From positions 1 to 45,256 of the forward strand of contig JAFEGX010000122.1 in the NCBI GenBank assembly GCA_018239675.1: a DNA stretch of 45,256 bases. The letters are read 5' to 3'. Positions within the stretch are counted from its first letter, which is position 1. Every line of letters begins with the position of its first letter. The notes beneath the pieces were generated by a model, which saw only the letters and a program-made list of their open reading frames with translations, had not been told where the DNA came from and did not search any database. Below are positions 1 to 45,256 of this stretch, piece by piece. Origin of the DNA: Verrucomicrobiota bacterium. GTDB taxonomy: Bacteria; Verrucomicrobiota; Verrucomicrobiia; Opitutales; Opitutaceae. The position numbers and the translations under genes were made by a program.

Positions 1-641
1 AGCACGTTGGTCTCCTTCCCCAGCCCGGCCACGCCGAGCACGACGGCGGACCACCACGGGCGGCCCGACTCGAGCAGCGCGATGCCCGCCGCGATCAGCA
101 GCAGGCTCGGGCCGTCCACCAGCGAGCCGCGCACGCTGAAAAACAGGCCGTAGCAGCACAGGACCGCGAACCAGCGGAGGAAATTCTCCCACGAGGTCGC
201 GGGAAACCAGCGCAGCAGCAGCGCCGCCAGCAGGAGCCAGCACGCGATGTTCTGCACCGAGAAGATCTCGAGCGCCCGCTCCGGGTTGCCGAGGGCGAGC
301 ACATGGGCCGTCCAGGAGAACAGCATCCGCCGCGCGCGGTAGGCGAGATTGTCGACGGCCACCCTGAGCGACGGCGACGACAGGTGCGGCTGCATCGCCA
401 GCTGCGCGTAGTACGCCCCGTCGTAGCCCGCGGAGCTCTGGAGCTCGTAGTGGTTCACTGCCTTCAGCTCGGGAATGAACCGCGCGTTCTCCTTGTCGCC
501 GAACATGACGAGGTAGGTGAACCCCTTTCCCGGCAGGTGGAACTGCGCGCACATCCAGAGAAAACCCACCACCGTGAGGAGATACGCCGGCCCAATCGCC
601 TTGCCCGAAAGTCGCTGGAGGAAAAGTCTGAGATTGGCCAC
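1..641 (-). CDS. Polytopic membrane protein, GT-C/glycopolymer-type, 3' end missing
   Basis: The reading frame runs without a stop from a GTG at 641 off the left edge, giving about 213 residues. The N-terminus has a hydrophobic segment (AYLLTVVGFLWMC). A loop with the motif YDGAYYAQLA follows, then further hydrophobic stretches rich in L, A and W. A 'GYDGxxYY' loop after the first helix is typical of GT-C-like membrane proteins that use polyprenyl-linked sugars for surface glycopolymers, so that role is inferred. A TTG at 680 is an alternative start, 2 bases from the divergent ATG at 683. The product is certainly an integral membrane protein; the enzymatic function is not proven, because the rest of the gene lies outside the window. 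Confidence 0.7.
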   Translation of the reverse strand, partial: MANLRLFLQRLSGKAIGPAYLLTVVGFLWMCAQFHLPGKGFTYLVMFGDKENARFIPELKAVNHYELQSSAGYDGAYYAQLAMQPHLSSPSLRVAVDNLAYRARRMLFSWTAHVLALGNPERALEIFSVQNIACWLLLAALLLRWFPATSWENFLRWFAVLCCYGLFFSVRGSLVDGPSLLLIAAGIALLESGRPWWSAVVLGVAGLGKETNV

Positions 642-682
642 GAGAGCAAAAAAGGCTCTCTCTCCTCGGCATCGACGCAAGA

Positions 683-2194
683 ATGGATTCTGTCCCGCCC
701 GCCTCCCGCCCCGCCCGCCCGCCGCTGGCCGGCCTGGTGCTGGCCGTCGCCCTGGTCGCCTACGGCTGGTTCATCTACCAGGACGGAGCGCCCTATGCCG
801 GCGGGGCTGATTCCTCGGGTTACCTGAACAGCGCCCGGCTCCTTGCGTCCGGCCGTCTCACCGACCGCGTCCGCACCGTGCCGGGACTCGATCCGCCGGC
901 CTGGAACACGTTTTTCCACCAGCCCCTCGGCTACGCAGTGAAGCCGGGACAGACGGAGATGGTGCCGATCTACCCGGTCGGCCTGCCGCTCCATTACGTC
1001 GTCGGCGCCTGGTTCGTCGGCTTCGAGAAAACCGCACGGGTGGTCAACGCCCTTGCCTCGGTCGCCGCCGGTCTCCTGCTCTTCGGGCTGGCCCGCCGGG
1101 TGGGACTCGGGGCCGGCTGGGCGGCGGTCGCGGTGGCGCTGCTCTGGTGCTGTCCGATCTGGATCTTCCATGCGCTCCAGCCCCTGAGCGACTGCGTGGC
1201 GACAGCGTGGGTGCTCGCGGCCGTGCTGGCCGCGTGGCATGCCGCCGACCGGCCCCGTTGGGCGGTCCCCGCGGGCGCCGCGCTTGGGATCGCCGTGCTC
1301 GTGCGGCCCACCAGTCTCCTCGCGCTGATTCCGCTGGCCGTGCTGCTGCCGCGGACCGGGCGCCACTGGAGGCACCTCGTGCTCGGCGGGCTCCCGGCGG
1401 CGGTGTTCCTCGGCTGGTACAACGCGACGCTCTACGGCGGCGTGCTCCAGACCGGCTACAGCCAGGGCGGCAGCGACCTGTGGTCGGCGTTCGGCCGCGA
1501 GTTTGTCGCGGTCAATCTTGCGTTCTTTGCCGCGTGGATCCCGCGCGTCCTGTCGTGGCCGGTCGTGCTGCTGGCGGTGCTCGGCCTGGCCTGGCTGTGG
1601 CCCGGCCAGCGGCGGCTGGCCGTGGCGCTGCTGCTCTGGATCGCGGCCTTCCTCGCGTTCTACACGCCGTATTTCTGCGCCGGCGAAAGCTGGGGCTATC
1701 TCCGCTTCCTGCTCCCGGCGTTTCCTCCCGTCATCCTCGCCGCGCTGCTCGCCGCCCAGCGGCTGGCGGCCGCCCTGCCGCGGACGGCCCGCCGGCTCGC
1801 GCCCGCGCTGGTGGTCCTCGGCACGGCGTCGTTCCAGCTGGCGCTCGCCGACGAGCTCCACCTGACCGACATCCGCAGCGGCGAACGCAACTACTGGGTC
1901 GCCGCGCGGTGGATCCGCGACCACGTGCCGGCCGACGCCATCGTGCTGGCCATGCAGATGAGCGGGGCGATCACGTACTACGATCCCCAGCCGATCGTGC
2001 GCTGGGACCAGATCACGCCCGCGCAGTTCGCCCTCCTCCGGCAGGCGGAGGCGGCGCGGCACCAGCCGCTCTGGGCCGCGCTGTTTCCGTTCGAGCAGCG
2101 GCAGCTGAAGGAGCGGTTCGGTGGGACCTGGCGCGTCGAGGGCCGCGAGGGTCCCGTGGAGTTCTGGCGGCTGGAGGTGCCGGCCGCGCCGTGA
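683..2194 (+). CDS. Polytopic membrane protein, GT39-like glycosyltransferase family
   Basis: The 503-residue protein opens with a transmembrane helix (LAGLVLAVALVAYGWFIY). A periplasmic-type loop with ADSSGYLNSARLLASG comes next, resembling the acidic first loop of GT-C enzymes (PMT/ArnT-like) that bind the metal or sugar donor. About nine to ten more hydrophobic segments follow up to about residue 385. A soluble tail of about 110 residues begins with an NYWVAARWIRDHVP stretch, as is common in this family. The likely role is transfer of a sugar from a polyprenyl-phosphate donor on the outer face of the membrane; acceptor unknown. It diverges from the membrane protein at 1-641 and precedes a GT4 enzyme by 55 bases, which fits a glycan locus. 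Confidence 0.7.
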   Translation: MDSVPPASRPARPPLAGLVLAVALVAYGWFIYQDGAPYAGGADSSGYLNSARLLASGRLTDRVRTVPGLDPPAWNTFFHQPLGYAVKPGQTEMVPIYPVGLPLHYVVGAWFVGFEKTARVVNALASVAAGLLLFGLARRVGLGAGWAAVAVALLWCCPIWIFHALQPLSDCVATAWVLAAVLAAWHAADRPRWAVPAGAALGIAVLVRPTSLLALIPLAVLLPRTGRHWRHLVLGGLPAAVFLGWYNATLYGGVLQTGYSQGGSDLWSAFGREFVAVNLAFFAAWIPRVLSWPVVLLAVLGLAWLWPGQRRLAVALLLWIAAFLAFYTPYFCAGESWGYLRFLLPAFPPVILAALLAAQRLAAALPRTARRLAPALVVLGTASFQLALADELHLTDIRSGERNYWVAARWIRDHVPADAIVLAMQMSGAITYYDPQPIVRWDQITPAQFALLRQAEAARHQPLWAALFPFEQRQLKERFGGTWRVEGREGPVEFWRLEVPAAP

Positions 2195-2249
2195 GCCGGC
2201 GTTTCCGCTTTATGCCCCCGGCCCGGCCGTGAGAGAACTCCCGCGCACC

Positions 2250-3410
2250 ATGCCCACCCTGCTCTTCGACGTCTCCCACACTTGCCACACGCGGGCGCGC
2301 ACGGGCGTGCAGCGCGTCGTGCGCTCGCTCCTGCGCGAGCTGGGCGACGGCGCGCAGGCGGTCACGCACGACCCGTATCAGGGAGCCTGGCGGCCGGTCG
2401 AGGCCTGGGAGCGCGCAAACCTTGAGGCGGAAACACCCGGAGCGAAGCGCGGAGCGCGGTGGCCCTGGTCCGCGCGCCTGCGGGGACGCTGGCGGCGCTG
2501 GACCGGCGCCGCGGGCGCACGGCCGGCGGACGCCGCGGGATTCCTGACGGCGGAGATTTTCTCGCCCGCAGTCGGGGCCCAGCTGCCGTCCGTCTTCCCG
2601 CGGGTGGCGGTCTTCCACGACGCGATCGCGCTCCGTCACCCGGAACTGTCGCCGGCCGGCACGGTGGCGCGCTTCCCCGCGTACCTCGCGGAGCTGCTCC
2701 GCTTCGACGGCGTCGCGGCGGTGTCGGAGGATTCGCGGGCCGCGCTGGCGGACTACTGGCGCTGGGCCGGGGCCGTCTCCCCGCCGCCCGTCGTGGCCAT
2801 TCCGCTCGGCGTCGATCCGGTCCGGCGCGCGGTTCCGGGCGTCCCGCCGGCGGAGCCGGTGGTGCTGTCGGTCGGCACGCTGGAGGGCCGGAAGAACCAC
2901 CTTGCCCTGCTGGAAGCCTGCGAGCGGTTGTGGGCCGGCGGCGCCCGGTTCACCCTGCGGCTGGCCGGCGGCGTGCAGGCCGAGACCGGGCGGCAGGCCC
3001 ACGCCCGCCTGCAGGCCCTGCAGGCCGCGGGACGACCGATCCGGTTTGACGGCGCGCTGACCGACGCCGCGCTGGCCGCGGCTTATGCGGAGTGCGCATT
3101 CACGGTCTATCCGTCGATCGCCGAGGGATTCGGCCTCCCGGTGATCGAGAGCCTGGCCCACGGGCGCCCGTGCCTCTGCTCGGGTCGCGGGGCGCTGGGC
3201 GAGCTTTCGCGGCAGGGCGGCTGCGTGGCCCTGGAGTCGGTCGACCCGGCCACGCTGGCGGCGGCGATCGGCGGGCTGCTGGCAGCGCCGGAGGAGCAGG
3301 CCCGGCTGGCGGCCGCGGCCCGGGCCCGGAACTTTCGCACCTGGGCGGATTACACCCGGGACTTGCTCGCCTGGACTGCCACCCTGCCCCGCCGTTCGGC
3401 CAGAGCCTGA
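2250..3410 (+). CDS. GT4-family glycosyltransferase
   Basis: This is a 386-residue cytoplasmic GT-B enzyme. The N-terminal domain begins LLFDVSHTCHTRARTGVQRV, a signature of a GT4 subgroup with a 'TGxQRV' acceptor-side loop. The C-terminal donor domain has LSVGTLEGRKNHLALLEA and the retaining-enzyme motif EGFGLPVIE (E-x7-E), which holds the nucleotide-sugar. I chose the ATG at 2250; the frame is open 129 bases further upstream, but that would overlap the preceding membrane protein. It is clearly paralogous to the minus-strand enzyme at 4899-5924 (same order of motifs, same DV..T..TG N-terminus), and the two flank the oxoamine synthase. Sugar and acceptor are unknown. Confidence 0.85.
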   Translation: MPTLLFDVSHTCHTRARTGVQRVVRSLLRELGDGAQAVTHDPYQGAWRPVEAWERANLEAETPGAKRGARWPWSARLRGRWRRWTGAAGARPADAAGFLTAEIFSPAVGAQLPSVFPRVAVFHDAIALRHPELSPAGTVARFPAYLAELLRFDGVAAVSEDSRAALADYWRWAGAVSPPPVVAIPLGVDPVRRAVPGVPPAEPVVLSVGTLEGRKNHLALLEACERLWAGGARFTLRLAGGVQAETGRQAHARLQALQAAGRPIRFDGALTDAALAAAYAECAFTVYPSIAEGFGLPVIESLAHGRPCLCSGRGALGELSRQGGCVALESVDPATLAAAIGGLLAAPEEQARLAAAARARNFRTWADYTRDLLAWTATLPRRSARA

Positions 3411-3494
3411 TTTCCCGGGCCTATCCCGGTCCGGGCGCCCCGGTATTCCCTGTTGCCAAGCGCCCCCGGGCTTCCCCATCGTCCTCCGGTCCTC

Positions 3495-4691
3495 ATGGCC
3501 ATTTCCTTTTTCGCCAAAAACAAGAAGGGCATCCTCAACCGCTGTCGCGATGACTACGCGACGAAGATGCGGCTGAAATACGCCCCGTATTATCTGGCGA
3601 TGGAGGCCCAGAAAGGCACGACGGTCCGGCTGGGCGGGAAGGACATGATCATGCTGTCGAGCAACGACTACCTCGGGCTGTCCTTCCACCCGAAGGTGAT
3701 CGAGGCCTCGACCGCCGCGACCCGCAAGTGGGGCACCAGCACCAACGGCGCCCGCTCGTCCAACGGCTCCCGCGTGTTCCACCTCGAGCTGGAGGAAAAG
3801 CTGGCCCAGTTCCTCGGCACCGAGGCCTGCCACATCCACGCCGCCGGCTACCTTTCGGTGATGACCAGCATCGCAACCTTCGCCCAGAAGGGCGACGTCG
3901 TGCTGGCCGACAAGAACCTCCACTCCTGCCTGTGGGACGGCATCCAGATCTCGCGCGCCACGGTGGAGCGCTTCTCGCACAACAGTCCCGACGACCTCCG
4001 CGAGGTCATTGCCTCGTGCAACAGCGACGCCACCAAGCTGCTCGTGGTCGAGGGCGTTTACTCGATGGAGGGCCACATCGCCCGCCTGCCCGAGCTGACC
4101 GAGATCGCGGACGAGTACGGCTGCTTCACGGTGCTCGACGACGCCCACGGCTTCGGCGTGCTGGGCCGGCAGGGCCGCGGCACCACCGACCATTTCGGGC
4201 TCAACGAGAAGGTCGACCTGATCTGCGGCTCGCTCTCGAAGTCCCTCGCCAGCACGGGCGGCTACGTCGCCGGAACGAAGGACGTGATCGAGTATCTGCG
4301 CACCAACTCGAAGCAGACGATCTTCTCCGCCGCGATCTGCGCCGGCCAGGCCGCCGCCGCGATGGCCGCCCTCGAGATCATGCAGAACGAGCCCGAGCAC
4401 CTCGCGCGGCTCTGGGCCAACACCAAGAAGTACAAGGCCATCCTCAAGCAGATCGGCCTCGACACCTGGGAGAGCGAAACGCCCGCGGTGCCGATCGTGC
4501 TGGGCTCGAAGGAGCGCGTCTATCCGTTCTGGAAGGCCCTCCTCGACAAGGGAGTTTTCACCGTGATGTCCATCGCCCCGGCAGTGCCCGCCGGCAAGGA
4601 CCTCGTCCGCACCGCGATCTCCGCGATGCATTCCGACGAGCAGATCGAAAAGATCGGCGAAGCCATCGCCTACGCCGCGAAGAAGCTCTGA
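3495..4691 (+). CDS. Serine-palmitoyltransferase-like alpha-oxoamine synthase (PLP)
   Basis: The 398-residue PLP enzyme belongs to the family that condenses an amino acid with an acyl-CoA or acyl-ACP and releases CO2 (AONS, KBL, ALAS, SPT, CapA). The PLP lysine is Lys249 in GSLSKSLASTGGYVAG; Asp215 and His218 in LDDAHGFG sit on the cofactor ring. The SKSLAS-x-GG(Y/F) variant, followed by an S...IFSA segment, matches what I remember of bacterial sphingolipid-type synthases (SPT and cysteate acyl-ACP transferase) better than biotin-pathway AONS or KBL. No bioF/bioD or tdh neighbours are present. Instead, an ACP fusion, ketosynthase, SDR and lipid glycosyltransferases lie within 9 kb. The start is the ATG at 3495 (MAISFF); the frame is open to 3453. 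Substrate assignment remains inference. Confidence 0.85.
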   Translation: MAISFFAKNKKGILNRCRDDYATKMRLKYAPYYLAMEAQKGTTVRLGGKDMIMLSSNDYLGLSFHPKVIEASTAATRKWGTSTNGARSSNGSRVFHLELEEKLAQFLGTEACHIHAAGYLSVMTSIATFAQKGDVVLADKNLHSCLWDGIQISRATVERFSHNSPDDLREVIASCNSDATKLLVVEGVYSMEGHIARLPELTEIADEYGCFTVLDDAHGFGVLGRQGRGTTDHFGLNEKVDLICGSLSKSLASTGGYVAGTKDVIEYLRTNSKQTIFSAAICAGQAAAAMAALEIMQNEPEHLARLWANTKKYKAILKQIGLDTWESETPAVPIVLGSKERVYPFWKALLDKGVFTVMSIAPAVPAGKDLVRTAISAMHSDEQIEKIGEAIAYAAKKL

Positions 4692-4782
4692 TGCCGGCCA
4701 CGGTGGCCGGTGGAGGAGTTGGAGGTTGAGCGTTGAGGGTTGAAGGGGCGGATGCGCATTGAGCGTCACCTTCGATTTTCGC

Positions 4783-4839
4783 CAGCCTCCTCACGTCGGC
4801 TGCTACGCTTTTCCGGTAGCAGCCGACGTGAGGAGGCTG
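4783..4839. repeat. Perfect 24-bp inverted repeat between convergent genes
   Basis: Arms 4783-4806 and 4816-4839 are exact reverse complements around a 9-base loop (GCTTTTCCG). The element lies in the 207-base gap between the convergent oxoamine synthase and glycosyltransferase genes. No T-run follows either arm, so it is not a canonical rho-independent terminator, although such a stem could still stop or stabilise both transcripts. Imperfect outer arms rich in 'GTTGA(A/G)G' words lie at about 4709-4745 and 4870-4890. It may be a dispersed genomic repeat. Confidence 0.85.
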
Positions 4840-4898
4840 ATCCGACCTGGGCGACTTCGGGTCCGTGACTTTCAACCGAGGACCTTCAACTGCGCGCC

Positions 4899-5924
4899 TC
4901 AGCGCAAGCGCGCCCGAAGCGTCGCAGCCGTCTCCGCCCAGGTCGGCAATGCGCGGAGCCGTGCCTCCGTCGCCAGCCCGGTCCAGAGCGCGTCGTCCGT
5001 CAGCATTTGGCGCAGGGCCGTGCGCCACGCCGCCCGGTCGTTAACCGCGACGGGGAGGCAGCCGCCGCCGCCGGCGTTTTCCCTCAGGACCGGCAGGTCA
5101 CTGCAGACGCAGGGCACGCCCCGCCAAAGCGACTCGAGCAGCGGCAGGCCGCAGCCCTCCGCGATCGTCGGAAAGACCGTGGCCCGCGCCTCGGCATACA
5201 ACCGCGCGAGCTCCGCGTCGCCGACACCTTCGTGATGCGAAATGCCCTTGAACCGTCTCCGCAGCGCGCGGATTCGCGCGACCATCGGCGCGCCAAAGTG
5301 CGGGTTCACGCGGCCCACCACGTGGAGCTCGAAGTCGAGCCCCTCGCCCCACAGGTCCTCACAGGCGTCGAGCAGGAGCGCCTGGTTCTTCCGCGGCTCC
5401 AGGATGCCGACGCACAGGAGGCTCGGCCTCCCGCCCGGCCGCCGCGGCACCCGCTCCGCCGTGACGCGCGGCGAGCCGTCGAAGTCCGACCCCAGCATCA
5501 GCACGTCGACCGGCGGCACCCGGTCGAGCCCCTGCCAGCGCCAGAAACCGACCAGGTCATCCCGCACCGTCGCCGAGATGCCCCAGACGTGGTCGAACGA
5601 CGCCAGCAGCTTCATGTAGCCGGGATGACGGGCGACGCTGTGGGGCCAGGTAATGTGCGGATGCTTGAGCGGGATCGCGTCGGGAAAGATCGCCGACTTG
5701 CGGCCCGCGGCCGCGCGGAGGAACTCGCCAAGGCCCGGCCGCTCGGCTTCCGAAAACAGCTCGGCGGTGAGGAACCAGTCGCCCGCGCCCATCCTCCGGT
5801 CCCACTCCGGCCACCGCACCGGCGTCGCCGCCGCGCCCAGTTCGGTCATCAGCCGTCCCGTCACCCGCATCAACCCGGAGCGGTGGGCCGATTTGCCGGT
5901 CTTCGTGACGTCGAGGAAGATCAT
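4899..5924 (-). CDS. GT4-family glycosyltransferase, paralogue of 2250-3410
   Basis: The 341-residue retaining GT-B glycosyltransferase has an N-terminus (MIFLDVTKTGKSAHRSGLMR) that aligns with the LLFDVSHT...TG start of the enzyme at 2250-3410. The donor domain has LCVGILEPRKNQALLLDACE and EGCGLPLLE (E-x7-E), followed by GVPCVCSDLPVLREN. The ATG at 5924 is chosen because it lies one base after the stop of the upstream gene (TGA, C, ATG), implying translational coupling. It is the last gene of the minus-strand lipid/glycan series. Donor sugar unknown. Confidence 0.85.
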   Translation of the reverse strand: MIFLDVTKTGKSAHRSGLMRVTGRLMTELGAAATPVRWPEWDRRMGAGDWFLTAELFSEAERPGLGEFLRAAAGRKSAIFPDAIPLKHPHITWPHSVARHPGYMKLLASFDHVWGISATVRDDLVGFWRWQGLDRVPPVDVLMLGSDFDGSPRVTAERVPRRPGGRPSLLCVGILEPRKNQALLLDACEDLWGEGLDFELHVVGRVNPHFGAPMVARIRALRRRFKGISHHEGVGDAELARLYAEARATVFPTIAEGCGLPLLESLWRGVPCVCSDLPVLRENAGGGGCLPVAVNDRAAWRTALRQMLTDDALWTGLATEARLRALPTWAETAATLRARLR

Positions 5925-5925
5925 G

Positions 5926-7185
5926 TCAGCGGGCGGGCCCCTCGATGGTCCGCTCGAAATGTCCGAGCAGGCGCTCGGCGTTCTGGTGCGCGTCAAAGTT
6001 CTCCTCCACCCACCGGTGCGCGGCGGCGCGGAGCCGCTCGGCCAGCGCGTCGTCGTGGCCCAGGCGCCGCAGGCCCGCGACCCACGCGTCCGGCGACGTG
6101 GCCGGGGCCACGAGCCCCGTGACCATGTCGGTGACCGCCTCCGTGGTCGCGGCCGCGGGCGAGGTCATCACCAGCGTGCCGAGCGACATCGCCTCCGGGA
6201 TCACGTTTGGCAGGCCGTCGCGGTCCCCGCTCGCCGCGATCACGCCGGTGTGCAGCAGCACGTCGGCCCACTCGAGCTGGTTCCACACCTCGTGCTGCGG
6301 CAGGTGGCCGGTGAAGGTGACGCGCGCGGCGACGCCGAGCTCCCCGGCGAGCTGCTCGAGGCCCGGACGCAGCGGGCCGTCGCCGACGATGTGCGCCTCA
6401 AACTCAACCCCGGCGGCCTGGAGCGCGGCGTAGATGCGCAGCTGGTGGTCGAGGCCCTTCTTTTCGACCAGCCGGGCCACGCACAGGAGATGGAGCGGGT
6501 GCCGCGACGCGCGCAGGCGCTTGAGCGGACGGAGCCGGTCGAGGCCGCGCCGGATGCAGAGCACCTGGGCGGGCGGCAGGCCGCGGGCGAGCAGGGCCTG
6601 GCGGCCCATCTCGGTCGAGGTGTGCACGAAGGCGGCGTGCTCGAGCTTGTCGATGAGCCACCAGTCGCCGCCGTGCTCGTAGATGTCGTAGGCGTGGGCC
6701 GCCGCAGTGTAGCGGTGGCCGTCGATGCGCCACAGCAGCCAGGCCGCGGTGGCCGGCGCGCCGCCCCAGGCGGCATGGATGAGCGTCGGGGGGGAGCGCC
6801 GGAACGACCGGGCCCAGAGGCACGCAAACCCGGCGCCGAGCATGTTCTCCCAGAAATTCAGCCACGACGGCGGCCGCCGGGTGAACAGGCCGTGCAGCAC
6901 CTGCCGCAGCACCTCGGGTCGCCGCCACGACTCGTAGGGAATCATCCAGAACAGCGTGAGGAGCTTCCACTTGTTGAAACGCTCCACGGGCAGTCCCCGG
7001 AACGAACCACCGCCGCCCCAGAGCGAATAGAGCCGCATCGAAACCCCGTGTGCCTTCATGGCGATGATCTCCCGCTGGAGGAAAGTCTCCGTGTTCTTGG
7101 GAAACGTCGTGAAGAGGTAGGCGATGACGGGTTTGGAGTCGGGCAAGATGCCGCGGAACCTAGGCGGAAAAACCCGCGATGCCAC
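5926..7185 (-). CDS. GT4-family glycosyltransferase (colanic-acid/WcaL-like layout)
   Basis: The 419-residue GT-B enzyme has an N-terminal segment VIAYLFTTFPKNTETFLQRE, typical of the subgroup of exopolysaccharide and surface-glycan transferases that begin with a 'FP..SETF' motif. The donor domain has LLCVARLVEKKGLDHQLRIY, then GDRDGLPNVIPEAMSLG, where the acidic pair spaced by about eight residues is the retaining-GT4 nucleotide-sugar site. The start at 7185 is the first ATG in frame; a TTG at the LPDSKP segment (about 7143) is also possible, because the first 14 residues look unstructured. Its stop is one base from the next gene. A long palindrome (7217-7350) separates it from the upstream MGDG-like gene. 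Confidence 0.85.
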   Translation of the reverse strand: MASRVFPPRFRGILPDSKPVIAYLFTTFPKNTETFLQREIIAMKAHGVSMRLYSLWGGGGSFRGLPVERFNKWKLLTLFWMIPYESWRRPEVLRQVLHGLFTRRPPSWLNFWENMLGAGFACLWARSFRRSPPTLIHAAWGGAPATAAWLLWRIDGHRYTAAAHAYDIYEHGGDWWLIDKLEHAAFVHTSTEMGRQALLARGLPPAQVLCIRRGLDRLRPLKRLRASRHPLHLLCVARLVEKKGLDHQLRIYAALQAAGVEFEAHIVGDGPLRPGLEQLAGELGVAARVTFTGHLPQHEVWNQLEWADVLLHTGVIAASGDRDGLPNVIPEAMSLGTLVMTSPAAATTEAVTDMVTGLVAPATSPDAWVAGLRRLGHDDALAERLRAAAHRWVEENFDAHQNAERLLGHFERTIEGPAR

Positions 7186-7216
7186 GAAATATTCTGCGGC
7201 GAATCCAAACGGAATT

Positions 7217-7350
7217 CACAGGAGGCAACGGAGCGAACGGAGAGGGGAAACCGCTAATCTCCGCTAGTCCGCGTTAATGGGCCGAAGTCGATTTCTCCGG
7301 ATTAGCGAGAATCAGCGGATCACTCTCCGTTCCCTCCGTTGCCTCCTGTG
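7217..7350. repeat. Nested 134-bp inverted repeat inside a gene series
   Basis: Outer arms 7217-7244 and 7323-7350 are 28 bases long and complementary except at one position. Inside them, a second pair (around 7251-7266 and 7302-7317, CCGCTAATCTCC against its near complement) also pairs with a few mismatches. The element sits 10 bases past the stop of the MGDG-like gene and 32 bases before the start of the next same-strand gene. It could therefore form a large hairpin in the joint transcript, acting as an attenuator, processing site or 3'-end stabiliser. It has no coding potential. Confidence 0.85.
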
Positions 7351-7360
7351 CGTCCCGGAC

Positions 7361-8578
7361 TTAGGCGTTGGCTTTGCCGTTGGGCGGCGGGAACACACGG
7401 CGCTTGAGCTTGGCGCGGCCGACCTCGTTCGCGAGGGCGACGAGTTCGTCGATCACGACGGTCGGGTCCTCGACGTAGCGGAGCTTCAGGAACCGCTCGC
7501 GCGATCGGGCGTAGTCGCCGGGATCGGCCATCCAGCGATCCATGATGGCGGCGAAATCCGCGGCCGACTCCACCTTCTCGGACTCCGCCCCGTTGTGGAA
7601 GAATTTCCACGTGAGCCGCTCCTGCGGCATGATGCCGCCGAACGCGTTGAAGATGATCGGGCACTCGAAATGGAGCGCCTTGGCGCAGGTCGTCGTGCCG
7701 CCGCGGGTCACAATCGCGTCGCTCGCCTGCATGAGGAGATGCACAATTTCCGAGTAACCCTCGAGGTAGAAGTTGAATTCCGGGTGGATTGCGCGCCAGT
7801 GGACCAGCTCGTTGTAGACCTGCTTGTTTTTGCCGCAGATGATGATCGCCTGGACACGTTCGGCGTATTTCACCAGCGCCGGCAGCAGGGCCAGGTGGTT
7901 GTTCGCGCCATTGCCGCCGGTCGCAAGGAACACGGTGAACAGGTCCGGCCGCAGGCCGAGGCGCTTCTCGCGGAAGGTGGCGCGCTCGCCCGGGGGGATC
8001 ACCTCGAGGTGGGCGCGCGGCAGCATCAGGTAGCCGCGCACGCTGGCCCTCGCCGCCGGGATGCCCTTCTTCACGGCGAAGTCGCGCGCGGTCGGGGTGC
8101 GGGAGATGTAGAGGTCGACCGTGGGTTCGATCCAGTTGCGCGAGTAGCCCCAGCCGCCCGAGAACTCGCCGCAGTACGTCGCGCAGCGGACCTTGTCCGG
8201 CCCGAGGATCTTGCGCGCGAGCTGGAAATAGCCGCGGTTGAGGCAGTCGTGCACGCTGAAAACCAGGTGCGGCCGGTACTCGCGCAGCACCTCCTCGTAG
8301 TAGCGGGAGCCGAACGTGACTTTCCGGCGGTTGAGGTAGCTCAGCACCTCGACGACCGTGTAGAACCAGATGTGGACCCACGGGGCGGCCTGCTGGATGC
8401 GGTTGTAGAAGTTGACGCCGACCCGGTTCACGACCGAGGAGCGCTCCAGCATCTGCTCAATGCGCACGTCGACCTCGTGCCGGTAGAGCTGGAAGCACCA
8501 TTCGGCGAACGCCTCGGCGCGGGCGTCATGGCCGCCGCCGGTGCTTGAGGTCAGGACAAGGATGCGCAGCTTGGACAT
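7361..8578 (-). CDS. MGDG-synthase/UgtP-like lipid glycosyltransferase (GT28-type)
   Basis: The 405-residue enzyme has the hallmark N-terminus ILVLTSSTGGGHDARAEAF. The STGGGH motif is that of monogalactosyldiacylglycerol synthase and diacylglycerol glucosyltransferase UgtP, which move a sugar from a UDP-sugar to a membrane lipid. The C-terminal GT28-like half shows FLATGGNGANNH and DAIVTRGGTTTCAKAL, the latter matching the UDP-binding 'KxGxxTxxEAL' loop. The ATG at 8578 lies 3 bases after the stop of the SDR gene, so the two are probably co-translated. Peripheral membrane association is expected. In this setting the acceptor could be a sphingoid or other lipid made by the neighbouring genes; that is inference. 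Confidence 0.85.
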   Translation of the reverse strand: MSKLRILVLTSSTGGGHDARAEAFAEWCFQLYRHEVDVRIEQMLERSSVVNRVGVNFYNRIQQAAPWVHIWFYTVVEVLSYLNRRKVTFGSRYYEEVLREYRPHLVFSVHDCLNRGYFQLARKILGPDKVRCATYCGEFSGGWGYSRNWIEPTVDLYISRTPTARDFAVKKGIPAARASVRGYLMLPRAHLEVIPPGERATFREKRLGLRPDLFTVFLATGGNGANNHLALLPALVKYAERVQAIIICGKNKQVYNELVHWRAIHPEFNFYLEGYSEIVHLLMQASDAIVTRGGTTTCAKALHFECPIIFNAFGGIMPQERLTWKFFHNGAESEKVESAADFAAIMDRWMADPGDYARSRERFLKLRYVEDPTVVIDELVALANEVGRAKLKRRVFPPPNGKANA

Positions 8579-8581
8579 CGG

Positions 8582-9412
8582 TCAGTCGAGGTCGAAATAG
8601 CCGGCCTGGATGCGCCGGCGCAGCGGCAGCGAGCCAAAGCGGGCGATGAACGGCGCCACGACCGCCTGGAAAAACCGGCCGATCCGGACCGTGCCGCTGC
8701 GGCGGCGCAGCAGCGCGCGGCGCAGCGCGGCCGCGGCGGCCGCCGGGGCCGGCCCCGACCGCATCATCCGCTCGAACGCCGCCCACACCCGGCGGGCCCG
8801 CGGCGTGTCGCTGCCGGCCGTCCGCCGCACCGCGCCCTCGAAGTCGGTCTGGAAATCCCCGGGCCGCACATCCAGGACCACGACGCCGGTACCCCGGGTC
8901 TCCATCAGCAGGCTCTCGGCAAGCGCGGAGAGCCCGGCCTTCGTGACGTTGTAGGCGGACTGGTACGGCAGCGGGAACTCCGCGGCCAGCGACGAGATGT
9001 TCACGAGCGCGGCCGCCGGCCGGCCCTGGAACTGGCGAAGCGCGGCATGGCTCAGCCGCGCCGTGTTCACCAGCATGACCTGGAGCTGCTCCTGCCAGAC
9101 CGCGAAGTCGGTCGCCGCAAAGTCGCCGAACACCCCGTAGCCCGCGTTGTTGATGACGAGGTCGAAACCGCCGGCCGCCTGGGCCGCCGCGGCGAAGACG
9201 GCCTCCGCCCGGTTGCCGTCGCGCAGGTCGAGCGCCACCGCATGAAAGCCGGCGCGCGGGGCCAGGGGCGCGAGCCGCGCCGGGTCGCGGGCCGTGCCCC
9301 AGACCGCCACGCCGTCGGCGAGGAGCATCTCGGCGAAGGCGCGGCCCAGCCCGGTGCTCGCGCCGGTCACGAACGCGGTGCGGTAGTACGCGGAGACGCG
9401 GGCGGTCGGCAC
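8582..9412 (-). CDS. Short-chain dehydrogenase/reductase (ketoacyl or ketosphinganine reductase candidate)
   Basis: This 276-residue classical SDR has the cofactor loop TGASTGLG at residues 17-24 and NNAG at 88-91. The catalytic set is Ser140/141 with Tyr154 and Lys158 (YNVTK). An Arg after beta-2 (GTARDPARL) suggests NADP(H). The C-terminal extension with IGRFFQAVVAPFIARFGSLP is hydrophobic and arginine-flanked, as in membrane-associated SDRs acting on lipids. The GTG at 9412 is chosen because it follows the ketosynthase stop by two bases; the frame remains open to 9532 but would overlap. Position between a ketosynthase and a lipid glycosyltransferase makes reduction of a beta-ketoacyl or 3-ketosphinganine-type intermediate the natural guess. 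Confidence 0.85.
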   Translation of the reverse strand: MPTARVSAYYRTAFVTGASTGLGRAFAEMLLADGVAVWGTARDPARLAPLAPRAGFHAVALDLRDGNRAEAVFAAAAQAAGGFDLVINNAGYGVFGDFAATDFAVWQEQLQVMLVNTARLSHAALRQFQGRPAAALVNISSLAAEFPLPYQSAYNVTKAGLSALAESLLMETRGTGVVVLDVRPGDFQTDFEGAVRRTAGSDTPRARRVWAAFERMMRSGPAPAAAAAALRRALLRRRSGTVRIGRFFQAVVAPFIARFGSLPLRRRIQAGYFDLD

Positions 9413-9414
9413 GG

Positions 9415-10677
9415 TTAGCGGGCTTGCTTGAAGACCAGCGCGACATTCGCGCCGCCGAAGCCGCTGGCGTTGTTCATCACGATCGTCGGGCCGGTGGGCA
9501 GCGACGTCCGGATGATGTTCAGGCCGGCGCACTCGGGATCGAGCCGGCTGATGTGCGCCGAGCCGGGCGTGAAGCCGTCGCGGATCGCCAGGGCGCAGAA
9601 GCTGCTCTCCATCGCGCCCGCGAGCGAAAGGCCGTGGCCGGTGAGCGACTTGGTGCTGCTGATCGCCGGTCGGGCGCCAGCCGCGCCGAAGACCGCCTTG
9701 AGGGCGCGCGCCTCGGACGCGTCGCCGATCGGGGTGGAGGTCGCATGCGCGTTCACGTAGTCCACCGCCTCCGGCGCCAGGTGCGTGGCGCGAAGCGCGT
9801 GCTCCATCGCGGCCCGCAGGCCATGCCCCTCGGGATGGGAAATCGCGACATTGTGCCCGTCGGAGGCCTGGCCCCAGCCGAGCACCTCGCAGTAGGGCGT
9901 CACGCCGCGGCGGGCGACCTCCGCCTCCGACTCAAGCACGAGCACCACGCCGCCGCCGGTGCCGACAAAGCCGTCGCGGGCCACGTCGAACGGACGCGAG
10001 GCGAGGCCGGGGTCGGTCTGGAGCGACAGGGCGCGCATGCCGGCAAACGGCAGGATGGCGTCGACGTTCCCGTCCTCCGCGCCCACCACGAACATCCGCT
10101 TCTGGCGGCCGAGGGCGATGTCGTCGAAGGCGTAGCCGAGCGCGTGCGACGAGGAGGCGCAGGCCGAGGCAAAGCCGCAGGACGAGCCCTTGATCTTGAA
10201 ATGGGCCACCAGGTTAAACTGCACGGTGCCGGCGATCGAGGCGACGATGCCGAGGGGCGAGCAGCGCATCACCCCCATCGTGTGCATGCGGTGCATGAGC
10301 TGGCCCATGAAATAGGGCGAGCCGCCGGACGCGGCATACAGGCCGGTCGAGACATTCGAGATGTCGGCGTCGGCCAGCCGGGCGTCGGCCACGGCCTGGA
10401 GCATGGCGCACCACGCGTAGACCACGTTCGGCGACATGCCGCGGAGGATTTCCCGCTTGATCGTGTACGGCGGCGGGATCGTCCAGTCCTCGCAATCCGT
10501 CGAGTCCATCACGAAATCCCGCACCGGCGCCGCCACCTTGACCGGGATCGAGGGGTCCTGGAACGGCGGGTACAGCATGAAACCGTGCCGCAGCTCGCGC
10601 AGGCTGGAGGTGACGCGGGCCGCGTCGTTGCCGATGCTGGTGATGAAGCCGAGGCCGGTGATGAAGACTCTGGGCAT
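9415..10677 (-). CDS. Beta-ketoacyl-ACP synthase, FabF/KAS II-like
   Basis: This 420-residue thiolase-fold condensing enzyme has a complete catalytic set: Cys173 in SACASSSHAL, His311 in NAHATSTPIGD, Lys343 and His348 in STKSLTGHGLSLAG. It elongates an ACP-bound acyl chain with malonyl-ACP. The C-terminus ends NNASGFGGANVALVFK, the usual FabF ending. The N-terminus (MPRVFITGLGFITSIGND) fixes the ATG at 10677. It is a specialised copy rather than an evident fab-operon member: no fabD, fabG-acpP or plsX genes surround it. It is tightly linked to an SDR, and its own ACP is probably the fusion protein encoded 274 bases upstream. Decarboxylating synthase activity is expected; chain length and product are unknown. 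Confidence 0.9.
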   Translation of the reverse strand: MPRVFITGLGFITSIGNDAARVTSSLRELRHGFMLYPPFQDPSIPVKVAAPVRDFVMDSTDCEDWTIPPPYTIKREILRGMSPNVVYAWCAMLQAVADARLADADISNVSTGLYAASGGSPYFMGQLMHRMHTMGVMRCSPLGIVASIAGTVQFNLVAHFKIKGSSCGFASACASSSHALGYAFDDIALGRQKRMFVVGAEDGNVDAILPFAGMRALSLQTDPGLASRPFDVARDGFVGTGGGVVLVLESEAEVARRGVTPYCEVLGWGQASDGHNVAISHPEGHGLRAAMEHALRATHLAPEAVDYVNAHATSTPIGDASEARALKAVFGAAGARPAISSTKSLTGHGLSLAGAMESSFCALAIRDGFTPGSAHISRLDPECAGLNIIRTSLPTGPTIVMNNASGFGGANVALVFKQAR

Positions 10678-10803
10678 GCGGAGGAGGTGGCGGCGCCCCA
10701 GCGTCAGACCTGCCGGACAGCGGGAGGTTCGCGCGGAGGCCAATGAACTCCCTTCGATGAAGTCAGTTCACGCGCGATGGTCAACAACGGCGGCGGACTC
10801 GGA

Positions 10804-10827
10804 ATTCCGGATTTCGGACTCCGGAAT
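10804..10827. repeat. GGAAT-word hairpin upstream of the ketosynthase
   Basis: Arms 10804-10811 (ATTCCGGA) and 10820-10827 are perfect complements with an 8-base loop; a T5 run follows on the plus strand at 10829-10833. No plus-strand gene ends here, so terminator function is doubtful. Related GGAATCCGGAAT words recur at about 10926-10950 in the same gap and at 31782-31814, indicating a repeat family. Confidence 0.6.
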
Positions 10828-10951
10828 CTTTTTGCCCAAGACCACAATTCCAAGCGACCGCCTCGGGTAGCCGACAGTCCGCCAAAGGCGACAACGACGT
10901 AACCTGCCAGATGGCTGACCCGACCACCGGAATCCGGAATGCGGAATCAGG

Positions 10952-11932
10952 TCACGGGCTGCTGACCGCCGCACGCAGCGGTGTCGGCGAGTGGGCGCCG
11001 TTCGAGCCGTTGACCACAGCCGCGGAATCCTTGGCCGGCACGGGCTGGCTGGGAGCCTCGGCAAAACCGAAGGTCAGCGTGATTTCCTCGGCGATCGCGG
11101 CCTTCTCCTGGCCGACGCGGATCGAGCCCTCGAACGTGGCCAGCGGCATCTTCATGCGCTTCGGCTTGATCGAGAGGGTGAGGATGTCACCCGGCCGGCA
11201 CATGCGGTGGGCGCGCACGCCCTCGCAACCGGTGAAGAAAATCGTCGTCGGGCTGATGACCTTGCCCGGCTCGGTCGAGGCGCCTTCCAGGAGGAACAGC
11301 ACCGCCAGCTGGCCCAGCGCCTCCAGCATGATCGAGGCCGGCATCACGGGGTTGTCCTTGAAATGGCCCTGGAGGAAGAACTCCTGGCCCGTGATCTTGT
11401 ACTTCCCGTTCGCGCCGCTGGAGCTGACCGAGGCCTCGTTCAGGAAGAGGAACGGCGGCTGGATCGGCATGATCGCGGCGATCTGCTCGATCGGCAGGAA
11501 CTTGGTCGGCTTCGGCAGCTCGAGCCCGCGCACCTTGCAGTCAATGAAGGTCTTGACGTCGCCAACGGTGCGGAGGTTCCGCAGCTCGTCATTGTTGATC
11601 GACATCTGGAGCACATCCTCCACGAGGATGACGATCTCCATCATGGTCAGGGAATCGATGCCCAGGTCCTCGATCAGGCGCAGGTCATCATCGGCATCCT
11701 TCAGCTTCACCCGCAGGTCGGGCTCGACGAAACGCTCGATCACGCCAATCACGACCGCCGGAAGGTGCTCCGGGTTGCCGGTCTTGCGAAACTGGACCGC
11801 GGCCTCGAAAGTCGAGGGCGAACAACGCTTCAGAGCTTCGCGGAGGGCAGCTTCGTCCTCGGGTGCAAACGGTTTGGCTGGAAAGACAAACGGTTTTGAG
11901 CTCCCCACATGAGGTTGAACAGCTTCTGGCAT
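10952..11932 (-). CDS. Acyl-carrier-protein / FabZ-like dehydratase fusion
   Basis: The 326-residue protein joins three parts. Residues 1-60 are an unrecognised N-terminal segment. Residues about 61-135 form an ACP domain with the phosphopantetheine serine Ser94 in EDLGIDSLTMMEIVILVED. Residues about 145-290 form a hotdog dehydratase with His190 in GHFKDNPVMP and Glu204 in MLEALGQ, the two FabZ catalytic positions. A low-complexity tail follows. Such an enzyme would carry a beta-hydroxyacyl chain and dehydrate it in cis. ATG 11932 is chosen because the frame upstream to 12031 is unlike a domain start. It is the first gene of the minus-strand lipid series, diverging from the GT4 gene at 12110. 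ACP-fused dehydratases are unusual in primary fatty acid synthesis, so a dedicated lipid or polyene-like product is likely. Confidence 0.88.
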   Translation of the reverse strand: MPEAVQPHVGSSKPFVFPAKPFAPEDEAALREALKRCSPSTFEAAVQFRKTGNPEHLPAVVIGVIERFVEPDLRVKLKDADDDLRLIEDLGIDSLTMMEIVILVEDVLQMSINNDELRNLRTVGDVKTFIDCKVRGLELPKPTKFLPIEQIAAIMPIQPPFLFLNEASVSSSGANGKYKITGQEFFLQGHFKDNPVMPASIMLEALGQLAVLFLLEGASTEPGKVISPTTIFFTGCEGVRAHRMCRPGDILTLSIKPKRMKMPLATFEGSIRVGQEKAAIAEEITLTFGFAEAPSQPVPAKDSAAVVNGSNGAHSPTPLRAAVSSP

Positions 11933-12060
11933 TGTTCTCAGCTTGTACCTTACAGGGTGTTGCAATGTAAACCCATTTTTTGGGCGTAAGCCCCATGCGG
12001 ACATGGCGGAAAATCCAACATCGTTGGTCATGGATGTATTGATGGCACCGCGAGCTACGC

Positions 12061-12088
12061 TTGCCAGCCCGGTGCCCTGACCTAATCT
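12061..12088 (+). promoter_or_regulatory. Possible sigma70-type promoter for the GT4 gene at 12110
   Basis: TTGCCA at 12061-12066 and TAATCT at 12083-12088 are separated by 16 bases, giving a start about 15 bases before the ATG at 12110. The match is weak at -10 and promoter consensus in this lineage is uncertain, so this is only a candidate within the 177-base divergent region, which is noticeably less G+C-rich than the genes. Confidence 0.25.
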
Positions 12089-12109
12089 GTCCGCCCTCTT
12101 TCACCGCGC

Positions 12110-13276
12110 ATGAGCGCATCCGACTCCTCCCCTCTCCCGGCCGGCCCGATCTTCCTGATCACCCACGAGTTTTATCCGGTGCGGGGCGGGATCGCGACCT
12201 TCACGGAGGAAATCGCCAAGGCGACCGCGGACCTGGGCTACACGATCGAGGTCTGGGCCCAGTCGGCCCCACCCCAGCACGAGAAGAGCTGGCCGTTCCG
12301 CCTGCGCCGGCTGCCGCTGAAGGGGTCCCACGATCTCTGGTGCCAGTTCCGGCTCGCCTGGCAGCTGGTCCGCGCCCGCCGGCAGCTCCGCCACGCCATC
12401 GTCTATCTACCGGAGCCGGGGCCGATGATGACGATGATGCTGCTCCAGTTCTTCAACGCCTTCCGTCCGCGGCGCCTGGTGCTCACGTTCCACGGCTCGG
12501 AAATCCTGAAGTTCTCCGAGAGCGGGCTGCGCCGCTGGCTCGCCGGGCGGCTGATCCGCCACGCGACACGCGTCAGCACGCTCACGAACTACACCCAGGA
12601 GCTGCTGCTCGCCTCGTTTCCCGAGGCCGCCGACAAGATCTTCCTGACGCCCGGCGCGCTCCGCACCGATTTTGCCGTCCTGCCGCCCCGGCCCGCCCGC
12701 CGCCAGCGTGACACGATCGTGGTCCTCACGGTCGGCCGGCTCCATCCCCGCAAGGGCCAGCTGCTCACGCTGCGCGCCCTGCAGGCGCTCGCCCCCGAGG
12801 TCCGCCGCCGGCTCGAGTACTGGATCGTCGGCCGCGAGGGCAAGTCGAGCTACGCCAGCGCCCTCCGGGACGAGGCCCAGGCGGCGGATTTTCCGGTGAA
12901 GTTCCTCGGCAACCTGCCCGACGAGGAGCTGGCCGAGATCTACGAGCACTCCGACATCTTTGCCATGACCAGCGTCCAGCACGGCCACAGTGTCGAGGGC
13001 TTCGGCCTCGTCTACCTCGAGGCCGCCGCCCACGGCCTGCCGGTGGTGGCCCACGCCGTGGGTGGGGTCGGCGAGGCGGTCCAGGACGGTGTCACAGGCA
13101 TCCTCGTCCCGCCCCACCGTCCCGCGCAGCTCGCCGCGGCGTTCGAGCGCCTGATCCACGACGAGGACCTCCGCCACCGCATGGGCCACGCCGGCCGCGC
13201 CTGGGCGGGCCGCAACTGCTGGCGCGAGTCCGCCGCGGCCCTCTTCGGTACCGGCACGCCCAACCCCGATTCATGA
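12110..13276 (+). CDS. GT4-family glycosyltransferase (PimB/WcaI-like layout)
   Basis: This 388-residue retaining GT-B enzyme has an N-terminal FLITHEFYPVRGGIATFTEE, the classic 'P..GG...' acceptor-domain loop of GT4 enzymes such as phosphatidylinositol mannosyltransferases. The donor domain has LTVGRLHPRKGQLLTLRAL, then HSVEGFGLVYLEAAAHGLPV with the E-x7-E pair. It overlaps the downstream thioesterase gene by 4 bases (ATGA), implying coupled expression. It diverges from the ACP-dehydratase gene, so the two halves of the locus may share one control region. A lipid-linked or surface-glycan acceptor is plausible but unproven. Confidence 0.88.
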   Translation: MSASDSSPLPAGPIFLITHEFYPVRGGIATFTEEIAKATADLGYTIEVWAQSAPPQHEKSWPFRLRRLPLKGSHDLWCQFRLAWQLVRARRQLRHAIVYLPEPGPMMTMMLLQFFNAFRPRRLVLTFHGSEILKFSESGLRRWLAGRLIRHATRVSTLTNYTQELLLASFPEAADKIFLTPGALRTDFAVLPPRPARRQRDTIVVLTVGRLHPRKGQLLTLRALQALAPEVRRRLEYWIVGREGKSSYASALRDEAQAADFPVKFLGNLPDEELAEIYEHSDIFAMTSVQHGHSVEGFGLVYLEAAAHGLPVVAHAVGGVGEAVQDGVTGILVPPHRPAQLAAAFERLIHDEDLRHRMGHAGRAWAGRNCWRESAAALFGTGTPNPDS

Positions 13277-13674
13277 TCCAGTCCCGCTCGCAGGTCACGG
13301 TCCGCTATGCCGAGACCGACATGATGGGGATCGTTTACCACGCGAACTATCTGCCGTGGTTTGAGGTCGCCCGCACCCAGCTGCTGCGCGAACAGGGTTT
13401 TCCCTACCGCCAGCTCGAGGCCGACGGCTATCGCATCCCGGTGCTCGAGGTCAGCGCCAAATACCTCCGGCCGGCGCTGTACGACGACACGCTCGAGATC
13501 GTCGCGACCATTCGCGAGAAACCGCTGCTCCGGATCCGCATCGAGTACGAGGTGCGCCGCGGCGAGGAGCTGCTTGCGACCGGCACGAGCGCCCACGCCT
13601 TCTGCGACCTCCACGGCCGGCCGACCCGCCCGCCTGCCGCGTTCGTCGCGCTGATGAACCAGCGTTTCGCCTGA
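13273..13674 (+). CDS. YbgC/4-hydroxybenzoyl-CoA-type hotdog thioesterase
   Basis: The 133-residue single-domain hotdog protein begins VTVRYAETDMMGIVYHANYL. The 'D-x(2)-G-x-V-Y/H-x-x-x-Y' motif is that of the 4HBT/YbgC family, and Asp at position 16 is the expected catalytic carboxylate. It would hydrolyse acyl-CoA or acyl-ACP thioesters in the cytoplasm. In many bacteria YbgC belongs to the tol-pal cluster; here it is instead fused operonically to a GT4 gene beside ACP, ketosynthase and SDR genes. That makes a role in releasing or editing acyl chains of the local lipid pathway plausible. Length is normal for the family. Confidence 0.9.
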   Translation: MIQSRSQVTVRYAETDMMGIVYHANYLPWFEVARTQLLREQGFPYRQLEADGYRIPVLEVSAKYLRPALYDDTLEIVATIREKPLLRIRIEYEVRRGEELLATGTSAHAFCDLHGRPTRPPAAFVALMNQRFA

Positions 13675-13698
13675 CGGCGAACGTGAACCGGGAGTTTT

Positions 13699-13779
13699 CC
13701 GCAAGGAGGCGCAGGAGACGCAGAATCAGCCGTCAGCTTGGTTGCCCAAAACTTCTGCGTTTTCTGCGCCACCTTGCGG
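13699..13779. repeat. 27-bp imperfect inverted repeat between convergent genes
   Basis: Arms 13699-13725 and 13753-13779 pair with three mismatches around a 27-base spacer; both read as CCGCAAGG-GGCGCAG-ACGCAGAA words. Short outer arms (GGCGAAC near 13678 and GTTCGCC near 13797) extend the stem to both gene ends. It fills the gap between the thioesterase and queG and may act as a bidirectional transcript end; no T-run is seen. Confidence 0.8.
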
Positions 13780-13801
13780 CAGGAAGACCGCTCAAGTTCG
13801 C

Positions 13802-14926
13802 CTAGGATTCGGCAAGGTGTTCGGCGAGCACCGTTGCATCCTGCTCGGCGGCCCGGGCCTCGGCGAGTCGCCCGGCACCGCCCAGTTGTCTGACCGCCCA
13901 TACCGCGTGCGCCCGGACCAGCGGCAATGAATGGGACGCCAGCGGCAGCAGCGCCGGGACCAGCGAGGCGTCCCCCGAGTTGCCGGCCACGATGCACGCG
14001 TTGCGCAGCAGGCCGGCGAGCTTCAGCCGCTTGATCGGGGTGCCGCGGAAGACCGCCGCGAACCGTTCCGGGGTCAGCGCAAGGATCTCCGGCAGGGACA
14101 GCCGCCCGAGTTCGGGACGCGCCGCCAGCAACATCCGACGGCCTTCCTGCGCAAACCGGTTCCACGGGCAGACCTCGAGGCAGACGTCGCAGCCATAGAT
14201 CCGGTTCCCGATCGCCCGCCGCAGCTCCCGCGGGATGACGCCCTTGTTCTCGATGGTCTGGTACGAGATGCAGCGGCGCGCGTCGACAACGCCGGGGCGC
14301 GGAAAGGCCGCCGTCGGACAAGCCGCAAGGCAGCGGGTGCACTTGCCGCACAGGAGCCCGACCGCGCTTCCGTCGCCCCGCTCCCGCACCGGGGCATCGG
14401 GCTCGAACCTCGCCTTCACCAGGATGGCGGCAAGCAGCAGCCAGTTGCCGTGGCGCCGGGAGATCAGCATCGCGTTCTTCCCAATGAAACCGAGGCCCGC
14501 GCGCGCGGCCCAGCTGCGCTCGAGCACCGGGCCGGTGTCGACGTAGTAGCGGTACTCGTCGCCGCGCAGCCCGCAGACTTCCTCGAGCACCCGGCCCGCC
14601 CCCACGAGCGCCGGTTTCATCGTGTCGTGATAGTCGTCGTGCAGCGCATAACGGGCCCAGGCCGCGGCGCCGCGCGGGGCCGCGGCCGTCCAGTAGTTCA
14701 CCCCAAGCAGGATCACCGACTGCACCCCGGGCAGCACCAGCCGGGGATCGAGCCGCTTCGCCGCCGAGCGCTCCATCCACGCCATGTCCGCGTGGTGCCC
14801 AGCCGCGAGCCAGCCCGCCAGGCCCTCGTCCCGCAGTTCCGCCACCGCGGCAAACCGGACGTCGTCAAAGCCGAGGTCGGCGAGCCGACGGCGCAGCGCC
14901 TCGCGGCGCGGGTCGGTCGTCGTCAT
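13802..14926 (-). CDS. queG: Epoxyqueuosine reductase
   Basis: This is a 374-residue cobalamin-dependent reductase for the last step of queuosine synthesis on tRNA. It carries two bacterial-ferredoxin 4Fe-4S sites: Cys193, Cys196, Cys199 and Cys203 in CGKCTRCLAACP, and Cys219, Cys246, Cys249 and Cys253 ending in CDVCLEVCPWN. The family signature VDTGPVLERSWAARAGLGF at 129-147 includes the catalytic Asp130 region and is followed by IGKNAMLI. A C-terminal HEAT-like segment (SLPLVRAHAVWAVRQLGG) is normal for QueG. The start overlaps the aroK stop by four bases (ATGA), so the two are co-translated. No other queuosine genes are in view. Confidence 0.95.
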   Translation of the reverse strand: MTTTDPRREALRRRLADLGFDDVRFAAVAELRDEGLAGWLAAGHHADMAWMERSAAKRLDPRLVLPGVQSVILLGVNYWTAAAPRGAAAWARYALHDDYHDTMKPALVGAGRVLEEVCGLRGDEYRYYVDTGPVLERSWAARAGLGFIGKNAMLISRRHGNWLLLAAILVKARFEPDAPVRERGDGSAVGLLCGKCTRCLAACPTAAFPRPGVVDARRCISYQTIENKGVIPRELRRAIGNRIYGCDVCLEVCPWNRFAQEGRRMLLAARPELGRLSLPEILALTPERFAAVFRGTPIKRLKLAGLLRNACIVAGNSGDASLVPALLPLASHSLPLVRAHAVWAVRQLGGAGRLAEARAAEQDATVLAEHLAES

Positions 14927-15477
14927 GTCGCCCCGGGCGCCCGCCGCGCAAAGTCGCCGGCCTCGCGCCGCCAGGTCCGCACCACGTGAGACACGATGTC
15001 ATGCAGCGGCCGGTGGTCCGTGAGGATCACGGTGCCCGCCCGCCGGTAGACCGGCTCGCGCTGCGCATAAAGCGTGCGGATGCGCTCCTCCGGATTCTCG
15101 ACGGCGAGCAGGGGCCGGTTGCGGTGGCGCGACGTGCGGTCGAGGATGGTTTCGAGCGAGGCGTGGAGGCAGATCACCACGCCCCGCGCCTGCAGCAGCT
15201 CCAGCATGCCCTCGGGCACGATCAGCCCCCCGCCGCAGGCCACCAGCGTCCGGGTCGGCGGATGGCCCTGCAGCACGAACTCGCGCTCGCGCGCCCGGAA
15301 CGCCGCCTCGCCGTCGCGCGCAAAGAGCTCCGGGATCGTCAGGCCGGCGAGCCGCTCAATCTCATGGTCGCTGTCCATTGGCTGGAAGCCCAGCCGCTGC
15401 GCCACGGCGCGGCCGACGGTGCTCTTGCCCGTGCCCATGAATCCGACGAGGTAGAGGTTGACGTCCGCGGCATTCAT
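14923..15477 (-). CDS. aroK: Shikimate kinase
   Basis: The 184-residue P-loop kinase phosphorylates shikimate at O3 in chorismate synthesis. The Walker A motif VGFMGTGKSTVG is at residues 11-22, the shikimate/Mg-binding DSDHEIE follows at about 35-41, and CGGGLIVP matches the GGG loop that binds shikimate. The lid region carries SRHRNRPLL with the catalytic arginine. I chose ATG 15477 (MNAADVNLYL); the frame extends to 15519 but adds only an arginine-rich leader. It heads a two-gene unit with queG and diverges from ltaE by 56 bases. Confidence 0.93.
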   Translation of the reverse strand: MNAADVNLYLVGFMGTGKSTVGRAVAQRLGFQPMDSDHEIERLAGLTIPELFARDGEAAFRAREREFVLQGHPPTRTLVACGGGLIVPEGMLELLQARGVVICLHASLETILDRTSRHRNRPLLAVENPEERIRTLYAQREPVYRRAGTVILTDHRPLHDIVSHVVRTWRREAGDFARRAPGAT

Positions 15478-15533
15478 CGCGTGCGCTGTCACAAAACGCC
15501 GCCCGCGCCGCGTTGCCAAACACGAAAAACGTC

Positions 15534-16589
15534 ATGTCCACCCGCGCCGACTACACCTTTGCGAGCGACAACACCGCCGGGATCTGCCCGGAGGCCTGGC
15601 AGGCCCTGGCCGCCGCCAACGCCGGACGCGTGCCGAGCTACGGCGACGATCCCTGGTCCGCCCGCGCCAAGGCGCGCTTCGCGGAGGTCTTCGGCACCGC
15701 CTGCGACGTGTACTTCGTATTCAACGGCACCGCGGCCAACGCCCTCGCGCTCTCCGCCCGCTGCGCCCGGTTCAACAGCATCGTCTGCCACGCGATGGCC
15801 CACGTGGACACCGACGAGTGTGGCGCGCCCGAGTTCTTCACCGGCGGCTCCAAGGTGATCGCCCTCCCCGGCGAGCGCGCGAAGCTCGACCCGGCGGCCG
15901 TCGCGGGCGCGATGCACCGGGGCCACGGGGTGCACTACCCCGCGCCTGGCGCACTCTCGCTCACCCAGGCCACCGAGCTTGGCACGGTCTACTCGCCGGA
16001 CGAGATCCGGGCGCTGGCCGAGGTCGCCCACGCCCACGGGCTGGCGGTGCACGTCGACGGGGCGCGCTTTGCCAACGCCGCGGCGGCGCTGGCGCCCCGG
16101 GGCGTGACGCCGGCCGACCTGACCTGGCGCGCCGGGGTCGACGTGCTCTCGTTTGGCGGCACCAAGAACGGCATGCTCACGACCGAGGCGGTCGTCTTTT
16201 TCAACCGGGACCTCGCCCGGGCCTTTGACTACCGGGTGAAACAGGGCGGCCAGCTGGCGTCCAAGATGCGATTTGCGGCAGCGCAGTGGGACGCGATGCT
16301 GGCGGACGGCGCGTGGCTGCGCCATGCCGCCCACGCCAACGCCCGGGCGCGTCAGCTGGCGGACGCCCTGCGCGGGCTGCCGGGCGTGCAGCCGCTGTTC
16401 GAGCCCGAGGCCAACGGCCTCTTCGTCGAGATGCCGGCCCGGACCTACGAGGCGCTGGCGCGGAAGGGCTGGCATTTCTATCCGTTCTTCCGGGAGAACG
16501 TCTACCGCCTGATGTGCGCGTGGGACACCACCGAGCAGGACGTGGCGGCCTTGGTGGCCGACGCGCGGGCGGCGGCCGCCGGACGCTGA
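15534..16589 (+). CDS. ltaE: Low-specificity L-threonine aldolase
   Basis: This 351-residue fold-type I PLP enzyme splits threonine or allo-threonine into glycine and acetaldehyde. It begins with the family's FASDNTAGICPEAW. It has HVDGARFANA (Asp175 on the cofactor ring) and the PLP lysine Lys211 in FGGTKNGML, the family signature. Length is typical. ATG 15534 is used; an in-frame TTG at 15513 would add seven residues. It ends just before a terminator hairpin shared with the opposing FKBP gene. With glyA 6 kb away, glycine and serine metabolism is doubly represented in the window. Confidence 0.93.
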   Translation: MSTRADYTFASDNTAGICPEAWQALAAANAGRVPSYGDDPWSARAKARFAEVFGTACDVYFVFNGTAANALALSARCARFNSIVCHAMAHVDTDECGAPEFFTGGSKVIALPGERAKLDPAAVAGAMHRGHGVHYPAPGALSLTQATELGTVYSPDEIRALAEVAHAHGLAVHVDGARFANAAAALAPRGVTPADLTWRAGVDVLSFGGTKNGMLTTEAVVFFNRDLARAFDYRVKQGGQLASKMRFAAAQWDAMLADGAWLRHAAHANARARQLADALRGLPGVQPLFEPEANGLFVEMPARTYEALARKGWHFYPFFRENVYRLMCAWDTTEQDVAALVADARAAAAGR

Positions 16590-16593
16590 CAGC

Positions 16594-16619
16594 AAAAAGC
16601 CCCCGGCGGACCGGGGGCT
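16594..16619 (-). terminator. Rho-independent terminator of the FKBP gene
   Basis: A 9-bp perfect stem (arms 16598-16606 and 16611-16619, AGCCCCCGG) with a 4-base loop is followed on the minus strand by a T5 run (A5 at 16594-16598). It lies 25 bases past the FKBP stop and 9 bases past the ltaE stop, so the stem may end both transcripts, but the T-run favours the minus strand. Confidence 0.85.
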
Positions 16620-16643
16620 CGGGAACGGGCCGAACGGCGCGCG

Positions 16644-17459
16644 TTACTTCGCGGGGGTGGCGGCCGCCGGCGCCGGGGTCGGCTTGATGTCGAGGAGCTC
16701 GATCTCGAAGACCAGGGTCGACGCGGGCGGGATGCCCGGGCGGCCCTCGTCGCCGTAGGCGAGCTGCGGCGGGACATAGAGCTTGATCTTGCCGCCCTTG
16801 GAAATCTTCTGCAGGCCCTCGGTCCAGCCCGGGATGACCTGATCGAGCGGGAACTCGACCGGCTCGCCGCGCTGCACGGAGCTGTCAAAGACCTGGCCGT
16901 TGACCAGCGAGCCCGTGTAGTGCGCCTTCACGGTGTCGGTCGGTTTCGGGGCGGGACCCTCGCCCGGCTTGATGATCTCGTAGCGGAGGCCGCTCGGGGT
17001 CTCGATGACGCCGGGCTTCTTGGTGATCTCGGTGAGGAACGCGGCCGACTCCGCCATGCCCTTCTGCTTCAGCTTCGCGAGGTAGGCATCCTGCTTGGCG
17101 GTGACGAAGGCCTGGACTTGGGCGCCAATGGCTTTCAGCTCGTACGGCGGCTCCTTGCCGGTGACGGCCTGGCTGAAACCGCGGGTGACCGCCTCGGCCT
17201 GCTCCTTGGTGAACTCGAAGGAGTCGGTCTGGGCGTTCTTGCCCATGAACCAGCCGATGGTCTCGAGGACCTGGGTCTCGGTGAAGGTCGCCGCCGGAGC
17301 CGTGGGGGTCGCCGGGGCGGCCGGGGTCGCGGCCGTGGCTGCCGGGGTGGCGGCGGCGGGCGCGGTGTCAGCCTTGCCCGGGTACTTGATCTCCTGCGCA
17401 CGGGTCGCGGCCACAAGGCCGGCGGCCAGCAGGGAGCTGATGAGGAACTTGAATTTCAT
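16644..17459 (-). CDS. Secreted FKBP-type peptidyl-prolyl isomerase
   Basis: The 271-residue protein begins with a signal peptide (MKFKFLISSLLAAGLVAATRA, likely cut after ATRA). An Ala/Pro/Thr-rich linker at about 30-60 is followed by an FkpA-type N-terminal dimerisation helix region (FTETQVLETIGWFMGKNA onward). The FKBP domain at about 165-262 has VKAHYTGSLVNGQVFDSS, VIPGWTEGL and IPPASTLVFEIELLDI, all standard catalytic-pocket segments. It would assist folding of exported proteins in the periplasm. ATG 17459 starts the signal peptide; the longer frame to 17552 is not needed. It diverges from the LOG-domain gene and ends at a clear terminator. Confidence 0.93.
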   Translation of the reverse strand: MKFKFLISSLLAAGLVAATRAQEIKYPGKADTAPAAATPAATAATPAAPATPTAPAATFTETQVLETIGWFMGKNAQTDSFEFTKEQAEAVTRGFSQAVTGKEPPYELKAIGAQVQAFVTAKQDAYLAKLKQKGMAESAAFLTEITKKPGVIETPSGLRYEIIKPGEGPAPKPTDTVKAHYTGSLVNGQVFDSSVQRGEPVEFPLDQVIPGWTEGLQKISKGGKIKLYVPPQLAYGDEGRPGIPPASTLVFEIELLDIKPTPAPAAATPAK

Positions 17460-17606
17460 GCAGTGAGGTTGAACGCTATATGGAAACCGTCGCGGCCGGT
17501 TTGTGCCGCAAAGTTTCCGGATGTGCCAGCCGCCCGGGGGAAAGGCAACCAATTACTCCCCGCTTGTCTCGCGTGGTGAAATACGCTCTGTTCAACCCCT
17601 TTCCCC

Positions 17607-19514
17607 ATGAATCCCGATCAATTCTGGACCAGCATGGATGGGCAAATCCTGTCCGTGAAGAGCAAGGACGACCTCTCGGTCGCGCTCACGCTGGCCTTCT
17701 GGCCCCGCAATCCCGCCGAATTCGACTTTCTCAAGAGCCGCCTCGACGAACTGCATTTCTCCGAGCGCAGCTCCCTGGCCCGCATCGGCATCGAAATGCT
17801 CATCCACGGCAAGCCCCGCGTCGAGGGCCACCAGATCCAGCTGTCCGCCGACGCGTTTGTCTATGACACCAACTTCCCGAACTATGGCTACTGGAAGAAG
17901 CTGCTGCGCCCGGGTTCGCCCATTGGCCGCCTGTTCTACGCCCCCACCGCCGCCAAGCTCTCGACCGCCGAGATCTGGGACGCGATCCAGCGCAACGACC
18001 TGAAGCTGCCCAACACCATCAGCATCGATTCGCGCGGCCGGGTGTTCCTCACCCCCCACCAGGTCAGCTACACGATCTCGCCCAAGCTCCAGCGGGTGAA
18101 TTTCGAGCACATCGTCAGCGGCAACGCCGGCCGGTCCTTCCTCGACAAGGCCCAGATTCGCCACGACGCCTCCCCGCTCACCATCCCGCCCCGCTCCGGC
18201 ATCCTCACCAGCTGCTCCATGTACCTCAAGGAGCACTTCGTCGTGCTCAACCAGGGCGAGGGCAACTTCGGCCTCCACACGAGCGCCATTCTGCTCGATC
18301 CCATCAAGACCTTCGGCACGAACGTCATGCTCGAGATCTACAACACCGGCGACCAGCCGGTTGTGAACCCGATGGTCTCCGTCGACGTCTTCCGCGCCCC
18401 GCCCGCCGAGGACCCGGAGGTCAAGACCCTCACCAGGAAGCGCCAGCGCCTCTACTCCACCGCCGCCCAGCTCTACGGCTGTCTCGATTCCCGGCCGCCG
18501 ATGGAGACCGATCCCGCCAAGCCCAAGACCCAGATCATGGTCCGCGGCCAGAGCGGCACGATGGAGAACCGCGCCGTCTTCGTTCGCGCCAACGACGACC
18601 TCAAGAAGGTCCTCGGGCCCGAGGCCTGCCCGCTCGGCAGCCGCACCATGATCCAGGCCCTCGACAACGCGCCGTCCGACGCCGACACGCTGATCATGGA
18701 TTATTTCCCCGACCTGCTGGAGCACATCGAGCTCCTCACCCGCATCGGCGACGTGAAGCTCAAGCGGATCGTCTTCCGCAAGGCGTCCCGGACCCACGGC
18801 TACTTCCTCTCCAGCAACGCCCACGCCCGCCTCGACACGTTCAATGCGATCGGCGTCCAGGTGTACTGGTACGACGAGATCACCAAGGACATCTACATCC
18901 ACACCTACAAGAAGGACCACGGGTTCTTCGTGCGGGAGGAGAAGGCGCGGCGGTTCCAGGAGACCACCATCCTCGCGTTCTACGGCTCCGCCGTCGGCAT
19001 CGACGGCGACGACACCGCGCGCATCACGCGCCTCGTCGAGCAGCTCACCGGCTTCATCGGCCCGAACGTCGGCGTCCTCACGGGCGGCGGCGGCGGCGTC
19101 ATGCGCCTCGCCACCGACCAGGCCCGCCACCGCGGCTCCATGACCGGCGCGTGCTTCCTCGAGCTCGAGGCGCAGCCGCCGGAGCTCGGCGTCGACTTCT
19201 TCAACACCTTCCAGGAAAGCTCGCGCCACTTCCGGCAAAAATGGTTCGAGGCGGCCGACTTCTGCATCTTCAACGTCGGCGGCGTCGGCACGCTCGAGGA
19301 GATCGGCATCGAGATGTGCAACCTCAAGCTCGGCATCCGCCCGCGCGTCCCGTACGTCTTCTTCAACGCCAAGTTCTGGGGCGACCTGCGCAAGCAGGTG
19401 AACGAGATGATCCGCACCAAGCGCGCCCCCGCCTGGATCGCCGACTACATCCTGTTCACCGACGACCCCGACGAGGTCGTCGCCTTCTACCGAAAGAAGC
19501 TGCAGGTGCTCTGA
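17607..19514 (+). CDS. Large protein with C-terminal LOG (Rossmann, lysine-decarboxylase-like) domain
   Basis: The protein has 635 residues. The C-terminal third, about 450-635, carries the LOG-family nucleotide-binding signature: GVLTGGGGGVMRLATDQA near residue 490, then NVGGVGTLEEIGIE near 557 (PGGxGTxxE-like, with the proline replaced by V). In stand-alone LOG proteins this site removes ribose-phosphate from nucleoside monophosphates. The N-terminal 450 residues match nothing I recognise with certainty. A beta-rich part (about 190-265, with PPRSGILTSCSMYL and GLHTSAILLDP) loosely recalls the trimeric dUTPase/dCTP-deaminase fold. No signal peptide or membrane helices are seen, so it should be cytoplasmic. 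It stands alone between a divergent FKBP gene and purD. Function unknown; purine nucleotide handling is a guess. Confidence 0.8.
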   Translation: MNPDQFWTSMDGQILSVKSKDDLSVALTLAFWPRNPAEFDFLKSRLDELHFSERSSLARIGIEMLIHGKPRVEGHQIQLSADAFVYDTNFPNYGYWKKLLRPGSPIGRLFYAPTAAKLSTAEIWDAIQRNDLKLPNTISIDSRGRVFLTPHQVSYTISPKLQRVNFEHIVSGNAGRSFLDKAQIRHDASPLTIPPRSGILTSCSMYLKEHFVVLNQGEGNFGLHTSAILLDPIKTFGTNVMLEIYNTGDQPVVNPMVSVDVFRAPPAEDPEVKTLTRKRQRLYSTAAQLYGCLDSRPPMETDPAKPKTQIMVRGQSGTMENRAVFVRANDDLKKVLGPEACPLGSRTMIQALDNAPSDADTLIMDYFPDLLEHIELLTRIGDVKLKRIVFRKASRTHGYFLSSNAHARLDTFNAIGVQVYWYDEITKDIYIHTYKKDHGFFVREEKARRFQETTILAFYGSAVGIDGDDTARITRLVEQLTGFIGPNVGVLTGGGGGVMRLATDQARHRGSMTGACFLELEAQPPELGVDFFNTFQESSRHFRQKWFEAADFCIFNVGGVGTLEEIGIEMCNLKLGIRPRVPYVFFNAKFWGDLRKQVNEMIRTKRAPAWIADYILFTDDPDEVVAFYRKKLQVL

Positions 19515-19616
19515 GCCGCCGCAACGCGGAGGCGGCGTTGGGAGATTGGATCTAGGAGATCGAAGACGACCCCCGAAGGCACCAGACTGAACATGGGGAG
19601 CCAGAACATCGGACGT

Positions 19617-19691
19617 CGAACATCGAAGCGGATCGAGCCGACGCTCAACGTTCCCCTCCGATCCTGGCTTTCCTTCGGCGTTCGATGTTCG
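19617..19691. repeat. Inverted CGAACATCGAA words upstream of purD
   Basis: CGAACATCGAA at 19617-19627 and its exact complement at 19681-19691 face each other across 53 bases in the 238-base gap between the LOG gene and purD. Further GAACATCGG-type words at about 19604-19613 belong to the same pattern. Nothing else recognisable lies in this gap. Confidence 0.65.
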
Positions 19692-19752
19692 TCTTTGCCT
19701 TTTCAAAGTTCGCTCCTTGCCACGCCGCGCCGCACTCCCCCAAATCGGCGGC

Positions 19753-21042
19753 GTGAGTTCCGCCCTTCCCTCGTCCGTCCTCGTGGTTGGCTCCGGCGGC
19801 CGCGAGCACACGCTCGTCCGCCAGCTGCAGGCTTCTCCCGCCCGGCCCCGCGTGCTCTGCGCGCCGGGCAATGCGGGCATCGCCCAGGATGCGACGTGTT
19901 TTCCGGTCGCCGCGGATGATGTGTCCGGCCTCGTCGCCCTCGCCCGGCGGGAGCAGGTCGGGTTCGTCGTCGTCGGCCCCGAGGTCCCGCTGTCGCTCGG
20001 CCTCGCCGACCAACTCCTTGCGGCCGGCATTCCGGTCTACGGCCCCACCGCCGACGGCGCCCGGCTCGAGGCCTCGAAGATTTTCACGAAACAGCTCCTC
20101 CTGAAGCACCGCATCCCGACCGGCGGCGCGCAGTTCTTCCAGGAGGTTGGACCCGCGCTGGCCTATCTGCGCCAGCGCCCCGTGCCGATCGTCGTGAAAG
20201 CCGACGGCCTCGCGGCCGGCAAGGGCGTGGTCGTCGCCGGCACCCACGCGGAGGCCGAGGCCGCCGTGCGCGAGATGCTCACCGGGGCGAAATTCGGCAA
20301 CGCCGGCCGCCAGTTGCTCATCGAGGACTGCCTGGTCGGCGAGGAGACCTCGATCCTCGTCGTGGTCTCCGGCCGCGACTACGTCATCCTGCCAACCTCG
20401 CAGGACCACAAGCGCATCGGCGACGGCGACACCGGCCCGAACACCGGCGGCATGGGCACCTACTCGCCGGCCGAGGTCGTGACCCCCGCGCTGCTCGACC
20501 GCATCGAGCGCGAGATCGTCCGGCCGTCGGTCGAGGCCATTGCCGCCGAGGGCATCCGGTTCTGCGGCACGCTCTTCATCGGCATCATGCTCACCACCGA
20601 CGGCCCGAAGGTGATCGAGTACAACACCCGCTTCGGCGATCCCGAGACGCAGGTGGTCCTGCCGCGGCTCAACACCGACCTCCTCGGCCTGCTCTGGGCC
20701 GCCGCCCGCGGCCAGCTCGCTGGCGTGAAGCTGGCGGTCAAGCCGGAGCACAGCCTGTGCGTGGTGGTTGCCGCCCGGGGTTATCCCGACGCCTTTCCCA
20801 AGGGCGACGTGATCACCTTCCCGACGCCGTTGCCCGCGGGTGTGACCATCTTCCACGCCGGCACCGCCCGCAACGCCGCCGGCCAGATCGTGACCAACGG
20901 CGGCCGGGTGCTCGGCGTCACCGCCACGGCTCCTTCGCTGGCCGCCGCCGCCCGGGCCGCCTACGCCGCATGCGACGCGATCCAGTGCGCCAGCAAGTAT
21001 TACCGGCGCGACATCGGCGCCCGGCAACTGAACCGCCGATGA
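19753..21042 (+). CDS. purD: Phosphoribosylamine-glycine ligase
   Basis: This 429-residue ATP-grasp enzyme joins phosphoribosylamine and glycine in purine synthesis. It begins VLVVGSGGREHTLV, has the purD segments FVVVGPEVPLSLGLAD, VVKADGLAAGKGV, GPNTGGMGTYSP and NTRFGDPETQ, all in the usual order. GTG 19753 is preferred: it sits at the normal distance before the first strand, while the in-frame TTG at 19717 adds an extra leader. The stop overlaps the start of the next gene by four bases (ATGA). Glycine supply from the nearby glyA fits the pathway. Confidence 0.95.
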   Translation: MSSALPSSVLVVGSGGREHTLVRQLQASPARPRVLCAPGNAGIAQDATCFPVAADDVSGLVALARREQVGFVVVGPEVPLSLGLADQLLAAGIPVYGPTADGARLEASKIFTKQLLLKHRIPTGGAQFFQEVGPALAYLRQRPVPIVVKADGLAAGKGVVVAGTHAEAEAAVREMLTGAKFGNAGRQLLIEDCLVGEETSILVVVSGRDYVILPTSQDHKRIGDGDTGPNTGGMGTYSPAEVVTPALLDRIEREIVRPSVEAIAAEGIRFCGTLFIGIMLTTDGPKVIEYNTRFGDPETQVVLPRLNTDLLGLLWAAARGQLAGVKLAVKPEHSLCVVVAARGYPDAFPKGDVITFPTPLPAGVTIFHAGTARNAAGQIVTNGGRVLGVTATAPSLAAAARAAYAACDAIQCASKYYRRDIGARQLNRR

Positions 21043-21695
21043 GAATCCTCGTGGCGTTTTTCCTGACCTGTGCCGCGCTCATGGCCGGCACCGGGTCGGA
21101 CGGGCGGCTGAGCCGCGATCTCGGGCAGGGCCTGATGTATGTGCGGGTCCGGACGCTCCCGGCGGACTTGCCGCTCGCGCCGCCCAAGCCGGCCCCCATC
21201 GTCCTCGACCTCCGCTACACCCAGGGCGGCGACGAAGCGGCCGCGGCGCTCCAGGAGTGGATCGGATTCCGCGCGACGGCGCGGACGCCGGTGTTCCTGC
21301 TCGTGAACGGATCGACGGCGCCGGCCGTGCTCGAATACCTCGACCACGCCCCGCCCCACGCCGGCCTGCTGACGATCGGCCTGGCTTCGTCGCGGTTCGT
21401 GCCCGACCTCGCGCTCGCCATCGAGCCCGCCACCGACCGCGCCGCGTACGATGCGCTCGATCACGGCGCGACCGTGGAGAGCCTGATCACCGACCAGCCC
21501 GACAAGCCGCGCCACGACGAGGCCGAGGTCGTGCGCCAGCACACCATTGCACCGGAATCCGTGGACGAATCGGAGGGGGACGGGTCCGACACCCCGGATA
21601 CCGCCGCCCCGGTCGCGCCCGCGCCCCTGATCGACACCGTCCTCCAGCGCGCGATCCATCTGCACCGCGCGCTGCTGGCCTTGAAGCGGATCTAG
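21039..21695 (+). CDS. Small secreted protein of unknown function
   Basis: The 218-residue product starts with a short signal peptide (MRILVAFFLTCAALMAGTG). The following 130 residues (residues about 30-160) alternate hydrophobic strands and helices: LMYVRVRTLP, PIVLDLRYTQGGDEAAAALQ, PVFLLVNGSTAPAVLEYL, GLLTIGL. VLDLR(Y)TQGG resembles the 'DLRxNxGG' strand of C-terminal processing proteases (S41), but no serine/lysine pair is visible and the rest is too short. An acidic Pro/Ala-rich linker (about 165-195) precedes the last helix. It is translationally coupled to purD by an ATGA overlap, although a shared function is not obvious. I do not recognise the family. Confidence 0.75.
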   Translation: MRILVAFFLTCAALMAGTGSDGRLSRDLGQGLMYVRVRTLPADLPLAPPKPAPIVLDLRYTQGGDEAAAALQEWIGFRATARTPVFLLVNGSTAPAVLEYLDHAPPHAGLLTIGLASSRFVPDLALAIEPATDRAAYDALDHGATVESLITDQPDKPRHDEAEVVRQHTIAPESVDESEGDGSDTPDTAAPVAPAPLIDTVLQRAIHLHRALLALKRI

Positions 21696-21904
21696 CCCGG
21701 GACTTTCACCGCCGGAGGAAGACGCCCGCGGAGGTCCGTCCACCTCTCGGGCGCGGTGAAATATAAAACGCCTTCATTCGTGATTTCTTCGGCGTCCAGC
21801 GTTCGCCGTCCGAGGTTCGGCGTTCAGATTGGTTTCCCCCGGCCCGCCCGCCACTCCGGCTTTGCCTTTGGCCCAAAACCGTGTCCGTTAACGCCTCGTC
21901 TCCC

Positions 21905-22402
21905 ATGTCCGTCTCCGCCCCCCTCGTTCTGGTTGTCTGCACGGCCAACATCTGTCGCAGTCCGATGGGCGCTGGCCTGCTGCAGCACGCATTGGCGGCG
22001 CAGCCGGAGCCGTTGCGCTCGCTCCGGGTGGAGTCGGCCGGCGTGGCCGCCCGGCATGGTGAACGGGTGTCCGAGAACTCGGTGATCGCCCTGAAAAAGG
22101 CGGGCATCGACATTTCCGGCCAAGTGAGCCGGCCGCTGACCGACGCCTTGCTCGACGAGGCGATGGCGGTGCTGTGCATGACCGAGTCGCACCGCGCGAT
22201 GATCCAGCTCCAGGCGGCTCACCCGCCCAAGAATCTCTTCCTTTTCCGCGAGTTCATGCCGCAGCGCGGCGACAAGGAGATCGCCGACCCGTACGGCGGC
22301 CCGCTCAAGGTGTACGAGGCGGCTCGCGACGAGATGGTCGAGGCCATTCCGTCGCTGATCGAGTTCCTTAAGACACAGCTCGCAACCGGCGGCAGCCGGT
22401 AG
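21905..22402 (+). CDS. Low-molecular-weight protein-tyrosine phosphatase
   Basis: This 165-residue LMW-PTP has the P-loop VCTANICRSPM, where Cys12 is the nucleophile and Arg18 binds phosphate. The general acid is Asp128 in ADPYGG. Position 16 is isoleucine; in the Bacillus arginine phosphatase YwlE a threonine at this place sets arginine specificity, while tyrosine phosphatases have Ile, so phosphotyrosine is the likelier substrate. ATG 21905 is chosen over the GTG at 21881. A ywlE-type gene also lies near glyA in Bacillus, so this adjacency is not unique. No tyrosine kinase is in the window; surface-polysaccharide control is a possible role. Confidence 0.9.
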   Translation: MSVSAPLVLVVCTANICRSPMGAGLLQHALAAQPEPLRSLRVESAGVAARHGERVSENSVIALKKAGIDISGQVSRPLTDALLDEAMAVLCMTESHRAMIQLQAAHPPKNLFLFREFMPQRGDKEIADPYGGPLKVYEAARDEMVEAIPSLIEFLKTQLATGGSR

Positions 22403-22503
22403 GCGTGGATTTCGGATTGCCGAGACGGGCGTAACCCGGTCGGCTGAGGAGGCCAGTTTTCGCCCTCCGTCCGCCTCCGTCCACCCTCCACTCCCGTTCC
22501 GGT

Positions 22504-23769
22504 ATGCTCAACGCCGCGCCCCTCAAGTCCCTCGATCCCGCAATCCACGCCGCGATCTCCGCCGAGCTGGCCCGCCAGCACAGCCACATCGAGCTGATTG
22601 CATCGGAAAACTTCACCTACCCGGCCGTCCTCGAGGCGCAGGGCAGCGTGCTGACCAACAAGTACGCGGAGGGTTACCCGGGCAAGCGCTGGTATGGCGG
22701 CTGCGAGCAGGTCGACAAGGTCGAGACGCTCGCGATCGAGCGTGCCAAGCAGCTCTTCGGGGCCGAGCACGCGAACGTGCAGCCACACTCCGGCGCACAG
22801 GCGAATGCCGCGGTCTACGCCTCGGTGCTGCAGGCCGGGGACAAGGTCCTCGGCATGAACCTCAGCCACGGCGGCCACCTGACCCACGGCAATCCCGCCA
22901 ACTTCTCGGGCAAGCTCTACAATTTCTGCCAGTACGGCGTCCGTGAGGACAACGGCCGCATCGACTATGACGAGCTCGCCGCCGTCGCGCAGCGCGAGCA
23001 GCCGAAGATGATCACGGTCGGCGCCAGCGCCTACTCCCGCATCATCGACTTTGCCCGCATGGGCGAGATCGCCCGCAGCGTTGGCGCCTATCTCTTCGCC
23101 GACATCGCCCACATCGCCGGCCTGGTCGCCTCGGGTGTGCACCCGTCGCCGGTCCCGCACGCCGACTTTGTCACGACCACCACACACAAGACGCTCCGCG
23201 GCCCCCGCGGCGGCCTCATCCTCTGCCGCGCGGCGCATGCCAAGGCGATCGACTCCGCCGTCTTTCCCGGCACCCAGGGCGGCCCGCTCATGCACGTCAT
23301 CGCCGCCAAGGCGGTCTGTTTCGGCGAGTGCCTCAAGCCCGAGTTCAAGACCTACTCGGCCCAGATCGTAAAGAACGCCCAGGCGCTGGCCGCCGCGATG
23401 ACGAAGCGCGGCTACAAGATCGTCTCGGGCGGCACCGACAACCACCTCATGCTCGTCGACCTCCGGCCCAAGCTCCCCGAGCTGACCGCGAAGGTCGCCC
23501 AGGAGACGCTCGATCGCGCCAACATTACCTGCAATAAGAACACCGTGCCGTTCGAGACCCGCTCGCCCTTCCAGGCGTCCGGCATCCGGCTCGGCACCCC
23601 GGCCATTACTACCCGCGGCTTGGTCGAATCCGAGATGGACGAGATCGCCGCCTGCATCGACGCGGTGCTGACCGCGATCGGCACGCCGGCCGAGGCGGCG
23701 ACGATTGCCGGCGTGAAGGATCGCGTGCTCGCCCTCACTGCCCGCCATCCGCTGCCGTACCGCCTGTAG
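22504..23769 (+). CDS. glyA: Serine hydroxymethyltransferase
   Basis: This 421-residue fold-type I PLP enzyme interconverts serine and glycine with tetrahydrofolate. It has [14 protein letters not shown] near residue 37, the [15 protein letters not shown] segment near 52, and [10 protein letters not shown]. The PLP lysine is Lys229 in [13 protein letters not shown]. Full family length, with the usual C-terminal [15 protein letters not shown] 22504 gives an N-terminus close to known SHMTs. It supplies glycine for purD upstream and one-carbon units; no terminator with a T-run follows it. Confidence 0.97.
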
Positions 23770-24072
23770 GCCGCGCCGCTTCGGCCGGTTCCGGTTCGAT
23801 CCCCAACCACCAGCGCGCCGCCTCCGGCGCGTGGCTCCGGCGGGTCCGCCGCGAAGTTCCGGCTCGGGCGCCAGGTGGCTTCGTCCCGGACCGCCGCGGG
23901 GTCCCGGCTCGGCTGGCGGGTGATTCCAGACGACTCGCCCGCAATAGGGCCGAGCAATCCACGCGCCGGGACCCAGTCGCTCCCGCCGCGCCGGGTTCAC
24001 CCTGCGCCTCCTCCGACGGGGGACCAAGCGCCGGTCATCTCCCCGAGGCCACGTCCGGCACCGCGCGTTTCA

Positions 24073-24103
24073 CGGTCGTGTCACCCATTGCGTGACACGA
24101 CCG
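24073..24103. repeat. 12-bp perfect hairpin
   Basis: CGGTCGTGTCAC at 24073-24084 and its exact complement at 24092-24103 flank a 7-base loop (CCATTGC). No T-run follows. It is about 310 bases past glyA and 310 before the kinase gene; it could be an operator-like or RNA hairpin. Confidence 0.6.
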
Positions 24104-24176
24104 GAAGGTCGGAACCATCCCCTCGGGACGGTGGTCCGCCCGCCGACGGGTTCGGCAACGCCATGCGGAATCAGGT

Positions 24177-24297
24177 AGTCGAAAGTCGAGAAGACGATTA
24201 GAGAGAAGCTGCTGGCCCGCCACGTCCGCCGGGGCGGCCCAAGCTTGTAATCTTCCGCCGAGTTCTGGCCACTCGACTCCTCGACCCTCGACTTCCG
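24177..24297. repeat. Palindromic repeat, left copy flanking the hybrid kinase
   Basis: The arm at 24177-24190 (AGTCGAAAGTCGAG) pairs with 24280-24293 with two mismatches. The right part, 24276-24297, is identical over 22 bases to 27140-27161 beyond the other end of the kinase gene, and both copies continue with a similar CATG...GGCTGA tail. Confidence 0.75.
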
Positions 24298-24412
24298 CCT
24301 GCATGACTCCGGCTGACGGTTCTGAGGCGCAGATGAAATGTTCACGGACCCAACCCTCGCACGAAACGATTGCCCGCCGGCACGCGGGCGGCATGATCGG
24401 CGGGGCCGAGCC

Positions 24413-27040
24413 ATGCCCCGCGTTCCAGCATTTCCGCGGCTGCCCCGCTACCGCGTCGCCATCGCCCTGGTGCTGCTGGCGGGCGGCATTGGCGCGCTCC
24501 TGCTGTACCGCGGGCTGCGCGCGGCGGAGGCGGCCCAGGCCAGCGCGAATTTCGCGCGGCGCGCCGCCGTGCTGCACGCCCGGTTCACGGACCTGCTCGG
24601 ACGCTACGACGACGCGCTGGTCAGCCTGCGGGCGGCCATGCTGGTCGGCGACGGCGCGACCCGCGCGGAATTCGAACGCATCGCGGCCGACCTCGCCGCG
24701 CGCAACCCCGGCGCCCAGGCCTTCGAGTGGGTGCCGATCGTGCCCGCGGCGGCGCGCGCCGCTACTGAGGCCGCCTTGACGCGCGACTACGGACTCCCCC
24801 TCCGGATCTTTGACCGCACCGCCGACGGCAGTTTCACGCCTGCGGCGGCCCAGCCCGATTACCTCCCGATCCGCTACGTCTATCCCGTCGCGGGCAACGA
24901 ACCCGTGCTGGGCTACAACCTGCATTCGGGCCCCACCCTCGAGGCGATCGAGCGCGCCCGCGCCACGGGCCAGCTCGCCCTGAGCCGCCAGATCGTGCTC
25001 GCGCAGGAGCAGGAGCACCGCCGCGGCGTGGTCATGATCCTGCCGGTCTTCCGACCTGGGCCGGAGGGCGAGGTGATCGCCGGCTACATCCAGGGCGTCT
25101 TCCGCCTGCACGACCTGCTTGAGGCCATGCGGGTCCGCACCTGGGGCGCGGGCAGCATCCTCGACGTCCTGTTCCTTGACGATTCCGAACCCGACGCGGC
25201 CTTCCGCACCATGTACTACCGGCCCTACGACGACGCCACGCCGCACACCCCGGCGCCGAGCCCGGCCGAGTTCCGGCGCGGGTTTTCGTACGAGGCTCCC
25301 CTGCCGTTCGGCGGGCGCGACTGGCGAATCCTGTACCGGCCCCATCCGGGCTGGTTCGACGAGCAGCTCGGCGCCGGGCCCTGGGTTCCGACCATCAGCG
25401 TCCTGCTCGTCGCCATCCTGGTGGCAGGCTTCCTCGAAATCCTCGGCCGGCGGGCCGAGCACATCGCCCGCGAGGTCGCGGAGCGCACGGCGGAGCTGTC
25501 CGAGAGCCGGCGCCAGCTGAGCAGCCTGCTCCACTCGCTCCCCGGCATGGCCTACCGCTGCGAGTATGAGAAGGAGCTGCGGGTGTTGTACCTCAGTGTC
25601 GGCGTACGGGCGCTCACGGGCTACGCCCCGGAGGACTTCACCGGCGGCCGCGTGCATTTCCGCGACCTGATGCACCCGGACGACGTCGCGCGGGTGCGCG
25701 AGGCCACGCGCGCCTGCCTGCGCGACGGCACGGAGCTCGAGATCGAGTACCGGCTCCGGGCGCGGGACGGCACCGAGCGCTGGCTGCTTTCCCGGGCGCG
25801 CTGCGTCCAGGTCGACGACGGCCGGCCCCGGTTCATCGAGGGGCTCGCCGTTGACATCACCGCCGGGAAACGGGCCGAGGCCGAGAAGCTGCACCTCGAG
25901 CGGCGGATGCTGGAGACCCAGAAACTGGAGAGCCTGGGCCTGCTCGCCGGGGGCGTCGCCCACGACTTCAACAACATCCTGACCGGCATCCTCGGCAACG
26001 CGGGCCTGGCGCGCATGAAGCTCCCCGCCGACTCGCCGCTCCTCGCGAACGTGCGCCGGATCGAGGCCGGCGCTGCCCGGGCCGCCGAGTTGTGTCAGCA
26101 GATGCTGTCCTACTCCGGCCGCGGCAGCCTGGCGACCGAGCCCGTCGACCTCAACCCGCTGGTGCAGGATACGCTGCCGCTGCTCCACGTCACGCTCACG
26201 GACCGCGTGCGCATCCAGCTCGAGCTCAGCTCCGAGCCGACCGTCGCGGTCGCCGATGCGACGCAGCTCCGCCAGATCGTGATGAACCTCGTGATCAATG
26301 CCGCCGACGCGATCGGCGACGAGGGCGGCGAGATCCGCGTGCGGACCGGCCGCCGGTTTTTCGACCGCGCCTTCATCGCCGCCGCCAGCGACGGCGCGGA
26401 CCTCCCGGCCGGCGAATACGTCTTCCTCGCGGTCACCGACAACGGCTGCGGCATGACCCCCGAGACCATCGCCCGCATCTTCGACCCATTCTTCACGACC
26501 AAGTTCGCCGGGCGCGGGCTCGGGCTCGCGGCCGTGCGCGGCATCGTGCGGGGGCACGAGGGCGCCATTCACGTCGCGTCGCAGCCGCGGCACGGCTCCA
26601 CCTTTACCCTGCTGCTCCCGCCCAGCACGCAGGCGTCGGCCGCCGCCGACGCCCCGGTGGTCGACGAGCGCCGCTACCGCGGGCCCGTGCTGGTCATCGA
26701 CGACGAGGAGGCCGTGCGCGAGGCGGCGGCCGATCTCCTGCAGACCTTCGGGTTCACCCCGGTGACCGCAGCCGACGGCGCCCAGGGCCTGGCGGAATTC
26801 TCGCGCCGGCCGGCGGAATTCGTCTTCGTGCTGCTGGACCTGACCATGCCGCACCTCAGCGGCGACGAGACGCTCAGCGCCCTGCGCACGCTGCAGCCCG
26901 GCGTGCGCGTCATCCTCGTGAGCGGCTACAGCGACAGCGCGCGGATCGCCAAGCTGGCCCGCGCCGGGCTCGTGCGGTTTCTCCAGAAGCCGTTCACGCG
27001 CGACGATCTCGCGCGGGAGCTGGCCGCGCTCCTCGGCTGA
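24413..27040 (+). CDS. Hybrid sensor histidine kinase: CHASE-PAS-HisKA-HATPase-REC
   Basis: The 875-residue membrane kinase has an N-terminal helix (about 15-33) and a periplasmic CHASE-like sensor (about 45-300). A second helix (PTISVLLVAILVAGFLEIL, about 328-346) leads to a PAS domain (about 370-490) that has a PxDxxR segment and ends in VDITAGKRAEAE. Phospho-acceptor His517 is in GGVAHDFNNILTG. The ATPase has NLVINAADAI (N box), VTDNGCGM and GRGLGLAAV. The receiver domain (about 755-875) has the acidic pair in VIDDEE, phospho-acceptor Asp809 in LLDLTMPHLSG and Lys859 in FLQKPF. ATG 24413 is chosen; ATG 24338 would add 25 polar residues. No output regulator is adjacent, so the partner is elsewhere. 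Ligand unknown. Confidence 0.92.
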   Translation: MPRVPAFPRLPRYRVAIALVLLAGGIGALLLYRGLRAAEAAQASANFARRAAVLHARFTDLLGRYDDALVSLRAAMLVGDGATRAEFERIAADLAARNPGAQAFEWVPIVPAAARAATEAALTRDYGLPLRIFDRTADGSFTPAAAQPDYLPIRYVYPVAGNEPVLGYNLHSGPTLEAIERARATGQLALSRQIVLAQEQEHRRGVVMILPVFRPGPEGEVIAGYIQGVFRLHDLLEAMRVRTWGAGSILDVLFLDDSEPDAAFRTMYYRPYDDATPHTPAPSPAEFRRGFSYEAPLPFGGRDWRILYRPHPGWFDEQLGAGPWVPTISVLLVAILVAGFLEILGRRAEHIAREVAERTAELSESRRQLSSLLHSLPGMAYRCEYEKELRVLYLSVGVRALTGYAPEDFTGGRVHFRDLMHPDDVARVREATRACLRDGTELEIEYRLRARDGTERWLLSRARCVQVDDGRPRFIEGLAVDITAGKRAEAEKLHLERRMLETQKLESLGLLAGGVAHDFNNILTGILGNAGLARMKLPADSPLLANVRRIEAGAARAAELCQQMLSYSGRGSLATEPVDLNPLVQDTLPLLHVTLTDRVRIQLELSSEPTVAVADATQLRQIVMNLVINAADAIGDEGGEIRVRTGRRFFDRAFIAAASDGADLPAGEYVFLAVTDNGCGMTPETIARIFDPFFTTKFAGRGLGLAAVRGIVRGHEGAIHVASQPRHGSTFTLLLPPSTQASAAADAPVVDERRYRGPVLVIDDEEAVREAAADLLQTFGFTPVTAADGAQGLAEFSRRPAEFVFVLLDLTMPHLSGDETLSALRTLQPGVRVILVSGYSDSARIAKLARAGLVRFLQKPFTRDDLARELAALLG

Positions 27041-27053
27041 GCCGGACTCACGC

Positions 27054-27161
27054 AGTCGAGGGCCGAGCGGACGAGAGTCGATTCGCTGCCTCCGCCGGTC
27101 GGCCGGCGCGGGTGAAGGTTTACTAGGCTTAACCCTTCAACTCCTCGACCCTCGACTTCCG
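27054..27161. repeat. Palindromic repeat, right copy flanking the hybrid kinase
   Basis: Arm 27054-27067 (AGTCGAGGGCCGAG) pairs with 27144-27157 with one mismatch. The stretch 27140-27161 is identical to 24276-24297. It occupies most of the 259-base gap between the kinase and the aspartic-protease gene; the rest of the gap shows no gene. Confidence 0.75.
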
Positions 27162-27299
27162 AGCGCATGGTCTCGGCTGAGCCGGAGATCCGGGATGAAG
27201 AAAATTCACCGCCGCGGCCGGGCGCTCCGGGTGAAACGGCGGAACATCCCTTTGGGCCTTGGCGTCTGGAAATGAAGCGCTATTCCTCCGGTTTCAGCC

Positions 27300-28523
27300 G
27301 TGTGCTCCACCCTGCTCCACCCCCCACCCGTCCGCGCCGGCCGCCGGCTGGCCTTCGGCGTGGCGGGCCTGGCGCTCGTGGCGCTGCTGGGAGGCTGCCT
27401 GTCGTTCCGGCACGAGCCCCCGCGGCCGGGTCGGACGACGCTCAGCTCGGCCACCGTGACCCTGAACGCGCTGATGGTGTCGAACTATCTCGTGGTCGAG
27501 GCCAAGTGGGACAAGCACGGGCCGTATCACTTCCTAATCGACACCGGCGCATCGGTGACGCTCGTGTCGCCAGAGTTTGCCAAGCGCTACGGCGGCCGCG
27601 ACCCGTTCCCCGCGGACGTTCCGCTGGTGCGGGTGAAATCCTCCGAGGGTGACACCGCGCTGCTCACGACGACGCTGCTGCCGCGGCTCCAGCTGGAAGG
27701 GGCGCGGTTCGAGGACGTGCAGGCCCTGGTGTACGACCTCGCCCCGCTGTCGGCGCACCTGGGCGTGAAGATCGACGGCATCCTCGGCTTCCCGCTGTTC
27801 CGCGAGACCCTGCTGACCCTCGACTACGCGCACACGCGGGTCGAGCTGCGCAAACTCTCGAGCCCGGCCCCCGCCGGGGCGACGATCCCCTTCAACAACG
27901 ACCGCAAGACCCCCATCATCTCGCTGCGGCTGGGTGACCAGACGTTTGCCGCGCTGGTCGACTCCGGCAGCGACGCCGACCTGAGCCTCAATCCGGTCGG
28001 CTTGCGGGCCGTCTTCACGGTGGTGCCCCGTCCGGGCGGCATGGTTGGGACCCTAACCAACGACCGCGAGCAGCTGATCGGCCGGCTCGACGGCTCGCTC
28101 ATGATCGGCCGCCACGCCCTGCTGCATCCGGTGACGGACCTCACGGACGAGCTCTCATCCATCGGCGGCGGCATCCTGCGGTACTTCACCGTCACGTTCG
28201 ACCAGGAACGCGGCCAGGTCACCTTTGACCGCGACCAGCCCGACCCGATCCCGCCGGAGGCGCGCCGGAGCGCGGGGCTGAGCTTCACCAAGACCCCGGC
28301 CTACTGGCGGGTCGCGAGCGTCATCCGCAGCTCCCCGGCGGCCGGCGCGGGCATCCAGCCCGGCGACCTGGTGACGCGCATCAACGGCGAGCCGGTCGCC
28401 AAATGGGACATCCGCCGCTACGAGCTGCTGGTCGCGACTGCGACCGCGATTGAATTCACGTTCCTGCAGGGTGCGCAGGAGACGACGCAGCGGGTGCCCG
28501 TGTTCGACCTCGTGCCCCTGTAG
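27300..28523 (+). CDS. Lipoprotein with two retropepsin-like aspartic protease motifs and a PDZ domain
   Basis: The 407-residue protein has a lipoprotein signal ending in VALLGGC (lipobox, Cys at about 33). Two aspartic-protease half-sites follow: Asp81 in FLIDTGASVTLVS and Asp221 in ALVDSGSDADLSL, each with the D-(T/S)-G core and a following hydrophobic strand. A PDZ domain (about 320-400, with VIRSSPAAGAGIQPGDLVTRINGEP) closes the protein. This is the clan AA aspartyl protease-PDZ layout found in many Gram-negative bacteria; substrates are unknown. GTG 27300 is chosen because it gives a short basic n-region (VRAGRR) before the hydrophobic core. It ends 21 bases from the convergent rsmB. Confidence 0.85.
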   Translation: MCSTLLHPPPVRAGRRLAFGVAGLALVALLGGCLSFRHEPPRPGRTTLSSATVTLNALMVSNYLVVEAKWDKHGPYHFLIDTGASVTLVSPEFAKRYGGRDPFPADVPLVRVKSSEGDTALLTTTLLPRLQLEGARFEDVQALVYDLAPLSAHLGVKIDGILGFPLFRETLLTLDYAHTRVELRKLSSPAPAGATIPFNNDRKTPIISLRLGDQTFAALVDSGSDADLSLNPVGLRAVFTVVPRPGGMVGTLTNDREQLIGRLDGSLMIGRHALLHPVTDLTDELSSIGGGILRYFTVTFDQERGQVTFDRDQPDPIPPEARRSAGLSFTKTPAYWRVASVIRSSPAAGAGIQPGDLVTRINGEPVAKWDIRRYELLVATATAIEFTFLQGAQETTQRVPVFDLVPL

Positions 28524-28544
28524 GCCGAACCGCGAGCGGCCGAC

Positions 28545-29843
28545 TCAGGCCCCGCCACGGCGCAGGCGATAGGCAGCCGCGCCGTCATGACCGGTTTCCC
28601 ACGGGAGGCTGACGGCGCTGGCCTCCAGCTGGAAGGCGGCGCCCGCCCGGCTCGACAGGAATCCGCGGACGACGTGTTCGTTTTCCTCCGCGTCGATGCT
28701 GCAGGTGGAATAGACGATCCGTCCGCCCGGGGCCACCAGGCGGGCGGCGGCCTGGAGCAGCGTGAGCTGCTGGCGGGCATGCTTGTCGATGTCGCGCGGA
28801 TCGAGGCGCCACTTCACGTCGACCCGGTGGCGCATCACGCCGGTATTGGAACAGGGCACGTCGACCAGCACGGCCGGAAAGTGTTCGGGGAGCCGGTGCT
28901 CGCGGAGCAGCGCGCCGGCCGGACCGAGCAGGTCACCCTGCACGAGGGCCACCTCCACGCCATGGGCGCGGGCGAGATTCTCCTTGAGGCGGGCGATCCG
29001 GGGACCCGGCAGGTCCAGCGCCACGAGGCGGCCGGATTTCATGGCGTCCGCGATGAGCAGGCTCTTGCCACCGGGCGCCGCGCACGCGTCGAGCACGGCT
29101 TCGCCGGGTTGCGGGGCCAGCAGTTCCACCGCCAGGCGGGTGGCCGGATCCTGCAGGTAGATCTGGCCGCCTTTCAGCAGCGGCTCGACCTGCGCCCACT
29201 GGCCCGACGGGACCTCGAGGAATCCGGGCCAGGGCGTCGGCTGCAGGAAGTCGGGCCTCGAACCGGCGCCGCGCCACCGGGCATAGACTTTGGCCGGACA
29301 CTGGTTCCACTCGAGGAGCCGGCGCGTGCCGTCGGCGCCGAATTCGACCAGCCAGCGGCGCACCAGCCAGTCCGGATGGGAAAAATACTCGGCCAGCGCC
29401 TCGGCGGGCGCGAGTTTCGGCGGCACGGCGGCGGTGAGGATCCCGGCCAGCTTCCGCACGACGGCGTTCACGAGGCGGGCCTCGGCCGGACTGGCCACCG
29501 TCTTCGCCTGCTCGACCGCATGGTGGACGATCTTGGCCACCAGTCCCGGCTCGGCGCCGCCGGTCGCCTCGATCAGCTCGAAGCCCGCCATCAGGAGCAC
29601 CGCCCGGGTCGGAAACCGCGGCGGATGGGCGATCAGGCGACCCAGGGCCGCGTCCAGCCGCCCGAAATGCCGGACCACCCCGAACACCAGGTGCTGGCAC
29701 CGGGCCCGGTCGGCAGCGGACAGACCCGGCGGCAGGCCGTCGATCAGCTCATCAATGCGTTCCCGCCGGTCTAGCCAGCGGGCCAGCAGACTCACGGCAA
29801 CAGGCCAAGCCCCGGAGCCACCGGAGGATACGTTATGACTCAT
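28545..29843 (-). CDS. rsmB: 16S rRNA m5C967 methyltransferase-like (NusB-Sun/NOL1)
   Basis: The 432-residue protein has an N-terminal NusB-like helical domain (about 10-140, SLLARWLDRRERIDELI onward) and a C-terminal SAM methyltransferase. The latter shows DACAAPGGKSLLIA (SAM loop), DVPCSNTGVMRHR with the release cysteine near 331, and YSTCSIDAEENE with the catalytic cysteine near 381. The family's usual PCSGTG is here PCSNTG. ATG 29843 (MSHNVSS) is preferred to an in-frame TTG at 29873. It diverges from greA. The rsmB product methylates C967 of 16S rRNA; a closely related Sun-family site is possible. Confidence 0.9.
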   Translation of the reverse strand: MSHNVSSGGSGAWPVAVSLLARWLDRRERIDELIDGLPPGLSAADRARCQHLVFGVVRHFGRLDAALGRLIAHPPRFPTRAVLLMAGFELIEATGGAEPGLVAKIVHHAVEQAKTVASPAEARLVNAVVRKLAGILTAAVPPKLAPAEALAEYFSHPDWLVRRWLVEFGADGTRRLLEWNQCPAKVYARWRGAGSRPDFLQPTPWPGFLEVPSGQWAQVEPLLKGGQIYLQDPATRLAVELLAPQPGEAVLDACAAPGGKSLLIADAMKSGRLVALDLPGPRIARLKENLARAHGVEVALVQGDLLGPAGALLREHRLPEHFPAVLVDVPCSNTGVMRHRVDVKWRLDPRDIDKHARQQLTLLQAAARLVAPGGRIVYSTCSIDAEENEHVVRGFLSSRAGAAFQLEASAVSLPWETGHDGAAAYRLRRGGA

Positions 29844-29925
29844 AAAGCGGCTGTTCGACACACTGTTTGACAAGCTTGCTCATTATCCGCTCAACTCTCC
29901 CGTTCAGGCCATCACTTTCGCAATC

Positions 29926-31773
29926 ATGAATTCCGACGCCCTTTCCGCGCTCATTGCCAAGAACCCGTCCCTCAAGGCGGCCAAAGCCAAACTGGAGGCC
30001 ATGGAGCCCGGAGCGTACTGCATCCACCGCAGCTGGGGTTTCGGCCAGATCAAGTCCTACGACGAGTCGGCGCAGCGGCTGATCATCGACTTCAAGGGGA
30101 AGAGGTCCCACGCGATGGACCCGGCGTTCTGCATCAACACCCTGGACGTCCTCCCGCCCAAGCACCTGCTGGTCCGCAAGGAAACCGAAACCAAGCGCAT
30201 CGCCGAGCTGGTCGCCGAGAATCCCGCCCAGCTGATCGCCGAGGCCCTCGAGGCCTACCCGAACCATGCCACCAGCGCGATCGATCTCGAGATCACGCTC
30301 ACCCAGGTCGTCGGCGAGGACAAATTCAAGAAATGGTGGGCCTCGGCCAAGAAGGCCGTCGCCAAGGATCCGCGCATTTCCGTCCCGGAAAAGAAGACCG
30401 AGTGCTACATCCTGCGCGAAACCCCGGTGTCCGCCGAGGACGAGATTCTCGAGCAGTTCCACTCGACCCGCTCGGCCCGCCGCCGCATCGCCCTGGCGGA
30501 GGAGCTCCTGGCCACCGTCGGCAAGAAGGAGATCAAGACCGACCTCGCCGCGATCCTGAAGGCCATCGCCGACGCCGTGAAGGACAGCAACCAGCTGGAT
30601 GCCTCCGAGCGCCTTTATGGCGCCGCGGTCCGCGACAATCTCGCGCAGCTCGCCGGCTCGGCCGAGACGTTCGAGCCGAGCCAGGCCGCCCTGATCGCGA
30701 ACGTCCGCGACCTGCCCGGCATCGCGGAGAAGATCCCGGTCCACTTCCAGGGCCAGTTCCTCGAGCTGGTGAAGAACACCCACCCGATCGAGTACCGCGA
30801 CATCGTCTTCAACCTGCTCAAGACCTCGCAGGGCAAGTTCACCACGGAGTGCATCAACTTCCTCGTCGAAAACGGCCACGCCGAGGACCTCGCCGCCGCC
30901 CTCCGCCGCTGGCAGACCGAGCAGAACCTCCGCGCGCCGGTCCTCCTCTGGATCGTCAAGAACCGCCATTCAAAGAAGTTCGCCAAGCTGCTCAACGACC
31001 TCATCACCCCGCGGCTCCTCGGCGCGATCTTCTTCGCGATCGACTACGAGGCCCTCCAGGCCTCCAGCGCCCGCCGCATCCCGCTCGCCGACATCCTGAG
31101 CGAGGACACGGACCTCATCGCCGACCTGCTCTCCACCGCCGACCCGGAGACCGCCCGCGACCTCGCGAACACCCTCATGCTCAACCAGGGCTTCGAGGAG
31201 CTCACGAAGAAGTCCCTGCTCGCCCGCTTCATCAAGATCTTCCCGAAGATCCAGTCCCTCGTCGCCTCCGACGCCGAGAGCCGCGAGGAGCAGCTCCTCG
31301 TCTCGAAGTCGAGCTACGAGCGCAAGCGCGAGGAGTACGAGGCGATCGTCTCCAAGAAGATCCCCGAGAACTCCCGCGCCATCGCCGTCGCCCGCGAGCA
31401 CGGCGACCTCAAGGAGAACTCCGAGTACAAGATGGCCAAGCAGGACCAGCAGGTGCTCATGGCGCAGAAGACCAACCTCGAGCGCGAGCTCGGCCGCGCC
31501 CGGGTCACCGACTTCAAGGACGCCACCACCGACCAGGTCAGCGCCGGCACCGTCGTCGAGGTGAAGAGCGCCGCCACCGGCCACCTCACCAAGTACACGA
31601 TCCTTGGCGCGTGGGACGGCGACCCGGTCAACCACGTCATCTCCTACAAGACCGCCCTCGGCGCCGCCCTCCTCGGCCGGAAGCCCGGCGACAGCGTCAC
31701 GGTCCGCACCGGCAACGCCGAGGAGACCTACTCCGTCGTCAGCATCGCCCGCTACGCCGACACGGTGGCGTGA
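29926..31773 (+). CDS. greA: Transcription elongation factor GreA with ~450-residue N-terminal extension
   Basis: At 615 residues it is about four times the size of ordinary GreA (about 158). The C-terminal 155 residues are GreA: a coiled-coil with AREHGDLKENSEYKMAKQDQ, whose Asp493 and Glu496 tip residues stimulate RNA cleavage in the polymerase secondary channel, then the FKBP-like globular part ending VSIARYADTV. The extension starts with an SH3-like module (about 30-75, YCIHRSWGFGQIKSYD) that recalls CarD/RapA polymerase-binding folds. A long helical-repeat region (about 85-455) follows. Long GreA forms are known from chlamydiae, which supports a PVC-group host. No signal peptide; nucleoid-associated role. 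Confidence 0.9.
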   Translation: MNSDALSALIAKNPSLKAAKAKLEAMEPGAYCIHRSWGFGQIKSYDESAQRLIIDFKGKRSHAMDPAFCINTLDVLPPKHLLVRKETETKRIAELVAENPAQLIAEALEAYPNHATSAIDLEITLTQVVGEDKFKKWWASAKKAVAKDPRISVPEKKTECYILRETPVSAEDEILEQFHSTRSARRRIALAEELLATVGKKEIKTDLAAILKAIADAVKDSNQLDASERLYGAAVRDNLAQLAGSAETFEPSQAALIANVRDLPGIAEKIPVHFQGQFLELVKNTHPIEYRDIVFNLLKTSQGKFTTECINFLVENGHAEDLAAALRRWQTEQNLRAPVLLWIVKNRHSKKFAKLLNDLITPRLLGAIFFAIDYEALQASSARRIPLADILSEDTDLIADLLSTADPETARDLANTLMLNQGFEELTKKSLLARFIKIFPKIQSLVASDAESREEQLLVSKSSYERKREEYEAIVSKKIPENSRAIAVAREHGDLKENSEYKMAKQDQQVLMAQKTNLERELGRARVTDFKDATTDQVSAGTVVEVKSAATGHLTKYTILGAWDGDPVNHVISYKTALGAALLGRKPGDSVTVRTGNAEETYSVVSIARYADTVA

Positions 31774-31781
31774 CGGTAATT

Positions 31782-31814
31782 CATTCCGGAATCCGGAATT
31801 CGGATTCCGGAATG
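31782..31814. repeat. Perfect 14-bp palindrome of GGAAT words after greA
   Basis: Arms 31782-31795 (CATTCCGGAATCCG) and 31801-31814 are exact complements with a 5-base centre (GAATT). It begins 8 bases after the greA stop, where a terminator would be, but no T-run follows. The same words occur at 10804-10827 and 10926-10950. Confidence 0.8.
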
Positions 31815-31879
31815 GTCTGGCCGGCGGCGCCCGTCCGACCATTGACGTCGCCGCGCAATCAACGAATAGTCCGCGACGC

Positions 31880-32818
31880 GTGAACGCCTCCTGGGAGTTG
31901 CTCAAGATCCTGTCGGATCCGACCCGGCTGCGCCTGCTCGCCCTCGTGCTGCGCGAGGAGCTGTCGGTGGCCGAGCTCCAGGAGATCCTCGGGATGGGCC
32001 AGTCGCGCATTTCGTCGCAGCTGGCCCTGCTCCGCCAGGCCGGGCTCGTCACCGACCGCCGCGAGGGCAAGAAGGCGTTTTACTCGCTCCGCGCCCATCT
32101 CCCCGCGAAGCAGGTCGCGCTGCTCAAGGCGGCGATCGAGGCGGTGACCGACCTGCCCGCGCTGGCCGACGACCGCGACAACCTCGACCGGATCCTCCAG
32201 AAGCGCCGCCGGACGCAGGAGCAGTACTTCAACCTCATCGCCGGCCGGCTCGGCAAGCACTACTGCCCGGGCCGCTCCTGGGAGGCGCTCGGCCACCTGG
32301 CGCTGCGCCTCACCCCGGCCATCACCATCGCCGACCTCGGCGCCGGCGAGGGCCTGGTGTCGCAGCTGCTCGCCCACCGCGCCAAGCAGGTCTGGTGCAT
32401 CGACAACTCGGTCAAGATGGTCGAGGTCGGCACCGAGCTCGCGCACCGCAACGGCCTCGCCAACCTCACCTACAAGCTCGGCGACCTCGAGGCGGTGCCG
32501 CTGCCCGACAAGTCCGTCGACCTCGCGATCCTCTCCCAGGCCCTGCACCACGCCCAGCATCCGCAGGTCGCCGTGAACGAGGCATACCGCATTCTCCGGC
32601 CTGACGGCCAGATCCTCGTGCTCGACCTGAACGAGCACGCGTTCGAGAAGGCCCGCGAGCTCTACGCCGACGTCTGGCTCGGGTTCAAGGAAAGCGCGCT
32701 CCACAATTTCCTGAAGCGTGCCGGCTTTGCCAAGGTCGAGGTCACCGCCGTCGCGAAGGAAGCCAACGAGCCCCATTTCGAGACCCTGCTGGCCAGCGGC
32801 TTCAAGCCGGGCAAGTAG
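31880..32818 (+). CDS. ArsR-type HTH fused to SAM-dependent methyltransferase
   Basis: This 312-residue protein has two domains. Residues 1-90 are an ArsR/SmtB winged helix (LLKILSDPTRLRLLALVL, then MGQSRISSQLALLRQAGLV as recognition helix). It lacks the paired cysteines of metal sensors (no CxC in the helix). Residues about 110-312 are a class I methyltransferase with ADLGAGEGLVSQLL (Asp152) and ILSQALHHAQHP, as in UbiE-like enzymes. Such fusions are often found near methionine/SAM-cycle genes in other bacteria, and sensing of S-adenosyl compounds is an attractive idea, but no such gene is beside it here. GTG 31880 sits at the domain start; the frame upstream is not conserved-looking. Target genes unknown. 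Confidence 0.88.
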   Translation: MNASWELLKILSDPTRLRLLALVLREELSVAELQEILGMGQSRISSQLALLRQAGLVTDRREGKKAFYSLRAHLPAKQVALLKAAIEAVTDLPALADDRDNLDRILQKRRRTQEQYFNLIAGRLGKHYCPGRSWEALGHLALRLTPAITIADLGAGEGLVSQLLAHRAKQVWCIDNSVKMVEVGTELAHRNGLANLTYKLGDLEAVPLPDKSVDLAILSQALHHAQHPQVAVNEAYRILRPDGQILVLDLNEHAFEKARELYADVWLGFKESALHNFLKRAGFAKVEVTAVAKEANEPHFETLLASGFKPGK

Positions 32819-32842
32819 CACCGAGGCTCGGGCGGGGTCAGA

Positions 32843-32976
32843 CGAACGCCGGACGCCGAACGTCCAACTTCGAAGGGGAATTCTCGCGACCACGGCTTGG
32901 GGCAGCGGGCCCGCCCAGCCAAGTTGTACCGTGGATCACACTCCAGATCCTTCGGCTTCCGGCGTTCGGCGTTCGG
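32843..32976. repeat. CGAACGCCG-word inverted repeat
   Basis: Words CGAACGCCGGACGCCGAACG at 32843-32862 and the near complement around 32957-32976 pair with about two mismatches over 17-20 bases. They fill the 179-base gap between the convergent ArsR-methyltransferase and AraC genes. No T-run is present. Confidence 0.65.
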
Positions 32977-32997
32977 TCCGGCCCTCGACCCCGCGCC

Positions 32998-33852
32998 TCA
33001 CTTTCCGGCGCGCCACGCCCGCGGCGTGACGCCGAACACGCGGCGGAACGCGGTGCTGAAGTGCTGCGACGAGCTGAAGCCGTAGCGCAGGGCGACATGG
33101 GTCACGCGCGATTCCGGTTGGCGCAACGCCTGCCGGGCCGCGTCCAGCCGCTGGCGGAGATGGTAGGCCGCCGGAGTCAGCCCGACCTCGCGCCGGAACC
33201 GGGCGCTGAAACGCGCCACGCTGCCCCCGCGCGCCGCCGCCGCGAGTTCCCGCACCGCCGTCCGCCGGTCCACGTTGTCCCGCAGGAAGCCAAGCGCGCG
33301 CTCCGTCGTCGCCGAACGGACGCCGCCGGGCACCTCGCCCCGGCCCGGCCGGCTCAGCCGCTGCTCCAGCAGCGCGAGGAAGGTGCGCAGGTACTGCCGG
33401 ACCACCGCCCCCCGCCGCGGCCGCGCCGTCGCCAGCTGCGCATGGAGGCCCCGCAGCACCGCCTCGATTTCGTGACAGTCCGGCACCACCCGCACCCGAC
33501 GGGCCCGGAGCAGGGCGGCCACCCGGCGGCCGTCCCGGCCCAATCCCTCGAGATCCAAGCCGAGCCAGTTCACGTAGCACTCCACGCCCGGCTCGCGGCC
33601 CGTGTCGTGGATCTCCCGGGGAAAGGTGACCAGCAGGTCGCCCAACCGCTGCGGCACGACTTCGTCCCGGATCCGCCAGTAGGCCCGGCCGCGCGACAGG
33701 TACACGAACTCGAAACCGCGGTGCGCGTGCGGCTTCAGCCGGTGCCGCGGGCTCACCAGCGCCTCGCCGCAATGGGTCAGCGCGGTCAGACCGGGCAGCG
33801 GATTCTCGAGGAAGAACCCGCTCAGGATCTGATGCGTGCGTTCGGCTCTCAT
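32998..33852 (-). CDS. AraC-family transcription regulator
   Basis: The 284-residue regulator has an N-terminal cupin sensing domain (about 20-130, LKPHAHRGFEFVYLSRGRAYW and DLLVTFPREIHDTG) and a C-terminal double helix-turn-helix (about 185-284). The second HTH has the family signature ESRVTHVALRYGFSSSQHFSTAFRRVFGVTPRAWR. Cupin-AraC proteins usually sense sugars or small organic ligands. It diverges from the PhyH dioxygenase gene with 90 bases between the starts, so it probably controls that gene. ATG 33852 is the first in-frame start. Confidence 0.92.
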   Translation of the reverse strand: MRAERTHQILSGFFLENPLPGLTALTHCGEALVSPRHRLKPHAHRGFEFVYLSRGRAYWRIRDEVVPQRLGDLLVTFPREIHDTGREPGVECYVNWLGLDLEGLGRDGRRVAALLRARRVRVVPDCHEIEAVLRGLHAQLATARPRRGAVVRQYLRTFLALLEQRLSRPGRGEVPGGVRSATTERALGFLRDNVDRRTAVRELAAAARGGSVARFSARFRREVGLTPAAYHLRQRLDAARQALRQPESRVTHVALRYGFSSSQHFSTAFRRVFGVTPRAWRAGK

Positions 33853-33942
33853 ACGGGACGGCGGGGCTGGTTTTTATACAAACTTGGATCGGATCCTGAA
33901 CGTAATTCGGCCGGCGGCTGCTAACCTGCAACGCAAAACCCG

Positions 33943-34758
33943 ATGGCACCCCACCCCAGCCTCACCCCCGCCCAGCTCGCCGCCTTCGCCGAGCGCGGCT
34001 ACCACATCCACGAGCGCCTGTTTTCCGACGCCGAGGTCGATGCCATCAACGCCGCGGCCGACCGCGTCATCGCCGGGGTGCACGACAAAGGCGCGCCGCC
34101 CGACGTGGTGATTCTCCGCAGGGCGCCCGTCGACCTGATCAAGATCGACAACACCTGGAAGGCGGACTCCACGCTCGCCCGCACCGTGCTCAGTCCCCGC
34201 CTCGCCGCCATCGCCGCCCAGCTCATCGGCGCGCCGTCGATCCGGCTCTGGCACGACCAGCTGCTGGACAAGCCGCCGTTCGGCGGGCGGGTGGTCACCT
34301 ATCATCAGGACTGGGCATACTGGCAGATGATCGCGGAGTGCGAGACCGTGACCTGCTGGATCGCGCTCGACGACGTCCGGCCCGACTCGGGTCCGATGGT
34401 ATTCCTCGAGGGCACGCACCGGCTGGGGTTGTGGCCGACCCCGATGGGCATCACGGGCGACGACGCCCAGAAACCGGCGCTGCCGCCGGGATTCGTCACG
34501 CGCGAGGTGCCGGTGGTCATCCCGCGCGGCGCGGTCTCATTCCACCACGGCCTGCTGCTGCACGGGAGCGACCGCAACTTCTCCCCCACCCGCCGCCGCG
34601 CGCTGGTCTCACACGTCATGTCCGGCGAGTGCACCTACCGGCCGGGGCAGGAGCACCAGAATGAATGGATCATGAAGCGCTACGCCGAGCACCCGCAGCC
34701 CGGCGAGAAGTTCCGCGGCCCGCAGTTCCCGGTCATGTGGCCGCCGTCCCAGGACTAG
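33943..34758 (+). CDS. Phytanoyl-CoA dioxygenase (PhyH) family protein
   Basis: This is a 271-residue Fe(II)/2-oxoglutarate oxygenase. The iron triad is His121 and Asp123 in TYHQDWAYW and a distal His (His207) in LLLHGSDRNFSPTRRR, with an arginine (about 217) that would hold 2-oxoglutarate. The family hydroxylates diverse small substrates; in environmental bacteria many copies act on sugars, osmolytes or natural products, so the CoA-ester function should not be assumed. A divergent AraC cupin regulator suggests substrate-induced expression. Soluble, no signal peptide, normal length. Confidence 0.9.
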   Translation: MAPHPSLTPAQLAAFAERGYHIHERLFSDAEVDAINAAADRVIAGVHDKGAPPDVVILRRAPVDLIKIDNTWKADSTLARTVLSPRLAAIAAQLIGAPSIRLWHDQLLDKPPFGGRVVTYHQDWAYWQMIAECETVTCWIALDDVRPDSGPMVFLEGTHRLGLWPTPMGITGDDAQKPALPPGFVTREVPVVIPRGAVSFHHGLLLHGSDRNFSPTRRRALVSHVMSGECTYRPGQEHQNEWIMKRYAEHPQPGEKFRGPQFPVMWPPSQD

Positions 34759-34770
34759 GCTGGAACACAT

Positions 34771-34928
34771 TTCGCCACGAAGGTCACCAAGCGCACGAAG
34801 CCCAAGGCCTGTGCTTCGCGGCCTTGGCGGTCTTGGCGGTGAACCAACGTCCGGTCCCGGATAAATTCACCGCCAAGCACGCGAAGCTCGCGAAGCCCAA
34901 GGCTGCTCTTCGTGACTTTCGTGGCGAA
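34771..34928. repeat. Nested inverted repeat between PhyH and ptsI
   Basis: Outer arms 34771-34787 (TTCGCCACGAAGGTCAC) and 34912-34928 are complementary with one mismatch. Inner arms 34832-34843 (CTTGGCGGTGAA) and 34866-34877 are perfect. Intervening CGAAG/CCAAGG words add further pairing. The element fills the 190-base gap between two convergent genes and has no T-run. Confidence 0.8.
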
Positions 34929-34948
34929 CCCAGACCCAGACCGCGGGC

Positions 34949-36712
34949 CTATTCGACCTCGACCCGCGCGCGGTAGAACGCGTCGCACTTCGCGTAAATC
35001 TCCTTCGGCGAGGTCAGGCGCAGCGCCTCCTGCGCCAAGGCGCGCGCCTCGCTCATCTTCATCGAGCGGACGAGGTACTTCACCGAGGGCAGCCAGACCG
35101 GCGACATGCTGAGGCTGTCGACCCCCAGGCCGAGCAGCAGGGGCGCAAAGACCGGGTCCCCGGCCATCTCGCCGCAGACGCTGACATGGACGTTCCGCCG
35201 GTGGGCCTCGTCCACGATCTGCTTCAGGGTGCGGATCACCGCGGGATGGGTCGGCTCGTAGAGGTGCGCGATCCGGTCGTTCACGCGGTCAATCGCGAGG
35301 AGGTACTGGATCAGGTCGTTGGTCCCGATGCTGAAGAATGCGCACTGCTCTGCGAGGATGTCGGCCGTCGCGGCGGCGCTCGGGATCTCGATCATCGCGC
35401 CGACCTCGAGCTTCTCGTCGAAGGCCTGGCCGCGCGCCTTCAGCTCCGCCTTGCACTCGGCGAGGATCGCGTTCGCCTTCCCGAGCTCCTCGGCCCCGCT
35501 GATCATCGGGTACATCAGCTGGATCTTGCCGAAGGCGCTGGCGAGCAGGATGGCCCGCAGCTGGTCCTTGAAGATGTCCGTATGGACGAGGCAGAACCGG
35601 ATCGCGCGGAAGCCCATGAAGGGGTTGTCCTCCTTCGGGAAGAGATGCGGGTTCCCGGCCATCGGCTTGTCGCCGCCAAGGTCGAGGCTGCGGATGATCA
35701 CCGGATTCGGCGCCAGCGCCTCCGCCACCGTCTTGTAGGCGACGAACTGCTCCTGCTCGCTCGGGATGCGCGCGGAGTTCAGGAACAGGTACTCGGTGCG
35801 AAACAGGCCGACGCCCTCCGCCCGGTACTCCTTCACCGCCGAGAGCTCCTCCACGCGCTCGATGTTCGCCATCAGCGCCACCTTCACGCCGTCCTGCGTC
35901 ACCGCCGGCTGCTCGTTTGCCTGCAGCAGGCGCTGCTCAAAGGTCTTCTTCCGCTCCTGGATCTTGCCGTACCGGAAGAGCGTGCCCTCGGAGGGATGGA
36001 GGATGACCACGCCGTCGTAGCCGTCGACGATCGCCCAGTCGCCGTTCCGCACGCGCGTCGTGAGGTCGCGGACGCCCACCACCGCCGGGACCTTCATCGA
36101 CCGCGCCATGATCACCGCGTGGCTGGTCCGGCTGCCGGAGTCGGTGACCAGCGCCAGCGCGGCGGAGCGGTCGATGCTGGCCGAGTCGGACGGCGACAGG
36201 TCATTGGCGACGACGACGCGCTTCTCGACCAGGTGGCTGAGGTTGTTGGCCGCCTGACCGAGCAGGTTCTGGAGGACGCGCTGGGCGACGTCGCGGATGT
36301 CGCCGGCCCGCTCGCGGAGATACTCGTCGTCGATCTCGGAGAACGCCTGGATGTACCGCGACGAGATCTGGTTGAAGCACGTCTCGATGTTGCGCCCGCT
36401 CGACTCGAACTCGCGGATGGTCTCGCCGATGAGCGCCTGGTCCTCGAGGACCAGCAGGTGGGCGTCGAAGATCAGGGCCTCCTCGGGTCCCAGGTTCCGC
36501 TCCACCTCGGCCTTGATCTTCGTGATCTGCTGCCGGGTGTCGACCAGCGCCTTCTCGAACCGGCCCACCTCGGCGATCCGCTTTTCTGCGTCCACCTGGT
36601 AGTTCGGCACCTCGACGTCGCTCTGGATGTAGACGAAGATCTGGCCGTACGCGATGCCCTGCGAGGCTGAGATGCCTTGTACGACGACTTCGTTCTTTCC
36701 GGGGGGGCTCAT
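34949..36712 (-). CDS. ptsI: PTS enzyme I (phosphoenolpyruvate-protein phosphotransferase)
   Basis: The 587-residue enzyme takes phosphate from PEP and passes it to HPr. Domains run in normal order: HPr-binding helical part (about 30-145), phosphohistidine domain with His198 in TDSGSRTSHAVIM, and C-terminal PEP-binding barrel with GLFRTEYLFLN, EVGAMIEIPSA, FSIGTNDLIQYLL and VCGEMAGDP. The usual GGRTSH is SGSRTSH. ATG 36712 gives the standard N-terminus (VVQGISASQGIAYG); the frame to 36763 is longer but atypical. It follows ispE on the same strand by 57 bases. No HPr or sugar-specific EII gene is here; a regulatory phosphorelay is possible. Confidence 0.95.
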   Translation of the reverse strand: MSPPGKNEVVVQGISASQGIAYGQIFVYIQSDVEVPNYQVDAEKRIAEVGRFEKALVDTRQQITKIKAEVERNLGPEEALIFDAHLLVLEDQALIGETIREFESSGRNIETCFNQISSRYIQAFSEIDDEYLRERAGDIRDVAQRVLQNLLGQAANNLSHLVEKRVVVANDLSPSDSASIDRSAALALVTDSGSRTSHAVIMARSMKVPAVVGVRDLTTRVRNGDWAIVDGYDGVVILHPSEGTLFRYGKIQERKKTFEQRLLQANEQPAVTQDGVKVALMANIERVEELSAVKEYRAEGVGLFRTEYLFLNSARIPSEQEQFVAYKTVAEALAPNPVIIRSLDLGGDKPMAGNPHLFPKEDNPFMGFRAIRFCLVHTDIFKDQLRAILLASAFGKIQLMYPMISGAEELGKANAILAECKAELKARGQAFDEKLEVGAMIEIPSAAATADILAEQCAFFSIGTNDLIQYLLAIDRVNDRIAHLYEPTHPAVIRTLKQIVDEAHRRNVHVSVCGEMAGDPVFAPLLLGLGVDSLSMSPVWLPSVKYLVRSMKMSEARALAQEALRLTSPKEIYAKCDAFYRARVEVE

Positions 36713-36769
36713 GGATGCGTCGGCGCCGCCCGACGTTAACGCGTCAGGCTCCCAAGCCGTCAATGCGAT

Positions 36770-37675
36770 TTACAGGAGATTCGTCTCGGCCACGAAGGCC
36801 GAGGGTCCCCACGCCGCCCGCACGGTCGCGGTGATCGCCGCGGCGGGCACGCCGTCGGACAGCAGCGCAAAGCACGCGCTCCCGCTGCCGCTCATCCGCG
36901 CCGCCACGCCGAACCGCTGGCGCAACTGGCCGAGGAGCACCGGCAGTGCCACGAATTTCGCGAAGGCCGGCCGCTCGAGCGAATTGAAGAGACGCGCGCC
37001 GAGGTCCTCGTCCCGCTCCAGCGCCCGCACCAGGCCGGCCACGCGTTCCTCCGCCTCCGCGGGCGGCAGGTAGCCGGCGGGCGCCTCCGCGGCGAGGCGC
37101 TGGTAGGCCCACGGGGTCGCGATGCCGAACCCCGGCTTGAACACGACGACGCGCCGGCCGAACAGCCGGCGGGCCGCCTCCGGCGGCAGCGGCTCGATCC
37201 GCTCGCCCCGCCCGCGCATCACAACCGGGCCGCCGGCCAGAAACAGCGGGCAATCCGATCCCACCCGCGCCGCCACTCCGGCAAGCTCCGCCGGCGTCAG
37301 GGGATGTCCGGCCAGCGCGTTCAGCGCCCGCAGCGCCGCCGCCCCGTCACTGCTGCCGCCCCCGAGCCCGGCGCCCATCGGCACGCGCTTCGCCAGCTGA
37401 AACCGGGCGCCGCCGGTCCATCCCGTTGCCCGCCGGAATTCCGCCGCCGCCCGCAGCACGAGATTGGAGTCGTCGACCGGCACGGCCGGATCGTCGCAGG
37501 CCAGACGAAACTCCCCCGCGGGTTCCACGCGGAGCGTGTCCGCCAGGGCGAGCGGCGCCGCCACGGACACGAGCTCGTGAAAGCCGTCGGCCCGCCGGCC
37601 GGTCACGGCCAGGCACAGGTTCAGTTTGGCGGGACAGGACAGTTCGAGCGGCGTCACGGCGGGCGAAGAAAACAT
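36770..37675 (-). CDS. ispE: 4-diphosphocytidyl-2-C-methyl-D-erythritol kinase
   Basis: This 301-residue GHMP kinase catalyses the ATP-dependent fourth... step of the MEP isoprenoid pathway, acting on CDP-ME. It has SCPAKLNLCLAVTGRRADGF (substrate-binding N-terminus), the ATP loop PMGAGLGGGSSDGAAAL, GSDCPLFLAGG and the C-terminal MSGSGSACFAL glycine motif. ATG 37675 is preferred to a TTG at 37714, which would nearly meet the pyrF start. It diverges from pyrF by 41 bases and lies close to ispD and ispF on the other strand, an unusual near-clustering of MEP genes. Confidence 0.94.
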   Translation of the reverse strand: MFSSPAVTPLELSCPAKLNLCLAVTGRRADGFHELVSVAAPLALADTLRVEPAGEFRLACDDPAVPVDDSNLVLRAAAEFRRATGWTGGARFQLAKRVPMGAGLGGGSSDGAAALRALNALAGHPLTPAELAGVAARVGSDCPLFLAGGPVVMRGRGERIEPLPPEAARRLFGRRVVVFKPGFGIATPWAYQRLAAEAPAGYLPPAEAEERVAGLVRALERDEDLGARLFNSLERPAFAKFVALPVLLGQLRQRFGVAARMSGSGSACFALLSDGVPAAAITATVRAAWGPSAFVAETNLL

Positions 37676-37716
37676 TGGCGGTGGCCGGGTCGGGCCGTCA
37701 GCATTTTTCGGCAAAC

Positions 37717-38415
37717 ATGGCCTGCGATCTCATCCTTGTCCTCGACGCCCAGTCGCCCCGCGAAGTGACGCCTGTCCTGCGCCAGCTCCAGGGTACGGTC
37801 CAATGGGTGAAGATCGGCCTTGAGCTGTACACTGCCGGCGGGCCGGACGCCGTGCGCGAGATCGCCGGGCTGGGCTTCCAGGTGTTCCTCGACCTGAAGC
37901 TCCACGATATTCCCAACACCGTCGCCAAGGCGGTCGAGTCCGCCTCGCGCCTCCCGATCGGGATGCTCACGCTGCACACGAGCGGCGGGCGCGAGATGAT
38001 GCAGTGGGCGGTGAAGGCCCAGCAGCAGCACGCGCCGAACCTCCTGCTCCTCGGCGTCACGGTCCTCACGTCCACGAGCGCCGCCGGCCTGGCGGAGATT
38101 GGGGTGCCCGCCGCGCCCGCCGACCAGGTGGTGCGCCTGGGCCGACTCGCGGTCGAGTCCGGCCTGAAGGGCCTCGTGTGCTCGCCCCTCGAAATTGCCC
38201 CGCTCCGCGCGGCCCTGCCCGCGGCGGTCAGTCTTGTCACGCCCGGCATCCGGCCGCGCGACGCCAAGGCCGACGACCAGACCCGCGTGATGACCCCCGC
38301 CGAGGCCGCCCGCGCCGGCGCAAATTTCCTCGTCGTGGGACGTCCCATCTTCAAGGCCCCGGATCCGGTCCAGGCCGCCCGCGCCATCCTCGCCGAAATT
38401 CGCGAGCGGCCGTGA
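37717..38415 (+). CDS. pyrF: Orotidine 5'-phosphate decarboxylase
   Basis: This 232-residue TIM-barrel enzyme decarboxylates OMP to UMP. It has LILVLDAQSPREV (Asp in strand 1), VKIGLELYTAGG and the catalytic FLDLKLHDIPNTVAKAV, whose Asp-x-Lys-x-x-Asp array is intact. TPGIRP and FLVVGRPIF at the C-terminus bind the phosphate. Bacterial family length is normal. ATG 37717 agrees with the start of strand 1. It diverges from ispE and is followed, after an inverted repeat, by ispD. Confidence 0.95.
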   Translation: MACDLILVLDAQSPREVTPVLRQLQGTVQWVKIGLELYTAGGPDAVREIAGLGFQVFLDLKLHDIPNTVAKAVESASRLPIGMLTLHTSGGREMMQWAVKAQQQHAPNLLLLGVTVLTSTSAAGLAEIGVPAAPADQVVRLGRLAVESGLKGLVCSPLEIAPLRAALPAAVSLVTPGIRPRDAKADDQTRVMTPAEAARAGANFLVVGRPIFKAPDPVQAARAILAEIRERP

Positions 38416-38563
38416 CGAGGGACGAGTGACGGGAGCCGGCCGGCGTCGCCGCGTACCCGTCCTTGCGGTCGGCGGGTTATTCCTTCAAGTTTCCCCTCCC
38501 CACTCGCCGCACCCCCTCAGTCGAGCCAGCCGCCCTCGTCACTCGTCCCTTGTCCCTCGTCAC
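38412..38563. repeat. GACGAG-word inverted repeat between pyrF and ispD
   Basis: The words GTGACGAGGGAC and GACGAGTGACG (38412-38431) face their complements at 38552-38563 and 38537-38547. The right copy carries an insertion of six bases, so the stem would have a bulge. It overlaps the pyrF stop and ends just before the ispD ATG. Confidence 0.65.
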
Positions 38564-38569
38564 TTCGCA

Positions 38570-39250
38570 ATGAGTCGCACCGCCGTCATCCTTCTCGCCG
38601 CCGGCAGTGGTTCGCGCATGAACGGGGCGGTGACCGACAAGGTGCTGGCCCCCCTCGCCGGCCGGCCCGTCTTCGCCCATTCGGTGGCGGCCTTCATGGC
38701 CAGCAGCATCGCCGACTTCTACGTCGTGGTCTACCGCGACCCCCGCCAGATGACGGAGCTGATGGCGTACGCGCCGACGCCGTCAGCCCTGGTGCAGGGC
38801 GGGCGCGAGCGGCAGGAATCCGTGATGAATGCGCTGGCGGCGCTGCCCGACGACATCGCCCACGTCTTCATCCATGACTGCGCGCGTCCGCTGATCCGGC
38901 CCGAGCAGCTGGTCGCCCTGCACAAGATCGTCCGGCGCGAGGGCGCGGTCGTGCTCGCGCACCGCGTGACCGACACGATCAAGCAGCACCGGGACGACGC
39001 CCGCCTCCGCACCCTCGACCGCTCCCGCCTCTGGGCGATGGAGACGCCGCAGGTGTTCGGCCGCGACCTGATCGTCCGCGCCTACGCGCGCGTTGCCGAG
39101 CGCCGCCAGAGCGTCACGGACGACGCCTCCGCCGTCGAGAAGCTCGGCCACCCGATCGCCCTGCTGGAGAATTCGACGCCAAATCCGAAGCTCACGACGC
39201 CGGCGGACCTGGAGTACCTGGAGTTCCTCGTCTCGCGGGGCAATGGCTGA
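38570..39250 (+). CDS. ispD: 2-C-methyl-D-erythritol 4-phosphate cytidylyltransferase
   Basis: This 226-residue nucleotidyltransferase makes CDP-ME from CTP and MEP. It has AVILLAAGSGSRMNGAVTDK (CTP-binding loop with Arg and Lys), VVVYRDPRQM, the strand IHDCARPLI with the metal-binding aspartate, and TDDASAVE near the C-terminus that binds MEP. ATG 38570 follows the inverted repeat. It is separate from ispF, which follows 120 bases later, whereas many bacteria have them fused or adjacent. Confidence 0.93.
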   Translation: MSRTAVILLAAGSGSRMNGAVTDKVLAPLAGRPVFAHSVAAFMASSIADFYVVVYRDPRQMTELMAYAPTPSALVQGGRERQESVMNALAALPDDIAHVFIHDCARPLIRPEQLVALHKIVRREGAVVLAHRVTDTIKQHRDDARLRTLDRSRLWAMETPQVFGRDLIVRAYARVAERRQSVTDDASAVEKLGHPIALLENSTPNPKLTTPADLEYLEFLVSRGNG

Positions 39251-39370
39251 GCCGCGACCCATGCCGCGCCGGTCCAAGGCCCGTCGGGTTTCGCGTCCAG
39301 GACCGACAGCTTTCGCCTTGAGCTTTCGACCGAGGTTTGGCGATTGGCAGGAGGCGTTCGCCATTTCCCC

Positions 39371-39850
39371 ATGAAGTACCGCATCGGCCACGGCTACGAC
39401 ATTCACCGCATCGTTCCCGGGCGTCCTCTGGTGCTGGGCGGGGTGAAGTTCGAGACGGACTTCGGGCTCGACGGCCATTCGGACGCCGACTGCGTCACCC
39501 ACGCGATCTGCGACGCGATCCTGGGCGCCGCCGCGCTGCCGGACATCGGCCACCTGTTCCCCAACACCGACCCGGCGTACCGCGGCATCGACTCGCAGTT
39601 GCTGCTGCAGCGGGTCGTGGCGGAGATCCGGAAGCTGGGTTTCGACCTGGTGAACGTCGACGCGACGGTGATCGCGGAAAAGCCGAAGATCGCGCCGCGG
39701 CTGGCCGAGATGAAGGCTGCGCTGGCGCGGTCAACCGGCCTCCTGCCCGATGAAGTTGGGCTGAAGGCCACCACCAACGAGGGCGTCGGCGACCTCGGCC
39801 GCGGCCTGGCGATCGCCGCCCATGCGGTCGCGCTGCTCGCCAAGCGCTGA
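39371..39850 (+). CDS. ispF: 2-C-methyl-D-erythritol 2,4-cyclodiphosphate synthase
   Basis: This 159-residue trimeric enzyme cyclises CDP-ME 2-phosphate. It has the zinc-binding start IGHGYDIHRI (Asp and His ligands), LDGHSDADCVTHAICDAILG (third ligand His), and GHLFPNTDP. C-terminal LKATTNEGVGDLGRG is the substrate/cytidine part. ATG 39371 (MKYRIGHGYD) is chosen; the frame to 39344 is open. Its stop lies 7 bases before the OppA-like gene, so the two are probably in one transcript. Confidence 0.96.
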   Translation: MKYRIGHGYDIHRIVPGRPLVLGGVKFETDFGLDGHSDADCVTHAICDAILGAAALPDIGHLFPNTDPAYRGIDSQLLLQRVVAEIRKLGFDLVNVDATVIAEKPKIAPRLAEMKAALARSTGLLPDEVGLKATTNEGVGDLGRGLAIAAHAVALLAKR

Positions 39851-39857
39851 GGCTCCC

Positions 39858-41462
39858 ATGCGCCGCTTCTGCCGGTTCCTGCTCGCCGCCCTGGTCGTCC
39901 TCGCCGCCGGCTGCGCCCGGCGCGAGCAGCCGGTCGACCGCGGCATCCGCGAGCAGGTGCTGCATCGCGGCATCGGCCACGACCTCGCCTCGCTCGATCC
40001 CCAGCTGGCCACGCAGGCCAGCGACTACAGCGTGCTGTCCGCGCTCCTCGAGGGACTCGTCGCCGAGGACCCCGTGGACCTCCATCCGGTTCCGGGCGTC
40101 GCCGAGCGCTGGGAAGTCTCGCCCGATCAGCTGACCTACACCTTTACGCTGCGGGCCAATGCCCGCTGGTCGAACGGCGACCCGGTCACGGCCGCCGACT
40201 TCGTCCGCTCCTGGCAGCGGGTCCTGAACCCCGCGCTCGGCGCCGACAACGCCAACCTCCTCTACGTGATCCAGGGCGCCGAGGCCTTCCACCAGGGCCA
40301 GGCGCCGTTCAGCCAGGTGGGGCTCGCCGCGCCCGACGCCCGCACCCTGCGGGTCACGCTGGAGCATCCCGCCCCGTATTTCCTCTCCCTCCTGAACCAT
40401 CCCGTGTGGTTCCCGGTGCACCTGCCGACGATCGAGCGGTTCGGCTCCGTCACGGCCCGGGACAACCCGTGGTCCCGGCCCGGCAATTTCGTCGGCAATG
40501 GCCCGTTCAACCTGGTCAGCTGGCACGCGGGCCAGGAGATCGTGGTGGCCAAGTCCGCGACCTACTGGGACGCGGCCGCGGTGCGGCTCAACGGCATCCA
40601 TTTCCACACCATCGACAGCGTCGACGCCGAGGAGCGCGCCTTCCGCGCGGGCCAGCTGCACCTCACCGAGTCGCTGCCGCCCGACAAGGTCGCGACCTAC
40701 CGCCGCACCGCGCCGCAGTTCCTGCGGATCGACCCCCTGCTGGGCACCTATTTCTACCGCCTGAACGTCACGAAGCCCTTCCTCAACGACGTCCGCGTCC
40801 GGCGCGCGCTGGCGCTGGCGGTGGACCGCGAGGCAATCGTGACGAAGATCCTGCACGGCGGCCAGCAGCCGGCGCGGGCGTTCACGCCGCCGGGCACCGC
40901 GGGCTACGTGGCGCAGACGGCGCTGCCCTGTGACTTTGCCGGCGCGCGGCGCCTGCTGGCCGAGGCCGGCTTTCCCGGCGGCCGCGGCCTGCCGCCCTTC
41001 GAGCTGCTGTTCAACACCTCGGAGACCCACCGCGTGATCGCCGAGGCGATCCAGGAGATGTGGCACCGCGAGCTCGGCGTCGACGTGCGGCTGGTCAACC
41101 AGGAGCTCAAGAGCACGCTCGAGGCGCGCCGGCTCGGGCATTTCGAGATCCTCCGGTCGGTCTGGACCGGGGACTACGTCGACCCGTCGTCGTTCCTCGA
41201 CATCTGGCGCTCGGACAGCGGCAACAACTACACCGGCTGGTCCAGCCCCCGGTATGACAGCCTGCTGTTCGAGGCCGAGCGCACCACCGACCCCGCGCGC
41301 CGCGAGACGCTGTTCCAGGAGGCGGAGGCGCTGCTGCTGGAGGACGCCCCGCTCATTCCGATCTACCACTACACGCACGTCTTCCTCTGTCATCCGGCGG
41401 TGAAGGGCTGGAATCCCACCCTGCTCGACCACCACCCGTACAAGCATGTCTGGCTGGAGTGA
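39858..41462 (+). CDS. OppA-like peptide-binding lipoprotein (SBP family 5), copy 1
   Basis: This 534-residue lipoprotein has a signal ending in VVLAAGC (lipobox, Cys at about 19). The SBP_bac_5 fold begins with DLASLDPQLATQ, YSVLSALLEGLVAEDP, and PVPGVAERWEVSPDQLTYTF. The segment SNGDPVTAADFVRSWQRV is the family's signature. C-terminal FNTSETHRVIAEAIQEMW and LIPIYHYTHVFLC follow. It should bind oligopeptides outside the membrane for an ABC importer. It is the first of three related genes; shares PVxRGIREQVLH with the copy at 44759. It overlaps the next gene by 17 bases. Permease and ATPase genes are not in the window. Confidence 0.92.
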   Translation: MRRFCRFLLAALVVLAAGCARREQPVDRGIREQVLHRGIGHDLASLDPQLATQASDYSVLSALLEGLVAEDPVDLHPVPGVAERWEVSPDQLTYTFTLRANARWSNGDPVTAADFVRSWQRVLNPALGADNANLLYVIQGAEAFHQGQAPFSQVGLAAPDARTLRVTLEHPAPYFLSLLNHPVWFPVHLPTIERFGSVTARDNPWSRPGNFVGNGPFNLVSWHAGQEIVVAKSATYWDAAAVRLNGIHFHTIDSVDAEERAFRAGQLHLTESLPPDKVATYRRTAPQFLRIDPLLGTYFYRLNVTKPFLNDVRVRRALALAVDREAIVTKILHGGQQPARAFTPPGTAGYVAQTALPCDFAGARRLLAEAGFPGGRGLPPFELLFNTSETHRVIAEAIQEMWHRELGVDVRLVNQELKSTLEARRLGHFEILRSVWTGDYVDPSSFLDIWRSDSGNNYTGWSSPRYDSLLFEAERTTDPARRETLFQEAEALLLEDAPLIPIYHYTHVFLCHPAVKGWNPTLLDHHPYKHVWLE

Positions 41463-43074
41463 GCTGACGCCGCGCGTCCGGGTCGCCGGTCTGGCGCTGA
41501 TCCTGGCCGCCGCGGCCGGGCTGGCCCTCGCGGGCTGCGGTCGGTCCGGCGGGGCCGGCGACGGCACCGTGCTCCGCATCAGCCAGCGCAACGAGCCGGC
41601 CGACCTCGATCCCGCTCGCGCCACGCTGCCCGACGACTTTTTTATCCTGCGCGCGCTCTGCGAGGGCCTCGTCGCCCCCGACCCCGCCGGCGGCACGCCG
41701 GTGCCGGCCGCCGCGGAGTCGTGGACCGTCTCGCCCGACGGCTGCACGTACATCTTTCATCTCCGCGCCGACGGCCGGTGGAGCGACGGCCAGCCGGTCA
41801 CCGCGGCCGATTTCGTCGCGTCCTACCACCGGCTGCTCACCCCGGCCAACGCCGCGCCCAAGGCCCCGCTCTTCGACCTGGTCCGCGGGGCGCGCGCCTT
41901 CGCCGCGGGGCTCACCGCGGATTTCGGCACGGTCGGCTTCCGGGCCGCCGACCCGCGCACGCTGGTCGTCACGCTCGAGCGCGCCGCGCCGCGCTTCCTG
42001 TACTACGCGGCCAGCGGGCCGTGGCTCCCGGCCAACCCGGCGGCGGTGGCGCGGTACGGCCGAGCCTGGACCCGCGCGGGTCATTTCGTCGGCAACGGGC
42101 CGTTCACCCTGGCGGAATGGAGCCCGCACCAGCGGATCGTCGTGCGCCGGAACCCCGGCTACCACGCGGCGGCGCACGTGCTGCTGGACGAGATCCAGTT
42201 CATCGCGTTCGACAACGGCGACGCCGAGGAGCGCGCGTTCCGCTCGGGCCAGGTCGACGTCACGATGGCCGTGCCCTTCACGAAGCTCGACTCGTACCAG
42301 CAGGACCGGCCGGATGAGTTGCACCGAGCACCACTGGCCGAGACCCGGTACCTGGCCTTCAACACCGGCAGGGCCCCGCTCAATGACCGGCGGGTCCGGC
42401 AGGCACTGTCGCTCGCGCTTGACCGGACGCGCCTGGTCGAGCGCGTGGTGCGCGGCGGCCAGGAGCCGGCCGAGCGCTTTGTCCCGCCCGCCCTTCGCTA
42501 CGGGCATGACACTGCCCGACGCCTCGGAGCCGGGCCCTTCGAAGACGCAGAGACTGCCCGTGCCCTGCTGGCGGCGGCTGGTTTTCCCGGCGGCCGCGGC
42601 TTCCCGCCGCTGGAGCTGTCCACGTGGACCGCCAGCTCGACCTGCGAGGCGATCCAGGCGATGTGGCGGAAGGAACTCGGCATCGAGGTCTCGATCGCCA
42701 CGCGCGAGGCCAAGGTCCACCTGGCCACGCTCCGCGAGGGCCGGTACGACCTCGCGTTCATCACGGCGATTCCCGACGTGGCCGACGCCGCCAACCTGCT
42801 GGGCGATTTCGCGACGGACGCGCCGGCCAACTACCCGCACTGGTCCGACGCAGCCTTCGACCGCCTCCTGGCGGCCGCCCGCGAGGCCACCACCGGACCG
42901 GCGCAGGCCGCCCGCCTGCGCGAGGCGGAGGCCCGCCTGCTGGATCAGCTCCCCGCCACGCCGCTCTATTTCAACACCATCAACTGGCTGATGCGGCCCG
43001 GCATCCAGGGCTGGCGTCCCGACCCGCTTTGGACACGCTACTATCTCGACCTCTCCCTCCATGCGCAAAACTAG
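41446..43074 (+). CDS. OppA-like peptide-binding lipoprotein (SBP family 5), copy 2
   Basis: The 542-residue protein is a second SBP_bac_5 lipoprotein with a signal ending LALAGC (Cys at about 31). It has ISQRNEPADLDPARATLP, ILRALCEGLVAPDP, SWTVSPDGCTYIFHLRADG, and SDGQPVTAADFVASYHRL. It is more distant from copies 1 and 3 than they are from each other: it lacks the RGIREQVLH lead-in. Overlaps at both ends (17 bases upstream, 14 bases with the peptidase) imply a tightly coupled operon. The second half contains APANYPHWSDAAFDRLLAAA and QLPATPLYFNTINWL, which is where OppA proteins close over the peptide. Ligand unknown. Confidence 0.92.
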   Translation: MSGWSELTPRVRVAGLALILAAAAGLALAGCGRSGGAGDGTVLRISQRNEPADLDPARATLPDDFFILRALCEGLVAPDPAGGTPVPAAAESWTVSPDGCTYIFHLRADGRWSDGQPVTAADFVASYHRLLTPANAAPKAPLFDLVRGARAFAAGLTADFGTVGFRAADPRTLVVTLERAAPRFLYYAASGPWLPANPAAVARYGRAWTRAGHFVGNGPFTLAEWSPHQRIVVRRNPGYHAAAHVLLDEIQFIAFDNGDAEERAFRSGQVDVTMAVPFTKLDSYQQDRPDELHRAPLAETRYLAFNTGRAPLNDRRVRQALSLALDRTRLVERVVRGGQEPAERFVPPALRYGHDTARRLGAGPFEDAETARALLAAAGFPGGRGFPPLELSTWTASSTCEAIQAMWRKELGIEVSIATREAKVHLATLREGRYDLAFITAIPDVADAANLLGDFATDAPANYPHWSDAAFDRLLAAAREATTGPAQAARLREAEARLLDQLPATPLYFNTINWLMRPGIQGWRPDPLWTRYYLDLSLHAQN

Positions 43075-44704
43075 CCTCGCCCTCCTCGCCGCCACCATCG
43101 CCGGCGTCTCCGCCCTGACTTGCCCCGCCAGCTCGCCCGCCCGGATGCTGGCCCGCGTCAAGGTGCTCGCTTCGGACGAATTTGAAGGCCGCGGGCCCGG
43201 CACCGCGGGCGAGGAGAAAACTATCCAGTACCTCGTTGGCGAGTACCGGAAGATCGGCCTCGAGCCCGGCAACCCGGACGGGACCTACATCCAGGCCGTC
43301 CCGCTCGTCGGCATCACCTCGCACCCGACGCTGTCGTTCACGGTGGGCGGCCAGACCCTGCCGATGACGAACATCAACGACTTCGTCGGCTCGACGAGCC
43401 GCGTGACGCCCCACGTCGCCTATCAGGACACCGAAGTCGTGTTCGCGGGCTACGGCGTCACGGCACCGGAGTATGGCTGGGACGACTTCAAGGGCGTCGA
43501 TGTTCGCGGAAAGACCATCGTCGTCCTGGTCAACGACCCGCCGGTGATCGATCCGACGACAGGCAAGCTCGACCCGAAGGTGTTTGGCGGGCAGGCCATG
43601 ACCTACTATGGCCGCTGGACCTACAAGTACGAGAACGCCGCCGCCCACGGCGCCGCGGCCTGCCTGATCGTGCACGAGACCGGGCCGGCGGGCTATCCCT
43701 TCGCCGTCGTCGTCGGCAGCCGCAGCCGCGAGAACTTCGAGATCCGCACGCCGGACGGCAACGCGGGCCACCTCGGCATGGAGGCCTGGCTCACCCAGCA
43801 GGCGGCCGAGCGCCTGTGCCGCGCCTGCGGCCAGGATTTCGCGGCCCTGAAGCGCGCCGCGGTGAGCCGCGGGTTCCAACCCGTCCCGCTCGCGGCCAAG
43901 GCGTCGTTCACCATCGGCAACGACCTCCGCAACGTCGACTCGCGGAATGTCGTCGCGAAACTCACCGGCTCCGACCCGAAGCTGCGCGACGAATTCGTCG
44001 TGTTCACCGCGCACTGGGACCACCTCGGCCGCGACCCGCGGCTCGCGGGCGACCAGATCTTCAACGGCGCCGACGACAATGCGTCCGGCGTGGCCTGGCA
44101 GCTCGAGGTGGCGCAGGACCTGGCGGCGCTCCCGGCCGCGCAGCGCCCGCGGCGGAGCGTGCTGTTCCTCAACGTCACGGCCGAGGAGAAGGGCCTCCTG
44201 GGCTCGCGCTACTATGTGACCAGCCCGCTCTATCCGCTCACGCGCACCGTCGCCTGCGTCAACACCGACGGCGGCAACTACTATGGCCGCACGCACGACG
44301 TGAAGGTCGTGGGCACCGACCAGTCGACCCTCGACGACATCGGGGCCGCCGTGGCCCGCACGCAGGGCCGGACCATCTCGCCCGACCCGGTGCCGGAGAT
44401 GGGCTACTATTACCGCAGCGACCATTTCGAGTTCGCGAAGGTCGGGATCCCCTCGTACTACCCGAAGCGCGGCTACCACTACGTCGATCGGCCCGAGGAC
44501 TGGGGCAATGCGTTCGAGGCGCGCTACGTCCAGGACAACTACCACAAGGTCAGCGACGAGGTCCGGCCCGACTGGACGTTCGAGGGCGGCGCGCAGGACG
44601 CGGACTTCCTCGCCGAGGTGATCCGCCGGGTTGCGGACGACGACCAGCGGCCGGCGTGGAAGGCGGACAGCCAGTTCCGCGACCGCCATCCGGCCGGCCC
44701 GTGA
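43061..44704 (+). CDS. M28-family zinc aminopeptidase, secreted
   Basis: The 547-residue protein starts with a signal peptide (MRKTSLALLAATIAGVSALTC). An N-terminal part (30-130) has KVLASDEFEGRGPGTAGEEK. A PA-type insert (about 130-240) precedes the peptidase core. Zinc ligands of the two-metal site are visible: His in VVFTAHWDHLG, bridging Asp in NGADDNASGVAW, catalytic Glu pair in NVTAEEKGLLGSRY, Asp in VNTDGGNYYG and His in DNYHKVSDE. It removes N-terminal residues from peptides in the periplasm or outside the cell. Its start overlaps the second OppA-like gene, coupling peptide hydrolysis with peptide binding. Confidence 0.93.
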   Translation: MRKTSLALLAATIAGVSALTCPASSPARMLARVKVLASDEFEGRGPGTAGEEKTIQYLVGEYRKIGLEPGNPDGTYIQAVPLVGITSHPTLSFTVGGQTLPMTNINDFVGSTSRVTPHVAYQDTEVVFAGYGVTAPEYGWDDFKGVDVRGKTIVVLVNDPPVIDPTTGKLDPKVFGGQAMTYYGRWTYKYENAAAHGAAACLIVHETGPAGYPFAVVVGSRSRENFEIRTPDGNAGHLGMEAWLTQQAAERLCRACGQDFAALKRAAVSRGFQPVPLAAKASFTIGNDLRNVDSRNVVAKLTGSDPKLRDEFVVFTAHWDHLGRDPRLAGDQIFNGADDNASGVAWQLEVAQDLAALPAAQRPRRSVLFLNVTAEEKGLLGSRYYVTSPLYPLTRTVACVNTDGGNYYGRTHDVKVVGTDQSTLDDIGAAVARTQGRTISPDPVPEMGYYYRSDHFEFAKVGIPSYYPKRGYHYVDRPEDWGNAFEARYVQDNYHKVSDEVRPDWTFEGGAQDADFLAEVIRRVADDDQRPAWKADSQFRDRHPAGP

Positions 44705-44758
44705 CCGCCGCCCCCTTTTGGGCTTTCACCGCGCGGCGGGACCCGCCTTGATCCCGGC

Positions 44759-45256
44759 GTGGCTTTACCCCGCGCCCCGCACGCCGCCGCCTGTCTCCTG
44801 CTGTTCGCCCTGGGCGCCTGCCTCCGGCGGGAGACGCCGGTGGAGCGCGGCATCCGCGAGCAGGTGCTGCACCAGAACCTGGCGGCCGAGCCGAGCACGC
44901 TCGACCCGCAGTTCCTCCACTTCAATACCGACTTCAATCTCATCATGGCGCTCGGCGAGGCGCTGGTCGGTTACGACCCGCATGACCTGCACCCGGTCCC
45001 TGGCGTCGCCGAGCGCTGGGAGCTCTCACCGGACCAGCTGACCTACACGTTCCACCTGCGGGCCGATGCCCGGTGGTCGAACGGCGACCCGGTGACGGCG
45101 CGCGACTTCGTGTTCAGCGTGCGGCGGATCCTCTCGCCGCGGCTGGGCTCGCCCTTCCGCTTCTATCTCGACGACGTCCGCCGCGCGCAGGACTACGCCG
45201 CGGCCGCGCGGCTGGACTTCAGCAAGGTCGGGGTTCGGGCGCTCGACGACCGCACG
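44759..45256 (+). CDS. OppA-like peptide-binding lipoprotein, copy 3, truncated by window end
   Basis: The frame is open to the right edge for 166 residues. GTG 44759 gives a signal ending LFALGAC (lipobox, Cys at about 21). It continues ETPVERGIREQVLHQNLAAE, STLDPQFLHFNTDFN, PVPGVAERWELSPDQLTYTF and SNGDPVTARDFVFSVRRI, nearly matching copy 1 over the first 120 residues. A tandem duplication is therefore likely. The gene runs off the window, so total length and later domains cannot be judged. It is 54 bases after the M28 gene, in the same direction. Confidence 0.85.
   Translation, partial: MALPRAPHAAACLLLFALGACLRRETPVERGIREQVLHQNLAAEPSTLDPQFLHFNTDFNLIMALGEALVGYDPHDLHPVPGVAERWELSPDQLTYTFHLRADARWSNGDPVTARDFVFSVRRILSPRLGSPFRFYLDDVRRAQDYAAAARLDFSKVGVRALDDRT

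Follow-up and report, generated by a model that had tools for sequence, protein, structure and literature searches.

We analyzed a window, a 45,256-nucleotide stretch of DNA from a Verrucomicrobiota bacterium of the family Opitutaceae, in which positions 3495 to 13674 had originally been predicted to hold a pathway for a glycosylated sphingolipid-like or amino-lipid. This interval opens on the plus strand with an alpha-oxoamine synthase (AOS; 3495..4691, 398 aa) that belongs to the SPT side of its family. The minus strand holds six genes: an ACP-FabZ fusion (10952..12031, with the start probably at 11932, Met34), a KAS I-like ketosynthase (KAS; 9415..10677), a classical SDR, a ketone reductase (8582..9412), a GT28-type glycosyltransferase (GT28; 7361..8578), and two GT4 glycosyltransferases, GT4c (5926..7185) and GT4b (4899..5924). 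The gaps between KAS and SDR (2 nt, given the GTG start of the latter), SDR and GT28 (3 nt), and GT4c and GT4b (1 nt, given the likely ATG start at 5924) are short; wider gaps separate ACP-FabZ from KAS (274 nt) and GT28 from GT4c (175 nt). AOS is convergent to this series on the plus strand and therefore lies outside its transcript. The plus strand also carries a further glycosyltransferase, GT4d (12110..13276), and a YbgC/FadM-type thioesterase (13273..13674). Three GT4 proteins are thus encoded inside the interval, and a fourth, GT4a (2121..3410, plus strand), just outside it. All the genes named in the original prediction were located where it had placed them, and the catalytic residues it listed for AOS, ACP-FabZ, KAS, and SDR are all intact.

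ACP-FabZ, KAS, and SDR retain their catalytic residues. ACP-FabZ combines the families PF00550 and PF07977, and carries the ACP serine and the FabZ histidine at Ser94 and His190 if translation starts at Met34 of the 359-aa open reading frame (Ser127 and His223 in full-frame numbering); the FabZ glutamate is also present, in the motif MLEALGQ. KAS (PF00109/PF02801) has the Cys-His-His set of its class, Cys173, His311, and His348 when numbered from the Met at 10677, and its nearest match in the PDB is KAS I (FabB). Both proteins scored far below the cut-offs of the equivalog models. The SDR (PF00106) has Tyr154 and Lys158 if it starts at the GTG at 9412. A fold search with it returned uncharacterized SDRs at the top, followed by mixed ketone reductases including FabG. 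Given these mixed matches and a score of 93.5 against a cut-off of 400 in the KdsR model, we do not regard it as a proven 3-keto-sphinganine reductase. Elsewhere in this genome, a paralogue of the ACP that shares its N-terminal extension adjoins GT4-like genes (locus L146); the loci of the second ACP were considered as an explanation of the fused ACP and gave none.

AOS (PF00155) retains the residues by which SPT is recognized: the PLP lysine (Lys249) and the conserved histidines and aspartate of the active site (His143 and Asp215/Asp216-Ala-His218). In our tree, which included no CapA, it grouped with SPT and apart from KBL and AONS with support of 100/98, and a second tree, also without CapA, was similar. 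A firm position in the KBL or AONS clade, which would have overturned the original prediction, was thus not observed; the same genome encodes a separate KBL-clade protein elsewhere, and we ruled out both identities for AOS. Among solved structures, its best match is SPT at 313 bits, every other class reaching at most 260 bits, and the first eight Foldseek ranks are all SPT chains. CapA follows with 193 and 190 bits and first appears at rank 24. AOS may nest inside SPT or only stand beside it, since a topology that unites all SPT references and leaves the window clade outside was not rejected (p-AU 0.116). A topology placing Bacteroidota SPT as the direct sister of the AOS clade was rejected (p-AU 0.014). 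AOS shares the PLP lysine and active-site histidines with Sphingobacterium/Bacteroidota SPT (PDB 3a2b and 8guh; 39% identity in the Foldseek alignment), but it forms a separate deep lineage with a stem of 0.81-0.91 changes per column. It also falls below every cut-off of the NCBIfam SPT models, with 382.6 of 640 bits for Bacteroidota SPT, and 338.2 of 500 and 268 of 670 for the others. Near the active site, the clade has residues of its own: Trp147 after His143, and Ala117, where the SPT references have Thr.

GT28 had been described as an MGDG-synthase-like lipid glycosyltransferase. It exceeds the cut-off for PF04101 (25.1 versus 22) but misses that for PF06925, MGDG_synth (21.1 versus 25); it shares the GT28-type fold family with MGDG synthase and processive diacylglycerol glucosyltransferase (PDB 4wyi and 9wde; 58 and 49 bits), yet is remote from both. 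In 12 AOS-bearing genomes, GT28 is absent or distant. GT4a often adjoins AOS in relatives, and its membership is uncertain; in Cephaloticoccus capnophilus, a cultured member of the family, AOS is accompanied by GT4a, GT4b, and GT4c (L217); GT4d remains with ACP-FabZ and KAS where the AOS block sits elsewhere. The thioesterase keeps the company of GT4d, a QueG-like gene, and AroK even in such cases, and we consider it probably a bystander rather than the pathway member originally proposed.

Across 100 genomes of the family, AOS was present in 89 and ACP-FabZ in 92, with both in 88 and neither in 7 (Fisher p 1.6e-7, uncorrected for relatedness). The expected conservation of linkage was borne out in part: the two genes lie within 15 kb of each other in 37 of the 88 genomes with both, which is 37 of the 43 that carry both on one contig, but in the remaining 51 they are either widely spaced on a shared contig (6 genomes) or located on different contigs (45). 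In 23 of 51 named loci, only 0-1 partners were found, and in several genera the AOS block and the ACP-FabZ/KAS block lie apart. The occurrence of SDR matches that of window-type AOS in 14 of 16 genomes. Three genomes that are 98-99% complete (G044, G061, and G098) lack AOS, ACP-FabZ, and SDR together, whereas their congeners G075 and G017 keep all three, plus a KAS of 73-78%. Departures from this pattern were also seen: G215 and G246 retain KAS and ACP-FabZ without AOS and SDR, and G207 retains KAS, ACP-FabZ, SDR, and GT28 without AOS. Seven cluster genes recur in a genome of another family (L081; 36-55% identity) in changed order, and the cluster is found again in G242 (L098; 35-57%). We conclude that the grouping exceeds chance, because the genes come together again, rearranged, in a distant family and because presence and absence are correlated. 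Eight conserved neighbors were checked beside unlinked AOS genes (polyprenyl synthase, MurJ, DUF4013, FAD oxidase, GT2, ABC ATPase, epimerase, and one without family); of the 61 stretches included in the count, no more than 8 had any one of them, and a universal extra partner was dismissed.

Bacterial sphingolipid makers are usually marked by the joint presence of Spt, bCerS, and CerR. This genome (G000) has no homologue, at E<=1e-5, of our bCerS yardstick, a plasmid protein so named from its context only; matches occur in 6 of 41 family genomes, 4 of them strong. Neither the window nor 40 other regions contained homologues of bCerS or of CerR, for which the yardsticks were epimerase-type proteins and not classical SDRs. 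Among 20 further stretches, epimerases occur in L129 and L130, and one more (28%) in L142, whose match to the Epimerase family is strong but generic. Three relatives have a second, separate SPT-type locus with bCerS in addition to the window-type one. The description of the pathway as self-contained therefore found no support, and neither did the likeness of its reductase to known sphingolipid loci, where CerR is epimerase-type. The classical ceramide pathway of Caulobacter and relatives comprises aasR, cerR, acpR, spt, and cerS (PMC11324152). The window shares with it an SPT-type AOS, a dedicated ACP nearby, a reductase, and clustering, but contains no CerR or AasR-like gene, has the classical SDR in place of CerR, adds KAS, the ACP-FabZ fusion, and glycosyltransferases, and encodes a distinct SPT lineage. 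Within the same phylum, Spt-like proteins were reported in 22 Verrucomicrobiota MAGs from the Black Sea, often without bCerS or CerR nearby; unlike the window, the section on them describes no KAS, ACP-FabZ, SDR, or GT partners (PMC11334938). A literature search, thin for subscription journals, on Opitutaceae or Verrucomicrobia sphingolipids and AOS-ketosynthase clusters gave no such locus among the matches listed.

Our preferred reading, to which we assign a probability of about 0.58, is that the locus encodes a family-core, bCerS-independent pathway for a predicted glycosylated sphingoid-type lipid. KAS and ACP-FabZ, with a ketoreductase, would assemble a specific acyl chain attached to the fused ACP. 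AOS would then use this acyl thioester and an amino acid, for which serine is the likeliest candidate, to form a 3-oxo-sphinganine-like ketone; we propose this condensation because of the placement, catalytic residues, and linkage of the enzyme. The SDR may reduce this ketone or else work in the chain-building cycle, and GT28 and the GT4 enzymes would add sugars. N-acylation, if any, would be performed by something other than the known bacterial ceramide synthase. Counted against this reading are the missed SPT cut-offs, the unrejected alternative topology, the 51 genomes without close linkage and the loci with few partners, the three genomes keeping partners without AOS, the gaps in GT28, and a table in PMC13274419 that gives only PE, PG, and DPG for two Opitutaceae. 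A lipid standing in for missing LPS was discarded, as LpxC is present.

The same logic could apply with alanine, glycine, cysteate, or a different amino acid at the AOS step; the product would then be a glycosylated amino-lipid but, strictly speaking, no sphingolipid. The deep lineage of AOS, its scores below every SPT cut-off, and its clade-specific Trp147 and Ala117 are consistent with such a substrate, but the nearest characterized class by both sequence and fold is SPT, with CapA well below, and we consider this outcome rather unlikely. An improbable alternative uncouples the two blocks: KAS and ACP-FabZ, perhaps together with SDR, would make a special fatty acid for general lipids, for example an unsaturated one of the kind that FabB and FabA produce, and AOS would be a neighbor with a separate job. 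The resemblance of KAS to FabB, the physical separation of the blocks in several genera, the two genomes retaining KAS and ACP-FabZ without AOS and SDR, and the C16:1w5 given for two Opitutaceae in PMC13274419 point this way. A general fatty-acid role, however, should not track AOS, and the joint loss of AOS, ACP-FabZ, and SDR in three nearly complete genomes argues against it, as does the joining of both blocks in L081 and L098. That the AOS lipid is the anchor or primer of a polysaccharide, and not a free membrane glycolipid, appears very improbable: AOS is surrounded by four GT4 genes, the ACP paralogue also lies beside GT4-like genes, and some relatives, L091 for example, have genes of the MurJ and GT2 types close to AOS, but family annotation identified no polymerase or exporter gene in the interval 3495-13674.

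Under the glycosylated sphingoid-lipid reading, the locus could represent, as a tentative proposal against which the odds still lean, a further bCerS-independent bacterial route to such lipids, in which a separate SPT lineage works with its own KAS and ACP-dehydratase, a classical SDR, and lipid glycosyltransferases. Its product would be a core lipid of the whole verrucomicrobial family, to which a few members add ceramide-type genes. In 89 of the 100 sampled family genomes, an SPT-type enzyme is tied to a different gene set by joint presence, absence, and linkage, and screens that rely on bCerS and CerR would overlook that set. The locus predicts an unreported glycolipid class in Opitutaceae and offers a candidate ACP-bound substrate for AOS.

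The window, contig C25 of a 3.85-Mb draft genome, carries the alpha-oxoamine synthase (AOS, 3495..4691) on the forward strand, then GT4b, GT4c, GT28, SDR, KAS and ACP-FabZ, all on the reverse strand and convergent to AOS, and finally GT4d and a YbgC-type thioesterase on the forward strand. Gaps of 2-3 nt separate KAS, SDR and GT28, and 1 nt separates GT4c from GT4b; 274 nt lie between ACP-FabZ and the downstream KAS, and 175 nt between GT28 and GT4c. Every gene named in the original prediction was recovered in the interval it had assigned to them, and its catalytic residues were all right once start sites were allowed for.

We examined which class of oxoamine synthase AOS belongs to. The top-scoring curated model, for Bacteroidota serine palmitoyltransferase (SPT), gave 382.6 bits where 640 is required, and AOS also fell under the cut-offs of the two remaining SPT models. 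Its best solved relative was the Sphingobacterium SPT (313 bits), followed by the T. thermophilus AONS/KBL (260), the Sphingomonas SPT (238) and the best KBL (219), with CapA (193 and 190), ALAS (188) and the best plain AONS (186) scoring lower; entry 7u7h is the Alistipes cysteate transferase. A Foldseek search with the AOS AlphaFold model, which is of moderate quality (pLDDT 72; other four models 46-53), likewise pointed to SPT: ranks 1-8 were SPT chains, AONS/KBL-type enzymes came next, and the first CapA stood at rank 24. Of 19 alignment columns selected to tell SPT references apart from those of KBL/BioF, AOS had the SPT state in 11, the other state in 3 and neither in 5.

A KBL or AONS placement, named beforehand as an outcome that would speak against the prediction, did not occur: in two trees covering SPT, KBL and BioF references, both built without CapA and ALAS, AOS fell on the SPT side with support of 100/98. 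In the 44-row maximum-likelihood tree KBL and BioF were separate, and the nearest row from outside Opitutales was a Rubrobacter SPT-like enzyme (97/94). In the 43-row tree, with extra Opitutaceae homologues, the KBL/AONS side had 98/92, and BioF joined another long branch, its position being unsure. A firmer placement is held back by topology tests: grouping all 10 SPT and SPT-like references without the window clade cost 12.7 log units and was not rejected (p-AU 0.116), nor was a clade of seven classical SPTs (0.24). A single clade of Bacteroidota SPT and the window was rejected (0.014). The genome has just one other AOS at 1e-5, a KBL-grouping protein whose gene adjoins one that, judged by eye, resembles threonine dehydrogenase.

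The best 80 named loci retrieved with the AOS profile (66-91% identity) carry titles that give either a genus or one of the names Opitutaceae, Opitutia, Opitutae, Opitutales and Verrucomicrobia/Verrucomicrobiota. MAGs make up the majority; Cephaloticoccus capnophilus and Opitutaceae bacterium EW11 lack that label. Among 100 family genomes, which on the strength of these titles we take to be Opitutaceae, ACP-FabZ was present in 92 (E<=1e-15), AOS in 89 (E<=1e-90) and both in 88; seven had neither (G011, G044, G047, G061, G068, G084, G098), four had ACP-FabZ without AOS (G010, G073, G087, G088) and G070 had AOS without ACP-FabZ. With relatedness ignored, this association gives a Fisher p of 1.6e-7; restricting the test to the 82 genomes with completeness of 90% or more and contamination of 5% or less gives 2e-4. 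Among 194 genomes sampled across the phylum, 25 had ACP-FabZ (E<=1e-30) and 23 had AOS (E<=1e-100); by table count 22 had both, G207, G215 and G246 had ACP-FabZ only, and G242, whose cluster (L098) contains a divergent ACP, had AOS only. SDR and window-type AOS agreed in 14 of 16 chosen genomes, the SDR standing alone in G207 and in G010, a draft whose 6.7-kb contig with KAS, SDR and GT28 breaks off in GT4c (L246). G215 and G246 keep KAS and ACP-FabZ and lack AOS and SDR, which counts against coupling. In G215, ACP and FabZ are two neighbouring separate genes (L085:9667-10508), which suggests that the window fusion derived from such an adjacent pair.

Three genomes that are 98-99% complete, G044, G061 and G098, have no window-type AOS, ACP-FabZ or SDR; their best KAS matches are at 55%, 53% and 37%, respectively, and G044 has a 35% AOS match fused in a long frame. 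Their congeners G075 (of G044 and G098) and G017 (of G061) carry all three, with KAS at 73% and 78%. The whole set therefore appears to have disappeared together on two or more occasions. GT28 was also missing from the three genomes, and even G075 has no more than a 33% match.

Missing linkage of AOS with the ACP/KAS/SDR series, the other outcome named as damaging, was not what we found in 37 of the 88 genomes with both AOS and ACP-FabZ. In these 37 the two genes are no more than 15 kb apart (median 7.1 kb); in six others they share a contig and are far apart, which makes 43 genomes with both on one contig, and in 45 they are on separate contigs, some of these perhaps due to fragmentation. In 51 of the 80 named loci at least 8.5 kb follows AOS; of the partners GT4c, GT28, SDR, KAS and ACP-FabZ, four to five are present in 28 of these 51, none or one in 23, and two or three in none. 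Some genera have one block of AOS-GT4b-GT4c-GT28-SDR (L091, L101, L103, L104; gapped in L102) and another of KAS-ACP-FabZ-GT4d-thioesterase-QueG-AroK (L076, L088, L143, L144, L145), paired within one genome as L091/L076, L101/L144, L102/L143 and L103/L145. One set of relatives' regions was picked for an unlinked or other-contig AOS, and counts there are no sample. In G172, from another family of the class, a stretch of less than 20 kb (L081) contains GT4d, ACP-FabZ, KAS, SDR, GT28, GT4c and AOS in changed order and at 36-55% identity to the window's genes, and G242 has AOS, GT4c, SDR, KAS, an ACP and GT28 together at 35-57%. These two distant relatives also have a class III aminotransferase near GT28 (L081:6006-7268 and L098:13053-14276); at 211.5 and 190.1 bits, both fall far short of the 527.3 set for HemL.

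In the proposed pathway, KAS and ACP-FabZ with a ketoreductase would build an acyl chain on the fused ACP, AOS would condense it decarboxylatively with an amino acid, the SDR would reduce the ketone, and GT28 and the GT4 enzymes would transfer sugars. The nearest folds to the SDR model (pLDDT 91) are uncharacterised or mixed ketone reductases, so the enzyme may act either on the 3-keto lipid or in acyl-chain building. GT28 is distant in six AOS-bearing family genomes (32-39% only; G001, G005, G035, G050, G075, G079) and a further six (G041, G053, G056, G097 and the incomplete G070 and G077) gave no match to it at E<=1e-60; the sugar part thus probably varies across the family, and this slightly lowers our confidence. 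The analysis demonstrates the parts, their residues, the AOS placement and the coupling; the pathway steps are proposals. Of the glycosylated sphingolipid or amino-lipid pathway originally put forward, the SPT-side AOS, the coupling and the linkage stand, and the product is unproven; we give a predicted glycosylated sphingoid-type lipid locus a probability of roughly 0.58.

Other loci in these genomes contain related genes. In L128:4637-8737 (G037), a single long protein has ketosynthase, ACP and dehydratase domains followed by an AOS, and long open frames that are probably of the same fusion type occur in L241:8454-11891 (G044) and L239 (G075); with a bCerS-like gene adjoining it in L128 and L241, this resembles a sphingoid locus of PKS type in its own right. 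A second KAS and ACP pair, its KAS 49-55% identical to the window's, occurs in L244:7330-10459 (G207), L245:9725-12838 (G242), L240, L242, L243 and L228. In L244 and L245 it adjoins a B12-binding radical SAM protein; the L244 protein, at 355.9 bits, comes just under the cut-off (360) of TIGR04072, a ladderane-associated lipid model. An ACP paralogue with the N-terminal extension of the fused ACP adjoins genes matching window GT4 proteins in L146:10289-10765 (contig C13 of the window's own genome) and L147; L148-L150 have such an ACP and no GT4 matches.

Spt-like proteins have been reported in 22 Verrucomicrobiota MAGs (PMC11334938), so the phylum was already known to have sphingolipid potential; the literature searched describes no sphingolipid locus in Opitutaceae. 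In the lipid table of PMC13274419, two Opitutaceae are given PE, PG and DPG, and a sister-family isolate is given these three and PC; neither "sphingo" nor "ceramide" appears in the main text of that paper. This speaks against an abundant sphingolipid in those strains, which may or may not carry the genes.

Could the locus be a version of the classical pathway? Bacterial ceramide synthesis is described as using Spt, CerR and an N-acyltransferase (PMC11324152, PMC11334938). As yardsticks we used the products of genes next to SPT-like genes on Rubrobacter, Aureispira and Pseudomonas plasmids: a GNAT protein in the first two, called bCerS from its context and its company with SPT, ACP, AasR and CerR in L129, and an epimerase-type protein in all three. 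Ceramide genes are possible on the R. radiotolerans (L110:5845-9212) and A. anguillae (L112:1684-5513) plasmids, each with an SPT-like AOS, a GNAT protein and an epimerase-type protein; the Pseudomonas plasmid pPNP1 (L119:39-4176) has in a row a fatty acyl-AMP ligase, an epimerase-type protein, an ACP and an SPT over its NCBIfam cut-off (617.8 against 500). The bCerS and CerR yardsticks had no match at E 1e-3 in the window and 40 relatives' regions, a search that returned an AasR match (2e-5, L071) and two weak ACP matches; among 20 further stretches, a 28% CerR match in L142 is a generic epimerase.

At E<=1e-5 bCerS matched nothing in the window's genome and was found in 6 of 41 family genomes, strongly in G026, G031, G037 and G009 and weakly in G028 and G035; that of G094 was found later, outside this count. 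In G009 it lies in a ceramide-type set with SPT, ACP, AasR and a CerR-like gene (L129:1177-12748), in G094 with SPT and a CerR-like gene (L130:6015-10311), and in G037 beside the KS-ACP-DH-AOS fusion. The SPTs of G094 and G009 group with Bacteroidota and proteobacterial SPTs, outside the window clade, in the 43-row tree. Since G009, G094 and G037 also carry the window-type AOS alongside their bCerS loci, the window locus is an addition to the classical ceramide pathway and not a variant of it.
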